From Tepidiphilus sp. J10 (GTDB lineage Bacteria; Pseudomonadota; Gammaproteobacteria; Burkholderiales; Thiobacillaceae), in NCBI GenBank assembly GCA_945897955.1, contig CAMDGQ010000012.1, positions 1-63,894 of the forward strand: a stretch of 63,894 nucleotides of DNA. The letters run 5' to 3'. Below the pieces are notes generated by a model, which saw nothing but the letters and a program-made list of their open reading frames with translations, ran no database searches and was not told where the DNA came from. Position 1 is the first letter of the stretch. Each line of letters opens with the position of its first letter. The position numbers and the translations under genes were made by a program. Below are positions 1 through 63,894 of this stretch, in pieces.

Positions 1-1013
1 TCGAAACGTTTTTCCATGCGCTTGGCGAGCGGCCGGACCAGATCGGCATCGCAGCCGGGAATCAACTGGCCGCCGAGTTCGACCACGGTGACCTTGCTGC
101 CGAGCGCGTCGTACACCGTGCCCATTTCCAGGCCGATGATGCCGCCGCCAATAACCAGCATGCGTTGCGGAATGTCGGCCAGCGCCAGTGCGCCGGTGCT
201 GTCCATCACGCGCGGATCGTCAGGCTGGAACGGCAGTTTGATGACCTGCGAACCGGCGGCAATGATGGCGTTGTCGAAGCCAATGTTTTTGACTGCGCCA
301 TCGGCGCCGGTGACTTGCAGACTGTTGGGGCCGCTGAACCGGGCGACGCCATGCACCACGGTGATCTTGCGCTGTTTGGCCAGTTGGCTGAGGCCGCCGG
401 TCAGTTTGGCGACCACGTCCTTGGCTTTCCAGTTACGCAGCTTGTCCAGATCGATATTGGGTTTGCCGAAACTCAGGCCGTGGGCGGCGCTTTCTTCCGC
501 TTCGGTGATCAGTTTGGCGGTGTGCAGCAGGGCTTTGGACGGGATGCAGCCGACGTTCAAACATACGCCGCCGAGGTCGGGGTAACGCTCGACCAGCACG
601 ACTTGCAGGCCGAGGTCGGCGGCGCGAAAGGCGGCGGTATAGCCGCCAGGGCCGGCGCCGAGGACGACAACCTGGGCGTGCAGATCGCTAGGGGTAGCGG
701 GAGATGGGGCATGGTTGATGGATGAAGGAACAACGGGGGCTGCCCCCATTTCCCTTTCCCCATGACTCGTCTCCGCTGACGCCAGCAGCAGGATCGGCGT
801 GCCTTCCGACACCTTGTCGCCGACCTTGACCAGCAGTTTTTCGACCACGCCGGCTTGCGGGCAGGGAATGTCCATCGCCGACTTGTCCGATTCGACGGTG
901 ATCAGCGCGGCATCCTTCGCCAGCGTGTCGCCGACCTTGACCAGGATTTCGATAACGGCGACGTCCTTGAAACCGCCGATATCGGGGACTTTGATTTCAG
1001 TGCTTTGGCTCAT
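1..1013 (-). CDS. lpdA: Dihydrolipoyl dehydrogenase (E3) with N-terminal lipoyl domain, partial
   Basis: E3 flavoenzyme that reoxidises the dihydrolipoyl group of pyruvate dehydrogenase with FAD and NAD+. The frame opens at the ATG at 1013 and stays open to the left edge (about 337 codons seen; the C-terminus is missing). Residues 1-80 form a lipoyl domain with the lipoylation site ESDKSAMD. An Ala/Pro-rich linker follows, then the FAD Rossmann motif VVLGAGPGGYTAAFRAA and the redox-active disulfide motif GGVCLNVGCIPSKALLH, and a second nucleotide-binding glycine motif. A lipoyl-E3 fusion is known from Neisseria P64k. It is the third gene of aceE-aceF-lpdA and lies 79 nt after aceF, with a palindrome between them. 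Confidence 0.95.
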   Translation of the reverse strand, partial: MSQSTEIKVPDIGGFKDVAVIEILVKVGDTLAKDAALITVESDKSAMDIPCPQAGVVEKLLVKVGDKVSEGTPILLLASAETSHGEREMGAAPVVPSSINHAPSPATPSDLHAQVVVLGAGPGGYTAAFRAADLGLQVVLVERYPDLGGVCLNVGCIPSKALLHTAKLITEAEESAAHGLSFGKPNIDLDKLRNWKAKDVVAKLTGGLSQLAKQRKITVVHGVARFSGPNSLQVTGADGAVKNIGFDNAIIAAGSQVIKLPFQPDDPRVMDSTGALALADIPQRMLVIGGGIIGLEMGTVYDALGSKVTVVELGGQLIPGCDADLVRPLAKRMEKRF

Positions 1014-1033
1014 GGTTCGATCTCGAAGATTCC

Positions 1034-1086
1034 GTAGGGTGCGCCATGCGCACCAGCAGTGGATCGGTGCGCATGGCGCACCCTAC
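1034..1086. repeat. REP-like palindromic element between aceF and lpdA
   Basis: Two perfect 21-nt inverted arms (1034-1054 and 1066-1086) flank an 11-nt loop. The arms begin GTAGGGTGCGCC and end GCGCACCCTAC. The core resembles dispersed GC-rich REP palindromes found in many proteobacterial genomes. Here it lies in the aceF-lpdA intercistronic gap, where the transcript would fold into a very stable hairpin. There is no U-tract, so it is more likely an mRNA-stabilising or insertion-derived element than a terminator. Confidence 0.85.
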
Positions 1087-1092
1087 AAGGGG

Positions 1093-2409
1093 TTACAACA
1101 GCAACCGACGCACGTCCGACAGCATCAGCCGCAGATGGCTGGTGAAGCGGGCGCCGTCGGCGCCGTCGATGACTCGATGGTCGTAGGAAAGCGACAGCGG
1201 CAGCATCAAACGCGGTTCGAAGCTCTTGCTTGCCTTGTTCCACACCGGCTTCCAGTCGGCGCGAGAGAGGCCGAGGATGGCGACTTCCGGGCAGTTGATG
1301 ATCGGCGTGAACATGGTGCCGCCGATGCCGCCGAGGCTGGAGATGGTGAAACAGCCGCCCTGCATGGCATCGACCTTGAGCTTGCGTTCGCGCGCCAGTT
1401 CGGACATTTCGGCCAGTTCCTTGGCAATGTCCATGACATCCTTTTTATTGACATCGCGGACCACCGGTACCACCAGGCCATCCGGCGTATCGCAGGCAAA
1501 GCCGACATGGAAGTACTTCTTCAGGAGCAGGTTTTCTCCGTCGGCGGAAAGCGATGCGTTGAAGGTCGGGTAGGTACGCAGGGCGTTGACCACCGCTTTC
1601 ATCAGGAAAGCCAGCAGCGTCAGCTTGACGCCGCGCTTGGCGGCTTCGTCGAGCATGGATTTGCGGAAGTCTTCCAGGTCGGTGATGTCGGCTTCGTCGA
1701 ACTGCGTGACGTGCGGCGCGCTGACCCAGTTGCGGTGCAGGTTGGCGCCGGAAAGCTTCTTGATGCGCGGCAGCGCCTGCCGTTCGACTTCACCGAATTT
1801 GGCAAAGTCGATGATTGGAGCCGGCGGGAAGCCAAGGCCGATGGCTTCGCCGGTGGGCTTGGCCAGTTCCGCCTTGATCCAGTTCTGCACGTCTTCCTTG
1901 AGGATGCGGCCGCGCGGGCCGCTGCCCTTGATCTGGCCGAGGTTTGCGCCCAGTTCGCGCGCGAATCGGCGCACCGACGGGCTGGCGTGCGCCGGTTTGC
2001 CACTGGCAAATTCCGCGTGCGCGGCAACCGGGTCAGGCCGGTGTTTGGGCGGGATGTGGGCCGGCACTTCCGGCGCCGGATGACTGGGCGGCGGCACGGC
2101 GGCAACACTGCTTGCTTCCGGCGGCGTGAATGATTTGACCACCGGGGCGTTGCTGCTTGCCGTTGCTTCACCCGTAGTGTCCAGCAGCAGGACCAGTGAA
2201 CCGGCGGATATCTTGTCGCCGACCTTGATTTTGAGTTCCTTGACGATGCCGCCGAACGGCGCGGGAATATCCATCGCAGCCTTGTCGGATTCCACCGTCA
2301 TCAATGAATCGTCGGTTTTCAGGCTGTCGCCGACATTGACCATGATTTCAATGACTTCGACATCCTTGAAACTGCCGATATCGGGGACGAGAACTTCCTT
2401 GATGCTCAT
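1093..2409 (-). CDS. aceF: Dihydrolipoyllysine acetyltransferase (pyruvate dehydrogenase E2)
   Basis: E2 core of pyruvate dehydrogenase; it transfers acetyl groups from lipoyl-lysine to CoA. The 438-residue protein has one N-terminal lipoyl domain (about residues 1-78, site ESDKAAMD), a Pro/Ala linker, a peripheral subunit-binding domain (about 125-165, SPSVRRFARELG) and a C-terminal catalytic domain with the active-site motif DHRVIDGADGARF. I chose the ATG at 2409, preceded by AAGGAG, because the lipoyl domain starts there; the frame extends upstream without homology. It begins 16 nt after the aceE stop, so it is co-transcribed. Only one lipoyl domain is present, while E. coli AceF has three. 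Confidence 0.97.
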   Translation of the reverse strand: MSIKEVLVPDIGSFKDVEVIEIMVNVGDSLKTDDSLMTVESDKAAMDIPAPFGGIVKELKIKVGDKISAGSLVLLLDTTGEATASSNAPVVKSFTPPEASSVAAVPPPSHPAPEVPAHIPPKHRPDPVAAHAEFASGKPAHASPSVRRFARELGANLGQIKGSGPRGRILKEDVQNWIKAELAKPTGEAIGLGFPPAPIIDFAKFGEVERQALPRIKKLSGANLHRNWVSAPHVTQFDEADITDLEDFRKSMLDEAAKRGVKLTLLAFLMKAVVNALRTYPTFNASLSADGENLLLKKYFHVGFACDTPDGLVVPVVRDVNKKDVMDIAKELAEMSELARERKLKVDAMQGGCFTISSLGGIGGTMFTPIINCPEVAILGLSRADWKPVWNKASKSFEPRLMLPLSLSYDHRVIDGADGARFTSHLRLMLSDVRRLLL

Positions 2410-2425
2410 GTCTTCGTCTCCTTGA

Positions 2426-5098
2426 TTACACGTTGACCGGGTTGGCCCGGTCGGCGTCGATACCGTATTTCCTGATCGCTTCCGCCGCCTGCGAGACCGG
2501 CAGCACACCATCGTCGGCAAGCGCCTTCAACGCGGCAAGCACGACGAAATGGCGATCCACTTCGAAGAACTTGCGCAGCGCCTCGCGCGAGTCGGAACGG
2601 CCGAAACCGTCGGTGCCCAGCGTCACGAAACGACGTTTCACATAAGGCCGAATCTGGTCCGGGAAGGCGCGCATGTAGTCGGTAGACGCGATGATCGGGC
2701 CTTCGCTGGCGTCCAGGCACTGTTCGACATAGCTGAGTTTCTGCTTGGCTTCCGGATGCAGCAGGTTCCAGCGATGCACGTCCTGCGCTTCACGGCGCAG
2801 TTCGTTGAAGCTGGTCGCGCTCCAGACATCGGCGGCCACGCCCCAGTCGGCTTCCAGCAGTTCGGCGGCGGCGATGACTTCGCGCAGGATGGTGCCGGAG
2901 CCCATCAGTTGCACGCGCGGTTTCTTGGCCTTGCCTTTGCCTTTGGCGCCTTCACTCAGCCGATACAAGCCTTTCAGGATGCCCTTCTCGGCACCCTTCG
3001 GCAGAGCCGGGTGGCTGTAGTTCTCGTTCATCACGGTCAGGTAATAAAACACGTCTTCCTGTTCCTGGAACATGCGGCGCATGCCGTCCTGCAGGATCAC
3101 CGCCAGTTCGTAATGGAAAGTCGGGTCGTAGGAAATGCAGTTCGGGATCATCGCGGCCTGCAGGTGGCTGTGGCCGTCCTCGTGTTGCAGGCCCTCGCCG
3201 TTCAGCGTCGTGCGGCCGGCAGTGCCGCCGAGCAGGAAGCCGCGCGCGCGCGCATCGCCGGCGGCCCAGGCGAGATCGCCGATGCGCTGGAAGCCGAACA
3301 TCGAGTAGTAGATGTAGAACGGGATCATCTGCACGTTGTTGGTGCTGTACGACGTTGCGGCGGCGAGCCAGGACGAGAACGCACCGGCTTCGTTGATGCC
3401 TTCCTCCAGAATCTGGCCGCCCTTGTCCTCGCGGTAGTACATGACCTGGTCGGAATCGACCGGCTCGTACAACTGGCCGACCGAGGAGTAGATGCCGACG
3501 GTGCGGAACAGGCCTTCCATGCCGAAGGTACGCGCTTCGTCCGGAATGATCGGCACGATGTGGCGGCCCAGCGTCTTGTCGCGCAACAGCGTGGTGAGCA
3601 GGCGCACAAACGCCATGGTGGTGGAGATTTCACGCTCGCCGGTGGCCTCCAGCATGGCCTGGAAAGTGGACAGCGGCGGCGCATCGAGCGGCGCAGCCTT
3701 GCGCTGGCGGGACGGTACATAACCGCCCAGCGCAGCGCGGCGGGCTTGCAGATATTTCATCTCCGGGCTGTCCTGCGCCGGCCGATAGAACGGCAGATGT
3801 TCCAGATCGGCGTCGGAAATCGGGATATCGAAGCGGTCGCGGAAGGCACGCAGCGACTCCATGTCCAGTTTCTTCTGCTGGTGCGTCGGGTTCTGCGCCT
3901 CGCCGGACGCGCCCATGCCATAACCCTTGACCGTCTTGGCCAGAATCACGGTGGGCTGGCCGGTGTGCTTGACCGCCGCCGCGTAGGCCGCGTAAACCTT
4001 GTGCGGATCGTGTCCGCCCCGGTTAAGGCGCCAGATATCCGTGTCCGACATGGCAGCAACCATGTCCTTCAGTTCCGGATACTTGCCAAAGAAGGCTTCA
4101 CGCGTGTACGCGCCACCCTTGGCCTTGAAATTCTGGTATTCACCATCGACACACTCTTCCATGCGCTGGCGCAGGATGCCCTTGCTGTCCATCGCCAGCA
4201 GCGGATCCCAGTACGAGCCCCAGATCACCTTCAGCACGTTCCAGCCGGCGCCGCGAAAAGCGGCTTCCAGTTCCTGAATGATTTTGCCGTTGCCGCGCAC
4301 CGGACCATCGAGGCGTTGCAGGTTGCAGTTGACGACGAAGATCAGGTTGTCGAGTTTTTCCCGCGAGGCCAGCGTGATCGCGCCCAGGGTTTCCGGCTCG
4401 TCGGTCTCGCCGTCGCCGAGGAAGGCCCAGACATGGCGCTCGGAGGTATCGGCGATGCCGCGGTCGTGCAGATAACGCAGGAAGCGCGCCTGGTAGATCG
4501 CGGTGATCGGGCCGAGGCCCATCGACACGGTCGGGAACTGCCAGAAGTCCGGCATCAGCCAGGGATGCGGGTAGGACGGAATGCCCTCGCCGGTGGTTTC
4601 CTGGCGGAAGTTGCCGAATTGATCTTCACTGATGCGGCCCTCGATGAAGGCGCGGGCGTAGATGCCGGGCGAGGCATGGCCCTGGAAATAGATCAGGTCG
4701 CCGCCATGTTCCGGCGTCTGCGCGCGGAAGAAATGGTTGAAGCCGACGTCGTACAGTGTGGCCGAGGACTGGAAGCTGGCGATATGGCCGCCGACGCCGG
4801 GGGCCTTTTCGTTGGCGCGCATCACGCAGGCCACCGCGTTCCAGCGGATCAGGTTCTTGATCCGGCGTTCCATCGCAGTGTCACCCGGATGCTTTTCCTG
4901 TTTATGCACCGGGATGGTGTTCACATAGGCGGTGGTCGCGTTGTAGGGCAGGTAGGCGCCGGAGCGGCGCGCCTTGTCGATCAGTTTTTCGAGCAGGTAA
5001 TGGGCGCGTTCAACGCCTTCTTCTTCGATCACGGCGGCAAGGGCGTCAAGCCACTCGCGTGTTTCCTGAGGGTCTTGGTCAGGCAGGGAATTCGGCAT
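2426..5098 (-). CDS. aceE: Pyruvate dehydrogenase E1 component, homodimeric type
   Basis: Thiamine-diphosphate enzyme that decarboxylates pyruvate and acetylates E2 lipoyl groups. At 890 residues it has the usual length of the single-chain gammaproteobacterial and betaproteobacterial E1. The ThDP-binding motif (GDGETDEPETLG, about residues 230-241, with NCNLQRLDGPVRGN downstream) is intact, as are RWNAVACVMRAN near the N-terminus and the transketolase-like pyrimidine domain (GGTAGRTTLNGEGLQHEDGH). It is the first gene of the minus-strand aceE-aceF-lpdA operon. The promoter should lie in 5099-5282, shared with the divergent aminopeptidase gene. No regulator gene is adjacent. Confidence 0.98.
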   Translation of the reverse strand: MPNSLPDQDPQETREWLDALAAVIEEEGVERAHYLLEKLIDKARRSGAYLPYNATTAYVNTIPVHKQEKHPGDTAMERRIKNLIRWNAVACVMRANEKAPGVGGHIASFQSSATLYDVGFNHFFRAQTPEHGGDLIYFQGHASPGIYARAFIEGRISEDQFGNFRQETTGEGIPSYPHPWLMPDFWQFPTVSMGLGPITAIYQARFLRYLHDRGIADTSERHVWAFLGDGETDEPETLGAITLASREKLDNLIFVVNCNLQRLDGPVRGNGKIIQELEAAFRGAGWNVLKVIWGSYWDPLLAMDSKGILRQRMEECVDGEYQNFKAKGGAYTREAFFGKYPELKDMVAAMSDTDIWRLNRGGHDPHKVYAAYAAAVKHTGQPTVILAKTVKGYGMGASGEAQNPTHQQKKLDMESLRAFRDRFDIPISDADLEHLPFYRPAQDSPEMKYLQARRAALGGYVPSRQRKAAPLDAPPLSTFQAMLEATGEREISTTMAFVRLLTTLLRDKTLGRHIVPIIPDEARTFGMEGLFRTVGIYSSVGQLYEPVDSDQVMYYREDKGGQILEEGINEAGAFSSWLAAATSYSTNNVQMIPFYIYYSMFGFQRIGDLAWAAGDARARGFLLGGTAGRTTLNGEGLQHEDGHSHLQAAMIPNCISYDPTFHYELAVILQDGMRRMFQEQEDVFYYLTVMNENYSHPALPKGAEKGILKGLYRLSEGAKGKGKAKKPRVQLMGSGTILREVIAAAELLEADWGVAADVWSATSFNELRREAQDVHRWNLLHPEAKQKLSYVEQCLDASEGPIIASTDYMRAFPDQIRPYVKRRFVTLGTDGFGRSDSREALRKFFEVDRHFVVLAALKALADDGVLPVSQAAEAIRKYGIDADRANPVNV

Positions 5099-5282
5099 GA
5101 AAAGGATGCTCCGAAAGGGGCCGGCATGGCTGCAACTGGTTTCTGACCAGCATCGCCTACCGGCTATGCATAAGTTTTTTCGAGGACAATCGGCTTACGA
5201 AAGCCGCCCGATTATCGAGTCATGGCTATCCAGGGTCAATTTCAATGACCAGTATTGGTTTTATTAATATCAAGGAAGACTA
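5099..5282. promoter_or_regulatory. Divergent intergenic region between aceE and the M17 peptidase gene
   Basis: This 184-nt gap separates divergent genes and must hold both promoters. It is more AT-rich than the flanks and includes a short inverted repeat at about 5191-5206 (CGGCTT, 4-nt loop, AAGCCG) that could be an operator or a leader hairpin. I could not assign -35/-10 boxes with confidence. Confidence 0.4.
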
Positions 5283-6758
5283 ATGAAGAATAATTCCGCG
5301 CAACCTCACGCACTGGCGAGCCTGGTTCAGCACCCGGCGACGCTGAGCGAACGGCCGAAGAAAATGCGCCATCTGCTGCTGATCCTGCCCGCCGGGTCGG
5401 ACTGGTATTCCGCACCGGAACATGCCGGCGTCGAGGCCGCGCTGAAGCGGCGCGACAAGAAGACGGAAGAGCTCGGCAAGCAGGCGCTGACGCTGGAATT
5501 GCCGGGAGGCTGTGTGTCGGTCTGGCTGCGGCTGGATGCCGACAAACCGGTGTTCGACTGGCATACCCGCCTGCGCCAGGCGCTGAAGCCCCTGTTCGAC
5601 GAACAGGCGACGGATATCGACATCGCCGTGTTCGGCGACGAGGCCTTCCGGGCCCGCGCGGCGGCGGCGGCGGCCTATGTCGCCTGGATCAACGGCGCGC
5701 CATTGCCGAGCTGGAAGAGTGGCAAAGCGCCGCTAGCCTGCAAGCGCATCGCGCTGCACGGCGTCTCCGGCCTGTCGCTGGCGCGCGAGCAGGCGCTGGC
5801 CGAGGGTAATCTGCTGTGCCGGACATTGACGGTACTGCCGCCCAATCTGCTCAAGCCGGCCAGTTACCGGGAGCGCATCCGCGATCTCGCCAAGGCGGCC
5901 GGCTGGCGGATCGACGAATACGACCACAAGCGCCTGAACAAGCTCAAGGCCGGCGCATTCCTGGCGGTGGCGCGCGGCAGCGAGCATGACGACGCCGCCA
6001 TCGTGCGGTTGACCTACAAGAGCGGCAATAAGGGCGCGAAAACCATCGCGCTGGTCGGCAAGGGCATCTGCTTCGACACCGGCGGCCACAACCTGAAGCC
6101 GGCGCGTTACATGAACAACATGCATGACGACATGAACGGCTCGGCGGTCGCGCTCGGCATCCTGACGGCGGCAACGCGGCTGAAACTGACGGTCAATCTC
6201 GATGTCTGGCTGGCCATCGCCGAAAACCACCTGTCGCCGCAGGCCTATACGCAGAACGAAGTAGTCACCGCGCTGAACGGCACGACGATCGAAATCGTTC
6301 ATACCGACGCCGAGGGCCGCATGGTGCTGGCCGATACGCTGACACTGGCGGCGCGCGAAAAACCGGCCGCGATCATCGACTTCGCCACCCTCACCGGCAG
6401 CATGGTGATGGCGCTGGGGGAGCGCATGGGTGGCGTCATCAGCAACCGCGACGACCTCGCCGCACAGGCCGTCGCGGCCGGCCAGGCCAGCGGCGACCGC
6501 GTGGTCGCGTTCCCGATGCCGGAAGACTACGACGAAGCGCTCGATTCGACCGTCGCCGACGTCAAGCAATGCACCCTCGACGGCGAGGCCGACCACATCC
6601 TGGCGGCGCGCTTCCTGCAACGCTTCGTCGCCGACACCCCCTGGCTGCACGTCGATCTCTCCGCCTGCCGCTGCAAGGGCGGCCTGGGCGCGGCGGCGAC
6701 CGACATCAATGGCTTTGGGGTGGGGTTGGGGCTGGGAATGTTGGAGAAAACGGGCTGA
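5283..6758 (+). CDS. Leucyl aminopeptidase family protein (peptidase M17)
   Basis: Cytosolic dinuclear-metal aminopeptidase of the M17/PepA family, releasing N-terminal residues from peptides. The 491-residue chain has a variable N-terminal domain and a conserved C-terminal catalytic domain from about residue 200. The metal-binding block VGKGICFDTGGHNLKP and the signature HTDAEGRMVLADTL (family consensus NTDAEGRL) are intact, as is DFATLTGSMVMALG. It stands alone, divergent from aceE and 84 nt before aroC. The Asn-to-His change in the NTDAEGR signature suggests a paralogue rather than the canonical PepA, so I give no symbol. Confidence 0.88.
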   Translation: MKNNSAQPHALASLVQHPATLSERPKKMRHLLLILPAGSDWYSAPEHAGVEAALKRRDKKTEELGKQALTLELPGGCVSVWLRLDADKPVFDWHTRLRQALKPLFDEQATDIDIAVFGDEAFRARAAAAAAYVAWINGAPLPSWKSGKAPLACKRIALHGVSGLSLAREQALAEGNLLCRTLTVLPPNLLKPASYRERIRDLAKAAGWRIDEYDHKRLNKLKAGAFLAVARGSEHDDAAIVRLTYKSGNKGAKTIALVGKGICFDTGGHNLKPARYMNNMHDDMNGSAVALGILTAATRLKLTVNLDVWLAIAENHLSPQAYTQNEVVTALNGTTIEIVHTDAEGRMVLADTLTLAAREKPAAIIDFATLTGSMVMALGERMGGVISNRDDLAAQAVAAGQASGDRVVAFPMPEDYDEALDSTVADVKQCTLDGEADHILAARFLQRFVADTPWLHVDLSACRCKGGLGAAATDINGFGVGLGLGMLEKTG

Positions 6759-6842
6759 ACTTCATCCAACGGACACGGGTTGTGGCTCGCTTGCGCATGG
6801 CCTGTGTTATTTTCGACCTATTGATAAGAAGTGAGCTGTGGC

Positions 6843-7943
6843 ATGTCGGGTAATTCTCTGGGTTTGGTCTTTTCGGTAACTTCCTTCGGTGAATCGCATG
6901 GGCCAGGCATCGGTTGCATCGTCGATGGTTGCCCGCCCGGCATGGCGCTTTGCGCGGCCGATATCCAGCTCGATCTGGATCGGCGCAAACCGGGCACTTC
7001 GCGCCATGTCACGCAGCGGCGCGAGTCGGATACGGTGGAAATTCTGTCCGGCGTGTTCGACGGCAAGACCACCGGCACACCGATTGCGCTGTTGATCCGC
7101 AACGAGGATCAGCGCAGCAAGGATTACGGCAACATCGCCGCGACCTTCCGGCCCGGCCATGCCGATTACACCTACAACCAGAAGTACGGTTTCCGCGACT
7201 ATCGCGGCGGCGGCCGTTCGTCGGCACGCGAGACGGCGGTGCGGGTGGCGGCCGGCGCGATCGCGAAAAAATGGCTGTTCGAGAAATACGGCACCGTGAT
7301 ACGAGGTTATCTGGCCCAGCTTGGCCCCATCCCGGTGCCGTTCAATAACTGGGAAAGCGTGCATGCCAATCCGTTCTTTGCGCCGGATCAGGATGCCGTG
7401 GCCGGGCTGGAGGAATACATGGATGCGTTGCGCAAGTCCGGCGATTCGGTCGGCGCGCGCATCAATGTGGTCGCCGAGAATGTGCCGATCGGCCTGGGCG
7501 AGCCGGTGTACGACCGCCTTGATGCCGATCTGGCGCATGCGCTGATGAGCATCAACGCGGTGAAGGGCGTCGAGATCGGCGACGGATTCGCCGTCGTGGC
7601 ACAGAAGGGCACCGAACACCGCGACGAAATGTTCCCTGCGGGATTTGCTTCCAATCATGCCGGCGGCATTCTGGGCGGCATATCCACCGGTCAGGACATC
7701 ATCGCGTCCATCGCCATCAAACCCACCTCCAGTCTGCGTCTGCCCGGCCGCTCGATCAATGTGGATGGCGAGCCGGTGGAAGTGGTCACCGAGGGCCGCC
7801 ACGACCCCTGCGTCGGTATCCGCGCGACGCCGATCGCCGAGGCGATGCTGGCCATCGTGCTGATGGACCACGCCTTGCGCCAGCGCGCGCAGAACGCTGA
7901 TGTGGTGCGCGCGACGCCGGTCATTCCCGGCAGGATTGTTTGA
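6843..7943 (+). CDS. aroC: Chorismate synthase
   Basis: Last enzyme of the shikimate pathway; it converts EPSP to chorismate using reduced FMN. The 366-residue protein has the family signatures [18 protein letters not shown] near the N-terminus, [29 protein letters not shown] in the middle, and [10 protein letters not shown] start at the ATG at 6843 ([10 protein letters not shown]), which matches the family N-terminus; an in-frame GTG 12 nt upstream is possible. It supplies chorismate to the trp genes further right in the window. Confidence 0.97.
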
Positions 7944-7982
7944 CCGAATCAATGAATTTTTCACCCCACTCAGGAGCAATCC

Positions 7983-8228
7983 ATGATTGAAAGCCACGAC
8001 CTTTATCACGAGTTTCCCGAGCATCAGGCAACCATTCGCGCGCTGATGCTGAGCAACGACGATTTCGCCAAGATGATGCGTGAATATACCGAGGTCGATC
8101 TCAAGGTGGCGCGCATCGAGCAACGTCTCGACCCCGCTTCCGACCTTTATGCCGAAGAATTGAAGCAGTTGCGCGTGCGTCTCAAGGACCGCCTCTACAA
8201 GATGCTGGTTACTTCCGGCAACAGCTGA
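7983..8228 (+). CDS. YdcH-like small protein (DUF465)
   Basis: An 81-residue, mostly helical protein of the DUF465/YdcH family, seen in the family-like pattern HDLYHEFPEHQATIRALMLSNDDFAKM followed by a charged helix ending LKQLRVRLKDRLYKML. The family has no well-established function. AGGAGC precedes the ATG at good spacing. It lies 39 nt after aroC and is followed by a strong terminator, so it closes that transcript. Confidence 0.85.
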   Translation: MIESHDLYHEFPEHQATIRALMLSNDDFAKMMREYTEVDLKVARIEQRLDPASDLYAEELKQLRVRLKDRLYKMLVTSGNS

Positions 8229-8248
8229 CGCCTGCGTCGCGCTCGCAT

Positions 8249-8282
8249 CGGCCCGACGTTTCCACGCCGGGCCGTTTTTTTT
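8249..8282 (+). terminator. Rho-independent terminator after the ydcH-like gene
   Basis: A GC-rich inverted repeat (CGGCCCG ... CGGGCCG, about 12-nt loop) is followed directly by eight T residues. It ends the aroC-ydcH transcript just before the MFS gene. Confidence 0.88.
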
Positions 8283-8302
8283 CGCGACCTGCTTCCCGGC
8301 TC

Positions 8303-9469
8303 ATGACACCCTCCTCCACCGCCGCATCGGCTTTGCCGTATTGGCGCCTGTCCGGTTTCTATTTCTTCTATTTCGCCTTTGTCGGCGCGATGGCCCCGTT
8401 CTGGGGCCTGTATCTGCGCTCGCTGGAATTCAACGCATTCCAGATCGGCGTGCTGATGTCGCTGTTGCAGGTCATGCGCATCTTTGCGCCGAATATCTGG
8501 GGCCATATCGCCGACCATACCGGCAAGCGCGTCGCCATCGTGCAACTGGCGGCGCTGGTCTGCTTGATCGCTTTCGTCGGCGTGTTCTGGGCAACGTCGT
8601 TCTGGGCATTGTTCGCGGTGATGAGCCTGATCAGCTTCTTCTGGAGCGCATCGCTGCCGCTGGTGGAAGCCACCACGCTATCGCATCTGGGCAAGAGCAC
8701 CGACCGTTATGGCCGGATTCGGCTGTGGGGTTCGGTCGGTTTCATTCTGGTCGTGGTCGGGTTGGGCGCGGCGCTGGACCATGCCTCGATCAGGCTGGTG
8801 CCCTGGGTGGTGCTGGGCCTGCTGATCGGCATCGTGCTGACTTCACGCGTCATTCCTGAGGCGGAAATTGCGCGCCATGAACATGTCCATATTCCACTGC
8901 GCGACGTGCTGCGCCGGCCGGAGGTGGTCGCCCTGTTCGCCGCAGCCTTGCTGATGGCGGCCGCGCACGGACCGTACTACACCTTCTTCACGATTCATCT
9001 GGTCGAATCCGGCTACAGCAAATCGTTCGCCGGCTGGTTGTGGGCGCTGGGCGTGGTGTGCGAGATCGGCATTTTTCTGGTCATGCCGCGCGTGTTTCGT
9101 GCCGTCAGCGCCGAAACGGTACTGCTCGCCACGCTGGTCATCGCCGCCGCGCGTTTCATCCTGATCGGCTGGCAGGCCGACAATCTGCCGGTACTGCTGT
9201 TCGCCCAGTTGCTGCATGCCTTCACCTTCGGCGCCTATCACGCCGCCGCGCTGTCGCTGGTGCATCGCTATTTCACCGGCAAGAACCAGGCGCGCGGCCA
9301 GGCGCTGTACAACAGCCTCGCGTTCGGCATCGGCGGCACCATCGGCAGCCTGTATTCCGGCGCGGCCTGGGATAGCCTCGGCGCCGGCATGACCTTCAGC
9401 ATCGCCTCGGTTTGCGCCCTGCTCGCAGCGCTGGTTTTTGCCGCCAACGGACGCCAGGCAAACCGGTAA
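8303..9469 (+). CDS. MFS transporter, HcaT/MFS_1-like
   Basis: Inner-membrane major facilitator transporter, 388 residues with about 12 hydrophobic segments. It opens YWRLSGFYFFYFAFVGAMAPFWGLYL, and the cytoplasmic loop between helices 2 and 3 reads HIADHTGKRVAIVQ, the usual MFS GxxxDRxGRR position in degenerate form. The glycine-rich RLWGSVGFILVVVGLG is characteristic of the 3-phenylpropionate/nucleoside-type (HcaT-like) branch. The substrate cannot be told from sequence. The ATG at 8303 follows the upstream terminator by about 20 nt, so it probably has its own promoter or relies on read-through. Confidence 0.85.
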   Translation: MTPSSTAASALPYWRLSGFYFFYFAFVGAMAPFWGLYLRSLEFNAFQIGVLMSLLQVMRIFAPNIWGHIADHTGKRVAIVQLAALVCLIAFVGVFWATSFWALFAVMSLISFFWSASLPLVEATTLSHLGKSTDRYGRIRLWGSVGFILVVVGLGAALDHASIRLVPWVVLGLLIGIVLTSRVIPEAEIARHEHVHIPLRDVLRRPEVVALFAAALLMAAAHGPYYTFFTIHLVESGYSKSFAGWLWALGVVCEIGIFLVMPRVFRAVSAETVLLATLVIAAARFILIGWQADNLPVLLFAQLLHAFTFGAYHAAALSLVHRYFTGKNQARGQALYNSLAFGIGGTIGSLYSGAAWDSLGAGMTFSIASVCALLAALVFAANGRQANR

Positions 9470-9654
9470 GAAAATCGAAAGACCAAACACGTACGAACAG
9501 GGTGATCGCGCAGCAAGCCGGCATTCCTGCCGAGTTTAGGTCGGCGTGCAGCAAATACCCTCGAAACGGCATGGATGTCGAAATTTTTTACACCTATTTG
9601 CCATCCTTCCTTGTGTGTTTTGCCATGACATTGATTATTAAGTGGATATTAATC

Positions 9655-9670
9655 TGGCAAGGTAAATGCT
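9655..9670 (+). promoter_or_regulatory. Putative sigma-54 (RpoN) promoter for the PEP-CTERM gene
   Basis: The sequence TGGCAAGGTAAATGCT has GG at 9656-9657 and GC at 9668-9669 separated by exactly 10 nt, the obligatory -24/-12 geometry (consensus TGGCAC-N5-TTGC). The predicted start near 9681 gives a leader of about 44 nt to the ATG at 9725. PEP-CTERM/exosortase systems are known to be linked with the PrsK/PrsR pair and sigma-54. Confidence 0.65.
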
Positions 9671-9724
9671 TAAGGTATTCCTGTAGCAATAGAGACCACT
9701 AACTCAACTGCTAAAGGAGCCATC

Positions 9725-10678
9725 ATGTTAAGAAAATCCCTTCTTCTCGCTTTGCTGGCAACGACACTGCCGGCCCAGTCCGCCCTCATTGACCTCCGTG
9801 CGGATTACTCCATCAGCCAACCCGGCTCGGGCCTTGTCTATACGGCCTCCGAGGTTGAACCCGGCGGGCAATTGACCACCGTTGGTGCAAAGGTCGCGCC
9901 TGCCATTCTGGGAGACGACATTGTCAACACTGCCCGTGACGGGGCTGCCTTTACGGGTGACCCCACGCCAGTCGGCGAAGCCACGGCCAATGGCAATGCC
10001 GCCGGCCACATCGCAGTCCAGGCCGGCTATTCCTCGTCAGCGGGCTACACCGTCGATTCCCTGCACGCCAAAACGGTGTGGTCCGACACGGTGGTCAACA
10101 ACTCCGGCGGCGACCAGTCCTACACGTTCGACTTCCACATCCTTCCCGGTGGCATCCTTGCCGGCAGCGACAATTCCGGAACCTGGGACAGCGGTGGCCT
10201 GCATGCCAGCTACAACATTCAGATCATGGTCGACAACAATGTGGTCTGGAATTCCTCCGCCTCACTGCGCGTTGGCAAGGAATCCGGCAACTTGAATCAC
10301 GACCTGGTTCTAACCGGCACCGAGCTGACGCGTATATTCTCGGATGCACTCAGCAGCGGTCTTTCCGGTCCGCTCTCTTTCGGATCATCCGGCGCCGGAT
10401 ACACATTCGGTGGCTACGATGGACTGCTCAACCTGGGTACCCTGGCCAACAACAGTTCCCTGACTCTGTCGTATCTGATGGAAGTGAGCGTGTCAGGTCG
10501 AATGGCTGAGAACGGTGTATATGCCGCCTTCGGCGATCCGCTCAACCTGACTGCTGGCGGCATGAACGGGCAGATCATCGCCTCCGGCGGCGGCCCCAAC
10601 CCGACGCCGGAACCGGCATCATTGCTGCTGCTGGGCTTGGGTCTGGCCGGCCTGGGCTGGATGAGAAAGCAGGATTGA
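9725..10678 (+). CDS. PEP-CTERM sorting domain protein, exported
   Basis: Exported protein of 317 residues with a Sec signal peptide (MLRKSLLLALLATTLPAQSA) and a C-terminal PEP-CTERM tripartite tail: PTPEPAS, a hydrophobic helix LLLLGLGLAGLGW, and basic MRKQD. Such tails are processed by EpsH-type exosortases, usually in biofilm-forming Gram-negatives with exopolysaccharide loci. The body is Gly/Ser/Thr/Asn-rich and predicted beta-rich, with no enzymatic motif I recognise. AAAGGAG precedes the start. It is monocistronic: a sigma-54-like promoter lies upstream and a terminator downstream. The exosortase gene is not in this window. Confidence 0.9.
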   Translation: MLRKSLLLALLATTLPAQSALIDLRADYSISQPGSGLVYTASEVEPGGQLTTVGAKVAPAILGDDIVNTARDGAAFTGDPTPVGEATANGNAAGHIAVQAGYSSSAGYTVDSLHAKTVWSDTVVNNSGGDQSYTFDFHILPGGILAGSDNSGTWDSGGLHASYNIQIMVDNNVVWNSSASLRVGKESGNLNHDLVLTGTELTRIFSDALSSGLSGPLSFGSSGAGYTFGGYDGLLNLGTLANNSSLTLSYLMEVSVSGRMAENGVYAAFGDPLNLTAGGMNGQIIASGGGPNPTPEPASLLLLGLGLAGLGWMRKQD

Positions 10679-10710
10679 AGCGGCGCTTCGGTCTTTTCAC
10701 CGCAGGTAAA

Positions 10711-10738
10711 CGGGGGGCGAAAGCCCCCCGCAGTTTTT
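10711..10738 (+). terminator. Rho-independent terminator after the PEP-CTERM gene
   Basis: Perfect hairpin CGGGGGGC-GAAA-GCCCCCCG with a GNRA tetraloop, followed after three bases by a run of five T. Confidence 0.9.
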
Positions 10739-10932
10739 CCGGCAAGGAAATCATCTTGTCGATTTTTTTTACACCAGCGCAAGCATCCCGAACGGCAGTG
10801 CGTGGCTAGTACCTCACCTCTGCGCGGGTGGATCGCGCCGCAGGAGAAAGCGCAGGGCGGCGCACGTTCGGGTTCGTTGCCGGTGGGGATTTGCGGTAGG
10901 CTTGCCCGGCTTCATTCCCGATTCTCACGCCC

Positions 10933-12534
10933 ATGACCCCGATCTTTCTCTACGACACGACGTTGCGCGATGGCGCGCAGCGCGAAGACATCTCTCTTTC
11001 AGTAGAGGACAAGCTGACCATCGCGCATCGTCTGGCCGCGTTCGGCATGCATTACATCGAATGCGGCTGGCCCGGTTCCAACCCGAAGGACGCGGATTTC
11101 TTCGCCCGCGCCAACCGCATGAAGCTGCCGGCGCGGCTGGCCGCTTTCGGGCGCACGCGCCACGCCAACACACGCTGCGAGAACGACTCGAATCTGCGCG
11201 CGCTGATCGAGGCCGGCACGCCGGCGGTGACTCTGGTCGGCAAGACCTGGGATTACCACGTCCGCCATGTGCTGTCGGCCTCGCTGGAAGAGAACCTGGC
11301 GATGATTCGCGACAGCGTGGCCTGGATGAAGGGCCACGGCAGGGAGGTGGTGTTCGACGCAGAGCATTTCTATGACGGTTTCCTGGTCAATCCGGATTAC
11401 GCACTGGCGACCTTGCGCGCGGCGGCGGAAGCGGGCGCGGACTGGCTGGTGCTGTGCGAAACCAACGGCGGCAAGCTGCCGTGGGAAATGGAGGCGATGA
11501 CGCGCGAGGTGGCCATACGCCTGCCCGAGGCGCGCCTGGGCGTGCATTGCCACAACGACACCGGTTGCGCGGTGGCCAATTCGCTGGCGGCGGTGCGTTC
11601 CGGCGTGACCATGGTGCAGGGCACCATCAATGGTTACGGCGAGCGGGTGGGCAATGCCGATCTGGTCACCATCCTGCCCAATCTGCAATTGAAGATGGGG
11701 CATACCGTGCTGCCGGAGGAGCGCCTGCGGGAACTGACTTCGCTGTCGCGCTTCGTCGCCGAGGTGGTCAACCTGAAGCACGACGACCACCAGCCCTACA
11801 CCGGCCATTCTGCGTTCGCGCACAAGGGCGGAATCCACGTCGCGGCGATCCTGAAGTCGCCCGACACCTATCAGCACATCGACCCGGAGCGGGTCGGCAA
11901 CGAAATGCGCGCGGTGACCTCGGAGTTGTCCGGGCGCGGCAACATCCAGTTGCAGGCGCGACGCATGGGGCTGGATCTCGACAACGAGACGGCGCAGCAC
12001 GTTCTGGCGCAGATCAAGCATCTGGAACATGAGGGCTTCACCTTCGAGGCTGCCGAGGCCAGCGTCGAGCTGATGTTCCACCGCCTCGACGCAGATTACA
12101 TCCGTCCGTTCGAACTGCTCGATTACTTCGTGATCACCGAGCGCCGCCACGGTCGCGGCCTGCTCTCCGAGGCGACTGTAAAGGTCAAGGTCGGCGATGT
12201 CGTGAAGTTCACCGCCGCCGAGGGCAACGGCCCGGTCAACGCGCTGGCGACGGCCTTGCAGGATGCGCTGGTGGAGGCGTATCCGGTGCTACGCACGGTG
12301 CGCCTGACCGATTACAAGGTGCGCATTCTGGCCGGCGGCGCGGGGACTTCGGCCAACACCCGCGTGTTGATCGACTTCCAGAGCGGCGCCGAAGGCTGGA
12401 CCACGGTGGGCGCCAGTCCGAACATCATCGACGCGAGTTGGCGGGCGCTGTCGGACAGCATGGAGTACGCGCTGGTAAGGCTGGGCAACACCGGGCAGGA
12501 ACGTCGGCTCCCGGCGCGATCTCACGCCCGGTAA
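10933..12534 (+). CDS. cimA: Citramalate synthase
   Basis: Condenses pyruvate and acetyl-CoA to citramalate, the entry to threonine-independent isoleucine synthesis. The 533-residue protein starts with the HMGL-like TIM barrel (YDTTLRDGAQRED, metal-binding GVHCHNDTGCAVANS, and the second signature GTINGYGERVGNADL) and ends in a LeuA-type dimerisation/regulatory domain (about residues 390-520). YDTTLRDGAQRE and the length fit CimA better than LeuA. It sits just upstream of leuCDB, whose enzymes process citramalate as well as isopropylmalate. Confidence 0.92.
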   Translation: MTPIFLYDTTLRDGAQREDISLSVEDKLTIAHRLAAFGMHYIECGWPGSNPKDADFFARANRMKLPARLAAFGRTRHANTRCENDSNLRALIEAGTPAVTLVGKTWDYHVRHVLSASLEENLAMIRDSVAWMKGHGREVVFDAEHFYDGFLVNPDYALATLRAAAEAGADWLVLCETNGGKLPWEMEAMTREVAIRLPEARLGVHCHNDTGCAVANSLAAVRSGVTMVQGTINGYGERVGNADLVTILPNLQLKMGHTVLPEERLRELTSLSRFVAEVVNLKHDDHQPYTGHSAFAHKGGIHVAAILKSPDTYQHIDPERVGNEMRAVTSELSGRGNIQLQARRMGLDLDNETAQHVLAQIKHLEHEGFTFEAAEASVELMFHRLDADYIRPFELLDYFVITERRHGRGLLSEATVKVKVGDVVKFTAAEGNGPVNALATALQDALVEAYPVLRTVRLTDYKVRILAGGAGTSANTRVLIDFQSGAEGWTTVGASPNIIDASWRALSDSMEYALVRLGNTGQERRLPARSHAR

Positions 12535-13019
12535 AGCCGACCGAGCAAATCAGCCGCGCGCGCCAGGGCGGTTGCGCCGTGTTCCAGCGTCAGCGCAGCC
12601 TGATGCTCGGGCGCAATCACCCAGTCGCGCATCTCCCGGGCCTGCTGCCAGAGTTTCAGATCTTCCGGCGGGATCAGGCCCTGCTTGACCAGCGTGCGCA
12701 GGTTGTGGCCAAAGGAGAGTGGATGCTGCCGACCCTGGTTGTCGGCGCAACTCACCGGCAGTCCGGTTTCGGCGCAACGCGCGCGCACGCCATTTTCGAG
12801 GACGCGATAGCACTGCTCTGCGCCCATCGCCATCAATGGCTGGAAGAAATAGCCGTACAGCATGCCGCCGCGCGCCGCCTCGAACATGCGGGCGATGTCC
12901 GGCCGCACGGCGGGGTCGAGGCGGATCGAGAGAAACGCCTCGCGCCATTTGCGCGCCTCCACGCTGCGGCCATTACCGCCGTCCAACTGCAACCAGTTGT
13001 CATGATCTATCGCTTTCAT
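12522..13019 (-). CDS. Unrecognised 165-residue protein, antisense to the cimA end
   Basis: I do not recognise this family. The ATG at 13019 opens MKAIDHDNWLQLDGG; the frame continues 18 codons upstream without a better start. The protein is soluble and probably helical, with a conserved-looking core (ARMFEAARGGMLYGYFFQPLMAMGAEQCYRVLENG) that resembles small uncharacterised proteobacterial proteins with HEPN- or DUF-like helices, but no catalytic motif is clear. Its stop overlaps the cimA end by 13 nt in convergent orientation. Amino-acid composition and third-position GC look like real coding sequence. Confidence 0.7.
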   Translation of the reverse strand: MKAIDHDNWLQLDGGNGRSVEARKWREAFLSIRLDPAVRPDIARMFEAARGGMLYGYFFQPLMAMGAEQCYRVLENGVRARCAETGLPVSCADNQGRQHPLSFGHNLRTLVKQGLIPPEDLKLWQQAREMRDWVIAPEHQAALTLEHGATALARAADLLGRLYRA

Positions 13020-13166
13020 GGCGGAATTCTCGCTCACACCGCAGGAACGGGGAAATGAACCCGGCTTCTCCATGTTGGGTTACTCATGGACGACCCCTTA
13101 CAACATCGCCTTGCCCCCTCCGACGTGAAATAATCCGCCCCTTCTTTCAGCCGCCACGACTTTGCC

Positions 13167-14594
13167 ATGACCACACCGCAAACGCTCTACGACAAACTCT
13201 GGGACGCGCATGTCGTCCATCAGGAAGCGAACGGCACCGCGTTGATCTATATCGACCGCCATCTGGTGCATGAAGTCACCAGCCCGCAGGCTTTCGAAGG
13301 CTTGAAGCTTTCCGGCCGCAAGATGTGGCGGGCGAGCACGGTACTGGCGACGCCCGACCACAATGTACCGACGACCGCTCGCGCGGCCGGCATCGTCGAT
13401 CCGGTGTCGCGCACGCAGGTCGAAACCCTGGATGCCAATTGCGCCGAACTCGGCCTCAACGAATTCCGCATGAGCGACCATCGTCAGGGCATCGTTCACG
13501 TCATCGGCCCGGAACAGGGCTTTACCTTGCCGGGCGCGACGCTGGTCTGCGGCGATTCGCATACCAGCACGCACGGCGCCTTCGCCGCGCTGGCATTCGG
13601 CATCGGCACTTCCGAGGTCGAGCATGTCATGGCGACGCAATGCCTGTGGCAGACCAAGTCGCGCGGCATGCTGGTGAAGGTGGACGGCGACCTGCCGCAA
13701 GGCGTCACCGCGAAGGACATCGCGCTGGCGATCATCGGCAGGATCGGCACCGCCGGCGGCACCGGCTACGCGGTCGAGTTTGGCGGTTCCGCCATTCGCG
13801 CCTTGTCGATGGAAGGCCGCATGACCCTGTGCAACATGGCGATCGAGGCCGGCGCCCGTGCCGGCATGGTGGCGGCCGACGAGAAAACCATTGCTTATGT
13901 CGAAGGGCGTCCGCAGGCGCCGAAAGGCGCGGCCTGGGAGCAGGCGGTGGCTTACTGGCGCACGCTGCATTCCGACCCGGATGCCGGCTTTGACGCCGTG
14001 GTTGAACTGAATGCAGCCGAGATCAAGCCGCAGGTCACCTGGGGCACCTCGCCGGAAATGGTGTTGGCGGTGGACGCGAAAGTGCCGAATCCGGCTGACG
14101 CGCCGAACGCGGTCAAGAAAACCGACTGGGAACGCGCGCTGGCCTATATGGGCCTGACCGCCGGCACGCCGATCGCCGAAATCGCGATCGACAAGGCGTT
14201 CATCGGTTCCTGCACCAATTCACGCATCGAAGACTTGCGCGAGGCCGCCGCCGTGGCGCGCTGGGCCTCCGGTCAGGGTCGCAAGGTCGCCGCGAATGTG
14301 AAGCTGGCGATGGTGGTGCCGGGTTCCGGCCTGGTCAAGGCGCAGGCCGAGGCCGAGGGACTGGACAAGGACTTCGTCGCGGCCGGCTTTGAATGGCGTG
14401 ATCCGGGCTGTTCCATGTGCCTGGCGATGAACGCCGACCGCCTGGAGCCGGGCGAGCGCTGCGCCTCCACCTCGAACCGCAATTTCGAGGGCCGCCAGGG
14501 CCAGGGCGGCCGCACGCATCTGGTCTCGCCGGCGATGGCGGCAGCGGCGGCGGTATTTGGACATTTTGTTGATATTCGCGAGGTGATGAGATGA
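13167..14594 (+). CDS. leuC: 3-isopropylmalate dehydratase, large subunit
   Basis: Aconitase-family 4Fe-4S enzyme that isomerises 2- to 3-isopropylmalate, and also citramalate in the CimA route. The 475-residue protein has [28 protein letters not shown] and the cluster-ligand region [13 protein letters not shown] together with [13 protein letters not shown] (two further Cys ligands). It starts leuC - small lipoprotein - leuD - uma2 - leuB - asd. Its stop overlaps the start of the small downstream gene (ATGA). Confidence 0.98.
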
Positions 14595-14752
14595 CAACTC
14601 CGCAAAAGTGGATTCTGTTTGGCGTGGTGAAGTTGGCCTTGTTGGCGGTGGCGGTCGGCGTGGTGTTCAGCATCTACGGCTGCAACACCATGCAGGGTAT
14701 CGGCCAGGACATCGAGAAGGCCGGCGAGGCCATCCAGAGGTCGACGCGATGA
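14591..14752 (+). CDS. Entericidin-like small membrane/lipoprotein
   Basis: A 53-codon gene tightly fitted between leuC and leuD, overlapping both by ATGA (4 nt). The peptide has a basic N-terminus, a hydrophobic segment (about residues 8-28), a cysteine in SIYGCNT, and a tail [18 protein letters not shown] that matches the entericidin A/B pattern (CNT-x2-G-x-G-x-DI-x3-G). The lipobox is imperfect because Tyr occupies position -2, so lipidation is uncertain. Entericidins are small envelope lipoproteins linked to toxin/antidote-like lysis control in E. coli. Translational coupling suggests it is made with LeuC/LeuD. Confidence 0.75.
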
Positions 14753-15387
14753 AGCCGTTCACCCGCCTTGATGGCCTGGTCGCTCCGCTCGACCGCGCAA
14801 ATGTCGATACCGACGCGATCATCCCCAAGCAATTCCTGAAGTCGATCAAGCGTTCCGGCTTCGGCCCGAATGCATTCGACGAATGGCGCTATCTCGATCG
14901 CGGCGAGCCGGGCATGGATTGCGCGAATCGCCCGCTGAATCCGGATTTCGTGCTCAATCAGGCGCGTTACCAGGGAGCCTCGGTCCTGCTTGCGCGGGAA
15001 AACTTCGGTTGCGGTTCGTCGCGCGAACATGCGCCGTGGGCGCTGGAGGATTACGGTTTCCGCACCATCATCGCGCCCTCCTTCGCCGACATCTTTTTCA
15101 ACAACTGCTTCAAGAATGGCGTCCTGCCCATCGTGCTGGCCGCCGAAGTGGTCGATCGCCTGTTCAAGCAGGCCGAGGCGACCGAGGGCTACCGCCTCGA
15201 TATCGACCTGGCCGCACAGACCGTGACCACCCCGTCCGGCGAGGTGATCGCCTTCGCGGTCGATGGCGAGCGGAAGAACCGCCTTTTGAATGGTCTCGAC
15301 GACATCGGCCTGACCCTGCAATACACCGAACAGATCAAGGCCTACGAGTCGCGTCGCCGCGCCGAGGCGGCTTGGTTGTTCATCTGA
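14749..15387 (+). CDS. leuD: 3-isopropylmalate dehydratase, small subunit
   Basis: Swivel-domain partner of LeuC. The 212-residue protein has [16 protein letters not shown] near the N-terminus and the conserved [16 protein letters not shown], both diagnostic. The ATG at 14749 overlaps the stop of the small upstream gene. Upstream in-frame codons read through the other gene in a different frame and lack similarity, so the longer frame is not used. Confidence 0.97.
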
Positions 15388-15397
15388 GGAGAGGCGC

Positions 15398-15859
15398 ATG
15401 CAATGGTCTGAAGTCATTGCCGATCCCACATTGCGGAATTTGCCCTACAAGATCGAACTCAATAAATGGGGGGTGATCGAGATGAGTCCGGCCTCGAATT
15501 GGCATGCCCTGACGCAGGGTGACCTGGTTGTGCTGCTGCGTGGCTTTTTTCAGTTTGGCCGTGTATTCGTCGAGTGTTCCATCCAGACGACAGATGGTGT
15601 GCGAGTCCCCGATGTAGCTTGGTGTTCTGACGAGTTTCTCCAGACTTATGGCGAGCAGACTCCTTTCCCCAAAGCGCCTGAACTCTGCATCGAAGTGGTC
15701 TCTCCTTCCAACAGCCGCCATGAGATGGAGCGCAAGATCGGCCTGTTTCTTGAAGCCGGTGCGCAGGAAGTCTGGCTGGTTTCGCGTGAATGTTTCGAGT
15801 TCTACGGCGCGGAAGGCCGCCGCGAACGCTCCGGCTTCGGAATTGAACCCCACCTTTAA
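15398..15859 (+). CDS. Uma2-family PD-(D/E)XK nuclease-like protein
   Basis: A 153-residue Uma2/DUF820-type protein with the restriction-endonuclease-like fold signature: VRVPDVAWCSDEF (Asp), PELCIEVVSPSN (Glu) and KIGLFLEAGAQEVWLV (Lys region). The family is abundant in cyanobacteria and scattered elsewhere; its role is unsettled, with mobile-DNA or defence use proposed. It lies 10 nt after leuD and 15 nt before leuB, so it is co-transcribed with leucine genes. Its lower GC and isolation suggest an insertion into the operon. Confidence 0.8.
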   Translation: MQWSEVIADPTLRNLPYKIELNKWGVIEMSPASNWHALTQGDLVVLLRGFFQFGRVFVECSIQTTDGVRVPDVAWCSDEFLQTYGEQTPFPKAPELCIEVVSPSNSRHEMERKIGLFLEAGAQEVWLVSRECFEFYGAEGRRERSGFGIEPHL

Positions 15860-15874
15860 CTTAAGGAAAACAAA

Positions 15875-16936
15875 GTGAAACTCGCAGTTTTGCCGGGTGA
15901 CGGCATCGGCAAGGAGATCGTCGCTCAGGCGGTCAAGGTTCTCGAAGTGCTCAAGCGTGAAGGCGCCGCCATCGAGATGGAATACGGCAACATCGGCGGC
16001 GCCGGCTATGACGCCGAGGGCGATCCGCTGCCGGACACGACACTGAAACTGTCGAAGCAGGCCGATGCGGTGCTGCTCGGCGCCGTCGGCGGTCCGCAGT
16101 ACGACAAGCTGGATCGGCCGCTGCGTCCCGAGCGCGGCCTGCTGCGCATCCGCAAGGAATTGAATCTGTTCGCCAACCTGCGTCCGGCGCTGCTGTATCC
16201 GGAACTGGCCGGCGCGTCCTCGCTGAAGCCTGAAGTGGTGTCCGGGCTGGATATCATGATCGTGCGTGAGCTGACCGGCGACGTGTACTTCGGCCAGCCA
16301 CGCGGCATCGAGATCAGGAATGGCGAGCGGGTCGGCTTCAACACCATGATCTATTCCGAGTCGGAAGTCCGCCGGGTGGCGCATGTCGCTTTCGGCATCG
16401 CGATGAAGCGCGGCAAGAAGCTGTGCTCGGTGGAAAAGGCCAACGTGCTGGAATGCTCGGAACTGTGGCGCGACGTAGTGGCCGAGGTGGCGAAGGACTA
16501 CCTCGAGGTGGAACTGTCCTCCCTGTATGTCGACAACGCCGCCATGCAACTGGTGAAGAACCCGAAGCAATTCGACGTGATCGTTACCGGCAATATCTTC
16601 GGCGACATCCTGTCCGACCAGGCTTCGATGCTGTCTGGATCAATCGGCATGCTGCCGTCGGCCTCGCTGGACGCGAACAACAAGGGCATGTACGAGCCGA
16701 TCCACGGCTCGGCGCCGGATATCGCCGGCAAGGATATCGCCAATCCGCTGGCGACGATCCTGTCGGTGGCGATGATGTATCGCTACACCTTCGCCGACAT
16801 GGCGACCGCCGATCGGATTGAAAATGCTGTCAAGAAGGTGATCGCGCGCGGCTTCCGCACTGGCGACATCTGGACCGAAGGAACGACGCGCGTGTCATGT
16901 TCGGGCATGGGCGATGAGGTTGTCGCGGCGCTGTAA
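15875..16936 (+). CDS. leuB: 3-isopropylmalate dehydrogenase
   Basis: NAD-dependent oxidative decarboxylase forming 2-oxoisocaproate; it can also act on citramalate-derived 3-methylmalate. The 353-residue protein has [11 protein letters not shown] at the N-terminus, ALLYPEL and FANLRPA substrate loops, and the family signature [26 protein letters not shown] plus [19 protein letters not shown] for NAD binding. An AAGGAAA-like ribosome site precedes the ATG. It continues into asd after 28 nt. Confidence 0.98.
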
Positions 16937-16964
16937 CCAATTGAATGCAAACAAGGTGAATGAC

Positions 16965-18077
16965 ATGAAGCGAGTAGGTCTGGTTGGCTGGCGCGGTATG
17001 GTGGGTTCGGTATTGATGGGCCGGATGCGGGAAGAGCGGGATTTCGATCAGATCGATCCGGTGTTCTTCACCACGTCGAATGTTGGTGGCAAGGGTCCGG
17101 ACATAGGCAAGGACGTGCCGGCGTTGAAGGACGCGATGTCGATTGACGATCTGAAGGCGATGGACATCATCATCACCGCGCAGGGCGGCGATTACACCAA
17201 GGAGGTGTATCCGAAACTGCGCGCCGCCGGCTGGAACGGCTACTGGATCGACGCCGCCTCGGCGCTGCGGATGCAGGACGAGGCGATCATCATCCTCGAC
17301 CCGGTCAACAAGGACGTGATCAAGAATGGCCTCGCCAACGGCGTGAAGACCTACGTCGGCGGCAATTGCACGGTGTCGCTGATGCTGATGGCGATCGGCG
17401 GCCTGTTCGACGCCGGACTGATCGAGTGGATTTCGCCGATGACCTACCAGGCGGCTTCCGGCGCAGGCGCACGCAATATGCGCGAATTGATCAAGCAGAT
17501 GGGCGCGGTGCATGCCGAGGTGGCCGATCTGGTCGCCGACCCGGCTGCCGCGATCCTGGAAATCGACAAAAAGGTGGCCGATTTCATCCGCTCAGACCGC
17601 TACCCGCTCGATGCCTGGCCGGTGCCGCTGGCCGGCAATCTGATCCCGTGGATCGACGTCGCGCTGGCTTCCGGCCAGTCGAAGGAAGAATGGAAGGCGC
17701 AGGTCGAGGCCAACAAGATTCTCGGCCGCTCTGATAATCAGATTCCGATCGACGGACTATGCGTGCGTGTCGGCGCGATGCGCTGCCACTCGCAGGCGCT
17801 GACCATCAAGATGACCAGGGATGTGCCGCTGGACGACATCCACGCCCTCATCGCGGCGCATAACGATTGGGTGAAAGTGGTGCCCAACGACCGCGAAATC
17901 ACCATGCGCGAACTGACCCCGGCTGCCGTCACCGGAACATTGACGGTGCCGGTCGGACGCATGCGCAAGCTGAACATGGGGCCGCAATACCTGACCGCGT
18001 TCACCGTCGGCGACCAGCTCCTGTGGGGCGCGGCCGAACCCTTGCGCCGCATGCTGCGCATCATTCTGGAAGGTTGA
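16965..18077 (+). CDS. asd: Aspartate-semialdehyde dehydrogenase
   Basis: NADPH-dependent enzyme making aspartate semialdehyde from aspartyl phosphate, for Lys/Met/Thr and cell-wall DAP. The 370-residue protein starts [18 protein letters not shown] (nucleotide-binding loop) and has the catalytic cysteine in [33 protein letters not shown] and [15 protein letters not shown] are also typical of the gammaproteobacterial/betaproteobacterial type. I chose the ATG at 16965 over an upstream in-frame codon inside leuB. Confidence 0.97.
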
Positions 18078-18082
18078 ACACA

Positions 18083-19021
18083 TTGGCAGCAGAGTTTTCG
18101 ACATCCCAGTTCGATCTGGCTGTGCTTGGAGCGGATACGCCGCTGGGCGAGGCAGTGTTGTCCAATCTTGACGAACATGAAGTACCCATCGGCCGCCTGT
18201 TTGCACTGACCATGAACGAGCCGGAAGATAACGTCAGCTTCCGGGGCGAAGATTGGCCCTGTATGGCCGCAACGGAGTTTGACTTCGGCCAGGCGCAGGC
18301 CATGATTGTCGCCGGTCGCGGTGCTGCGATCTCGCGTCTGATCGAACGTATCCGCAAGGAACGTCCGACCATGCCGATCCTGGAAGCGGACGCGGTCGAT
18401 CCGGCTGCGGCGGTCATCGCCGCAAGGGTGCTCAAGCCGATTGCCGCGCTGGCAGGACTCACCTCGGCGGAGGCGTTCGTCACCTTGCCGGTCTCCCTTG
18501 CCGGCAAGGAGGGCGTCGAAGAACTGGTGCAACAGACACGCGGCTTGTTCAACATGGAGAGCCCGGAACCCGAGGTTTTTCCTCTTCAGATCGCATTCAA
18601 CCTGATTCCCAAAACACGAGAGAAGCAGGTGCCGGATTACGAGTCCCAGCTGACCCAGACGACCGCCCGTTTGGCCAATGGTGTAACGGTCGGTTTCACG
18701 GCGGTTACCGGTCCTTTGTTCTTTGGCGCAGCGATGGCACTGCATGTGCGGACAGTCCCTGCCCTGGACCTGGCTGCATTGCGCAATGCCTTGCGACATC
18801 AGGATGGCATCACGCTGATGGAAGACGATCATCCGGCGGCCATGCCGACACCGGCGACAGATGCCCTGGGCAGCCAGGATGTATTTGTTGGCGGAATTCG
18901 TCTTGACGGCGAGTTGTGCCGACTCTGGCTGGTGTTTGACCCGATCACGCTGGATGCCGCGCGGATGGCGGCAAGCGTGGAAAATTGGATTGATAAGCCC
19001 GCAACTTCAATGCTAACGTAA
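18083..19021 (+). CDS. Usg-like semialdehyde-dehydrogenase homologue, probably non-catalytic
   Basis: A 312-residue homologue of E. coli Usg, the aspartate-semialdehyde-dehydrogenase-like protein encoded next to truA. It starts at a TTG 5 nt after asd, within LAAEFSTSQFDLAVLGADTPLGEAVLSNL, a degenerate NAD-binding fold. The catalytic GGNC motif of Asd is absent, so oxidoreductase activity is unlikely. The only ATG codons in frame lie well inside the fold, which supports the TTG start. The position between asd and fimV/truA is usual in betaproteobacteria. Its function is unknown. Confidence 0.82.
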   Translation: MAAEFSTSQFDLAVLGADTPLGEAVLSNLDEHEVPIGRLFALTMNEPEDNVSFRGEDWPCMAATEFDFGQAQAMIVAGRGAAISRLIERIRKERPTMPILEADAVDPAAAVIAARVLKPIAALAGLTSAEAFVTLPVSLAGKEGVEELVQQTRGLFNMESPEPEVFPLQIAFNLIPKTREKQVPDYESQLTQTTARLANGVTVGFTAVTGPLFFGAAMALHVRTVPALDLAALRNALRHQDGITLMEDDHPAAMPTPATDALGSQDVFVGGIRLDGELCRLWLVFDPITLDAARMAASVENWIDKPATSMLT

Positions 19022-19151
19022 GATTTCCTTCAGATAGCGCGTCTAAGCCCATGAGAAATTTCACAAATTCGGGCGGGACGAAGTCGATCGGCGAGGAAGA
19101 ATCGGGGACTATTCAGGATGGTCTCGAAGACAGAGGATACAAGGCGAAGCG

Positions 19152-21986
19152 ATGAACAAGACTAGAAGAATCAGTAGCTTATTGTCGGCGCTGTTGTTGG
19201 CCTGGGGCTCCGCCAACGCTGCCGGACTGGGCAAGCTTACCGTCCAGTCCGCGCTGGGGCAGCCGCTTAAAGCTGAAATCGAGTTGTTGTCGGTAACCAA
19301 GGAAGAATTGGCCGATATCACTGCTCGACTTGCCAGTTCGGATGCTTTCCGCCAAGCCCGCATCGACCGCCAGGAAGCGCTCAGCAGCCTGCGCTTCGAT
19401 GTCGATCAGCGCGCCAACGGCCAGCCGATCATTCGGATCACATCTGCCACCTCGGTGCCCGATCCTTTCCTGGACATGCTGATCGAACTGAACTGGAGTT
19501 CCGGTCGCATGATTCGGGAGTACACGATACTTCTTGATCCGCCTGCAGCCGCCAAGCCTGCTGAAGCGATCCGTCCAGCCACACTTGCCGAATCTCCGAA
19601 AAACGGGGCCTTCAAGCCAGCCGTGCCGGCTGCCGATTCCGTGGCGAAGCCAAAACCTGCGTTGCCGGCACCGACACCATCCGCGCCGAAGCGCTATGGT
19701 CCGGTGCGATCCGGCGAGACGCTGCGTGCCATCGCCAGCAAGGTAAAACCAGCCGAAGTCAGCCTTGAACAAATGATGGTGGGCTTGTACCAAGCCAACA
19801 AGGATGCTTTCCAGAGCAACAACATGAACCGTCTCAACCGCGGCCGTGTACTGAACGTACCGGATGCGGATGTTGCGCTAGCCAATACACGCGCTGAAGC
19901 CGCGCGCACGGTCAGAGGCCATGCCGTCGAGTGGCATGCCTATCGCCGCAAGCTGGCGGAAATGGCTGGCGAGACACCGGAACCGAAAATCGAGGAAAAA
20001 GCCGCCGGCAAGATTGCTCCGAAGGAGGAGGCCAAGCCTGCTCCTGCGCCTTCTGCGCCGAAGGATGTGCTCAAGCTTTCCAAAGGCGAGCCTGGAGGGA
20101 CAGGCAAAGCGGATGCCAAGACGCAAGAGCGCATGCATGCGATGGAAGAGGAGATCGCCGCCAAGGGCCGCGCGCTCCAGGAAGCGCAGGATCGCGTCAG
20201 TCAGCTCGAACGGACGGTTCGGGATATGCAGAAATTACTGGAGATGAAAGCTCAGGAGGCGAAAGCACCTGCCGCTCCAGCTCCAGCGCCGGCAGTTCAG
20301 CCTCCGCCTGCGCCCGTAGCCGAGGAGCCTGCCGCCCCTGAACCGGAACCCAAGCCGGCTCCGGTTCCGGCTGAAGCACCCAAGCCAGCCCCGGTAGTGG
20401 CGCCTCTGCCCGTCGCAGAGCCCAGCACCAGTTGGATCTCCACCTTCATCAGCAACCCCATCTACATCGGCGGCATCGTCGCCGCCCTGCTGCTGTCTGC
20501 ACTGCTCTGGATGATGATGGTCGGCAGCAAGCGCCGTCAGGGCCTGACCAAGTTTGAAGACAGCATCATGACGGGCGGCGAATTCAAGAACAACGCCGTG
20601 TTCAATGCTTCTGCCGGCAATGTGGCTTCAGGCGCGGGCGCCTTGACTGAAAGCAGCATGTTGCTGACTGATTTCAGTCGCCTGGGCATGGGTGCGATCG
20701 ATAGCCACGAGGTCGATCCGATTGCCGAGGCCGAGGTGTACATGGCCTATGGCCGCGATGCCCAAGCCGAGGAAATCTTGCGCGAGGCCCTCGTCAAGGA
20801 TCCCAGCCGACATGAAATCGCGCTCAAGCTGCTGGAGCTGTATGCCACTCGCAAGGACACCACCAGCTTCGAAACATCCGCCAGCGAGTTGTATGCCGGA
20901 TTGAGTGGTCAGAATACGCCGGTCTGGCAGCGCGCCGCCGAAATGGGGCGCTCGATTGATCCGCAGAATCCGCTTTATCGAGTTGCGGCGCCTCAAAATG
21001 GCGGCCTGGCATCAGCGCCTGCCAGTGCGAAGGCGGCAGCAGTGGTCGTTCCGGCTGCGGCTGCGGCAGTGTCCGTCGCCATGGCAAGCTCGGCGCTATC
21101 CTCCATGTCGGATACCTCCGATCTTGGCGATCTGAATGATTTGTCGAGCTTGAACGATTGGGGCGATGCGCCAAAGTCCGCCGGCGCCGACACCATGCTT
21201 TCACCCAATGCCGGCGCAGGAAAGGCTGCACAACCAACGCATGACAACCTGCTTGAGTTTGAAGCACCGGTCAAACCTGCCCTGGCATCGGAGCCCGATT
21301 TCGACTTGCCCGAGCCTTCGCTTGACGAAGATTTGACCACTCAAACGCAAGCCAAGGTTGAATTTGACCTGGCGCCGCCCGAGATTCCTGCCACTGAAGA
21401 CCTGGCTTTTGAAACCAGCCCGGATTTCGACGAGATTTCCGGCACTGCCGCTGAATCGGCTTTTGAACCTGCTTCGTCGGTAGAACCGGAAGCATTGTCC
21501 ACTCTGGATTTTCCCGACGAGATCGAGACTTCCTCTGTTGAAGATATGCCGGTCCTCGATCTTTCAGGTATCGATCTGAATCTGGAGGATGAACCCTTAA
21601 CAGAAGTGCAGGCATCGGCTGCCCCGGAGCCAGTTCAGGAGGCAGAAACGATAGTCGGCAGGCCTGCGCTTGAAGTTGCTGATGACTTCGATCCGTTTGG
21701 CGAGCTGGCGGCTACGGCAGATTTTGATCTGACGCCGGAATTCCAGGCCGAACCTGAAACCTCAAGTGCACCAGTAGATGAATTGGTCGCCGAAGCACCT
21801 ACCGAAGTTGAGTCAGGCATCGACCCGCTGTTGCACGAGGAGGTCAATACCAAACTCGATCTGGCGCGTGCCTATATGGAAATGGGGGATCGTGAAGGTG
21901 CTCGCGAAATTCTCCAGGAAGTATTGGGCGAAGGCGACCCACAGCAAAAGTCCGAGGCGGAAAAACTGATGGCCGAGGCAGCCTGA
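19152..21986 (+). CDS. fimV: FimV-like pilus/polarity protein
   Basis: Inner-membrane protein that organises cell poles and type IV pilus/twitching functions. The 944-residue chain has a signal peptide ending SANA, the conserved periplasmic N-terminal domain (GLGKLTVQSALGQPLKAEIELL), a LysM peptidoglycan-binding motif (YGPVRSGETLRAIASKVKP, about residue 180), and a coiled coil (about 320-365). A Pro/Ala linker, one transmembrane helix (about 437-455, NPIYIGGIVAALLLSALLW) and a long acidic cytoplasmic region follow. It ends in the FimV C-terminal helical motif (LDLARAYMEMGDREGAREILQEVL). All elements of the family are present. Confidence 0.95.
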   Translation: MNKTRRISSLLSALLLAWGSANAAGLGKLTVQSALGQPLKAEIELLSVTKEELADITARLASSDAFRQARIDRQEALSSLRFDVDQRANGQPIIRITSATSVPDPFLDMLIELNWSSGRMIREYTILLDPPAAAKPAEAIRPATLAESPKNGAFKPAVPAADSVAKPKPALPAPTPSAPKRYGPVRSGETLRAIASKVKPAEVSLEQMMVGLYQANKDAFQSNNMNRLNRGRVLNVPDADVALANTRAEAARTVRGHAVEWHAYRRKLAEMAGETPEPKIEEKAAGKIAPKEEAKPAPAPSAPKDVLKLSKGEPGGTGKADAKTQERMHAMEEEIAAKGRALQEAQDRVSQLERTVRDMQKLLEMKAQEAKAPAAPAPAPAVQPPPAPVAEEPAAPEPEPKPAPVPAEAPKPAPVVAPLPVAEPSTSWISTFISNPIYIGGIVAALLLSALLWMMMVGSKRRQGLTKFEDSIMTGGEFKNNAVFNASAGNVASGAGALTESSMLLTDFSRLGMGAIDSHEVDPIAEAEVYMAYGRDAQAEEILREALVKDPSRHEIALKLLELYATRKDTTSFETSASELYAGLSGQNTPVWQRAAEMGRSIDPQNPLYRVAAPQNGGLASAPASAKAAAVVVPAAAAAVSVAMASSALSSMSDTSDLGDLNDLSSLNDWGDAPKSAGADTMLSPNAGAGKAAQPTHDNLLEFEAPVKPALASEPDFDLPEPSLDEDLTTQTQAKVEFDLAPPEIPATEDLAFETSPDFDEISGTAAESAFEPASSVEPEALSTLDFPDEIETSSVEDMPVLDLSGIDLNLEDEPLTEVQASAAPEPVQEAETIVGRPALEVADDFDPFGELAATADFDLTPEFQAEPETSSAPVDELVAEAPTEVESGIDPLLHEEVNTKLDLARAYMEMGDREGAREILQEVLGEGDPQQKSEAEKLMAEAA

Positions 21987-22029
21987 GGCTGGCCCGGGCT
22001 GGCTGCAACTGCTCCGCAAAAAATTGCAG

Positions 22030-22143
22030 CTGCACTCGCAGGAAGTACGCCGGATTCGTAAGCCGCTATTCGCGGCAACGACTCCGCTGCACTCGCAGGA
22101 AGTACGCCGGATTCGTAAGCCGCTATTCGCGGCAACGACTCCG
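22030..22143. repeat. Perfect tandem duplication of a 57-bp unit
   Basis: Two identical 57-bp copies (22030-22086 and 22087-22143), each starting CTGCACTCGCAGG and ending ACGACTCCG, lie between fimV and the EcfT-like gene; the next bases (CTGCATCC) begin a partial third copy. Each contains a small hairpin (CCGC-TATTC-GCGG). The length is a multiple of three, and the reading frame of the downstream gene stays open through it, giving a 19-residue repeat if translated. Confidence 0.95.
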
Positions 22144-22176
22144 CTGCATCCGGCAAGTCGCATCCTGATCTACCTG

Positions 22177-22743
22177 ATGGCTGCCCTAGCAATCCCGGGG
22201 CTGCCGTTTTTATTGCTGCTGCTGTTACTCCTGCCGACCTTTCCGGTGTTGATCCTGAGTCGAAGGACTCCGCTGCGACTTCTTTGGCGGACGCGCTGGT
22301 TGTTGCTGGTGTTGCTGTTCGGCTACGCCTTCAGCTTGCCTGGGGAGCCGGTCTGGCAAGCGCTGGACGCTTATTCACCCAGTTGGGAGGGCTGCCGCCA
22401 TGGTATCGAGCAGGCTGTGCGCTTGATCGTTTTACTGTTATGGCTGGATTTTCTGGTGCTGCGCCTGCCAGCCGATGAATTGCTTGCCGGGTTGTACCAA
22501 TTGCTGCGTCCCCTTTCCATGATCGGTCTGGACCCGAAATCAGCCGCCTTGCGGCTGGGCTTGACCTTGCGTGCCATCGAAGGATTGGAACGGGGTCAGG
22601 GCAACCTGAGAGGCCTCCTGAAACTCGATTTTCAGGTTGATCTGCCGCTCAAGATCCAGATCAACCTGCGCTCTTTGCGCCCGCTCGATGTGCTGCTTCC
22701 TGGTTTTGTCTTCACCGGATTGATGGCGTTGTGGCTGAACTGA
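22177..22743 (+). CDS. EcfT/CbiQ-like membrane protein
   Basis: About 188 residues with four or more hydrophobic segments (IPGLPFLLLLLLLLPTFPVLIL, WLLLVLLFGYAFSL, AVRLIVLLLWLDFLVLRLP, and a C-terminal LLPGFVFTGLMALWL). The central cytoplasmic stretch (GLYQLLRPLSMIGLDPKSAALRLGLTLRAIEG) resembles the coupling helices of CbiQ/EcfT transmembrane subunits. No ATPase or substrate subunit is adjacent, so the transport role is inferred. The ATG at 22177 is the first in frame; the frame is open from a TTG at 22024 through the 57-bp tandem repeat, so the N-terminus is uncertain. The end overlaps truA by 13 nt. Confidence 0.7.
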   Translation: MAALAIPGLPFLLLLLLLLPTFPVLILSRRTPLRLLWRTRWLLLVLLFGYAFSLPGEPVWQALDAYSPSWEGCRHGIEQAVRLIVLLLWLDFLVLRLPADELLAGLYQLLRPLSMIGLDPKSAALRLGLTLRAIEGLERGQGNLRGLLKLDFQVDLPLKIQINLRSLRPLDVLLPGFVFTGLMALWLN

Positions 22744-23555
22744 CCCCCTACGCTGGCGCAAGAATCGCGCTCGGCATCGAATACGATGGCCGCAATTTCT
22801 GCGGCTGGCAGACTCAGCCCAATCAGTGCGCCTTGCAGAACCATCTGGAAAGCGCATTGGCCGAAGTTCATGGCGCGCCGGTGCTAACCGTCACCGCCGG
22901 ACGCACCGATGCCGGTGTGCATGCAGTGGCGCAGATTGTGCATTTCGATACGCGCAATTACCGGCCCGAGCATGCCTGGGTATTCGGCACCAACGCGCGC
23001 TTGCCGACCGGCATATCGGTGCTCTGGGCGAAATTCATGCCGCCGGACTTTCACGCCCGCTTCGAAGCAGTGGAACGCACTTACCGCTATGTCCTGCTGA
23101 ATCAGCCGACGCGTCCGGCCTTGCTGGCCGGGCGAGTCGGCTGGATTCATGGCGAACTGGACACCGACTTGATGGAGCAGGCTGCGCGCTGGTTGATCGG
23201 CGAGCAGGATTTTTCCGCTTTTCGCGCCGCCGAATGCCAGGCCAGAACGCCGGTGCGGGACTTGCGTGCAGTCAAAATATGGCGCCATGGCGCCTGCGTG
23301 CAGTTCGAGTTTCGCGCCAATGCCTTCCTGCATCATCAAGTGCGCAACATGGTTGGCGCGCTGGTCTGGGTCGGCTTGCGGCGGCGACCGCCGGACTGGA
23401 TTGGCGAGGTCTTGCTGAGCCGCGATCGGAAACGCGCCGCCGCGACTTTTGCGGCGGATGGCCTTTATCTGGCCGATGTCCGCTACGATGCCCGCTTTGA
23501 ATTACCGGCGCGGTCCGATCTGGGCCCGCTGGCTTACTTCCCTCCCGCGCCTTGA
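22731..23555 (+). CDS. truA: tRNA pseudouridine(38-40) synthase
   Basis: Modifies U38-U40 in the tRNA anticodon arm. The 274-residue protein has the active-site motif TAGRTDAGVHA with catalytic Asp60, FCGWQTQPN near the N-terminus, and HHQVRNMVGALV in the C-terminal half. Translation starts at a GTG inside the end of the EcfT-like gene, suggesting translational coupling. It is followed 12 nt later by trpF, as in many betaproteobacteria. Confidence 0.97.
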   Translation: MAELTPYAGARIALGIEYDGRNFCGWQTQPNQCALQNHLESALAEVHGAPVLTVTAGRTDAGVHAVAQIVHFDTRNYRPEHAWVFGTNARLPTGISVLWAKFMPPDFHARFEAVERTYRYVLLNQPTRPALLAGRVGWIHGELDTDLMEQAARWLIGEQDFSAFRAAECQARTPVRDLRAVKIWRHGACVQFEFRANAFLHHQVRNMVGALVWVGLRRRPPDWIGEVLLSRDRKRAAATFAADGLYLADVRYDARFELPARSDLGPLAYFPPAP

Positions 23556-23567
23556 AAATTGCCTGAA

Positions 23568-24185
23568 ATGACCCGCGTAAAAATGTGCGGCATCACCCGC
23601 CCGCAGGATGCACTCGAAGCCGCGCAAGCCGGCGCGGATGCCATCGGCCTGGTGTTCTATGCCAGGAGCCCGCGCAATGTCGGACTGGATCAGGCGGCGT
23701 GCATCGTGCAGGCGCTGCCGCCGTTTGTGACCACGGTCGCCTTGTTCGTCAATCCCGCGCCGGAAGAAGTCCTCGCCGTGATGCAATCGGTTCGGCCCGA
23801 TGTGCTGCAATTCCATGGCGAGGAAACGCCCGAGTTCTGCCGCGGGTTTGGCGCGCCCTACCTGAAAGCTGCGCGCGTCCGGCCGGAAACCGATTTGATA
23901 CAATTCGCCGCCTTGTACGCGGATGCCCAAGGATTGTTGCTGGATGCCTGGAACGAAGCAGCGCAGGGCGGCACCGGCGAACGCTTCGACTGGAACCTGA
24001 TCCCTGCCAACTTGCCGAAACACGTCATTCTCGCCGGCGGCCTGAGTCCAGCGAATGTCCGACTGGCCGTTGAAACGACACGCCCCTGGGCGGTGGATGT
24101 CTCCAGCGGAATCGAATCATCCAAAGGCATCAAGGACGCGGCGCTGATCGCCGCCTTCATGAAGGAAGTCAAAAATGCAGTTTGA
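23568..24185 (+). CDS. trpF: Phosphoribosylanthranilate isomerase
   Basis: Tryptophan pathway TIM barrel. The 205-residue protein opens [16 protein letters not shown], with the catalytic Cys in KMCGITR, and has [17 protein letters not shown] (catalytic Asp) and a phosphate-binding [11 protein letters not shown] plus [16 protein letters not shown] prefer the ATG at 23568 over the TTG 9 nt earlier because it matches the family N-terminus. It overlaps trpB by 11 nt. Confidence 0.96.
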
Positions 24186-25380
24186 TCAACATGCCTTACC
24201 CGATGCAACCGGCCACTTCGGCCCTTACGGCGGTGTTTTTGTCGCCGAGACGCTGATGGCTGCGCTCGATGAACTCAAACACGAGTACGAAGCGGCGCGC
24301 AAAGATCCCGACTTCCTGGCCGAGTTTCATCATGAACTGCGCCATTACGTCGGCCGTCCCAGCCCGATCTATCACGCCCGGCGCTGGTCGGAAATGCTTG
24401 GCGGCGCGCAGATATACCTGAAGCGGGAAGACCTCAATCACACCGGCGCGCACAAGATCAACAACACCATCGGCCAGGCTTTGCTGGCAAGACGCATGGG
24501 CAAGAAACGGGTGATCGCGGAAACCGGCGCCGGCCAGCATGGCGTCGCTTCCGCCACGGTCGCCGCGCGCTACGGCATGGAATGCGTGGTCTATATGGGC
24601 GCGGAAGACATCAAACGCCAGTCGCCCAACGTGTTCCGCATGAAGCTGCTCGGCGCCACGGTGGTCGGCGTCGAATCCGGTTCGAAGACGCTGAAGGATG
24701 CCCTGAATGAAGCCATGCGCGACTGGGTAACCAACGTCGAATCCACCTTCTACATCCTCGGCACCGCCGCTGGTCCGCATCCCTACCCGATGCTGGTGCG
24801 CGATTTCCAGTGCGTCATCGGCGACGAATGCAAGGTGCAGATGGCCGAAATGCTCGGCCGCCAGCCGGATGCGGTGATTGCCTGCGTCGGCGGCGGCTCC
24901 AATGCCATCGGCATCTTCCATCCATACATCCCGGTCGAGGGCGTGCGCCTGATCGGCGTCGAGGCCGGCGGCGACGGCATCGCCAGCGGCCGCCATGCGG
25001 CACCATTGTCGGCTGGTACGCCCGGCGTGCTGCACGGCTTCCGTTCCTATCTGATGCAGGACGCCAACGGCCAGATCATCGAAACCCATTCCGTTTCCGC
25101 CGGCCTCGATTACCCCGGCGTCGGCCCGGAACACAGCTATCTGAAGGATATCGGTCGCGCCGAGTATGTCGCCATCAACGACGACGAAGCCCTGGCCGCA
25201 TTCCACAACCTGTGTCGTTTCGAAGGCATCATCCCGGCCCTGGAGTCCAGCCACGCGCTCGCCCATGCCGCCAAGATCGCGCCGACGATGGACAAGGACC
25301 AGATCCTGCTGGTGAATCTGTCCGGACGTGGCGACAAGGACATCAATACGGTGGCGAAGTTGGCGGGCATCGAGCTTTGA
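24175..25380 (+). CDS. trpB: Tryptophan synthase beta chain
   Basis: PLP enzyme joining indole and serine. The 401-residue protein has the PLP lysine in [17 protein letters not shown], the indole-channel region [19 protein letters not shown], and the phosphate loop [12 protein letters not shown]. The partner trpA is normally adjacent, but here three foreign-looking genes separate them. The hicA start codon follows the trpB stop without a gap. Confidence 0.98.
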
Positions 25381-25632
25381 ATGGGCAAGTTCGAAAAGAC
25401 GCTTTGGCAAATATTGTCAGGCAACAGCGATCAGAACATTTCTTTCGGGGATTTGGTCTATGTGTTGGAAAGCCTGGGATTTCAGAAGCGATTCAAGGGC
25501 AGCCATCATTTGTTCAGTAACCCGGGTGTTGAAGAGATCATCAACATCCAGCCAGAAGGTGACAAAGCCAAGCCATATCAGGTGAAACAAGTCAGGGCAG
25601 TCATCGTCAAGTACCAATTGATTGGAGAATGA
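25381..25632 (+). CDS. hicA: HicA-type toxin (mRNA interferase)
   Basis: An 83-residue HicA homologue with the dsRBD-like fold and the catalytic histidine in FKGSHHLFSNP (about residues 42-43). HicA cleaves mRNA and tmRNA. It starts directly at the trpB stop and is followed 1 nt later by hicB. The N-terminus has a short extra helix (KFEKTLWQILSGNSDQN) before the canonical domain. The lower GC than in flanking trp genes fits acquisition by transfer. Confidence 0.85.
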   Translation: MGKFEKTLWQILSGNSDQNISFGDLVYVLESLGFQKRFKGSHHLFSNPGVEEIINIQPEGDKAKPYQVKQVRAVIVKYQLIGE

Positions 25633-25633
25633 A

Positions 25634-25843
25634 ATGTATCGCTATGAAATCATTCTGTTCTGGAGCAAGGAAGACAACGCTTTCGTGGCTGATGTGCCCG
25701 AATTGCCTGGATGCATGGCGCATGGCGATACCCAGGAATCCGCGTTAAAGAACATCCAGGAGGCCATGTCTGGCTGGATTGAGGTAGCGGGGGAGATGGG
25801 GCGTTCCATCCCAGAGCCACGGGGGCGGTTGATGTATGCATAA
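25634..25843 (+). CDS. hicB: HicB-type antitoxin
   Basis: A 69-residue HicB antitoxin with the degenerate RNase-H-like fold, seen in WSKEDNAFVADVPELPGCMAHGDTQESALKNIQEAMSGWIE. It has no C-terminal DNA-binding domain, so autorepression by HicB itself is doubtful. I start at the ATG at 25634, with GGAG just upstream; a TTG 12 nt earlier is possible. It forms a toxin-antitoxin pair with the gene before it. Confidence 0.87.
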   Translation: MYRYEIILFWSKEDNAFVADVPELPGCMAHGDTQESALKNIQEAMSGWIEVAGEMGRSIPEPRGRLMYA

Positions 25844-25872
25844 CTTTTGTTCGTCCCAGTTACGGAGCTGAC

Positions 25873-26664
25873 ATGGCTAGCGAGTTGACATGGCGTCAAG
25901 CCATTGAACGGGTTCTTGGTGCAACTATTAGCCCGCTTCATTACAACGAAATCACCGAACAGATAATTGCTGACGGCTTGAGAAAAAGCCTGGGCGCGAC
26001 ACCAGCAGCAACGGTCAATGCCCAAATAAGTGCATCGATCAAAAAAGACGGTTTGCAATCTCCATATGTTCGCGTGGCCAAAGGAACCTACGTTCTCGCT
26101 AAACCATCTGCATTATCTTTGGCAGTGACGAGCAAGCTTACCCCGACTGTTTCAGTGTCTGAGGAATCAGAAGCGCAATATGACATCGTCACCTCGTTCG
26201 GGATGTTTTGGCGGCGCAATGCCATTGAATGGACCGCCACCCCCAAGCTATTAGGAATGCAGCAAATTGGAGCAACTCCCGTTGACTTCAATAAGCAATT
26301 GGGCATTTACCTGTTGTATGACGGTCGGGAAGTTATTTATATCGGACGAACAACAGACAGGCCTTTAGGTCGCCGTCTGTATGAACACACAAGCGACCGA
26401 ATGGCCGCAAGATGGGATCGCTTTTCCTGGTTTGGCCTATTGCCGGTTTCTGAAGCTGGGGCACTTGGTGGGCTTCCGGCAACCTATGAAGCAGCCAAAA
26501 TGATCCCCGCACTGGAGGCTATCCTTATTGAAGCGTTGGAGCCACGACAAAACAGAAAGCGTGGTGATGATCTCTCCGCTGTTGAGTACATCCAGCGAGA
26601 AGATCCCGAGATACAGAAGAAAAAAGTCAAAGAATCACTGGAACTAGCACTGAACAAGCTGTGA
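25873..26664 (+). CDS. HARE-HTH plus GIY-YIG nuclease-domain protein
   Basis: A 263-residue two-domain protein. Residues 1-75 look like a HARE-HTH winged helix ([26 protein letters not shown] ... [10 protein letters not shown]), a domain proposed to sense modified DNA and often fused to nucleases. From about residue 140 a GIY-YIG nuclease core follows: [19 protein letters not shown], then [11 protein letters not shown] (catalytic Arg region) and a terminal [20 protein letters not shown] (metal Glu and Asn). It shares low GC with hicAB, with 29 nt between them. A defence or DNA-modification surveillance role is inferred, not shown. Confidence 0.75.
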
Positions 26665-26681
26665 CATTAGGAAATCTACCC

Positions 26682-27479
26682 ATGAGCCGCATCGGCCAAA
26701 CCTTCACTCATCTCAAAGCCCAGGGCCGCAAGGCCCTGATCCCCTTCATCACCGCCGGTGACCCGGCACCTGAAAACACCGTGCCGTTGATGCACGCGCT
26801 GGTCGAAGGTGGCGCCGATATCCTGGAACTGGGCGTGCCGTTTTCCGACCCGATGGCGGATGGGCCGACCATACAGCGCGCTTCCGAGCGGGCGTTGAAA
26901 CATGGCGTCGGGCTGCGCGATGTGCTGGGCATGGTGAGCGAATTCCGCAAGACCAATGCCACGACGCCGGTGGTGCTGATGGGCTATGCCAATCCGATCG
27001 AGGCGATGACCTGGGATGGCTTCTGCGCCGCAGCGTCCGCCGCCGGTGTGGATGGCGTGCTGACGGTGGATTACCCGCCGGAGGAGTCCGGCGAATTTGC
27101 GGCAAAGTGTGCTGGCGCCGGGCTGGACAACATTTATCTGCTGGCGCCGACCACGCCGGCGGTGCGTGTCGATGCGGTGGCCAGACACGCGCGTGGCTTC
27201 ATCTATTACGTTTCGCTGAAGGGGGTTACCGGCGCAGCGACGATCGACATGAGCGAAGTCGCGGCACGGCTGCCGGCGATTCGCGCCGCGACGGGCTTGC
27301 CGGTTGGCGTCGGCTTCGGCATCCGTGATGCGGCGACAGCACGCCAGGTCGCGGAAGTGGCGGACGCGGTGGTGATCGGTTCGCGTATCGTGCAGGAAAT
27401 CGAACAATCCACGCCGGAAACCCTGCTGGCAAACGTGAAAACCTTTGTGGCCGGCGTGCGCGCCGCCCTGGATAACTGA
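26682..27479 (+). CDS. trpA: Tryptophan synthase alpha chain
   Basis: Splits indole-3-glycerol phosphate and channels indole to TrpB. The 265-residue barrel has [41 protein letters not shown] with the catalytic Glu (ELGVPFSDP) and Asp residues, and [15 protein letters not shown] start at the ATG at 26682 (MSRIGQTF). The nearest trp gene, trpB, is 1.3 kb upstream across the hicAB cassette. trpA continues into accD after 10 nt. Confidence 0.97.
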
Positions 27480-27489
27480 GGATGCAACC

Positions 27490-28353
27490 ATGAGCTGGTT
27501 CCAGAAACTGATTCCTCCCAAGATCAAGCGGCGTGAAACGGCCAAGAAAGTGGTGCCGGAAGGCCTGTGGAGCAAGTGTCCGAGCTGTGAAGCGGTGCTC
27601 TATGCGGCCGATCTCGACAACAACATGCATGTCTGTCCGCACTGCGGCTATCACAACCGGATCGGCGCGCGGCAGCGGCTTGAACAACTGCTTGATGAGG
27701 GTGGGCGCAACGAAATCGGCGCCAACATCCTGCCCATCGACGCGCTCAAGTTCAAGGACAGCCGGCGCTATCCCGACCGGCTGACCGAGGCGACCAAGGC
27801 GACCGATGAACAGGATGCGCTGGTGGTCATGGAAGGCCGCATGCTGAATCTGCCGGTGACTGCTGCTGCATTCGAATTCCGCTTCATGGGTGGGTCCATG
27901 GGCTCGGTAGTCGGCGAGCGATTCGTGCGCGGCGTGGAGGCTTCCGTGCGCGGCAAGAAACCTTTCATCTGCATCGCAGCCAGCGGTGGCGCGCGCATGC
28001 AGGAAGGCCTCAATTCACTGATGCAAATGGCCAAGACTTCGGCCGCGCTGACCCAGCTTTCTGCCAATCGCTTGCCGTTCATCTCGGTTTTGACCGATCC
28101 GACCATGGGCGGCGTTTCAGCCAGTTTCGCCATGCTGGGCGACATTATCGTCGGCGAACCGAAAGCCTTGATCGGTTTCGCCGGACCGCGCGTGATCGAA
28201 CAGACCGTGCGCGAAACCCTGCCGGAAGGTTTCCAGCGTTCCGAGTTCCTGCTTGAACACGGAGCCATCGACCTGATCATCGACCGACGTGAACTGAAGC
28301 AGTCCCTGGCGCGGCTGTGCGCACAGTTAATGCGCAAGCACTCGCTGCAATAA
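27490..28353 (+). CDS. accD: Acetyl-CoA carboxylase carboxyltransferase beta subunit
   Basis: Zinc-containing subunit of acetyl-CoA carboxylase for fatty acid synthesis. The 287-residue protein starts [12 protein letters not shown] and has the four-cysteine zinc finger CPSC ... CPHC (about residues 30-52) and the carboxyltransferase signature [19 protein letters not shown]. The linkage trpA-accD-folC-cvpA-purF is classical in gamma- and betaproteobacteria. Confidence 0.97.
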
Positions 28354-28376
28354 CCCATGCCCGGGGATGATCCGCG

Positions 28377-29666
28377 TTGAACACCCCCACTACGCTGCAG
28401 GATTGGCTGCAGCATCTGGAATCCCGCAATCGTGAAGCCATCGTACTTGGCCTAGATCGTGTCGCCCAGGTGCGCGACCGACTCGGTTTGTCGCCGACTT
28501 TTCCGGTCATCTCGGTCGGCGGCACCAATGGCAAGGGATCGGCCTGCGCCTATCTGGAAGCGGTGTTGACTGCGGCCGACTACCGCGTCGGCTGTTACAC
28601 CTCGCCACACCTGCTTCGCTTCAATGAACGTATTCATATCGCCGGCCGCGAGGCGACCGATGCAGAGTTGTGCGAGGCGCTGGCGGCAGTGGAAAGCGCG
28701 CGTCACGAAGGCATGCAATACCCGGTGCCGCTGACCTATTTCGAGCAGGGCACGCTGGCGGCGATGTGGCTGTTTCAGCACGCCGGCCTGGATGCCGTGG
28801 TGCTGGAAGTCGGCCTTGGCGGGCGACTGGACGCGGTCAATGCATGGAGCGCCGATTGCGCGCTGGTGACCAGCGTCGATCTCGATCACCAGCAGTTTCT
28901 TGGCGAGACGCGAAACGAGATCGGCTTTGAGAAGGCGGGTATTTATCGCGCCGGTCGCCCGGCGATCTGCGGCGATCCAGACCCGCCATTCAGTTTGCTG
29001 GCACATGCCGACGCCATCGGCGCGCAAATGTTGCGACTTGGCGAAGACATTCGCATCGAACTGAATGAAGTCGGTTGGACTTGCCGGGTCAAGGAAAGCG
29101 TCTTCCCGGCATTGCCCAGGCTGGCCATGCCTGGCCGCCACCAATATGGCAATGCAGCCTGCGCGGTAACTGCGCTCTGGTCATTGCGCGCGCGCTTGCC
29201 GGTGAGCATGAACGCGTTGCGCGCCGGCTTGTCTTCGGCGCGCCAGCCAGGGCGATTTCAGATCATCGGACGACAGCCACTGCGTATTCTCGATGTCGCC
29301 CATAACCCGCAGGCGGCACGGGCTTTGGCGGACAGCCTGGCCGATATGCCACCTGGGGGAAAGATCATCGCGGTGTGCGCGATGCTGGCCGACAAAGATG
29401 TGGCCGCCGTTGTGGCGGCTTTGCGGCCACGCATCCAGCACTGGCATGCCGCTGGACTGGATATGCCGCGCGGCCTCGATGCCCAGGGTATGGCGCGTGT
29501 ATTGCAAGATGCGGAATGTGCGTTTCAGCCCCATCGCACTGTGGCTGAAGCCTGGCGTGCAGCATGCTTGCAGGCAGAGTCGGCTGATACAATCGTCGCT
29601 TTCGGCTCGTTCCATACCGTAGCCGAGGTCATGGCGGAAGCGGATAGCGCCGAGTCGCATGGCTGA
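28377..29666 (+). CDS. folC: Dihydrofolate synthase / folylpolyglutamate synthase
   Basis: Mur-ligase-fold enzyme adding glutamates to folates. The 429-residue protein has the P-loop VISVGGTNGKGSACAYLEA, the substrate site GCYTSPHLLRFNERIHI, and LDVAHNPQAARALADSL near the C-terminal domain. It starts at a TTG at 28377, preceded by GGGGAT; no better ATG exists near the homology start. Confidence 0.95.
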   Translation: MNTPTTLQDWLQHLESRNREAIVLGLDRVAQVRDRLGLSPTFPVISVGGTNGKGSACAYLEAVLTAADYRVGCYTSPHLLRFNERIHIAGREATDAELCEALAAVESARHEGMQYPVPLTYFEQGTLAAMWLFQHAGLDAVVLEVGLGGRLDAVNAWSADCALVTSVDLDHQQFLGETRNEIGFEKAGIYRAGRPAICGDPDPPFSLLAHADAIGAQMLRLGEDIRIELNEVGWTCRVKESVFPALPRLAMPGRHQYGNAACAVTALWSLRARLPVSMNALRAGLSSARQPGRFQIIGRQPLRILDVAHNPQAARALADSLADMPPGGKIIAVCAMLADKDVAAVVAALRPRIQHWHAAGLDMPRGLDAQGMARVLQDAECAFQPHRTVAEAWRAACLQAESADTIVAFGSFHTVAEVMAEADSAESHG

Positions 29667-29690
29667 AACGAATGGCGGATATCGACTGTA

Positions 29691-30377
29691 ATGGCTGAAA
29701 TTGTCGTGACTCAGGATGAACAGGCAATGCGTCGGCGCGCTCGTCGGCGTTTGGTCGGGGCTGTCGCCATCGCGCTGACCTGCGTGGTCGTCTTGCCGAT
29801 GCTGTTCGATAGCGAACCCAAGCCGTTGGGACCGGAAGTCGATATTCGAATCCCCGCTCAGGACTCCCCCTTTGAAACCGTTCCCTCGCCAACCCCGCCC
29901 ACGCACTTGAATCCGGCTTCAAGCCAGCCGGAAGAAAAACCCGCAGAGGCGACCCTCCCCCCCTCCCCTGCCACCAGCCGGACCGATTCAGAGCACGCAA
30001 CAGACGCCAGGCTTGAAGACAAGCCGCCCATTGCTGCCCCTGCTGCGATTGAAAAAACGAAGTCCAGGCCGGAGACAAACCCCAAGCCTGTTACAAAGCC
30101 AAAGACAGAAGAAAAGGCTGCCGCCAAACCTCGGCTCAAGCCTGATACGCCATTCAGTTCACAGGGCTATTTTCTGCAACTTGGCGCATTCACCAGTGAA
30201 GCGAATGCCCGCCAGTTAAGCGACAAGGCCTCGGCCGCCGGATTCAAGGTCGCCCTGGTAGGCGCGAACGGTCAGTTCCGCGTCCGGGTCGGCCCGATTC
30301 CGGAACAACAAAAGGCGCTGGACATGCAGAACCGGCTCAAGGCCAAGGGGTTCAGCCCGGTCCTGCTCGGACCATGA
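29691..30377 (+). CDS. SPOR-domain protein, DedD-like
   Basis: Septal-ring protein candidate: 228 residues with a short cytoplasmic N-terminus, one transmembrane helix (about 21-39, LVGAVAIALTCVVVLPMLF), a Pro/Lys-rich periplasmic linker and a C-terminal SPOR domain (GYFLQLGAFTSEANARQL ... FRVRVGPIPEQQKALDMQ) that binds denuded peptidoglycan. Its position between folC and cvpA equals that of E. coli dedD. Confidence 0.9.
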   Translation: MAEIVVTQDEQAMRRRARRRLVGAVAIALTCVVVLPMLFDSEPKPLGPEVDIRIPAQDSPFETVPSPTPPTHLNPASSQPEEKPAEATLPPSPATSRTDSEHATDARLEDKPPIAAPAAIEKTKSRPETNPKPVTKPKTEEKAAAKPRLKPDTPFSSQGYFLQLGAFTSEANARQLSDKASAAGFKVALVGANGQFRVRVGPIPEQQKALDMQNRLKAKGFSPVLLGP

Positions 30378-30384
30378 GCGCGCA

Positions 30385-30870
30385 ATGACTTCACTCGATT
30401 GGATCGTGCTTGCAATCCTGCTGCTATCGACTGCGCTCGGTCTGATGCGCGGTCTGGCGCGCGAGATGCTGTCGCTGGCTGCCTGGGTGCTGGCATTCTG
30501 GGGCGCAAAATTGTTCGCGCCGTTCATCGCGCCATCGGTGCCAGGACTGGATAATCCGTCGCTACGCTACGCAGCAGCGTTGTTGCTGATTTTTCTGTTG
30601 ATTCTGATTCTGGCCAGCCTTGCCGCAGCCATCGTCGGAAAATTGATCAATCTTGCCGGCCTGGGCTTCTACGATCGTTTTCTCGGCGGTGTCTTCGGCA
30701 TTCTTCGCGGCACACTGGCCTTGCTTGGTCTGACCCTGATCGCCGGCCTGACCGCCCTGCCGAAATCCCAGGCTTGGCAACTCTCTCAAAGCCATGAGCA
30801 ACTGGAGCGCATGGCCGGCAAATTCCTTCCCTGGTTGCCATCCGATCTGGCAGCGTTGATCCGTTACTAA
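30385..30870 (+). CDS. cvpA: CvpA family membrane protein
   Basis: A 161-residue inner-membrane protein with four hydrophobic segments. It opens SLDWIVLAILLLSTALGLMRGLAREMLSLAAWVLAFW, which is typical CvpA, and has GRFLGGVFG-like FYDRFLGGVFGILRG in the middle. CvpA is linked to colicin V production and envelope stress in E. coli, and its gene is almost always next to purF, as here (11 nt). Confidence 0.93.
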   Translation: MTSLDWIVLAILLLSTALGLMRGLAREMLSLAAWVLAFWGAKLFAPFIAPSVPGLDNPSLRYAAALLLIFLLILILASLAAAIVGKLINLAGLGFYDRFLGGVFGILRGTLALLGLTLIAGLTALPKSQAWQLSQSHEQLERMAGKFLPWLPSDLAALIRY

Positions 30871-30881
30871 GGGCACTCGAC

Positions 30882-32399
30882 ATGTGTGGCATCGTCGGCA
30901 TTTACTCGCATCAAAGCGTCAACCAGTTGCTCTATGACGGTTTGCAGTTGCTTCAGCATCGCGGCCAGGATGCCGCCGGCATCGTCACGATGGATGGCAG
31001 CATGTTCCACATGCACAAGCAGCTGGGCATGGTGCGCGATGTGTTCCGCACACGCGACATGCGCAATCTGGTCGGCAACGTCGGCATTGCCCATGTTCGC
31101 TACCCGACAGCCGGCAGCGCTGCCAGCCCGGCGGAAGCGCAACCGTTCTACGTCAATTCGCCGTTCGGCATTGTGCTCGGCCACAACGGCAATCTGACCA
31201 ATACCGAAGCATTGCAGCAGGAACTGTTCATGGACGATCTGCGCCATGTCAATACCGGTTCCGATTCGGAAGTGCTGCTCAACGTGCTGGCGCATGAATT
31301 GCAGGAAGCCGTGCATGGCCATCGGCTGAAGGTCGATGACGTATTCACCGCCGTCGCCGGAGTGCATCGCCGCTGCAAGGGTGCATACGCAGTGGTGGCG
31401 ATGATCGCCGGCTACGGCTTGCTGGCGTTCCGCGACCCCAACGGCATCCGGCCTTTGATCATCGGCCGTCTGGACACGCTGGAGGGGCCGGAATGGATCG
31501 TGGCATCCGAGAGTGTTGCGATCGAAGCCATGGGCTACCAGGTCGTGCGCGATGTGTCGCCTGGCGAGGCAGTGCTGGTCGATTCGCGCGGTGAATTGTT
31601 CAGCCGCGCTTGCGCGCCGGCGGCGAGATTCACGCCCTGCATCTTTGAATATGTCTATTTCGCGCGGCCGGATTCGGTCATGGACGGCGCTTCTATCTAC
31701 GAAAGCCGTCTGCGCATGGGCGAATATCTGGCGGAGAAGGTCAAACGCGATTTCGGCTACCTGAAGATCGATGTCGTTGTGCCGATTCCCGACACCAGCC
31801 GGCCTTCCGCGTTGCAACTGGCGTTCAAACTGGGCCTCGATTACCGCGAAGGCTTCATCAAGAACCGCTACATCGGACGCACTTTCATCATGCCCGGGCA
31901 GGCCTCGCGCAAGAAATCGGTACGCCAGAAACTCAACGCGATGCCACTGGAATTCAAGGGCAAGAATGTGCTGCTGGTGGACGATTCCATCGTGCGCGGC
32001 ACCACCAGCCGCGAAATCATCCAGATGGCGCGGGATGCCGGCGCAACGGCGGTGTACTTCGCCTCGGCCAGCCCGCCGGTGCGCTTCCCCAATGTTTACG
32101 GCATCGACATGCCGACACGCGACGAGCTGCTGGCGAACGGCCGCACCGATGCCGAAATCGCTCAGGAAATTGGCGCCGACGCGGTGATCTACCAGGATTT
32201 GCCTGACCTCATCGCGGCGGTCAAATCGGTCAACCCGGATATCGTCGAGTTCGACGCGTCCTGTTTCGATGGCTGTTATGTCACCGGCGACGTGACCGAA
32301 GCTTATCTGGCGCGCCTGGAGGGGCAGCGCAACGGCGACATCCCGATGACGCCTGCGCCCGCAACCCGGCAACTGGACCTCAATCTGGCGGCATCATGA
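30882..32399 (+). CDS. purF: Amidophosphoribosyltransferase
   Basis: First committed step of purine synthesis. The 505-residue protein starts MCGIVGIY with the N-terminal nucleophile Cys2 of the Ntn glutaminase domain and ends with a phosphoribosyltransferase domain showing the PRPP motif VLLVDDSIVRGTTSREII. The stop overlaps the metZ start by 4 nt (ATGA), indicating translational coupling. Confidence 0.98.
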   Translation: MCGIVGIYSHQSVNQLLYDGLQLLQHRGQDAAGIVTMDGSMFHMHKQLGMVRDVFRTRDMRNLVGNVGIAHVRYPTAGSAASPAEAQPFYVNSPFGIVLGHNGNLTNTEALQQELFMDDLRHVNTGSDSEVLLNVLAHELQEAVHGHRLKVDDVFTAVAGVHRRCKGAYAVVAMIAGYGLLAFRDPNGIRPLIIGRLDTLEGPEWIVASESVAIEAMGYQVVRDVSPGEAVLVDSRGELFSRACAPAARFTPCIFEYVYFARPDSVMDGASIYESRLRMGEYLAEKVKRDFGYLKIDVVVPIPDTSRPSALQLAFKLGLDYREGFIKNRYIGRTFIMPGQASRKKSVRQKLNAMPLEFKGKNVLLVDDSIVRGTTSREIIQMARDAGATAVYFASASPPVRFPNVYGIDMPTRDELLANGRTDAEIAQEIGADAVIYQDLPDLIAAVKSVNPDIVEFDASCFDGCYVTGDVTEAYLARLEGQRNGDIPMTPAPATRQLDLNLAAS

Positions 32400-33574
32400 A
32401 TCTCCAAGGACTCCACCCCGATACGCTTGCGGTTCGCGCGGGCACCCAGCGCAGCCAGTTCCAGGAGCATTCCGAGGCGATGTATCTCACCTCCAGCTTC
32501 GTGTTCGGCAGCGCAGCCGAAGCCGCCGCACGCTTTTCCGGCGCCGAGCCCGGACCGATCTATGCCCGTTTCACCAATCCCGGCGTCAGCATGTTCGAGG
32601 ATAGGCTGGCGGCGCTGGAAGGCGCCGAGCGATGCGTCGCGTTTGCTTCCGGCATGGCGGCCATCCTGGCTACCGTCATGGGCCTGATGAAGGCTGGCGA
32701 ACATGTCGTCGCCTCGCGTTCGATCTTCGGTTCCACCGTGCAACTGTTTCAGAACATCCTCGGCCGCTTTGGCGTCGAGACCACTTTCGTATCGCCGACC
32801 GACCCCGCCGAATGGCGCGCAGCAGTGAAGCCGAGTACGCGGCTGTTCTTCGTCGAATCGCCATCGAATCCGCTGACCGAGGTCAGCGACATCCGGGCGC
32901 TGGCCGACATCGCGCATGAAGCGGGCGCCTGGCTGGCAGTGGACAACTGCTTTTGCACACCAGCCCTGCAACGGCCGCTGCAACTCGGCGCCGACATCGT
33001 CATCCACTCCGCCACCAAGTATCTCGATGGTCAAGGCAGGGTGCTGGGCGGGGCAGTGTTGGGCGACAAGGCCTTGATGGAAGGCGTTTACACCTTCCTG
33101 CGCACTGCCGGGCCGACACTGTCGGCGTTCAATGCCTGGGTGTTGCTGAAGGGGCTGGAAACCTTGAGCCTGCGCATGCAGGCGCATTCAGCGCATGCGC
33201 TGGAGTTGGCGATCTGGCTGGAAGCGCATCCGAAAATCGCGCGCGTGCTCTACCCTGGCCTGCCTTCGCATCCGCAGCACGAATTGGCGATGCGCCAACA
33301 GGTCAATGGCGGCGGCATCGTCGCGTTCGAGCTCGCCGGTGGCAAGGAAGCGGCCTGGAAAGTCATCGACGCCACGCAGGTCATGTCGATTACCGCCAAT
33401 CTCGGCGATACGCGCACCACCATCACGCACCCGGCCAGCACCACGCACAGTCGCATGACACCGGAGCAACGCGCGGCGGCGGGCATCGGCGACGGTCTGA
33501 TTCGCATCGCCGTCGGCCTGGAGCATCCGGCCGATCTGATGGCCGATCTGGAACGCGGACTGGCGCTGATCTAG
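32396..33574 (+). CDS. metZ: O-succinylhomoserine sulfhydrylase
   Basis: PLP enzyme that makes homocysteine from O-succinylhomoserine and sulfide. The 392-residue Cys/Met-metabolism enzyme has YARFTNPGVSMFEDRLAALEGAE and the PLP lysine in IHSATKYLDGQGRVLGGAV. The combination purF-metZ is widespread in beta/gammaproteobacteria. Its stop codon overlaps the convergent rluC stop (33571-33574). Confidence 0.94.
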   Translation: MNLQGLHPDTLAVRAGTQRSQFQEHSEAMYLTSSFVFGSAAEAAARFSGAEPGPIYARFTNPGVSMFEDRLAALEGAERCVAFASGMAAILATVMGLMKAGEHVVASRSIFGSTVQLFQNILGRFGVETTFVSPTDPAEWRAAVKPSTRLFFVESPSNPLTEVSDIRALADIAHEAGAWLAVDNCFCTPALQRPLQLGADIVIHSATKYLDGQGRVLGGAVLGDKALMEGVYTFLRTAGPTLSAFNAWVLLKGLETLSLRMQAHSAHALELAIWLEAHPKIARVLYPGLPSHPQHELAMRQQVNGGGIVAFELAGGKEAAWKVIDATQVMSITANLGDTRTTITHPASTTHSRMTPEQRAAAGIGDGLIRIAVGLEHPADLMADLERGLALI

Positions 33575-34512
33575 CCAAGTCTGTTCAGAAACTCCTGCAA
33601 ATCCGCCGGCAACGGCGCTTCGAAGATCAGTTCCGCGCCGGTCAGCGGATGGCGTATTTCCAGTCGCGCCGAGTGCAGGAACATGCGTTTCAGGCCTTGA
33701 TGTTTCAACCTGCGATTGAGTTCGGGGTCGCCATATTTGGTGTCGCCGGCAATCGGATGCCGCACCGCCGCCAGATGCACCCGAATCTGATGCGTGCGGC
33801 CGGTTTTCAGCTCGGCTTCCAGCAGGCTGTAGCCCTCCGCCACCTTGATACGCCGGAAAATGGTGTGGGCGCGCTGGCCGTCATCGTTGACCTCAACCCG
33901 TCGCTCGCCGTCCTCGGTCAGGAATTTGTGCAGCGGCAGCTTGATATGGCGGATTGGATCGCGCCATTCGCCGACCGCAAGCGCCAGATAGGTCTTGCGC
34001 GGTTCGCCGTCGCGCAGCATGCGATGCAGTTCGACCAGCGCCGAACGCTTCAGCGCCAGCACCAGAATGCCGGAGGTTTCCTTGTCCAGACGGTGTGCCA
34101 GTTCAAGGAAGCGCGCATCCGGTAATTCCTGGCGCAGTTGCTCGATGATGCCGAGACTGACGCCGCTGCCGCCATGCACCGCCTGGCCGGCGGGTTTGTC
34201 GATGACCAGCAAGGCATCGTCGCGATAGATCACCCGATCCAATAACGGATTCGTGATGGGCCCGTGTGCCGGCGTCGCTTCCGGTTCGGCGACGCGCACC
34301 GGCGGAATGCGTACTTCATCGCCCTCGACCAGTTTGTATTCGGGTTTCGAGCGGCGTCCGCTGACGCGCAGTTCTCCTTCGCGCAACATCCGATAGATGC
34401 GGCTTTTCGGCACGCCCTTCAGCATCCGGAAAAGAAAGTTGTCCAGACGCTGGCCGGACTGCTCAGGGCCGATGCTGACTTTGATGACTGCTGCTTTGCC
34501 TGTCGATTGCAT
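33571..34512 (-). CDS. rluC: 23S rRNA pseudouridine synthase, RluC type
   Basis: Modifies U955/2504/2580 (E. coli numbering) of 23S rRNA. The 313-residue protein has an N-terminal S4 RNA-binding domain (QRLDNFLFRMLKGVPKSRIYRMLREGELRVSG) and the catalytic motif AHRLDKETSGILVLA, with GRTHQIRVH later. I start at the ATG at 34512; an upstream in-frame extension lacks similarity. Divergence from rne matches the E. coli rne-rluC arrangement. Confidence 0.95.
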   Translation of the reverse strand: MQSTGKAAVIKVSIGPEQSGQRLDNFLFRMLKGVPKSRIYRMLREGELRVSGRRSKPEYKLVEGDEVRIPPVRVAEPEATPAHGPITNPLLDRVIYRDDALLVIDKPAGQAVHGGSGVSLGIIEQLRQELPDARFLELAHRLDKETSGILVLALKRSALVELHRMLRDGEPRKTYLALAVGEWRDPIRHIKLPLHKFLTEDGERRVEVNDDGQRAHTIFRRIKVAEGYSLLEAELKTGRTHQIRVHLAAVRHPIAGDTKYGDPELNRRLKHQGLKRMFLHSARLEIRHPLTGAELIFEAPLPADLQEFLNRLG

Positions 34513-34976
34513 TACTGTATATTCGCCCTGCTCAAAAAGCGTGCACACGGGGCGTTGAAGACCTTGCCCGCGCACTGACTTTGAGCGCCGGTTGTCTCGC
34601 TCACCGGCTAAGGCCGCCCGCCCGGTGTTTGCACTCGATGTCTGTTTACGCGCTAGAGCGCGGAATGAACGAACATCAGGCGCCCCTGAAAGGGCCCGTA
34701 ACGGCAGCGCCCGAAAAAAGCAGCGATGGTAACGCAATTTATCTGCGCGACCCGCACCCGGATGATTCTCCGTCTGGTTCAGCGCTCAGCTTCGAAGCGA
34801 ACGTATTGAATCGACGGGAAAAAACGATGAACCTCAACCATGCTCCAGCCGCTCAGCGACATAACCAATCACGCCGTCTGATCCCCTGCCTCGCATTGCC
34901 GCCGCATCCAGCCCCTGAATAACGGAGCTGTTCGGCGGGGTTTATCCCCCGGGGCGCGAGAGCGCTGGGGTGAAAC
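34513..34976 (+). promoter_or_regulatory. Long rne leader / rluC-rne divergent region
   Basis: This 464-nt stretch between divergent rluC and rne contains no supported gene. In E. coli the rne mRNA has a long structured 5' leader through which RNase E autoregulates, so a similar role is likely. Near the 3' end are small GC-rich hairpins, for example GGGG-TTTAT-CCCC (34937-34949) and GCGC-GAGA-GCGC (34954-34965), just before the rne start. A clear promoter could not be assigned. Confidence 0.5.
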
Positions 34977-37796
34977 ATGAAACGTATGTTGTTCAACGCG
35001 ACGCAAGCGGAGGAACTCCGCGTCGCCATAGTCGAAGGCCAGAAACTGGTCGATCTCGACATTGAATCCGCCAACAAGGAACAGCGCAAAGGCAATATCT
35101 ACAAAGCGATTGTCACGCGCGTCGAACCTTCCCTCGAAGCCTGCTTCGTCAATTACGGCACCGACCGTCATGGTTTCCTGCCGTTCAAGGAAATCTCCCG
35201 CGCCGCCATTCCCGGCGCCGAAAAAGGCGATTTCAGTCGCGGCCGCATGCAGGATCTGCTCAAGGAAGGCCTTGAGCTGGTGGTCCAGGTCGAGAAGGAC
35301 GAGCGCGGCAACAAGGGCGCCGCGCTGACCAACCAGGTCAGCCTGGCCGGCCGCTATCTGGTGCTGATGCCCAACAACCCGCGTGGCGGCGGTGTTTCGC
35401 GCCGCATCGAGGGCGAAGAGCGCAATGAACTGCGCGACGCTTTGGCGCAGCTCGAAGTGCCCGCCGGCATGAGCCTGATCGGCCGCACCGCCGGAATTGG
35501 CCGCAGCGTCGAAGAATTGCAATGGGACTTGAACTACCTGCTGCAACTGTGGACCGCCATCGATGGCGCCGCCAAGGGCCAGACCGGCGCCTTCCTGATC
35601 TATCAGGAATCCAGTCTGGTGATCCGCGCCATCCGCGACTACTTCACGCCCGACGTCGGCGAGTTGCTGATCGACGAACCGGCGATCTACGAGCAGGCCA
35701 GGCAGTTCATGGCGCATGTGATGCCGCCCAACGTCCACAAGGTCAAGCTGTACACCGACCCGGTACCGCTGTTCTCGCGCTTCCAGATCGAGCATCAGAT
35801 CGAAAGCGCATTCTCCCGTCAGGTCTCTTTGCCGTCCGGTGGCGCCATCGTCATCGACCATACCGAAGCGCTGGTCGCGGTCGACGTCAACTCGGCGCAG
35901 GCCACCAAGGGCAGCGACATCGAGCAGACCGCGCTGAATACCAACCTGGAAGCGGCGGAAGAAGTCGCCCGCCAGTTGCGTCTGCGCGATCTCGGCGGCT
36001 TGATCGTGATCGACTTCATCGACATGGAAAACCAGAAGAATCAGCGCGAGGTGGAAGACCGCCTGCGCGAATCCCTGCACCATGATCGTGCGCGCGTACA
36101 GACCGGCAAGATTTCCCGTTTCGGCCTGCTTGAACTGTCGCGTCAGCGTCTGCAACCCAGCCTAGGTGAAACCAGCTATATCACCTGCCCGCGTTGCGCC
36201 GGCACCGGCCATGTGCGCAGCACCGAATCGTTTGCCCTGCACCTGTTGCGCATGCTTCAGGAAGAGGCGATGAAGGACAATACCGGCGCAGTTCATCTGC
36301 AGATTCCGGTCGATGTCGCCACCTTCCTGCTCAACGAGAAACGCCACGACATCCTCGCCATCGAAGCCCGCCATCGTGTCGAGATCATGCTGATTCCGAA
36401 CATGCACTTCGAAGTGCCCCGCTACAACCTGGCGCGTTTCCGGCATGACCAGCTAAATCAGACCGAGCCCCTGGCGCCCAGTTATCGCATGGTCGAAAAA
36501 CCGGTTGAAGTGGAAATGCAGCCACGCAATGGCGGTATTGACAAGCCAGAGCGCGCGCAGCCGGTAGTACAAGGCATTACCCCCTCGCAGCCGGCTCCAG
36601 CCCACGTTGCCGCCCCCGTCGCGGTAGCTGTGCCGGAAAGCAAGCCAGGCCTGTTTGGACGTCTGTTTGGCTGGCTTCGCGGCAGCAGCGAACCTGTCGA
36701 GGAAGCCCAACCCGTCGTCGTCAAAAAAGCGGAACCGCGTCGGGAACGTGAGCCGCGACGCGGCCGCGAGGGCAAAAGCGATCGTAGCGATCGTGAAAAT
36801 CGCGAGCAGCGCGGCGACCGCCGTCCAAGGGGTGAGAAGAACGATCGTGGCGATCAATCCGAGCGCCCAGCACGCCCGGATCGTCCGGATCGTCCAGAGC
36901 GCTCGGAAGCGAGAGAGCCACGCGAGAATCGTGAAGCCCGGCCCGAGCGGGGTGAACGTCCCGATCGGGGCGAACGTCCCGAGCGGACAGAACGTCCGGA
37001 ACGCCCGCGCCGCGAACGCCCCGAAGCAGCGCGTCCGGCAGATACCGAAGCAAATCCATCCGCACCGCTGGAAGCTGGGCTGATCAGCACAGAAGCACCG
37101 GCCGAAAACGGTGCAGATGAGCGCGATAGCCGTCGCCGCGGCCGGCGAGGCGGTCGGGGCCGGCGTAGCGAGGGTCGCCAGGATTCTGCTGCCTCTGTCG
37201 CCGAGCAGACCGTCAGCGAAATCGTCGCCGAATCCGAAAATCTGACTGCTCCCTCGCAGGCTGCTCCGCTGACCGACACCGCCGGGTCCGCTACGATCGA
37301 CAGCAACTCCGTTCCGCTGGTCATCCGTATCGATACGCCGCCCGTGCAGGCCAGACCAGAACCGGAGACTCGTGCTACGCAACCGAAAGCGCCGAGCGAA
37401 GTTGTCGCCTCCCGGGAAGTCACAGCCGAACCCGTATCGCAAGCCGTACCGCAACAGACTGGCACCGACAACCTGGCTGCGGCCGGTTTGCAACTGGTTG
37501 AAACAGCGACAACGACCATCAGCGCACCGGAAGACCAGGAAACTCCGCCACAGCGCCGCCGTGGCAGAGGCGGTCGAAGTGCGGCCACCGCCGCTGCGGA
37601 AGAACTGGTGCTGGTTGAAACCCGGAGTGAATCCGACGTCGTCGCCCAAGCCAGTTCAGAAACTCCCGGCGAGTGGGGCCCGCCCTCCAATCCGCGCCGT
37701 CGCGCCCGACCAAGAGTCGCTGAACAGGTAGCGGCAGAACCCCTGGTCATGGTGGAAACAAAGACTGCGCAATCCGAGCAGAATCCCCCCGCCTGA
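34977..37796 (+). CDS. rne: Ribonuclease E
   Basis: Essential endoribonuclease and degradosome scaffold. The 939-residue protein has the N-terminal RNase H-like and S1 region (MKRMLFNATQAEELRVAIVEGQKLVDLDIE; YKAIVTRVEPSLEACFVNYGTDRHGFLPF), the catalytic Asp motifs VAVDVNSAQATKG and IVIDFIDM, and the zinc-link CPRCAGTG. A long disordered C-terminal half is rich in Arg/Glu/Pro (about residues 570-760) and then Ala/Thr/Glu, as expected for the partner-binding scaffold. A terminator follows directly. Confidence 0.97.
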   Translation: MKRMLFNATQAEELRVAIVEGQKLVDLDIESANKEQRKGNIYKAIVTRVEPSLEACFVNYGTDRHGFLPFKEISRAAIPGAEKGDFSRGRMQDLLKEGLELVVQVEKDERGNKGAALTNQVSLAGRYLVLMPNNPRGGGVSRRIEGEERNELRDALAQLEVPAGMSLIGRTAGIGRSVEELQWDLNYLLQLWTAIDGAAKGQTGAFLIYQESSLVIRAIRDYFTPDVGELLIDEPAIYEQARQFMAHVMPPNVHKVKLYTDPVPLFSRFQIEHQIESAFSRQVSLPSGGAIVIDHTEALVAVDVNSAQATKGSDIEQTALNTNLEAAEEVARQLRLRDLGGLIVIDFIDMENQKNQREVEDRLRESLHHDRARVQTGKISRFGLLELSRQRLQPSLGETSYITCPRCAGTGHVRSTESFALHLLRMLQEEAMKDNTGAVHLQIPVDVATFLLNEKRHDILAIEARHRVEIMLIPNMHFEVPRYNLARFRHDQLNQTEPLAPSYRMVEKPVEVEMQPRNGGIDKPERAQPVVQGITPSQPAPAHVAAPVAVAVPESKPGLFGRLFGWLRGSSEPVEEAQPVVVKKAEPRREREPRRGREGKSDRSDRENREQRGDRRPRGEKNDRGDQSERPARPDRPDRPERSEAREPRENREARPERGERPDRGERPERTERPERPRRERPEAARPADTEANPSAPLEAGLISTEAPAENGADERDSRRRGRRGGRGRRSEGRQDSAASVAEQTVSEIVAESENLTAPSQAAPLTDTAGSATIDSNSVPLVIRIDTPPVQARPEPETRATQPKAPSEVVASREVTAEPVSQAVPQQTGTDNLAAAGLQLVETATTTISAPEDQETPPQRRRGRGGRSAATAAAEELVLVETRSESDVVAQASSETPGEWGPPSNPRRRARPRVAEQVAAEPLVMVETKTAQSEQNPPA

Positions 37797-37816
37797 TCTC
37801 CAGTCGGCTCCGAGAA

Positions 37817-37845
37817 ACCGGCGCTATCAACGCGCCGGTTTTTTT
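37817..37845 (+). terminator. Rho-independent terminator after rne
   Basis: An 8-bp stem (ACCGGCGC / GCGCCGGT) with a 7-nt loop is followed by seven T. It reaches into the stop codon of the convergent phosphatase gene. Confidence 0.92.
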
Positions 37846-38341
37846 ATTTCTGAAACTTGCCCAGCTTGTCGATCTGTCTGATCTCGTTGATCAAGCCATC
37901 CGCTGCGTCTTCAACCATATCGAGCACCATATTGAAGCCGGAGCGACCGCCGTAATAGGGATCGGGCACATCCAGATTGGGATAACGCCGGCTGAAGGAA
38001 AGCAGTCGCCTGACCTTGTGCTGCAATTGGTCGGGACATTGCTTCAAAAGCAGGGACAGATTGTCCTTGTCCATCGCGAGAATCAAATCGAACGACTCGA
38101 AATCGGCATCGCTGACTTGCCTCCCCCGCAATTCAGACAGATCGTAGCCACGTTTTCGTGCTGCTTCCTGGGCACGCGGATCGGGTGGGTTGCCAATGTG
38201 ATAACCATGCGTACCGGCAGAATCGATCCGAACGCTGGCAGCAAGTCCCGCCTGCCTGATCTTGTCGCGAAAAACGCCTTCGGCAGTGGGGGATCGACAG
38301 ATATTGCCCATGCAGACGAAAAGAATTGAAGTTTTTTTCAT
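37844..38341 (-). CDS. Low-molecular-weight protein tyrosine phosphatase
   Basis: A 165-residue cysteine phosphatase with the P-loop FVCMGNICRSPTAEGVF (nucleophile Cys10, Arg16) and the general-acid loop VPDPYYGG. Family members act on phosphotyrosine proteins, sometimes in exopolysaccharide control; no tyrosine kinase gene is nearby. Its 3' end overlaps the rne terminator. Confidence 0.94.
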   Translation of the reverse strand: MKKTSILFVCMGNICRSPTAEGVFRDKIRQAGLAASVRIDSAGTHGYHIGNPPDPRAQEAARKRGYDLSELRGRQVSDADFESFDLILAMDKDNLSLLLKQCPDQLQHKVRRLLSFSRRYPNLDVPDPYYGGRSGFNMVLDMVEDAADGLINEIRQIDKLGKFQK

Positions 38342-38677
38342 GTATCTAGGTGTCTAGCGTTGCGAGGTTACGTGGCCTGCTCTCCCCCATTCGCGCAAGC
38401 GAACCGAAGCTTGCAAGCCCTTTCCAACCGACGAGGAATCATTCCTCGGCATCAAACAGGGCAAATCTGCCGCACCGGATGCCCACAGGCACGCGGGAAG
38501 ATATTGATGGCCAACTCGCCAGCTTGGGTTGGGGGACGAGCCATCGAACCCGCACTATTGGCAAGCGTGGTTTGAGTGAGGATACCAGGCATGTTGAAAC
38601 CCTTAAAACGCCGAAGCATGAAACGACTGTTTCTGCAATCGTTGCTTTCCGCCTGAACGGCGCTTAAAGAGTCTGTT
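38342..38677. other. Intergenic stretch with a short perfect palindrome
   Basis: No gene is supported in these 336 nt. A perfect inverted repeat, CGAGGAAT-C-ATTCCTCG (38432-38448), could be an operator or hairpin for the phosphatase gene upstream region. A 21-codon frame at 38590 (MLKPLKRRSM...) with a basic start and hydrophobic tail is too short and unsupported to call. Confidence 0.4.
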
Positions 38678-38753
38678 TGGTGGGTGCTAACGGGCTCGAA
38701 CCGCTGACATTCTGCGTGTAAGGCAGACGCTCTACCAACTGAGCTAAGCACCC
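38678..38753 (-). tRNA. tRNA-Val (anticodon UAC)
   Basis: Reading the minus strand gives a full cloverleaf: acceptor GGGTGCT, D-arm GCTCAGTTGGTAGAGC, anticodon stem-loop CTGC-CTTACAC-GCAG with anticodon TAC, T-arm with GGTTCGAGCCC, and an encoded CCA end. Confidence 0.95.
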
Positions 38754-38852
38754 TTGTTCGGGGAAATCACTTCAAAGTGTGTTCCACTTTCTGAAGTTGA
38801 AATTCGTATGCCATTGACTGGCGGGGCTTTATAACAACCGTGCCCGCCCGCG

Positions 38853-41264
38853 TCAATGCTTGATTACCAGCGGGGTTTCGTTTGCCGCCGGCACCGGGGC
38901 CGGGGCTGCCGCCACGACATCTTCCGACAGCGGAACAGGCATGCGTTCAAGCGCGGCTTCGAGAACCTGCTCGATCCACTTGACCGGCTGAATTTCCAGA
39001 CGATTCTTGATGTTGTCGGGAATCTCGGTGAGATCCTTGACGTTGCCCTCCGGTATCAGCACTTTCTTGATGCCGCCCCGATGCGCCGCCAGCAGCTTTT
39101 CCTTCAGGCCGCCGATCGGCAGGACTTCCCCACGCAACGTGATTTCACCGGTCATCGCGACATCGCAGCGCACCGGAATTTCGGTGAACACGGAAACCAT
39201 CGCGGTGGTGATGGCCGCGCCGGCGGACGGGCCGTCCTTCGGCGTGGCGCCTTCCGGCATGTGGATGTGCATGTCGTTCTTTTCGAACATCTCGACGCTG
39301 ATGCCCATTGATTTTGCGCGACTGCGCATCACGGTGCGAGCGGCTTCGATGGATTCCTTCATCACGTCGCCGAGTTGGCCGGTACGGGTGATATTGCCCT
39401 TGCCCGGCATACGCGAGGCTTCGATGGTGAGCAGTTCGCCGCCGACTTCGGTCCAGGCCAGGCCGGTGACCTGCCCGATCTGGTTGTTTTTCTCGGCCAT
39501 GCCGTAGGTGTAACGCTGCACGCCGAGATACTTTTCCAGATTACGCGGGGTGACGCTGATCTTGCCCTTGGCTTTCTTCAGCGCCAGCGCGGTGACTGCC
39601 TTGCGGCAGATCTTGGAGACTTCGCGTTCCATGCTGCGCACGCCGGACTCGCGCGTGTAGTAACGCACGATGTCGCGCAGCGCGGTTTCGCTGACATGCA
39701 GATCGGATTCTGCCAGGCCGTTGTTCTTCAACTGCTTGGGCAGCAGATAACGCTGGGCGATGTTGACCTTCTCGTCCTCGGTGTAGCCGGAAAGGCGGAT
39801 CACTTCCATCCGGTCGAGCAACGGCGCGGGAATGTTGAGCGAGTTGGCGGTGGCGACGAACATCACGTCGGAAAGGTCGTAATCGACCTCGACATAATGG
39901 TCCTGGAAGGTGTGGTTCTGCTCCGGATCGAGCACTTCGAGCAGCGCAGATGACGGGTCGCCGCGGAAGTCCTGCCCCATCTTGTCGACTTCATCAAGCA
40001 GGAACAGCGGGTTGCGCACCGTGGCTTTGGTCAGGCTTTGCAGAATCTTGCCCGGCATGGAGCCGATGTAGGTGCGGCGATGGCCGCGAATTTCCGCCTC
40101 GTCGCGCACGCCACCGAGGGCCATGCGTACGAACTTGCGATTCGTGGCGCGGGCAATGGACTGGCCAAGCGAGGTCTTGCCGACGCCGGGCGGCCCGACC
40201 AGGCACAGGATCGGAGCCTTCAACTTGTCGACGCGCTGTTGCACGGCGAGGTATTCGACGATGCGCTCCTTGACCTTTTCCAAGCCGTAATGGTCGGCAT
40301 TGAGCACGTCCATCGCGGTTTCCAGGCTCTTCGAGATCTTGGTCTTCTTGCGCCACGGCAGGTTGATCAAGGTCTCGATGTAAGTTCGCACCACGGTGGC
40401 CTCGGCTGACATGGGCGACATCATCTTCAGCTTCTTCAGCTCGGACTCGGCCTTCTTGGCGGCCTCCTTCGACATGTGCGCGGCCTTGATGCGCTTGTCC
40501 AGCTCATCGACATCGCCGGTCTCGTCGACATCGCCGAGTTCTTTCTGGATCGCCTTGACCTGCTCGTTCAGGTAGTACTCGCGCTGACTCTTCTCCATCT
40601 GGCGCTTGACGCGGCCGCGGATGCGCTTTTCCACCTGCAGGATGTCGATTTCGGTTTCCATGAAACCCATCAGATGGTCGAGCCGGGCCTTCAGGTCGGT
40701 CATTTCCAGGATCGCCTGCTTCTGTTCCAGCTTCAGCGGCAGATGCGCGGCAATGGTGTCGGTCAGGCGCCCGGCGTCGTCGATGCCGGCCAGCGAGGCG
40801 AGGATTTCCGGCGGAATCTTCTTGTTGAGTTTGACGTAATTGTCGAACTGCGCCAGCAACGCGCGCCGCATCGCCTCGATTTCCGGATCTTCGTTGCCGG
40901 TTTCCGGCAGTTGCTTGCCACGCGCCATGAAGTGGCTGTCGGCTTCGATGAACTCCTCCACCGCGACGCGCAGGTTGCCCTCGACCAGCACTTTCACGGT
41001 GCCATCCGGCAGCTTGAGCATTTGCAGGATGCTGGCAATAGCGCCGACTTCGTACAGGTCGTCGAAACTGGGTTCGTCCTTGGCCGCCGACTTCTGCGCC
41101 ACCAGCAGGATGTGCTTGCCGCTCTCCATTGCAATTTCGAGCGCCTTGATCGACTTGGGACGGCCCACGAACAGCGGGATCACCATGTGCGGAAACACCA
41201 CTACGTCGCGCAACGGCAACAACGGCAGGGTAACGGGATCTGTGAATTGGGCGATTTGGCTCAT
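38853..41264 (-). CDS. lon: ATP-dependent protease Lon
   Basis: Cytoplasmic AAA+ protease degrading misfolded and regulatory proteins. The 803-residue protein has the N-terminal LAN substrate domain ([22 protein letters not shown]), Walker [12 protein letters not shown], Walker [10 protein letters not shown], and a C-terminal Ser-Lys protease domain with the catalytic serine in [14 protein letters not shown]. The start is MSQIAQFT at 41264, as in relatives. It is last in tig-clpP-clpX-lon, 97 nt after clpX. Confidence 0.97.
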
Positions 41265-41311
41265 GATTTCCTCGGCAGTGTTGCCGCCTATGCAGTTTGA
41301 CCTACATGAGA

Positions 41312-41338
41312 CCGCCGGGATCGATTTCAACCCGGCGG
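41312..41338 (-). other. Stem-loop between clpX and lon
   Basis: A perfect 8-bp inverted repeat (CCGCCGGG / CCCGGCGG) with an 11-nt loop lies in the clpX-lon gap. No U-tract follows on either strand, so I read it as an intercistronic mRNA hairpin rather than a full terminator; lon may have its own promoter nearby. Confidence 0.6.
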
Positions 41339-41361
41339 CGTTAATTACTGAAAAAGAGCCT

Positions 41362-42624
41362 TCAACCAGCGGCCTTTGCTTGCTCCGCATAGATCAGCAA
41401 GGGCTTGCCCTCGCCAATCACGGTCTTCTCATCAACAACAACTTTTGATACATCCTTCATGCCCGGCAATTCAAACATGATGTCGAGCAATGCATGCTCG
41501 ATGATCGAACGCAGACCACGTGCGCCGGTCTTGCGCTTGATCGCACGGTTGGCGATTGCTGTCAGAGCTTCCTCGCGGAATTCAAGCTCGACGCCTTCCA
41601 TCTTGAACAGTTTTTCAAACTGCCGAGTAAGCGCATTCTTGGGCGTCGTCAGAATCTGCTTCAACGCGGTGACATCAAGCTCTTCCAGTGTGGCTATTAC
41701 AGGCAAACGGCCGACAAATTCGGGAATCAGACCGAACTTGATCAGGTCTTCCGGTTCGACCATACGGAACACTTCGCCGATGTCCTTGCGGTTGTCCTTG
41801 CTCTTCACTTCGGCGCCGAAACCGATGCCGGATTTTTCGGTGCGATCGCGAATTACCCGCTCCAAACCACTGAAGGCTCCGCCGACAATGAACAGAATGT
41901 TGGTGGTATCGACCTGGATGTATTCCTGATTCGGGTGCTTGCGCCCGCCCTGAGGCGGAATTGACGCGACGGTACCTTCAATCAGCTTCAGCAGAGCTTG
42001 CTGAACGCCTTCGCCCGAAACGTCGCGAGTGATGGACGGGTTTTCCGAGCGGCGGGAAATCTTGTCGATCTCGTCAATGTAGACGATGCCGTTCTTGGCT
42101 TTCTCGACATCGTAATCACACTTCTGCAGCAATTTCTGGATGATGTTTTCGACATCCTCACCGACGTAACCGGCTTCGGTCAGCGTCGTCGCGTCAGAGA
42201 TAACAAACGGGACATTCAACTGCCGTGCCAGCGTTTGAGCCAACAAGGTCTTGCCGGAACCGGTTGGGCCAATCAGCAGGATGTTGCTCTTGGCCAATTC
42301 AACTTCGTCATCCTTGCTGCCGCCGGGTTGACGCAATCTCTTGTAGTGGTTGTAAACCGCAACAGCAAGAGCGCGCTTGGCCTTTGCCTGCCCAATAACG
42401 TACTGGTCCAGAACTTGGCTGATTTCCAGTGGCGTGGGCAGTCGGTCACCAACTTCCTTGTCGGCTTCCTTGCCGACATCTTCGCGAATGATGTCCAGAC
42501 AGAGATCAACGCATTCATCGCAGATGAAAACGCTTGGACCAGCGATGAGTTTGCGTACTTCATGCTGACTTTTACCGCAGAAGGAGCAATACAGCAGTTT
42601 TTCGTCGCCTGATTTCTCGGCCAT
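41362..42624 (-). CDS. clpX: ATP-dependent Clp protease ATP-binding subunit ClpX
   Basis: AAA+ unfoldase that feeds substrates to ClpP. The 420-residue protein starts with a zinc-binding domain ([16 protein letters not shown] ... [10 protein letters not shown]), followed by Walker [13 protein letters not shown], Walker [12 protein letters not shown], and the pore loop GYVGEDVEN. It also has the IGF-type ClpP-docking loop, seen in [10 protein letters not shown]. It is 51 nt downstream of clpP. Confidence 0.98.
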
Positions 42625-42675
42625 GATGGGCTCCGTGCGTGAAGAGAATCTAATACCCGATTAATTAACTCAAGT

Positions 42676-43299
42676 TTACGCGGGGTCGTTGCGATTTGCC
42701 AGCACCTTGTCGGCCAAACCATAGGCCACCGCAGTTTCAGCGCTCATGAAATTGTCGCGATCGGTATCGCGTTCGATCGTTTCTATGGGCTGACCGGTAT
42801 GTTCGGCCAGCAAGCCATTGAGCTTTTCCTTCAGGTACAGGATTTCCCTGGCATGAATCTCGATGTCTGTTGCCTGGCCCTGAAAGCCGCCCAGGGGCTG
42901 ATGGATCATCACGCGCGAATTGGGCAGCACAAAACGCTTGCCCTTGGCGCCGGCGGAGAGCAGGAAAGCGCCCATGCTGGCAGCCTGGCCAATGCACAAG
43001 GTGGAGACATCCGGCTTTATGAAACGCATGGTGTCGTAGATCGCCATGCCGGAGGTGATCGAACCGCCCGGCGAGTTGATATACAGGTAAATGTCCTTGT
43101 CCGGGTTTTCGGATTCCAGGAACAGCAACTGCGCGACCACGACGTTGGCGGTCATGTCGTTCACCGGCCCGACCATGAACACCACGCGTTCCTTGAGCAG
43201 GCGCGAATAGATGTCGTAAGCGCGTTCACCCCGTCCGCTCTGCTCGATGACCATGGGGATATACCCCAGGCCGGAAGGTTCCTGTGTCCAGTTGCTCAT
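42676..43299 (-). CDS. clpP: ATP-dependent Clp protease proteolytic subunit
   Basis: Serine protease subunit with 207 residues. The catalytic serine sits in [16 protein letters not shown], the histidine in [14 protein letters not shown], and the aspartate in [14 protein letters not shown]. The ATG at 43299 overlaps the tig stop (TGATG), implying coupling; a TTG one codon upstream also exists. Confidence 0.98.
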
Positions 43300-44585
43300 C
43301 AAGCATTCCCCATCAAGGCTTCCAGGGTTGTTGTCTCATCGCTCACCTGAGCGCGCTCCAGCAACCAGTTGACAATGTTTTCCTCCAGAACCAGCGCCTT
43401 GGCTTCCTTGAGCCGGGCGGCATCCTGGTAGTACCAGCCGACCACTTCAGACGGGTCTTCGTAACTCTGAGCGAATTCATCAACCAGCGCGCGCACCTGC
43501 TCCTCGCCAACGACAATCTTCTGCTCAATGACTATCGCATCCATGATCAGCCCAAGGCTGACCCGCCGTTTCGCCTGAGGTTCAAAGACACTTTCGCTCA
43601 GCTTGATGTCGGCATCTTTCATACCTCTGGCTTTCAGATCGGCAATGGCTTTTTCCATCAGCGCAGAACGCTCCATGGAAACCAGATTGCTTGGAACTTC
43701 AATTGGGGTGGCATCAAGCAAGCCGTTCAGAACCTGCTCCTTGATCTTGGCCTGAACGCGGCGCTTCGCTTCACGCGACAGGTTCGTGCGAATCTCGTCG
43801 CGCAAACGACCGACGTCGCCATCGGAAACACCCAGACTCATGGCGAAAGCAGCATCAATCTCTGGCATCTGCGCTTCATGCACCGATTTCACCGTGACAT
43901 TGAAGGTGGCTGTCTTGCCGGCAAGTTCCTTGGCGAAATAATCATCCGGGAAAGTCACATCGAAGATCTTGTCTTCCCCTGCTTTCATGCCTGTCAGACT
44001 CCCTTCGAAGTCTTTCAGGGTGCGGCCTTCGCCGAGCATCACCGGAAAATCCTTGGCATCACCGCCAGGGAAAGCAACGCCGTCGATCTTGCCCAGATAA
44101 TCGACATGCACTCGGTCGCCCTGCTTCGCTTCGCGCTCGACGGCGTGAAACTGAACACGCTGCTTGCGCAATACATCCAGGGTGCGGTCCACATCCGTAT
44201 CCGACAGTTCAACCATCGGACGAGTCACCTGGATTTGTGCAAGATCACCCAGCTTGATCTCGGGAAATACTTCAAATGTTGCGATGAAACCACCACCTTC
44301 AGCCGGCGCGAATTGTGGATAGCCCGCCACATGCAGGTTGTTTGATTGAATCGCGGCGCTGAACTCCTGTTGCAGCGCATCACCAAACACCTCATTACGG
44401 ATTTCGCCTGCATAACGCGCGGCAACCAGATTCTTCGGCGCTTTGCCAGGTCGAAAACCGTCAATGCGTACGGTGCGCGCGACCTGCGCCAGACGCTTGC
44501 TCACCTCGGCCTCGATTGCGGCCTGGTTGACATTGAGGGTGAGGCGTCGGTTGAGGCCATCGAGAATTTCCACGGTTGAAGTCAT
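43299..44585 (-). CDS. tig: Trigger factor
   Basis: Ribosome-bound chaperone and prolyl isomerase. The 428-residue protein has the ribosome-docking signature [12 protein letters not shown] (consensus GFRxGKxP, about residues 43-54), a central FKBP-like domain ([22 protein letters not shown]) and a C-terminal helical arm region. It is first in tig-clpP-clpX-lon; the promoter should lie in 44586-44735, between it and tRNA-Leu. Confidence 0.97.
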
Positions 44586-44735
44586 AAGGTTTTCCTTGAA
44601 TGATCAAAATTCATGCCAGGCTACATCACCAGCCAAACCCCTGATAATCAGGAGTTTTCTTGAAAAACCCGCCGTCAAGCAGTGCAGGATTAACGACAAA
44701 TTCAAGATTTTGGCGGTCATGCAACCCGGAATTAC

Positions 44736-44819
44736 TGGTGCGAAAGGGGGGACTCGAACCCCCACGCCATAGGCGCTGGAACCTAAATCCAGTGCGTCTA
44801 CCAATTCCGCCACTTTCGC
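44736..44819 (-). tRNA. tRNA-Leu (anticodon UAG)
   Basis: Minus strand reads a class II tRNA: acceptor GCGAAAG, D-arm with AATTGGTAGACGC, anticodon stem-loop CTGGA-TTTAGGT-TCCAG (anticodon TAG), a variable arm, T-arm with GGGTTCGAGTCCC, and an encoded CCA end. Confidence 0.95.
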
Positions 44820-44906
44820 AAAAACGGCCAAGTGTAAACTAAGCCCCCCCTTTCCCGCCAGCCGATCAACTCCCTCGCCAGAATGTAACCAATTGATTTA
44901 ATTAAA

Positions 44907-45797
44907 ATGAACCCTGAAATTCAGCGCAATTTGATGACCCCAGGTCATTACGAAAACTTCCCGGTGGGTTCGCTTTTCATGCCTGCTCGGCTCCGCGCAC
45001 CAATCCGAGCCATCTATGCATTTGCCCGCAGCGCGGATGATTTCGCCGACGAAGGCGACGATGCGACTGAAGTTCGCTTGGCGAAACTTGGTGAATATCA
45101 CGCATTTCTGCACGCGCTGGAGCATGGCGAAACAGTGGAACATCCGGTATTCAAGGCACTTGCGCCACACATTCGGAATCACAATCTGCCCTATTCGCTG
45201 TTCCACGACCTGCTCTCCGCATTCGAGCAGGATTGCACCAAATCCCGTTACGCTCATTTCGGCGAAGTAATGGACTATTGCAAGCGTTCGGCGAATCCCG
45301 TCGGACGCTTGCTGCTCAAGTTGTACGGGGACGATGACGCAAAACATCAGGCCTGGTCGGATGGGATCTGTTCAGCCCTGCAATTAATCAATTTTCTTCA
45401 GGATGTGGCGGTGGACTGGCAAAAAAACCGGATATATCTGCCGCAGGACGAAATGGCCCGTTTCGGCATCAGCGAACGCCAGATTGCTGAGGGTCGCTGC
45501 GATGCGCTGTGGCAGCAATTCATGAAGATCCAGATCGAGCGCGCTCGCAGAATGTTGCAGGCAGGTGCCCCGCTCGGACGTGCCCTGAAGGGACGTATTG
45601 GTTTCGAAATGCGCTTGATCATCCTGGGCGGCGAACGCATCCTGATGCAATTGCATACGAGCCGCGGTGACATGTTCAAGCAACGGCCGAAACTGGGCTG
45701 GAAGGACTGGTTGTACATGTTCTGGAAGGCTGCCTATGTTCGCCGCTCCTCGTCCAACGCCGCGACATCCTGCAGTGGCGGCAGTTGCAAGCGCTGA
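44907..45797 (+). CDS. hpnC: Hydroxysqualene/presqualene synthase-type enzyme HpnC
   Basis: Squalene/phytoene-synthase family enzyme of the three-step bacterial squalene route; HpnC is reported to convert presqualene diphosphate to hydroxysqualene. The 296-residue protein has the prenyltransferase Asp motifs FARSADDFADEGDD (first) and LQLINFLQDVAVDW (second). It opens MNPEIQRNLMTPGHYENFPVGSLFMPARLR, as typical HpnC. The C-terminus ends in a Cys/Ser-rich tail. It leads hpnC-hpnD-hpnE. Confidence 0.94.
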   Translation: MNPEIQRNLMTPGHYENFPVGSLFMPARLRAPIRAIYAFARSADDFADEGDDATEVRLAKLGEYHAFLHALEHGETVEHPVFKALAPHIRNHNLPYSLFHDLLSAFEQDCTKSRYAHFGEVMDYCKRSANPVGRLLLKLYGDDDAKHQAWSDGICSALQLINFLQDVAVDWQKNRIYLPQDEMARFGISERQIAEGRCDALWQQFMKIQIERARRMLQAGAPLGRALKGRIGFEMRLIILGGERILMQLHTSRGDMFKQRPKLGWKDWLYMFWKAAYVRRSSSNAATSCSGGSCKR

Positions 45798-45798
45798 G

Positions 45799-46659
45799 AT
45801 GTCTGCCGTGATGAGCCCGCACGACTATTGCCAGGCCAAGGCGATTGCCAGCGGTTCAAGTTTTTATTACAGCTTTCGTTTTCTGGCGCCGGAGCGACGG
45901 CGGGCAATCATCGCCTTCTATGCTTTCTGCCGCGAAGTGGATGACATCGCCGACGAATGCAAGGACGCCGGACTAGCCCGGATCAAGCTGGCCTGGTGGC
46001 GAGAAGAAATCGGCCGTCTTTACGCCGGCACCCCCGAGCATCCGGTCACGCAAGCACTGGCCGATGCCATCTTGTCGTTTCAACTTCCGCAAGACGCCTT
46101 TGAACAGATCATCGACGGCATGGAAATGGATCTCGGGTTTTCACCCGGCGAGTCGGTGCGCTACCCTGATTTCAAGTCTCTCAGGCTTTACTGCCATCGC
46201 GTCGCCGGGGTTGTTGGCGAGGTCTCTGCCGCCATTTTCGGCGTCACGGACCGCGCAACCCTGAAATACGCCAACAAGCTCGGACTTGCCTTCCAACTCA
46301 CCAATATCATTCGGGATGTCGGCGAAGACGCGCGTCGAGACCGAATCTACCTGCCGGCTGACGAACTGGCTGAATTCGGCGTAACTCCTGACGATCTGAT
46401 TCACGCCCGAACGACCGAGAATTTCCTCCGATTGATGGCATTCCAGACCAAGCGCGCTTTCACGACCTATGACGAAGCAATGGGGTTGCTGCCTGACGCA
46501 GATCGTAAAGCACAGAGACCGGGCTTGATCATGGCGGCGATTTACCGAACATTGCTGGAGGAAATCGAGGCCGATGGCTTCCATGTGCTTGACCGCCGCA
46601 TTTCACTCACTCCGCTGCGCAAGCTCTGGCTGGCCTGGCTAACCTGGATCAGGAATTAG
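45799..46659 (+). CDS. hpnD: Presqualene diphosphate synthase HpnD
   Basis: Joins two farnesyl diphosphates to presqualene diphosphate. The 286-residue protein has SSFYYSFRFLAPERRRAIIAFYAFCREVDDIADE (first Asp motif) and LTNIIRDVGEDARRDRIYLP (second). The ATG at 45799 lies 1 nt after the hpnC stop; an alternative ATG sits 12 nt further. The stop overlaps the hpnE start (TAGTG). Confidence 0.94.
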   Translation: MSAVMSPHDYCQAKAIASGSSFYYSFRFLAPERRRAIIAFYAFCREVDDIADECKDAGLARIKLAWWREEIGRLYAGTPEHPVTQALADAILSFQLPQDAFEQIIDGMEMDLGFSPGESVRYPDFKSLRLYCHRVAGVVGEVSAAIFGVTDRATLKYANKLGLAFQLTNIIRDVGEDARRDRIYLPADELAEFGVTPDDLIHARTTENFLRLMAFQTKRAFTTYDEAMGLLPDADRKAQRPGLIMAAIYRTLLEEIEADGFHVLDRRISLTPLRKLWLAWLTWIRN

Positions 46660-47960
46660 TGCCAGAAGTGCAATCTGACAAGGTTGCCATCGTCGGCGGC
46701 GGCTGGGCCGGTATTGCTTGCGCCGTTGAACTTGCTGGTCAGGGCGTTCCGGTCGGATTGTTCGAATCCGCCCGCCAACTTGGCGGCCGCGCCCGGCGAG
46801 TCGATTGGGATGGACTGGCGATAGACAATGGTCAGCACCTGATGATCGGCGCCTATCGGGAAACCCTGCGTCTGCTGAAAAGGCTGGGCACGTTCGATCG
46901 ATTGGAACGCAAAAAACTTGAGCTGGTCTTGCCCGGCTTTCGTTTGCGCCTGCCCCGACTACCCAGCCCGCTTCACCTCGGCATCGGGCTGCTTGCTGCC
47001 AACGGGTTGCATCTTCGTGACAAATTCGCTGCTGCAAGCTTCATGCGCTACCTGCAGGCACTGAACTTCAAGCTCCCCTTCGATTCCTCCGTGGAGGAAC
47101 TGCTCGCACAGCAAAAACAACCAGACAATCTGGTGGAAAAACTCTGGGCGCCGCTTTGCATCGCCTCTCTCAATACCCCCATTGCAAAGGCCTCTGCACA
47201 GGTCTTCTGCAATGTATTGCGCGAGAGCTTTGCCGGTCCTCGCGAAAACAGCGATCTACTCCTGAACCGGGCAGATCTGGGGTATCTATTGCCCGATGCG
47301 GCGACAACATTTCTCGGCCACCACAAAAGTGAAATCCATCTCGGATGTACGGTAGAGGCGGTTAGTCGAGTCCAGGAAGGGTTTCACCTGACCGGACCCG
47401 CGATTACTTGCGAACAGATCGTACTGGCGCCTCACCCCGCGCGTCTCTCGGCTTTGCTCGCCGGCTTGCCAGAAATGACCGACTTCATACGGCGGATTTC
47501 CGATTACACATGGCAACCCATTCTTACGCTCTGGCTGCGCTTTTCCGCTACCCCGCACTTTCCTTATCCGATGCTTGCATTGGGCGACAGTTCGTCACCC
47601 TGGGCGTTTGAACGCAGCGATATCGCCCCTGGCATCGTTTCCCTGGTAATGAGCGCTGATGGTCCACACCTTGAACAGCCGGCGGAGCAACTACGCGATC
47701 AATATCTGGCCTTGCTTGCCCGCCAAATCGGCCCGCTGCCTGAATTGATCAACTGGAAAACAATCATCGAAAAGCGGGCCACCTACACCTGCATTCCAAA
47801 TCAGTTCCGCCCCGGCAACCGCACGCCAATTGACGGTTTGTACCTGGCCGGCGATTACACAGCCGGAGTCGACCCGACAGCTACTTACCCCGCTACCCTC
47901 GAAGGCGCTGTGCGGAGCGGCGTAGAATGCGCGCGACTTATTCTTGCCGACAGAAAATGA
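46659..47960 (+). CDS. hpnE: Hydroxysqualene dehydroxylase HpnE
   Basis: FAD-dependent amine-oxidase-fold enzyme completing squalene synthesis. The 433-residue protein starts at a GTG and has the Rossmann motif VAIVGGGWAGIACAVELAGQG, GGRARRVDWDGLAIDNGQHLMIGAY, and a C-terminal FAD block GLYLAGDYTAGVDPTATYPATLEGAVRSG. Squalene-hopene cyclase is not in the window, so the final product (hopanoids or free squalene) is open. Confidence 0.93.
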   Translation: MPEVQSDKVAIVGGGWAGIACAVELAGQGVPVGLFESARQLGGRARRVDWDGLAIDNGQHLMIGAYRETLRLLKRLGTFDRLERKKLELVLPGFRLRLPRLPSPLHLGIGLLAANGLHLRDKFAAASFMRYLQALNFKLPFDSSVEELLAQQKQPDNLVEKLWAPLCIASLNTPIAKASAQVFCNVLRESFAGPRENSDLLLNRADLGYLLPDAATTFLGHHKSEIHLGCTVEAVSRVQEGFHLTGPAITCEQIVLAPHPARLSALLAGLPEMTDFIRRISDYTWQPILTLWLRFSATPHFPYPMLALGDSSSPWAFERSDIAPGIVSLVMSADGPHLEQPAEQLRDQYLALLARQIGPLPELINWKTIIEKRATYTCIPNQFRPGNRTPIDGLYLAGDYTAGVDPTATYPATLEGAVRSGVECARLILADRK

Positions 47961-48694
47961 ACGACTCCATGACCGCCCAGGATCTCCTGATCAATCAAAC
48001 CATCCTGGTCACCGGCGCAGGCCAGGGACTCGGACGGGCAGCAGCGATCGCCTATGCCAGGCATGGCGCAACAGTCATTCTGCTTGGGCGCAATGTACGC
48101 AAGCTGGAACAGGTTTATGACGAAATCGTCGAAATCGGTGGAAAGCAGCCCGCGATTTTCCCGATGGATCTTGCAGCAGCCACGGATGCCGACTATGAAG
48201 CAATGGCGCAGGCAATCGGTTACCAACTAGGCCGCCTCGACGGCATCCTGCACTGTGCCACCGCATTCGATGCTCTGGCGCCGCAAGCACTGGAAAGCGT
48301 CGAAGGCTGGACAAACTTGTTCAGGGTCAATGCCTCGGCTCCTGCCGCCATCAATCGAGCCTGTACCAATTATCTGGAGGCAAGTGAAATTGCTTCGGTG
48401 ATTCTGGTTGGCGAAACGCATGGACATCACCCGGTAGCCTACTGGGGCGGGTTTGCGGTCTCCAAAGCTGCACTGGAAGCCTATTTCAAAATCCAGGCGG
48501 ACGAATGGGCCGATACGCCCATGCGCATCAACTTGCTGATTCCAGGCCCGATCAACACACCGCAACGTGCCAGAACTCATCCCGGTGAAGCAAAGGACAG
48601 CCTGACTCAACCCGAAGCACTGATACCTCGATTGCTGTATTTGATGGGAAGGGAAAGCAATGGGGTTCGAGGGCATGTGTTCGAGGGTGCATGA
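47957..48694 (+). CDS. YciK-like short-chain dehydrogenase, catalytic Tyr replaced
   Basis: A 245-residue Rossmann-fold SDR similar to YciK. It has the cofactor loop ILVTGAGQGLGRAAAIAYARHGATVILLGRN. The catalytic YxxxK position reads GGFAVSKAALE, so the usual Tyr appears to be Phe, while Lys is kept. The preceding Ser region reads VILVGETHGHH rather than the usual SS motif. It may be inactive as an oxidoreductase or act differently. The ATG overlaps the hpnE stop by 4 nt, so it is coupled to squalene genes. Confidence 0.85.
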   Translation: MNDSMTAQDLLINQTILVTGAGQGLGRAAAIAYARHGATVILLGRNVRKLEQVYDEIVEIGGKQPAIFPMDLAAATDADYEAMAQAIGYQLGRLDGILHCATAFDALAPQALESVEGWTNLFRVNASAPAAINRACTNYLEASEIASVILVGETHGHHPVAYWGGFAVSKAALEAYFKIQADEWADTPMRINLLIPGPINTPQRARTHPGEAKDSLTQPEALIPRLLYLMGRESNGVRGHVFEGA

Positions 48695-48747
48695 AGCAAA
48701 CCCGGCGACGCTAACCCCCGTTCATGTCTCGATAGCTCTGACGCCTG

Positions 48748-49122
48748 TCAGGCATCTCCTCGCAGGCCGGCGGATACATTGAGATTGATGTTGATCAGAA
48801 TATCGAGCTTTTCCGGAGCCGGATAAGCAAGCGCCTCGAAAGTTCGTCGATCGACAAACATGCTCAAGGCCAGAAGATTCTTCTTGATTTCATCTGGCAG
48901 CGGATTGTCTTGCACCGAGAGTTCGGCCTGAAAGAACGTCCAAACCTTCTGGTTGTAATTCAAAGCGTATTCAAGCTCGGCGGCGCGATCATCGCTTGAC
49001 CAATTGTCCCTGATCATCTGCAACTGCATGGCCGCCTTGTTCAATACGGTCGCCTCGATGTCGCGTTGCGACAAAGTGGCTTTTTCGACATTGCGATATG
49101 CATCAAGCGGGTTTGCAGGCAT
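48748..49122 (-). CDS. flaF: Flagellar biosynthesis regulator FlaF
   Basis: A 124-residue FlaF homologue (MPANPLDAYRNVEKATLSQRDIEATVLNKAAMQL; AALEYALNYNQKVWTFFQAEL-like core; NLLALSMFVDRRTFEAL). In Caulobacter, FlaF is needed for flagellin synthesis/secretion and opposes FlbT. The family is characteristic of Alphaproteobacteria, so its presence in this betaproteobacterial context is unusual. It is last in flagellin-unknown-flbT-flaF and overlaps flbT by 20 nt. Confidence 0.9.
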   Translation of the reverse strand: MPANPLDAYRNVEKATLSQRDIEATVLNKAAMQLQMIRDNWSSDDRAAELEYALNYNQKVWTFFQAELSVQDNPLPDEIKKNLLALSMFVDRRTFEALAYPAPEKLDILININLNVSAGLRGDA

Positions 49123-49501
49123 TACTGATCAACTCCTGTTCATAACTTATCAATTCCCGCGCGTGCTTGAGGGCCCGATAATAGTGAGCGCCTAGAACTG
49201 CATCGCTCAACTTTTCAAGCAATCCGGTGGTACTCGGCGCAACTTCGATCACTGCGCGCACTTGTTCCCAGTAGTACTGGTGATACTTGGCCAGATTCGG
49301 CGTATCCATATACATGAGCTGAACGGCGAGATAGATGCGCTTGCAAGGCGAATCGGCGTCGGATTCCTTGAGTATGTCCTTTTCTCGCAAGACGGGAACA
49401 TCATTCAGAACAGCCAACTGGCATCGACTGTCGCCATTGACGATAACGGCCCCTCCGAGAAACAGCTTCTCGTGGGGCCGAAGATCGAGTTTAAGCGGCA
49501 T
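49103..49501 (-). CDS. flbT: Flagellar biosynthesis repressor FlbT
   Basis: A 132-residue FlbT homologue that opens MPLKLDLRPHEKLFLGGAVIVNGD, a very conserved family start, with LREKDILKESDADSPCKRIYLAVQLMY following. In Caulobacter, FlbT binds the flagellin mRNA 5' leader and promotes its decay when flagellar assembly is incomplete. Like FlaF it is mainly alphaproteobacterial. It overlaps flaF by 20 nt, implying coupled translation. Confidence 0.92.
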   Translation of the reverse strand: MPLKLDLRPHEKLFLGGAVIVNGDSRCQLAVLNDVPVLREKDILKESDADSPCKRIYLAVQLMYMDTPNLAKYHQYYWEQVRAVIEVAPSTTGLLEKLSDAVLGAHYYRALKHARELISYEQELISNACKPA

Positions 49502-49521
49502 GACGACTGTTCAATCCAGCA

Positions 49522-50322
49522 TTACCTTGATTCCGCCGCCTGTTCAAGCTGATGAGCGTTGCGACTGATTCCTTGGCGACCAATCCCGTCGCGGTCAATG
49601 CCTGCATCGGCGAGTTGAGCGCGCACAAGCGTGCCCTCACCTACCTCAGCCGACTGTTCCTGGCGCGCATAGCTGACAACATCTTTCCACATGCCAGCCT
49701 GTAATCGCTCAACAACTGTCTTCATGGCTTTAACCTGATCCATCGCCGCGCTTACTTCGTCATTACTGGCGGATTCGGCATCAAGCGTGAGGATATCCCA
49801 CATCGGCTCCTTGATCAGACTTGCAGCCGCAGTGTTGCCGGACTCGCCACCTTCGACAGTCTTGGGATCCTTCTCAACTCCAAACAGTTTTCCCAACGCA
49901 TCAAGCGACTCCGGCGGCGGAAAAGTCAGCGCATCAATTTGCCTGCGCAAACCGCCAAAGCTGTTCAAAAGCGAAATTCGTTCAGGATTGTCGATCGGGT
50001 ATGGTGGATACATCTTGACCACCGCACCCAGATCTTCTTCCATGGCACTGAGCAATTGCTCCGCTTTTTCGGCTGTAACGACAACTTCCCGGACCAATGA
50101 TGCTGCCTTGTTGAGCACCTCCTGCTGACCTCGTATCTGTGCAAACGCAACTGCGACTTGAGACGTGGAAGCCGATTCCTTGCCACCAGGCAGATCAAGA
50201 ACAGATGCACCACGCACCGTATCCGACTGACTCGTCGGGCGCGATGCCTGCACAGTAACGGGCGCGTTCGGTTGAGCCAACACCGAGTGACCAAGAGCAG
50301 GCCCTGAAATTCCAGTGACCAT
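49522..50322 (-). CDS. Unrecognised 266-residue protein in the flagellin locus
   Basis: I do not recognise a named family. The ATG at 50322 has GGAGG six bases upstream; a GTG two codons earlier would overlap that site, so I reject it. The protein has no signal peptide or membrane segment. A Ser/Thr-rich N-terminus is followed by helices (about 55-105) and the striking motif MYPPYPIDNPERISLLNSFGGLRRQIDALTFPPPE. It lies between flagellin and flbT in the same orientation, 20 nt before flbT, so a role in flagellin handling is inferred from place only. Confidence 0.75.
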   Translation of the reverse strand: MVTGISGPALGHSVLAQPNAPVTVQASRPTSQSDTVRGASVLDLPGGKESASTSQVAVAFAQIRGQQEVLNKAASLVREVVVTAEKAEQLLSAMEEDLGAVVKMYPPYPIDNPERISLLNSFGGLRRQIDALTFPPPESLDALGKLFGVEKDPKTVEGGESGNTAAASLIKEPMWDILTLDAESASNDEVSAAMDQVKAMKTVVERLQAGMWKDVVSYARQEQSAEVGEGTLVRAQLADAGIDRDGIGRQGISRNAHQLEQAAESR

Positions 50323-50334
50323 TTTCACCCTCCC

Positions 50335-50362
50335 CCCGCATGCGCCCGAAAGCGCATGCGGG
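50335..50362 (-). other. Strong intercistronic stem-loop after the flagellin gene
   Basis: A perfect 11-bp stem (CCCGCATGCGC / GCGCATGCGGG) with a 6-nt loop starts 24 nt after the flagellin stop. No U-tract follows, and the hairpin abuts the ribosome-binding site of the next gene. It may stabilise flagellin mRNA or throttle downstream translation. Confidence 0.75.
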
Positions 50363-50386
50363 TCAAGTTACCAAGCATTCCCGGGA

Positions 50387-51292
50387 TTAGAACAGTCTCA
50401 GGATCGACTGTTCAGCCTGCGAGGAAATGCTCAGGGCGGTAGTTCCCAATTGCTGCTTGGTCTGCAACGAAAGCAGGTTGGCACCTTCTTCGTTGGTATC
50501 AGCCTCGGTAAGCCTGGTCGAACCGACAATCAGGTTGTTCACCATTTCACCGATGAAAGTCTGCCTCGTCGTCAGGGTGCTCAGGTTGGCCGACAACTCT
50601 GAAGCCCGAGTCTGCAAAGTCGCAATGGCCGCATTCAGACTCGCCTCAACCAGATCCAGATTAGGCGCGTCATCAAGATCGGCATAAGCAATATTGCCGC
50701 TTGTTCCGGCTACATCAAGCACAGCGCCGCCACCGGAAATACCCAGACCGCTGGCGCCGGCATTGAAACCGGACATGACGATTTCTGTCGTGGCATTCTC
50801 ATTGAAGTTAACTGTCAAGGTCACACTACCGCTGGTCAGGAAGTTGGTTCCCTTGTAGCTTGCGTCAGTCACCAGATTGTTCAGTTGCTCAACCAGGCGG
50901 TTGTACTGCCCAACCAGGCCGGAAGCGCCTGCGCCGGTATTGTCGCCACCCAGTGTCACAGAACTGTTCACCGTATCGTTGATGGCCGAACGAGCTTGCG
51001 TTACCACGCCACGAATCGCTTCAATGGTGGTCAATACACCCTTGATACCCGAATCGGCAGCCTTGACAGTCTGAATTGCCTCACTGATGTTGTCCTTAAG
51101 GCCAGTAAGCAAACCTGCGCGTGAAGTATGGCCTTGTGCCGCAAAGAAGTTGGCGGGGTTGTCAACTGCGGTGTTTACTCGCTTGCCGGTAGCAAGTCGT
51201 TCCTCGGTTTGTCCCAACAGCCGTGCAGTGGTCTGCAAGCTGATCAGATTGGAACGCATTGAAGAGGTCAGGCCGATTTCGCCGATTGCCAT
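50387..51292 (-). CDS. Flagellin, alphaproteobacterial type
   Basis: Flagellar filament subunit of 301 residues. The N-terminal D0/D1 region (GLTSSMRSNLISLQTTARLLGQTEERLATGKRVNTAVDNPANFFAA) and C-terminal D1/D0 region (LTEADTNEEGANLLSLQTKQQLGTTALSISSQAEQSILRLF) are intact; only a short Gly-rich D2 lies between them. The SILRLF end and the ATGKRVNTAVDNPANFF segment resemble Alphaproteobacteria rather than typical betaproteobacterial flagellins. AAAAGGAG precedes the ATG. A sigma-28 promoter with a hairpin-containing leader lies upstream. Confidence 0.93.
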   Translation of the reverse strand: MAIGEIGLTSSMRSNLISLQTTARLLGQTEERLATGKRVNTAVDNPANFFAAQGHTSRAGLLTGLKDNISEAIQTVKAADSGIKGVLTTIEAIRGVVTQARSAINDTVNSSVTLGGDNTGAGASGLVGQYNRLVEQLNNLVTDASYKGTNFLTSGSVTLTVNFNENATTEIVMSGFNAGASGLGISGGGAVLDVAGTSGNIAYADLDDAPNLDLVEASLNAAIATLQTRASELSANLSTLTTRQTFIGEMVNNLIVGSTRLTEADTNEEGANLLSLQTKQQLGTTALSISSQAEQSILRLF

Positions 51293-51321
51293 GATAAAAC
51301 TCCTTTTCTAGGGTCGATTGA

Positions 51322-51340
51322 TGGAGGTTTTCTGCCTCCA
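51322..51340 (-). promoter_or_regulatory. Stem-loop in the flagellin 5' leader
   Basis: A 6-bp stem (TGGAGG / CCTCCA) with a 7-nt loop lies about 30 nt upstream of the flagellin start, within the predicted transcript leader. It could be the target of the FlbT encoded downstream, by analogy with Caulobacter; this is inference. Confidence 0.5.
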
Positions 51341-51371
51341 GAACAGGGTCTAAATACCGTGTTCGTGCTGC

Positions 51372-51398
51372 ATATCGACAATGGCCGAAATAACTTTA
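51372..51398 (-). promoter_or_regulatory. Sigma-28 (FliA) promoter of the flagellin gene
   Basis: On the minus strand TAAAGTTA is followed after 11 nt by GTCGATAT, against the FliA consensus TAAAGTTT-N11-GCCGATAA (7/8 and 6/8 matches, exact spacing). The predicted transcript start is about 70 nt upstream of the ATG. Confidence 0.8.
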
Positions 51399-51479
51399 GC
51401 TTTTTTTTGATTATTTTCCGAAACACTCAAGACAACGCAAAGCAATTGCCAACGCAAATCTGGTTCCCGAACTGAAAAG

Positions 51480-52820
51480 TCATTCTTCCCGGAGTGCGCC
51501 TGACATGCGCTCGATTATCGGCTTCAGCAGATAGTTCAAAAGAGTTCTTTCCCCGGTAGTTACCAGAACCTCAACTTCCATCCCGGGTTTGACATCGAGT
51601 CCGGCACGTTCAAGCCCGCTCAGCAAAGCCTGATCCGGCTTGATAACTGCCTGGAAGTACGGAAGCCGAGTGTGTTCGTCAATGATCTGGTCGGCTGAAA
51701 CCGTATCCACCTTGCCGGTCAGAACGGGCGTATTTGTCCGCTGCAACGAGGAAAACCGGACAGATACCGGCAAACCCGGTTTCAGGCGATCCGCCGCCAT
51801 GGTCGGGAATCTGGACTTGATCAACCAGGTTGACTGCATCGGGACGATGTCCATCAAACGCTGGCCAGCCTGAACTACGCCACCTATCGTGTGCAGCGCC
51901 AGATCCATGGCTTGCCCGCTTGCCGGCGAACGAACATTTGCGCTTTCCACCTCGAATTCCAGCGCCTTGATGCGTTCTGCCAGGGTCGATACTTCGTCGC
52001 TCACACTGCCAAGCTGGGATTCGACCTCACTCCGGAAAGTCTGCACCAACTGAAGCGTCTTCAACTGGCTTTCATTCATGGCCTGCTCCGTACGGCCAAT
52101 GTTGGTGATGGCAGTAGCCAGATCAACACTGAGCTCGCCCATATCTCGCTCGACTTCATGAATGCGATTCATGGAAATGAAACCCTTGCTTACCAGAGCG
52201 CGAAAACTTTCCAGTTCCTTTTCCTGAGCGGCAAGGCGAGCTTCCTGGTGGCGCTTGATCTCCTTGAAACCAACCAACTGACCTTGCAGTGACGCAAGTT
52301 CGTGTTCAATGATGCGCCGCTTGATTTCGAGCTCCCTGCGGCGAGTCTCAAACAATCTTGTTTGCAATTCGACTGTTGAGCCCACACGCGGATCGCCAGA
52401 ACGATCCAGCAAATCACCAGGCCAGACGATCCTGCCCTGATTTGAACGTTCCGCGTTCAGGCGAGCCTCCAGGCAGCGGGCGCTGATCCATTGACCTACG
52501 GCTGCTTCAAGCTGTGCCTGCGCCTGCACAGTATTCAGGCGTACCAATGTCTGGCCACGAGCGACCTGATCACCATCCTTGACCAGAATCGCATCCACAG
52601 CGCCCCCAACCAGCGTCTGAACCGTCTTCTTCTCGCCGCTGACCACGACCGTACCGGTGCCGGCCATACCTTGATCAAGTGGCGCAAACCCGGCCCAAAG
52701 CATGAATCCGCCAAACCCGATCGCCAAAACCCACAAACCCAGCCGCGCCATGGCGGCGGCATCCGAATCGAGAGCCAGGCGATCGGCTTCGGAGCCGGTC
52801 AGATGCGGGTCAAACTTCAT
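51480..52820 (-). CDS. Type I secretion membrane fusion protein (HlyD/PrtE family)
   Basis: Periplasmic adaptor linking an ABC exporter to an outer-membrane TolC-like pore. The 446-residue protein has one N-terminal transmembrane helix (about 29-46, GLWVLAIGFGGFMLWAGF) and a barrel-sandwich/lipoyl half (GTGTVVVSGEKKTVQTLVGGAVDAILVKDGDQV). Long coiled-coil hairpins (about 105-290) follow, then the C-terminal signature GMEVEVLVTTGERTLLNYLLKPI. It starts 9 nt after the ABC gene. No TolC homologue is in the window. Confidence 0.92.
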   Translation of the reverse strand: MKFDPHLTGSEADRLALDSDAAAMARLGLWVLAIGFGGFMLWAGFAPLDQGMAGTGTVVVSGEKKTVQTLVGGAVDAILVKDGDQVARGQTLVRLNTVQAQAQLEAAVGQWISARCLEARLNAERSNQGRIVWPGDLLDRSGDPRVGSTVELQTRLFETRRRELEIKRRIIEHELASLQGQLVGFKEIKRHQEARLAAQEKELESFRALVSKGFISMNRIHEVERDMGELSVDLATAITNIGRTEQAMNESQLKTLQLVQTFRSEVESQLGSVSDEVSTLAERIKALEFEVESANVRSPASGQAMDLALHTIGGVVQAGQRLMDIVPMQSTWLIKSRFPTMAADRLKPGLPVSVRFSSLQRTNTPVLTGKVDTVSADQIIDEHTRLPYFQAVIKPDQALLSGLERAGLDVKPGMEVEVLVTTGERTLLNYLLKPIIERMSGALREE

Positions 52821-52829
52821 GATTACGAG

Positions 52830-54557
52830 TCAATCCCCTGAATCAGACCGGGTTGAGGAACCGGCCACAACGGGAGCGGAAGCAGTCAATGCCTTCAACA
52901 CCTGATCTTTTGAGCCATAGAGATGCTGCATGCCATCCTTGAGCAGGAGCATCTTGTCGACAACAGCCAATACGTTGGAGCGATGCGTAACCAGGACAAC
53001 GGTCGAACCGGCATCCTTGAGAGACCTGATTGCCGCAAGCAAGGCCAGTTCTCCGGCTTCGTCAAGATTCGAGTTGGGCTCATCCAGAGCGACAACAGCA
53101 GGCAATCCGTAAAGCGCGCGGGCCAGTCCGATACGCTGCTTCTGACCGCCCGACAGCTTGAATGCGCCGGCACCAAGAACGGTTTCATAGCCTTGCGGGA
53201 AATGCAGCACCATCTCGTGAATGCCGGACATCCGCGCAGCCTCGATCACCTTGACCGAATCCACTTCGCCAAAGCGGGCGATATTCTCGGCGACTGAACC
53301 ATCAAGCAATTCCACATCCTGGGGCAAGTAACCCAGTGATGGCCCCAAATCCCCGCGCGACCATTGAGCGATATCGGCCTCATCGAATCTCACCGAACCG
53401 TGCGCGGGGGGCCAGATACCCACCATTGCCCGCACCAGAGAAGACTTTCCGGATGCACTCGGACCGACGATGGCAATTGCCTCGCCCTTGTTCAAGGAGA
53501 TATTCACGCCATTGACCGCCGGTTTCCTGGCGCCGGGCGGCACCACGATCAGGTTTTCCAGCCGGATAACGCCGGTTGGCGGGGGCAACGCCATGCGATG
53601 TGTTTGCGCCGGATAAGTCGCAAGCAACTCGTTCAGTCTCCGATAACTGTTCTTCGCTCCATCGAGTTGCTTCCACGACCCGATAGCCAGTTCAACCGGC
53701 GCCATGGCACGACCCAACAGAATGGATACAGCAATCATGGCTCCAGCCGATATTTCGTTTTCCAGCACCAGATATGCGCCCAAAGCGAGTGACAGAGACT
53801 GCCAACTGATTCTGATGAAACGAGTCGCTCCGGCAATCCCCAGGCTGCGCCTGCTGGCCATGGCCTGGGCTGCCAGCACTCGATGCTGCAGGCCTGCCCA
53901 CTTGCTGCGCAGGACATCGAGCATACCGAGTGCATGAATCACCTCGGCATGCTGCAAGGAACTGTTGATATATGAAGCGCTGGAAATTGAAAGCTGATTG
54001 GCTTCAGCCATGTAGCCGCGGGTAGCGAATTCGTTCCAGATTGCCAGCATCACCAGAATTACCGAACCGACCAGGGCAAAGACGCCCAGCCAGAAGTGGA
54101 ACAGAAAGCAGGCTGCCAGATAGATCGGCAACCAAGGCGCATCGAAGAAGGCAATCAATCCTTGTCCGGTAATGAATTGCCTCAGTGTCGACAAATCGCT
54201 CAACACTTGAGACGGGTTGGCGGAACGTTCGCGCAGATTGCGTTCAAAGGCAGCAGTAAAAACCCTTTCGCCCAGACGATTGTCAATTCCCGCGCTCATC
54301 CTGACCATCACCTGGCCCCGTATCCACTCAAGTGTGCCGCTCAACATGAACAAGCCCAGGATGATCAGGCTCAGCATTACCAGCGTAGTCTCGTTCCGGC
54401 TGGTCAAGACGCGATCGAAGACCTGCATCATGTAGATCGAAGGCGCCAGCATCAGGAGATTGATCACTCCGCTGAACAACGCCAGGCTCACGAATATCTG
54501 CCGGTAACCCAGCAGGGCGGCATCAAGTTCACGAACAGGATCAAGGGCAAGCTTCAT
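52830..54557 (-). CDS. Type I secretion ABC transporter (PrtD/permease-ATPase)
   Basis: Exporter of 575 residues. The transmembrane half has about six helices (FVSLALFSGVINLLMLAPSIYMMQVFDRVLTSRNETTL at the start) and the ATPase half has Walker A GPSASGKSSL, signature KLSGGQKQR, Walker B VVALDEPNSNLD and the switch THRS. There is no N-terminal C39 peptidase, so cargo would not be a double-glycine peptide but a larger protein with a C-terminal signal. I start at the ATG at 54557; the frame extends 37 codons into the divergent promoter region without similarity. It faces away from the giant repeat gene across 185 nt. Confidence 0.93.
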   Translation of the reverse strand: MKLALDPVRELDAALLGYRQIFVSLALFSGVINLLMLAPSIYMMQVFDRVLTSRNETTLVMLSLIILGLFMLSGTLEWIRGQVMVRMSAGIDNRLGERVFTAAFERNLRERSANPSQVLSDLSTLRQFITGQGLIAFFDAPWLPIYLAACFLFHFWLGVFALVGSVILVMLAIWNEFATRGYMAEANQLSISSASYINSSLQHAEVIHALGMLDVLRSKWAGLQHRVLAAQAMASRRSLGIAGATRFIRISWQSLSLALGAYLVLENEISAGAMIAVSILLGRAMAPVELAIGSWKQLDGAKNSYRRLNELLATYPAQTHRMALPPPTGVIRLENLIVVPPGARKPAVNGVNISLNKGEAIAIVGPSASGKSSLVRAMVGIWPPAHGSVRFDEADIAQWSRGDLGPSLGYLPQDVELLDGSVAENIARFGEVDSVKVIEAARMSGIHEMVLHFPQGYETVLGAGAFKLSGGQKQRIGLARALYGLPAVVALDEPNSNLDEAGELALLAAIRSLKDAGSTVVLVTHRSNVLAVVDKMLLLKDGMQHLYGSKDQVLKALTASAPVVAGSSTRSDSGD

Positions 54558-54626
54558 GTGCGCACCATTCTTCAGGCCCGCCACAACCCGACATGCTGCA
54601 TAGCAATATTCATGTTTCTCTAGGAC

Positions 54627-54654
54627 TAAAGTTTTCCGGTGCATTTGCCGATAG
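54627..54654 (+). promoter_or_regulatory. Sigma-28 (FliA) promoter of the giant repeat gene
   Basis: TAAAGTTT (54627-54634), a perfect -35 match, is followed after 12 nt by GCCGATAG (54647-54654), a 7/8 match to GCCGATAA. The usual spacing is 11 nt, so it is one longer. Transcription would start near 54661, giving a leader of about 82 nt. This would place the downstream gene in the flagellar late regulon. Confidence 0.78.
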
Positions 54655-54742
54655 GGTTTCCGCAGCAAATGTCGGCGGAATTACGGCAGAGATTTCAGTA
54701 GTCACCGCATCAATCGTTTGAATAGTGTTTCTGGAGATTAGC

Positions 54743-57700
54743 ATGAGCAGCTTTATTACTGGCCTTACCACAGCGCAGATAGCTGCTCTGGCCACCAATC
54801 AGATCGCGTCGCTGACCACTGAAGACATCGCCGCGTTCACGGCGACCCAGATTGCCGCGCTGACTACTGCTCAAGTGCCTGTGCTGACCACGGAAAGCAT
54901 AGCGGCATTCTCCACTGCGCAGATTCCGGCATTTACCAGTGCACAGATTGTCGCCTTCACCGGCGGCCAGATTGCCGCCATCGAGACAGTCGATCTGGCG
55001 CTGATGACCACCGCGCAGATACAGTCGATTGCCAGCGACGACATCGCCTCGCTCACCACCGCTCAAGTTGTCGCTTTGACTACCGCGCAGACCGCCGCGT
55101 TGACCTCGACGCAAATCGCAAACATGACAACGGCGCAAATCGCGGCAATGGAAACCGCCGATCTGTCGAAATTGAATACCACGGCATTGCAGGGATTGAC
55201 CACGGCCCAGATCGCGGCATTGACCACTGCGCAAGCGGCTGCCTTGACCCTGACGCAACTCTCGAAACTCAGTAACAGCCAGATCGCCGCCTTCGAAACC
55301 GCAGATATTGCCAACCTGTCCACAGCGGCCATCACCGGCCTGACTACGGCACAGATCGCCGCACTGACCACTGCACAAGCGGCTGCGCTGACATCCACCC
55401 AGATCGCCGGTCTGAACATCACCCAGATTGCCGCATTCGAAACGGCAGACCTCGCCGCCCTCACCACGACCGCATTGCAGGGCCTCACCACGGCGCAAAT
55501 CGTGGCGCTGACCACAGGGCAAGTCGCAGCGCTGACCACCGGGCAGATTGCCGCCATTGGCACCGCCCAGATCGCAGCTCTGGCGACTGACGACATCCCG
55601 GTGCTGACCACCGCTCAGATCGCCGCGTTGACCACTGCACAAGCAGGTGTACTGAAATCGACTCAGGTTGCAAAGCTGACCACGGCGCAGATTGCAGCAA
55701 TGGAAAGCGCCGATGTGGCCAAGCTTTCCACAGCCGCACTGACCGGTTTGACGACTGGTCAGGTCGTCGCCTTGACTACCGAACAGGCAGGTGCGCTCAC
55801 CTCTGCGCAGCTTGCTGCCCTCAGCGCGGCCCAGATCGCCGCGCTGGAAACAGCGGATATCAGCAATCTGTCCACTACTGCATTGCCTGGCCTCACCAGC
55901 GCCCAGATAGTGGCGCTGACCACAGCTCAGGCCGCCGCACTGACCACCAGCCAGATTGCCGCACTTACTTCCGCGCAAATCGCCGCGTTCGCGACAGACG
56001 ACATCGCCGCGCTAAGCACGGCACAGATCGCTGCACTGACCACCGCGCAGGCGGCGGCACTGACATTGACCCAGATTTCGAAACTGACAACGGCGCAAAT
56101 CGCGGCCATGGAGACAGCCGATATCGCCAAGCTCTCCAGCACTGCCTTGCCCGGCTTGACAACCGCTCAGATTGTCGCGCTGACCACAGCACAAGCTGCT
56201 GCGCTGACCTCGTCGCAACTCGCCAGTCTGACCCCGGCCCAGGTCGCTGTTCTGGAGACTGCCGATCTAGCCAGTCTCTCCACTACCGCGTTGCCCGGCT
56301 TGACCACAGCAGGCATCGTCGCGCTCACCACCGGCCAGGTTGCCGCGCTCACCACAGCGCAGGTCGCCGCGCTCACATCGACCCAGATCGCCGCCCTTGC
56401 AACGGATGACATTCCGGCGTTGACCACGGCGCAGATCGCCGCCCTGACCACCGCCCAGGCTGGAGCGTTGACTGCGACCCAGATCGCCAGGTTGACCACA
56501 GCTCAGATCGCCGCCATGGAGACGGCCGATGTCGCCAAACTGACCACCGCAGCCCTGCAAGGCCTGACCACCGCGCAAGTTGTGGCCCTGACCACTGCTC
56601 AAGCTGCCGCGCTCACTACTGATCAGTTCAGCAAACTGACTGCCGCGCAAATCGCCGCCCTCGCCACCGATGACATCGCGGCGCTGACCACCGCCCAGGT
56701 CGCTGCGCTAACTACCAGTCAAGCGGCCGCGTTGACCTCGGCGCAAATCAACAACATGACCACGGCGCAGATCGCCGCCATGGAAACGGCCGATGTCGCC
56801 AAACTGACCACCGCCGCACTGCAAGGGCTGACTACCGCGCAGGTCGTCGCGCTGACCACCGCCCAGGCGAGCGCGTTGACACAGGTTCAGGTCGCAGGCT
56901 TGACCACGACCCAGGTCGCCGCACTCCAGACAGCGGATATCGCCAGCCTTTCAACCGCCGCAGTACCTGGTCTGACCACGGCCCAGATCGTCGCGTTGAG
57001 CACCGGGCAAGCAGCCGCATTGACCACCACGCAGTTTGAAAAACTGACTGCAGCCCAGATTGCCGCGCTGGCGACAGACGACATCGCCGCGCTGACCACC
57101 GCCCAGATCGCCGCGCTGACCACCGCGCAAGCAGCCGCATTGACCTCTGCGCAAATCGCCAACATGACCACGGCGCAGATCGCCGCGATTGAAACCGCCG
57201 ATTTCGCCAGGCTTTCCACCACCGCGCTGCAGGGACTGACCACGGCCCAGGCGGTCGCGATGACCACCGCTCAGGCGGGTGCGCTGACTTCAGCCCAGAT
57301 ATCCAAACTGACTACCGCCCAGATTGCCGCGCTGGAAACCGCCGACGTTGCCAAGATATCCACTGCTGCACTGCCCAGCCTGACCAGCGCCCAGATCGTG
57401 GCGCTGACCACAGCGCAGGCTGCCGCCCTGACCACCGAACAGTTCAGCAAACTGACCCCTGCCCAGATCGCCGCCCTGGCGACGGATGACATCGCTGCGC
57501 TGACCACCGCCCAGATTGCCGCGCTCACCACGGCGCAGACAACCGCCCTCACTTCCGCTCAGCTTGCCAAAATGACCACGGCGCAGATCGCCGCCATGGA
57601 AACTGCGGATGTCGCAAAACTCACCGTTACGGCGCTGCCCGGACTTACCACCGCGCAGGCCGCCGCGCTGACCACGGCGCAGGCGGCAGCATTGACGTCC

Positions 57701-60700
57701 GCCCAGATCGCCGCACTGAGTACTGCCCAGATTGCGGCCATGGAAACCGCCGATATCGCCAAACTCTCCACGGCAGCGTTGCAAGGCTTGAGCGCGGCTC
57801 AAATTGCCGCCCTGACCACGGCCCAGGTCGCCAACCTGACCGTCGCACAAATTGCCGCCCTGAAGGCCGCGCAGGTCGCTGCGCTGGCTACCGACGACAT
57901 CCCGGTCCTGTCCACCGCACAGATCGCCGCGTTGACCACTGCCCAGGTCGGCTCCTTGTCGTCGGCTCAGCTTGGCCAGATGACCACCGCGCAGATCGCC
58001 GCCATGGAAAGCGCCGATGTTGCCGGGCTGGCTTCTTCCGCAATCCCGGGCCTGACTACCGGACAGATTGTCGCGCTGACCACCGCACAGGCGGGCGCGC
58101 TGAATTCGGCGCAAGTCTCAAGGATGACAACGGCGCAGATCGCCGCCCTGGAAACCGCCGACATCACAAATCTGACCACCGCCGCATTGCAAGGGTTGAC
58201 CGCTGCCCAGGTCGCGGCATTGACTACCGGCCAGGTTGCAGCGCTGACGACGGCACAGATCGCTGCGCTCAAGGGCGCCCAGATTGCTGCGTTGGCGACG
58301 GATGATATCGCCGTGCTCAGTACCGGGCAGATCGCCGCATTGACCACGACCCAGGCCGCGTCCTTGACCCTGGCGCAGCTATCCAATATGACCACGGCGC
58401 AGATCGCCGCGATGGAAACCGCCGACATCGGCAAACTAGCCGCCGGCGCCATGCCCGGACTGACGACCGCGCAGATTGTCGCGCTGACCACCGCACAGGC
58501 AGGGGCACTGACTTCAGCCCAGATCGCCACACTGACCACGACACAGATTGCCGCACTTGAAACAGCCGATATTGCCAAGCTGACCACCGCCGCATTGCAA
58601 GGCCTCAGCGCAACCCAGGTCGCCGCTCTCACCACGGGCCAGGTCGCCGCATTGACCACCGCCCAGATCGCCGGCTTGAAAGCCACCCAGATCGCGGCGC
58701 TCGCCACTGACGACATCCCGGTTCTGGGCACTGCCCAGATTGCGGCATTGACTACCGCCCAGGCCGCCGCATTGACGCTGGCTCAAGTCAGCAAGATGAC
58801 CACGGCACAGATCGCTGCGATGGAAACCGCAGATATCGCCAAGATTGTCGCCGCAGCCATACCCGGCCTGACCACTGGCCAGATCGCGGCATTGACTACC
58901 GCCCAGGCTGGCGCATTGGTTTCCGCCCAGATCGCGAGCATGACGACCGCCCAACTCGTCGCCATGGAGACTGCGGATGTCGCAAAACTATCGACAGCCG
59001 CAATACCCGGACTGAGCACAGCGCAAATTGTGGCGCTGACTACGGCTCAAGTCGCCGCACTGACTTCGGATCAGATTGCGGCAATGTCGACCGCGCAGAT
59101 AAGGGCGATGGAAACAGTCGACATGGCCGCACTTGGCGCCTCCCAGGTCGGCGCCTTCACCTATGCCCAGTTGGCCGCGCTGACCACCGCGCAAGTCAAC
59201 GCATTGACCTCGCCGCTCAGCGCGACACAGATCGAAATCCGCGATATGGCCCTCCTGACCCCGGCCGCAATTGCTGCGTTGACCACGGCGCAGATCGCGG
59301 CACTGACTACTACACAGGCCTCCGCGCTGCTGCCGACCCAGATTGCGGCGATGTCAACCAGCCAGATTCGGGCGATTGAAACAGTCGATCTCGCCCAGCT
59401 CACAACAGCCGCGATTGTCGGCCTGACCACCGCGCAGGTTCCTGCGCTCACCACCGATCAGATCGGCGCACTGACCACCGCACAGGTGCGCGCAATGCAA
59501 ACCGCCGACATCGTCGCGTTGACGCCAACCCAGGTTGGCGCAATGAGTACCGCCCAGTTTGCTGCGCTCAGCGTCGATCAGATCGCCAGACTGGAAACCG
59601 CCGACATTCAGGCGTTGAGCACCGCGCACATCGTCGCCCTGCGCACAGCGCAGGCTGCTGCATTGACCTCCAGTCAGGTCGCCGCGATGACCACCGCACA
59701 AATCGCCAAGCTGGAAACCGCCGATCTGGTCAATCTATCCACCGCAGTCATACCCAGTTTGTCCGCTTCCCAGATCAAGGCGCTGACCACTGCACAAGCC
59801 GCCGCACTGACCACAGCACAGGTCAGCAAACTGACCACCGCGCAGATTGCGGCTTTGGATACCGAAGACATTGCCAGTCTGTCCACCGCTGCAATTGCCA
59901 GTCTGACAAGCGCACAGATCGGCGCATTGACAACCCGGCAGGCTCCGGCCCTGACCACGGCCCAGATTGCCGCCTTGACCAGCAGCCAGATCGCATCATT
60001 CCAGACCGAGGATATTGCGCGTCTGACCACCGCCCAGATCGAAGCATTGACCACGGCGCAAACACCAGCACTGACCACGGCGCAAATAGCCGCGTTGAGC
60101 CTCGACCAGACCATCGCGCTGGAAACGCAGGATTTCGCCAGAATTTCAACGGCTTCGATTGCAGCCCTGAACACTGCCCAGGTTGCGTCCCTGTCCACCC
60201 AGCAGATTGCTGCACTGACCACGGCCCAGATCAAGGCGATCGAAACTGCCGACCTGATTGTTCTCAGCGAAGAACAACTCCATGCAATTACCACCGCCCA
60301 GGTTGCCGCATTGACCACCAATCAGGTAGTGGCACTGACTACCGATCAGATTGCCAGCCTTGAAACAGTCGACATCGCTGCACTGACCCCCTTCCAGATA
60401 AGCAAGCTGACCACCGCCCAGATTGTTGCGCTGACCACCGAGCAGGTTGCCGCATTGACGCCAGCCCAGGCCGCCGCCCTGACTACAGCCCAGATCATCG
60501 CGCTTGAGGTTGATGATCTCGCCAATCTTTCCACCTCCGCCATCGCCGCGCTGACCACGGCCCAGATACTCGCGCTGACCACCGAGCAGATTCCCGCCTT
60601 GACCAGCGCACAGATCGCCGCGCTGACCACGCCTCAGATCACCATCATGCAGACCGCCGATCTGGTCGAGTTGACGCTCGACCAGATCGATGCCTTGACA

Positions 60701-63700
60701 ACCACTCAGGTTGCCGCGCTGACCACATTCCAGATCAGTCGATTGACCACGGCGCAGATCAACGCCCTGACTACTGGCGATGTCGCCGCTCTTTCCACCG
60801 CTCAGGTTGTCGCGCTCGGCACAGAACAGATCCCGGCCCTGGATATCGAAGATATCGCCGCCCTTTCAACGGCGCAGATCATCGCCATTCAAACTGCCGA
60901 CATGCGTGCGCTGACCACCGCACAGATTGATGCACTGACCACGACCCAGGCTGCCGCGCTGACCAGTGCGCAGGTCGTCGCGCTGACCACTGAACAGATT
61001 GCCTCCCTGGCAACCGAAGATCTGGCCGCGCTGGCAACCTCCATCGTCAACAAACTGACTACCGCCCAGATCGCAGCTCTGACCAGCGACCAGATCATCG
61101 CCCTGTCCAGCGCGCAGATCGCGGCCCTCACCAGTGCCCAGGCGCTTGCATTGACCAGCGCCCAAATCGCGGCTATCGAACTGACCGACCTGGGGGCCCT
61201 TTCCACGGCCACCATCGCCAACCTGACCACTGCGCAAATCGTTGCGTTGAGCACTGAACAGATTGAAGCGCTCTCCAGCGGACAAATTGCCGCATTGACC
61301 ACGGCGCAACTCGCCGCGTTGACCACCGCGCAGATCCCGGCCATAGAAACCGCCGATCTCGCCGCCCTGTCGACCGCCAAGATACCGGTACTGACCACTG
61401 CGCAGGTAGCAGCACTGACCACGGATCAGATCGTGGCGCTGAGTGCGCCGCAAATTTCGGCGCTGGAGAGCGCCGATGTCGCCGCACTGACCACCGAACA
61501 GATCAGCGCGATGGCTGCCAGCCAGATCGAGTCCCTCAGTACCACCCAGTTCGCGGCACTGGCTACCAACCAGATCGGCGCCATACCTCTGGACGGTATA
61601 GCCGCCCTGAACACCAATGTGATCGCGAGCATGAGTACCGCGCAATTTGCTGCGCTCAGCACTGACCAGGTCATTGCGTTGACACCGGACCAGGTCGCCG
61701 TCATCTCCTCTATCCAGCTTGCGGCCCTGAGCACCACGCAAATGGCTGCACTGGACGCCGGCGACATGGAATCGCTCTCCACCAGCGCGATCGCAGCGTT
61801 GACCACAGCCCAGGCCGCCACGCTGACCACAGCGCAGATCGCCGCCCTGACGCCCACCCAGATTGCAGTGCTTGAAACCGCCGATCTCGCGGCCATGAGT
61901 ACCGCACAGATCGCCGCCCTGACCACCGACCAGATGCCGTCAATGACCAGTACACAGGTCGCTGCGCTCTCCACTGCGCAGTTGGTGGCGATCGAAACTG
62001 CCGACTTTGCTGCGTTGAGCACTACGGCCATCGCAAATCTCACCAGCGGTCAGGCCGCCGCGCTGACCACGGCGCAAATCGCCGCGCTGACGCCGCTGCA
62101 AGCTGGCGCCCTCGGCACAACCCAGAGCAATGCGTTCAGTACCGCGCAGATTCGCGCCATTGAAACAACCGACATTCCCGCCTTGAACACTTCGGTTGTG
62201 CAGAATCTGACAACGACCCAGATCGCCGCATTGAGTGGAGTACAGGTAAGCGCGCTGATCACGGCGCAAGCGGCAGCCCTGACCTCTGCGCAGATCGCCG
62301 CGATGAATACCGCGCAATTTATCTCGCTTGAAACCAATGACATCGCCAAACTTTCAACCAGCGCAATCGAAGGCATAACGACTGGTCAGATCGTATCGCT
62401 GTTGCAGGGGCAGGCTGCCGCCCTGACCGCAAACCAGGTCGCGGCAATGAGCACCGCGCAGATCGCCGCGATGGAAACTCGCGACTTCGCCCGACTGTCG
62501 GCCAATGCCGTCAAGGCACTGACTACCGAGCACATAGGCGCCCTCTCGACCGGTCAGATCGCCGCACTAACCACCAGCCAGGTACTTGCGCTCGAAACGG
62601 CCGACATCGCGGCGCTGTCCACCGCGCAGACTGCGGCGTTGACAACCGCACAGATCGCCGCCTTGAGCACCTCTCAGGTCGTCGCCATCGAAACTGCCGA
62701 CATCGCAGCGCTTACCACCGCCCAGGTGGCGGCTTTGACCACCTGGCAGGTCAGCAAACTGACCACCGCTCAGATCGCCGCACTGGAAACCGCCGACATT
62801 GCCGCCATGACCACGGCGCAGATCGCCAAATTGACCACGGCGCAGATCGCAGCCATCGAAACAGCGGATATCGCCGCGCTGACCACCGCGCAAGTCGCCG
62901 CATTGACGACTCAGCAATTGCTCGCATTGACCACGGCACAGATCGCTGCGCTGGAAACGGCCGACGTCGCCGCGCTGACCACCGCTCAGGTTGCGGCCCT
63001 CTCCACTGCGCAATTGACCGCTATCGAAACCGCAGATATAGCGGCATTGACCACCGCGCAGGTTGCTGCGTTGACCACCTGGCAGATCAGCAAACTGACC
63101 ACCGCTCAGATCGCCGCACTGGAATCGGCTGACGTCGCAGCGCTGACCACCGCTCAAGTCACCAAGCTAACCACGGCACAGATCGCCGCGATTGAAACGG
63201 CCGACATCGCCGCACTGACCACGGCACAGGTTGCCGCGATCACCACGACCCAGATCAGCAGCCTGACTACCGCGCAAATCGCGGCCATGGAAACTGCGGA
63301 CATCGCAGCGCTGACGACTGCGCAAATTCCGAAATTGACTACCGCGCAGATCGCCGCTCTGACTACCGCGCAGATTCCGGCCTTGTCCACCGCCCAGATC
63401 GCCGCCCTGACCAGCACCCAGATTGCTGCCATGGAGCCGGCCGATGTCGCCGCGCTGAGCACCGAACAGGTCGCTGTGCTGACTTCTGGCGCCTTGGTCA
63501 GCAAATTGACTGGGGCTCAGATCGCCTCGTTGACCACAACTCAAATTGCCTCGATCGCGACCGCCGATCTGATTACCCTGACCACGGCCCAGATCGCCGC
63601 ATTGACCACCGCTCAGACGCCTGCCTTGACGACCGCGCAGATCGCCGCACTGACCACGGCACAGATCGTGGCCATGGAAACTGCCGATTTTGCGGCATTG

Positions 63701-63894
63701 ACTACCGCTCAGATCGCCGCGTTGACCACTGCGCAAAGCAGCAAACTGACCACCGCGCAGATCGCCGCGCTCACCTCTGCCCAGCTCGCCGCGATTGAAA
63801 CCGCAGATATCGCGGCGCTCACGACAGCACAAGTGGTTGCACTCGGCACTGCTCAGATCGACAAGCTGACCGGCTTGCAGATCGCCGCAATGAC
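54743..63894 (+). CDS. Giant octapeptide-repeat protein, partial at the right edge
   Basis: An open frame starts at the ATG at 54743 (GGAG six bases upstream) and shows no stop through every row I translated, running off the window after about 3,050 codons (over 300 kDa seen). Only MSSFITG precedes the first repeat, so there is no Sec signal peptide. The rest is a tandem octad with consensus TTAQIAAL: Thr/Ser-rich at 1-2, Gln/Asp/Glu at 4, Ile/Val/Ala at 5, Leu/Met at 8. Acidic variants such as ETADIAKL and ATDDIPVL recur at fixed spacing. The fold is unknown; Thr-x-x-Gln resembles a helix capping box, so stacked short helices or a solenoid are both possible. Divergence from a type I exporter and a sigma-28 promoter suggest a secreted, motility-linked surface protein. 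The C-terminal signal, if any, lies outside the window. Confidence 0.9.
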   Translation, partial: MSSFITGLTTAQIAALATNQIASLTTEDIAAFTATQIAALTTAQVPVLTTESIAAFSTAQIPAFTSAQIVAFTGGQIAAIETVDLALMTTAQIQSIASDDIASLTTAQVVALTTAQTAALTSTQIANMTTAQIAAMETADLSKLNTTALQGLTTAQIAALTTAQAAALTLTQLSKLSNSQIAAFETADIANLSTAAITGLTTAQIAALTTAQAAALTSTQIAGLNITQIAAFETADLAALTTTALQGLTTAQIVALTTGQVAALTTGQIAAIGTAQIAALATDDIPVLTTAQIAALTTAQAGVLKSTQVAKLTTAQIAAMESADVAKLSTAALTGLTTGQVVALTTEQAGALTSAQLAALSAAQIAALETADISNLSTTALPGLTSAQIVALTTAQAAALTTSQIAALTSAQIAAFATDDIAALSTAQIAALTTAQAAALTLTQISKLTTAQIAAMETADIAKLSSTALPGLTTAQIVALTTAQAAALTSSQLASLTPAQVAVLETADLASLSTTALPGLTTAGIVALTTGQVAALTTAQVAALTSTQIAALATDDIPALTTAQIAALTTAQAGALTATQIARLTTAQIAAMETADVAKLTTAALQGLTTAQVVALTTAQAAALTTDQFSKLTAAQIAALATDDIAALTTAQVAALTTSQAAALTSAQINNMTTAQIAAMETADVAKLTTAALQGLTTAQVVALTTAQASALTQVQVAGLTTTQVAALQTADIASLSTAAVPGLTTAQIVALSTGQAAALTTTQFEKLTAAQIAALATDDIAALTTAQIAALTTAQAAALTSAQIANMTTAQIAAIETADFARLSTTALQGLTTAQAVAMTTAQAGALTSAQISKLTTAQIAALETADVAKISTAALPSLTSAQIVALTTAQAAALTTEQFSKLTPAQIAALATDDIAALTTAQIAALTTAQTTALTSAQLAKMTTAQIAAMETADVAKLTVTALPGLTTAQAAALTTAQAAALTSAQIAALSTAQIAAMETADIAKLSTAALQGLSAAQIAALTTAQVANLTVAQIAALKAAQVAALATDDIPVLSTAQIAALTTAQVGSLSSAQLGQMTTAQIAAMESADVAGLASSAIPGLTTGQIVALTTAQAGALNSAQVSRMTTAQIAALETADITNLTTAALQGLTAAQVAALTTGQVAALTTAQIAALKGAQIAALATDDIAVLSTGQIAALTTTQAASLTLAQLSNMTTAQIAAMETADIGKLAAGAMPGLTTAQIVALTTAQAGALTSAQIATLTTTQIAALETADIAKLTTAALQGLSATQVAALTTGQVAALTTAQIAGLKATQIAALATDDIPVLGTAQIAALTTAQAAALTLAQVSKMTTAQIAAMETADIAKIVAAAIPGLTTGQIAALTTAQAGALVSAQIASMTTAQLVAMETADVAKLSTAAIPGLSTAQIVALTTAQVAALTSDQIAAMSTAQIRAMETVDMAALGASQVGAFTYAQLAALTTAQVNALTSPLSATQIEIRDMALLTPAAIAALTTAQIAALTTTQASALLPTQIAAMSTSQIRAIETVDLAQLTTAAIVGLTTAQVPALTTDQIGALTTAQVRAMQTADIVALTPTQVGAMSTAQFAALSVDQIARLETADIQALSTAHIVALRTAQAAALTSSQVAAMTTAQIAKLETADLVNLSTAVIPSLSASQIKALTTAQAAALTTAQVSKLTTAQIAALDTEDIASLSTAAIASLTSAQIGALTTRQAPALTTAQIAALTSSQIASFQTEDIARLTTAQIEALTTAQTPALTTAQIAALSLDQTIALETQDFARISTASIAALNTAQVASLSTQQIAALTTAQIKAIETADLIVLSEEQLHAITTAQVAALTTNQVVALTTDQIASLETVDIAALTPFQISKLTTAQIVALTTEQVAALTPAQAAALTTAQIIALEVDDLANLSTSAIAALTTAQILALTTEQIPALTSAQIAALTTPQITIMQTADLVELTLDQIDALTTTQVAALTTFQISRLTTAQINALTTGDVAALSTAQVVALGTEQIPALDIEDIAALSTAQIIAIQTADMRALTTAQIDALTTTQAAALTSAQVVALTTEQIASLATEDLAALATSIVNKLTTAQIAALTSDQIIALSSAQIAALTSAQALALTSAQIAAIELTDLGALSTATIANLTTAQIVALSTEQIEALSSGQIAALTTAQLAALTTAQIPAIETADLAALSTAKIPVLTTAQVAALTTDQIVALSAPQISALESADVAALTTEQISAMAASQIESLSTTQFAALATNQIGAIPLDGIAALNTNVIASMSTAQFAALSTDQVIALTPDQVAVISSIQLAALSTTQMAALDAGDMESLSTSAIAALTTAQAATLTTAQIAALTPTQIAVLETADLAAMSTAQIAALTTDQMPSMTSTQVAALSTAQLVAIETADFAALSTTAIANLTSGQAAALTTAQIAALTPLQAGALGTTQSNAFSTAQIRAIETTDIPALNTSVVQNLTTTQIAALSGVQVSALITAQAAALTSAQIAAMNTAQFISLETNDIAKLSTSAIEGITTGQIVSLLQGQAAALTANQVAAMSTAQIAAMETRDFARLSANAVKALTTEHIGALSTGQIAALTTSQVLALETADIAALSTAQTAALTTAQIAALSTSQVVAIETADIAALTTAQVAALTTWQVSKLTTAQIAALETADIAAMTTAQIAKLTTAQIAAIETADIAALTTAQVAALTTQQLLALTTAQIAALETADVAALTTAQVAALSTAQLTAIETADIAALTTAQVAALTTWQISKLTTAQIAALESADVAALTTAQVTKLTTAQIAAIETADIAALTTAQVAAITTTQISSLTTAQIAAMETADIAALTTAQIPKLTTAQIAALTTAQIPALSTAQIAALTSTQIAAMEPADVAALSTEQVAVLTSGALVSKLTGAQIASLTTTQIASIATADLITLTTAQIAALTTAQTPALTTAQIAALTTAQIVAMETADFAALTTAQIAALTTAQSSKLTTAQIAALTSAQLAAIETADIAALTTAQVVALGTAQIDKLTGLQIAAM
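54764..63894 (+). repeat. 24-bp (8-residue) tandem repeat array
   Basis: About 380 tandem units of 24 bp encode the octad TTAQIAAL and variants across the whole visible gene. The register is nearly unbroken, with exceptions near 59200-59270 (an irregular TSPLSATQIEIRDMALL segment) and at 63482-63508 (a 9-residue unit, TSGALVSKL). Copies differ mainly at synonymous and conservative sites, so the array is old or selected at protein level rather than freshly expanded. Confidence 0.95.
55031..59110 (+). repeat. Higher-order 408-bp (17-octad) super-repeats
   Basis: The octad ATDDI(A/P)xL or ASDDIASL starts at 55031, 55583, 55991, 56399, 56663, 57071, 57479, 57887, 58295 and 58703. Spacings are 552, 408, 408, 264, 408, 408, 408, 408 and 408 bp, i.e. 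23, 17, 17, 11, 17, 17, 17, 17 and 17 octads. Every value equals 5 + 6n octads. The 6-octad block has the order TTAQIAAM, ETADxAKL, STAALPGL, TTAQIVAL, TTAQAAAL, TxxQxxxL. Block-number changes (n = 1, 2 or 3) point to unequal recombination in whole blocks. Confidence 0.92.

What the first reader, a model, noticed from the sequence alone, without database searches (positions are those of the whole stretch)
54743..63894. Giant protein built from three nested repeat levels (8, 48 and 136 residues)
Directly seen: an open frame of about 3,050 codons consisting of octads, grouped into 6-octad blocks and mostly 17-octad super-repeats whose marker octad (ATDDI) recurs at exactly 408 bp, with deviations only of whole 6-octad blocks. 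I cannot name a domain family for it. The regular placement of acidic ETAD and ATDD octads in an otherwise Thr/Gln/Ala/Leu lattice implies a long periodic fibre or solenoid.
Basis: partly seen in the sequence, partly recalled or inferred. Interest (0 to 1): 0.93.

Follow-up and report, generated by a model that had tools for sequence, protein, structure and literature searches.

The report
Giant secreted octad-helix protein with glycosyltransferase
A bacterium encodes a very large protein made almost entirely of eight-residue mini-helices, next to genes for an export machine and a sugar-attaching enzyme; the pattern suggests a long, sugar-coated surface fibre.

Summary
The 3,050-codon frame (54743 to contig end) is octads throughout, with two single-residue breaks inside. 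The 136-residue (17-octad) period marked by ATDD holds only for about the first half (7 of 8 gaps = 136, one = 88). The repeat has a name: Pfam ALTTAQ_rpt, and an octad protein, HeliScrew4, is in the PDB. AlphaFold2 gives 48 short helices over 51 octads (pLDDT 90.5). The array goes on at the start of contig C21, ends in a domain like the FrpC self-processing module but with Thr/Ser where the cleaved Asp should be, and is followed by a GT41 (OGT-like) glycosyltransferase; a type I secretion ABC/HlyD pair lies upstream. GT41 lies within 10 kb of the array in 23 of 29 loci; 27 of 28 array-linked GT41s form two supported clades. Lag-17 identity stands out in 16 of 18 array pieces. Best reading: a giant solenoid fibre, glycosylated on Thr/Ser in the cytoplasm and exported by type I secretion. 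Glycosylation, export, one gene across two contigs, and a 3.4-octad superhelical turn are inferred, not shown.

The parts
54743..63894 (+). N-terminal part (3,050 aa, open at the contig end) of the giant ALTTAQ octad-repeat protein; GGAG upstream of the ATG; octads begin at residue 8
55583..59110 (+). stretch with the 17-octad (136-residue, 408-bp) super-repeat, ATDD marks, one interval shorter by 6 octads
62543..63443 (+). stretch with alternating 3- and 4-octad spacing of ETAD octads (7-octad period); limits approximate
52830..54668 (-). type I secretion permease/ATPase (PrtD-type), divergent from the array gene
   Evidence: TIGR01842 721 bits against a cut-off of 510; Pfam ABC_tran, ABC_membrane
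51480..52820 (-). type I secretion periplasmic adaptor HlyD
   Evidence: TIGR01843 354 bits against a cut-off of 209; Pfam HlyD_3
50387..51292 (-). flagellin, found in 19 of 23 genomes of the genus; neighbour, probably not part of the system

Best explanation
A secreted giant glycoprotein system. The array gene encodes a protein of at least 5,361 aa if the two contig pieces are one gene (3,050 on C12, 2,311 on C21, middle unknown; about 540 kDa at a rough 100.5 Da per residue). Each octad (L-T-T-A-Q-I-A-A) is one short alpha-helix, with the first Thr as helix N-cap and Gln/Asp three residues on; successive octads wind into a long screw-like solenoid. The TPR-GT41 enzyme encoded about 50 bp downstream binds the unfolded chain in the cytoplasm and O-glycosylates Thr/Ser of the octads. 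The ABC/HlyD pair then exports the chain to the Ca2+-rich outside, where the C-terminal EF-hand-like module folds and the octads form a long, acidic, sugar-coated fibre on or off the cell, for attachment, matrix or shielding. Shown here: octad anatomy, helix-per-octad model, T1SS genes, GT41 gene with both aligned catalytic-region residues, recurring neighbourhood, two array-linked GT41 clades, Ca-site conservation. Inferred: single gene, glycosylation, export, fibre, surface role.
For: AF2 of three units: pLDDT 90.5, 48 helices over 51 octads. Phmmer to HeliScrew4 E 3.2e-16. T1SS models over cut-off. Octads from residue 8, so no room for a usual signal peptide. GT41 at L009:6988-8868, Glyco_transf_41 E 5.6e-74 plus TPR; nearest solved relative XcOGT E 6.5e-94; the Lys of FNNNYK and the His of SSDFCLH are kept in 28 of 28 array-linked GT41s. 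GT41 within 10 kb of the array in 23 of 29 loci; 15 of 15 named array genomes carry GT41, against 57 of 276 genomes drawn from the own class. Tree: 27 of 28 array-linked GT41s in two clades (100/99 and 100/98), the 16 unlinked ones outside; 3 label changes against 13.3 in shuffles, 0 of 500 as low. ABC+HlyD near the array in 11 of 29 loci, with TolC in two Pseudomonas plasmids. Sugar genes nearby: two methyltransferases, Polysacc_synt_2 and DegT on C21, rfbABD, gmd, UDP-glucuronate decarboxylase. C-terminal module: FrpC module, Foldseek E 7.2e-17 at 42% identity, phmmer E 1.9e-31. 1,247 Thr+Ser and no Cys in 5,150 array residues.
Against: No glycan, secretion or structure was measured. Six of 29 loci lack GT41 within 10 kb: Ideonella (about 21 kb off on a contig of the same length), Aquabacterium (its contig ends inside a second array), Desulfamplus, G121, Shinella HZN7 (7.4 kb seen upstream), Thioclava. 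In the own genus two array-bearing genomes (G007, G019; 84% complete) show no GT41, and three genomes with GT41 (G008, G010, G022) show no array. 18 of 29 loci show no ABC+HlyD pair in the fetched stretch, among them all eight rhizobial ones, whose proteins also gave no match to the Ca-module. The loci are not independent: some are near-copies (L032/L036, L030/L094, L023/L037). Foldseek found no close solved fold for the array (best mesothelin, E 4.5e-4); the five AF2 models ranged from pLDDT 90.5 to 36.7 and only 4 aligned rows were used.
Confidence: 0.6

Rival explanations
1. The array protein is a type I-secreted solenoid, but the neighbouring GT41 and sugar genes modify something else (a polysaccharide, another surface protein); array and GT41 travel together only as parts of one surface-structure island.
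For: Several loci carry other sugar genes, glycosyltransferases and methyltransferases. GT41 is missing within 10 kb of six of 29 arrays.
Against: 27 of 28 array-linked GT41s form two clades of their own, and most lie directly beside the array. Known relatives act on proteins: OGT and the GT41 enzyme HMW1C (PMC3012730, passages) and the TPR-glycosyltransferase FlmG (PMC7591256; that FlmG is GT41 is recalled, not tested).
Confidence: 0.18
2. The GT41 is a FlmG-like flagellin glycosyltransferase and lies near the array only because both sit in a flagellar locus.
For: In the window a flagellin lies 3.5 kb from the array; in Rhizobium SL86 a flagellin lies between one GT41 and the array. FlmG is a TPR-glycosyltransferase for flagellin (PMC7591256).
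Against: Flagellin is in 19 of 23 genomes of the genus, GT41 in 5 of 23. The flagellin-adjacent GT41s seen (Ideonella C17, Aquabacterium C29, SL86 upstream copy) fall outside the two array-linked clades. In the five Pseudomonas loci no frame matched the own flagellin.
Confidence: 0.07
3. Ice-binding or ice-nucleating protein: a regular Thr lattice on a solenoid that orders water. RefSeq names the C. sphaeroides 2.4.1 member 'ICE nucleation protein'.
For: Annotation of WP_011836189.1; Thr-rich strict octads.
Against: The Pfam scan lists no ice-nucleation family at E up to 1; the predicted fold is helical, while ice nucleation proteins are held to be beta-solenoids (recalled); matches in other C. 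sphaeroides plasmids are called 'heme utilization protein' or 'hypothetical protein', so the names are not evidence.
Confidence: 0.04
4. Low-complexity or assembly artefact without a folded product.
For: The array ends at a contig end; the arrays of G018, G019 and G007 also lie at contig ends.
Against: Codon-position identities 0.79/0.87/0.49 and four-fold third-position identity 0.45 against 0.35 expected from codon use; no exact repeat of 40 bp; a relative has an unbroken 5,237-codon frame in one contig.
Confidence: 0.02

Closest known systems
Pfam PF20080 ALTTAQ repeat
   Same: The octad itself; E=0 on both contig pieces.
   Different: The Pfam model has 38 positions; the 17-octad order, the GT41/T1SS neighbourhood and the C-terminal module are not part of it.
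HeliScrew4 (PDB 9ZEM)
   Same: 120-residue octad protein of the same type; E 3.2e-16, E 1.6e-20 with a profile.
   Different: Short; by its name and regular sequence a designed protein (my inference; no paper found). Folds were not compared.
FlmG, the Caulobacter flagellin O-glycosyltransferase
   Same: Soluble TPR plus glycosyltransferase enzyme acting in the cytoplasm on an exported protein, flagellin, one of which is modified on Thr (PMC7591256: abstract, passages, section 10).
   Different: Substrate is flagellin and export is flagellar; flagellin-adjacent GT41s seen here lie outside the array-linked clades.
HMW1C / HMW1 adhesin pair
   Same: GT41 enzyme that glycosylates a large exported adhesin in the cytoplasm (PMC3012730, passages).
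   Different: N-glycosylation at Asn sequons, no TPR, two-partner secretion (same source).
FrpC self-processing module (6SJW/6SJX)
   Same: C-terminal module: Foldseek E 7.2e-17 at 42% identity, phmmer E 1.9e-31; Ca loops and the Trp pair line up (sites from PMC7078468, passages).
   Different: The residue before the conserved Pro is Thr (13) or Ser (1) in 14 of 14 rows, not the scissile Asp; the module follows octads near the C-terminus.
XcOGT (PDB 2JLB)
   Same: Nearest solved relative of the neighbouring GT41, E 6.5e-94.
   Different: Nothing seen here links it to octad arrays; its own neighbourhood was not examined.

Membership tests
PF20080 ALTTAQ repeat | score over the curated cut-off | tested here: met
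   2315.6 bits against 26.4, 103 stretches; 1739.6 bits on C21
Type I secretion substrate | T1SS ABC and HlyD genes beside it | tested here: met
   TIGR01842 and TIGR01843 over cut-off
Type I secretion substrate | no N-terminal signal peptide | tested here: inconclusive
   read by eye only: octads start at residue 8; no signal-peptide program was run
Type I secretion substrate | exported by that ABC transporter | not testable with these tools
   needs deletion and secretome
RTX protein | Gly/Asp-rich nonapeptide repeats | tested here: not met
   no such family in the Pfam scans of the window frame (E up to 1), the C21 piece (E up to 0.01) or the C-terminal module (E up to 1)
GT41 (OGT-like), the neighbouring enzyme | Glyco_transf_41 domain with TPR | tested here: met
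   E 5.6e-74 plus TPR families
GT41 (OGT-like), the neighbouring enzyme | conserved Lys and His of the active site | tested here: met
   aligned to XcOGT and human OGT; Lys and His in 28 of 28 array-linked rows; a simpler motif search had missed the Lys stretch in 16 of 28. That these residues are catalytic is recalled
GT41 (OGT-like), the neighbouring enzyme | transfers sugar to Ser/Thr of the array | not testable with these tools
   needs glycoproteomics
FrpC-type self-processing module | fold and Ca-binding loops | tested here: met
   both Trp and most loop positions invariant in 14 rows, the third and fifth positions of the first, incomplete loop vary (numbering matched by hand)
FrpC-type self-processing module | scissile Asp-Pro bond | tested here: not met
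   Thr-Pro in 13 and Ser-Pro in 1 of 14 rows
Ice nucleation protein | ice-nucleation repeat family | tested here: not met
   absent from the Pfam list at E up to 1
FlmG-type flagellin glycosyltransferase | groups with flagellin-adjacent GT41s | tested here: not met
   tree; FlmG itself was not in the tree
HeliScrew4 fold | same three-dimensional fold | tested here: inconclusive
   sequence match only; the two structures were not superposed

The most novel reading that the evidence does not exclude
A new class of bacterial surface fibre: a type I-secreted, half-megadalton-or-larger screw of eight-residue helices whose threonines, many of them helix caps, are carpeted with sugar by its own GT41 clades, a bacterial counterpart of a mucin with a rigid core. 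The screw has about 3.4 octads (27 residues) per turn, so that 17 octads make 5 turns, and array growth is accepted mainly in steps that keep the superhelical phase (7, 10, 17, 24, 27, 34, 44 octads). The C-terminal module is a self-processing module that has kept its Ca2+ sites but carries Thr/Ser in place of the cleaved Asp.
Probability: 0.35. Interest if true: 0.82.

Novelty: new variant of a known kind. Interest (0 to 1): 0.66.

Why it matters
To my knowledge the substrates of most bacterial GT41 enzymes with TPR domains are not known; here gene neighbourhood points to one, in tractable organisms such as Cereibacter sphaeroides 2.4.1. The octad array is a very simple code for a very long protein, of use for protein design, and its shared 17-octad period gives a sequence-only prediction of a superhelix that one structure can test. 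Records call such genes 'ICE nucleation protein' or 'heme utilization protein', names that this analysis does not support.

Tried and rejected

Superhelix, results against: the pooled whole-octad fit peaks at 0.295 turns per octad (r 0.73; 0.72 without lags 17 and 34), but only 10 of 18 array pieces peak there (0.292-0.296); 8 of 18 peak elsewhere (0.114, 0.176-0.184, 0.408-0.417), the two own pieces among them (0.176 and 0.408). Looking at acidic octads alone, lags 5 and 22 are also favoured (pooled z 9.8 and 4.5), which a turn of 3.4 octads does not explain, and the highest mean spectral peak is at 0.408, with 0.296 second (8.2 and 7.95). A shared ancestral 17-octad unit made of 7+10 could give most of the pooled lags; C. 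sphaeroides and Niveispirillum, whose leading lags are 24, 34, 14, 10 and 20 without 17, speak for a phase rule.

Literature: ALTTAQ, HeliScrew, PF20080, LTTAQIAAL, 'GT41' with 'type I secretion', and 'O-GlcNAc transferase' with 'type I secretion', 'adhesin' and 'glycosylation' gave no papers; octapeptide-repeat solenoids gave four papers, on prion protein or protein aggregation by their titles. The library lacks most subscription journals and holds no bioRxiv preprints.

Full report
What is there. From the ATG at 54743 to the end of the contig runs a stop-free frame of 3,050 codons. My segmentation gives 380 octads of the type L-T-T-A-Q-I-A-A, with two single-residue breaks inside. At the best multiples of eight residues agree in 45-68% of places, at lags that are not multiples of eight in about 10% on average. 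ATDD marks recur at exactly 136 residues in 7 of 8 gaps, once at 88; this stretch covers about residues 280-1456. Further on other spacings lead: 7 (3+4) octads near the contig end, 5 on the next contig.

Name and fold of the repeat. Pfam has it: ALTTAQ_rpt, PF20080. The PDB holds HeliScrew4 (9ZEM), 120 residues of similar octads (E 3.2e-16). AlphaFold2 on three units, with four in-phase rows from the same protein, gives pLDDT 90.5 and 48 helices of 4-6 residues over 51 octads, the first Thr sitting before the helix as N-cap. Of the five models two reached over 88 and one only 36.7. Foldseek found no close solved fold (mesothelin E 4.5e-4).

Not an artefact. Among 21 pairs of units identity is 0.79, 0.87 and 0.49 at codon positions 1, 2 and 3, amino-acid identity is 0.72, and third positions of shared four-fold residues agree in 0.45 against 0.35 expected from codon use. 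There is no exact repeat of 40 bp. The copies are old and held by selection on the protein (inference).

The rest of the gene. In the genome (3.9 Mb, 128 contigs) all 135 listed PF20080 matches are on C12 (the window) and C21, both cut inside an array and in matching orientation (150 of 203 candidates scored). C21 begins with 2,311 more codons, ending in about 195 residues that are no octads. I infer one gene of at least 5,361 codons; overlap and synteny did not prove it. A Pseudomonas relative has an unbroken frame of 5,237 codons, also followed directly by GT41.

The C-terminal module. AlphaFold2 with 12 rows gives pLDDT 82.6, with a disordered tail. Foldseek finds the FrpC self-processing module (6SJW: E 7.2e-17, 42% identity, TM 0.50 on the model and 0.80 on the target), phmmer likewise (E 1.9e-31). 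The Ca-binding loops and the Trp pair that PMC7078468 names (passages) line up with mostly invariant columns; positions 3 and 5 of the first, incomplete loop vary (numbering matched by hand). The residue before the conserved Pro is Thr in 13 and Ser in 1 of 14 rows, where FrpC has the Asp whose bond is cut. The module should bind Ca2+ and fold outside the cell, but the Asp-anhydride chemistry described for FrpC is not to be expected. These 14 rows come from 12 of the 29 loci; the others gave no match to this module.

Neighbours. Divergent from the array lie a PrtD-type permease/ATPase and an HlyD adaptor, both over the NCBIfam cut-offs. Behind the array on C21, about 50 bp away by the longest start, lies a TPR-GT41 enzyme nearest to XcOGT among solved structures. 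Further along C21 are two methyltransferases and, 8-11 kb on, a Polysacc_synt_2 protein and a DegT aminotransferase. In the genus the best full-length matches to the own ABC are 46% identical, a partial one 53%, while a Pseudomonas plasmid has one at E 6e-260, and the own GT41 groups with Pseudomonas ones (100/99): the cassette was probably acquired as a whole (inference).

Recurrence of the neighbourhood. I examined 29 array loci: 15 of the 16 from the named genome scan (Amylibacter, 32% identical, dropped for few octads), 10 of 11 plasmid stretches chosen for variety from 56 matching records (Polaromonas dropped, fewer than 15 chained octads), and own, G018, G121 and G227. G007 and G019 were dropped as fragments; neither genome shows GT41. 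A GT41 lies within 10 kb in 23 of 29. In Ideonella it is about 21 kb off, on a contig of the same length (overlap not shown). None was found near the array in Aquabacterium, Desulfamplus, G121, Shinella HZN7 and Thioclava; flanks seen were unequal and in places under 10 kb. ABC+HlyD lie near in 11 of 29, Ideonella's about 17 kb off. 15 of 15 named genomes have GT41. In a draw from the class GT41 is in 57 of 276 genomes and PF20080 in 3 of 276, the own genome counted; all three have GT41. In the genus PF20080 is in 4 of 23, GT41 in 5 of 23, both in 2. With a few GT41 genes in genomes of 3-6 Mb, chance would put one within 10 kb of a given gene in the order of 1% of cases (my estimate). Some loci are near-copies, so 29 is not a count of independent events.

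Tree. Of 44 GT41 catalytic domains, 28 array-linked, 27 fall into two clades (18 rows, 100/99; 9 rows, 100/98); the 28th is a second copy in Rhizobium SL86 beside a flagellin, on a long branch. The 16 unlinked ones, among them others from the same genomes and two beside flagellins, lie outside. The label needs 3 changes, shuffled labels 13.3 on average, 0 of 500 as low. Pseudoroseomonas and Niveispirillum carry one enzyme of each clade side by side. The root is not known and near-copies add to the clustering. The active-site Lys and His columns are kept in 28 of 28 linked rows.

Superhelix. In 18 array pieces from 17 of the 29 loci whole-octad identity stands out (z over 3) at lags 17 (16 of 18), 34 (16), 10 (15), 27 (13), 44 (13), 7 (12) and 24 (7). 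These are near-multiples of 3.4. A fit gives 0.295 turns per octad pooled, the same without lags 17 and 34; 10 of 18 pieces peak there and 8 elsewhere, both own pieces among the latter. Acidic octads alone also favour lags 5 and 22, which do not fit. My reading: about 3.4 octads per superhelical turn, 17 octads being five turns. A shared ancestral 7+10 unit is the main alternative.

How it most likely works. A cytoplasmic GT41 modifies Thr/Ser of the unfolded chain (1,247 of 5,150 array residues are Thr or Ser, none is Cys), type I secretion exports it, Ca2+ folds the tail, and the octads form a long acidic fibre. Precedents for parts of this are HMW1C/HMW1 (PMC3012730, passages) and FlmG/flagellin (PMC7591256, abstract, passages, one section). 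What seems new, within the searches named under Tried and rejected, is the link between octad giants, T1SS and GT41 clades of their own. It is strongest in Pseudomonas, Rhodobacterales and Rhodospirillales-type loci; the rhizobial loci share array and GT41 but showed neither T1SS pair nor Ca-module, so their export route is open.

Noticed in passing
L084 (Cereibacter sphaeroides 2.4.1 plasmid pA) 5702-15996: Cassette HlyD, peptidase-ABC, GT41, octad array near rfbABD and two sulfotransferases in a laboratory strain; the array is annotated 'ICE nucleation protein', and matches in other C. sphaeroides plasmids 'heme utilization protein'.
   Followed up: partly
L028 1641-14721: Rhizobium SL86 has GT41 genes on both sides of the array; the upstream one is beside a flagellin and falls outside the array-linked clades.
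   Followed up: yes
L029, L031, L033: Ideonella, Aquabacterium and an Oxalobacteraceae strain carry two octad giants in tandem.
   Followed up: no
L087 10489-17933; L090 12653-17776: Arrays of P. asturiensis and Pseudoroseomonas are split into three and five frames, possibly decayed or misread.
   Followed up: no
L009 11172-13310: 712-aa frame beyond the GT41 on C21 without a Pfam match at E up to 0.001.
   Followed up: no
L034 9956-14230: Desulfamplus octad protein whose C-terminal tail looks RTX-like by eye; no GT41 in the fetched stretch.
   Followed up: no
L096 2262-4438: Another genus member carries a DegT aminotransferase and a Polysacc_synt_2 protein beside its FlbT/flagellin stretch, as for flagellin sugar synthesis; similar frames on C21 match at 33-37%.
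   Followed up: partly
window 49522-50328: Frame between flagellin and FlbT without a Pfam match, matched at 43-45% identity beside flagellin in three other genus members.
   Followed up: no
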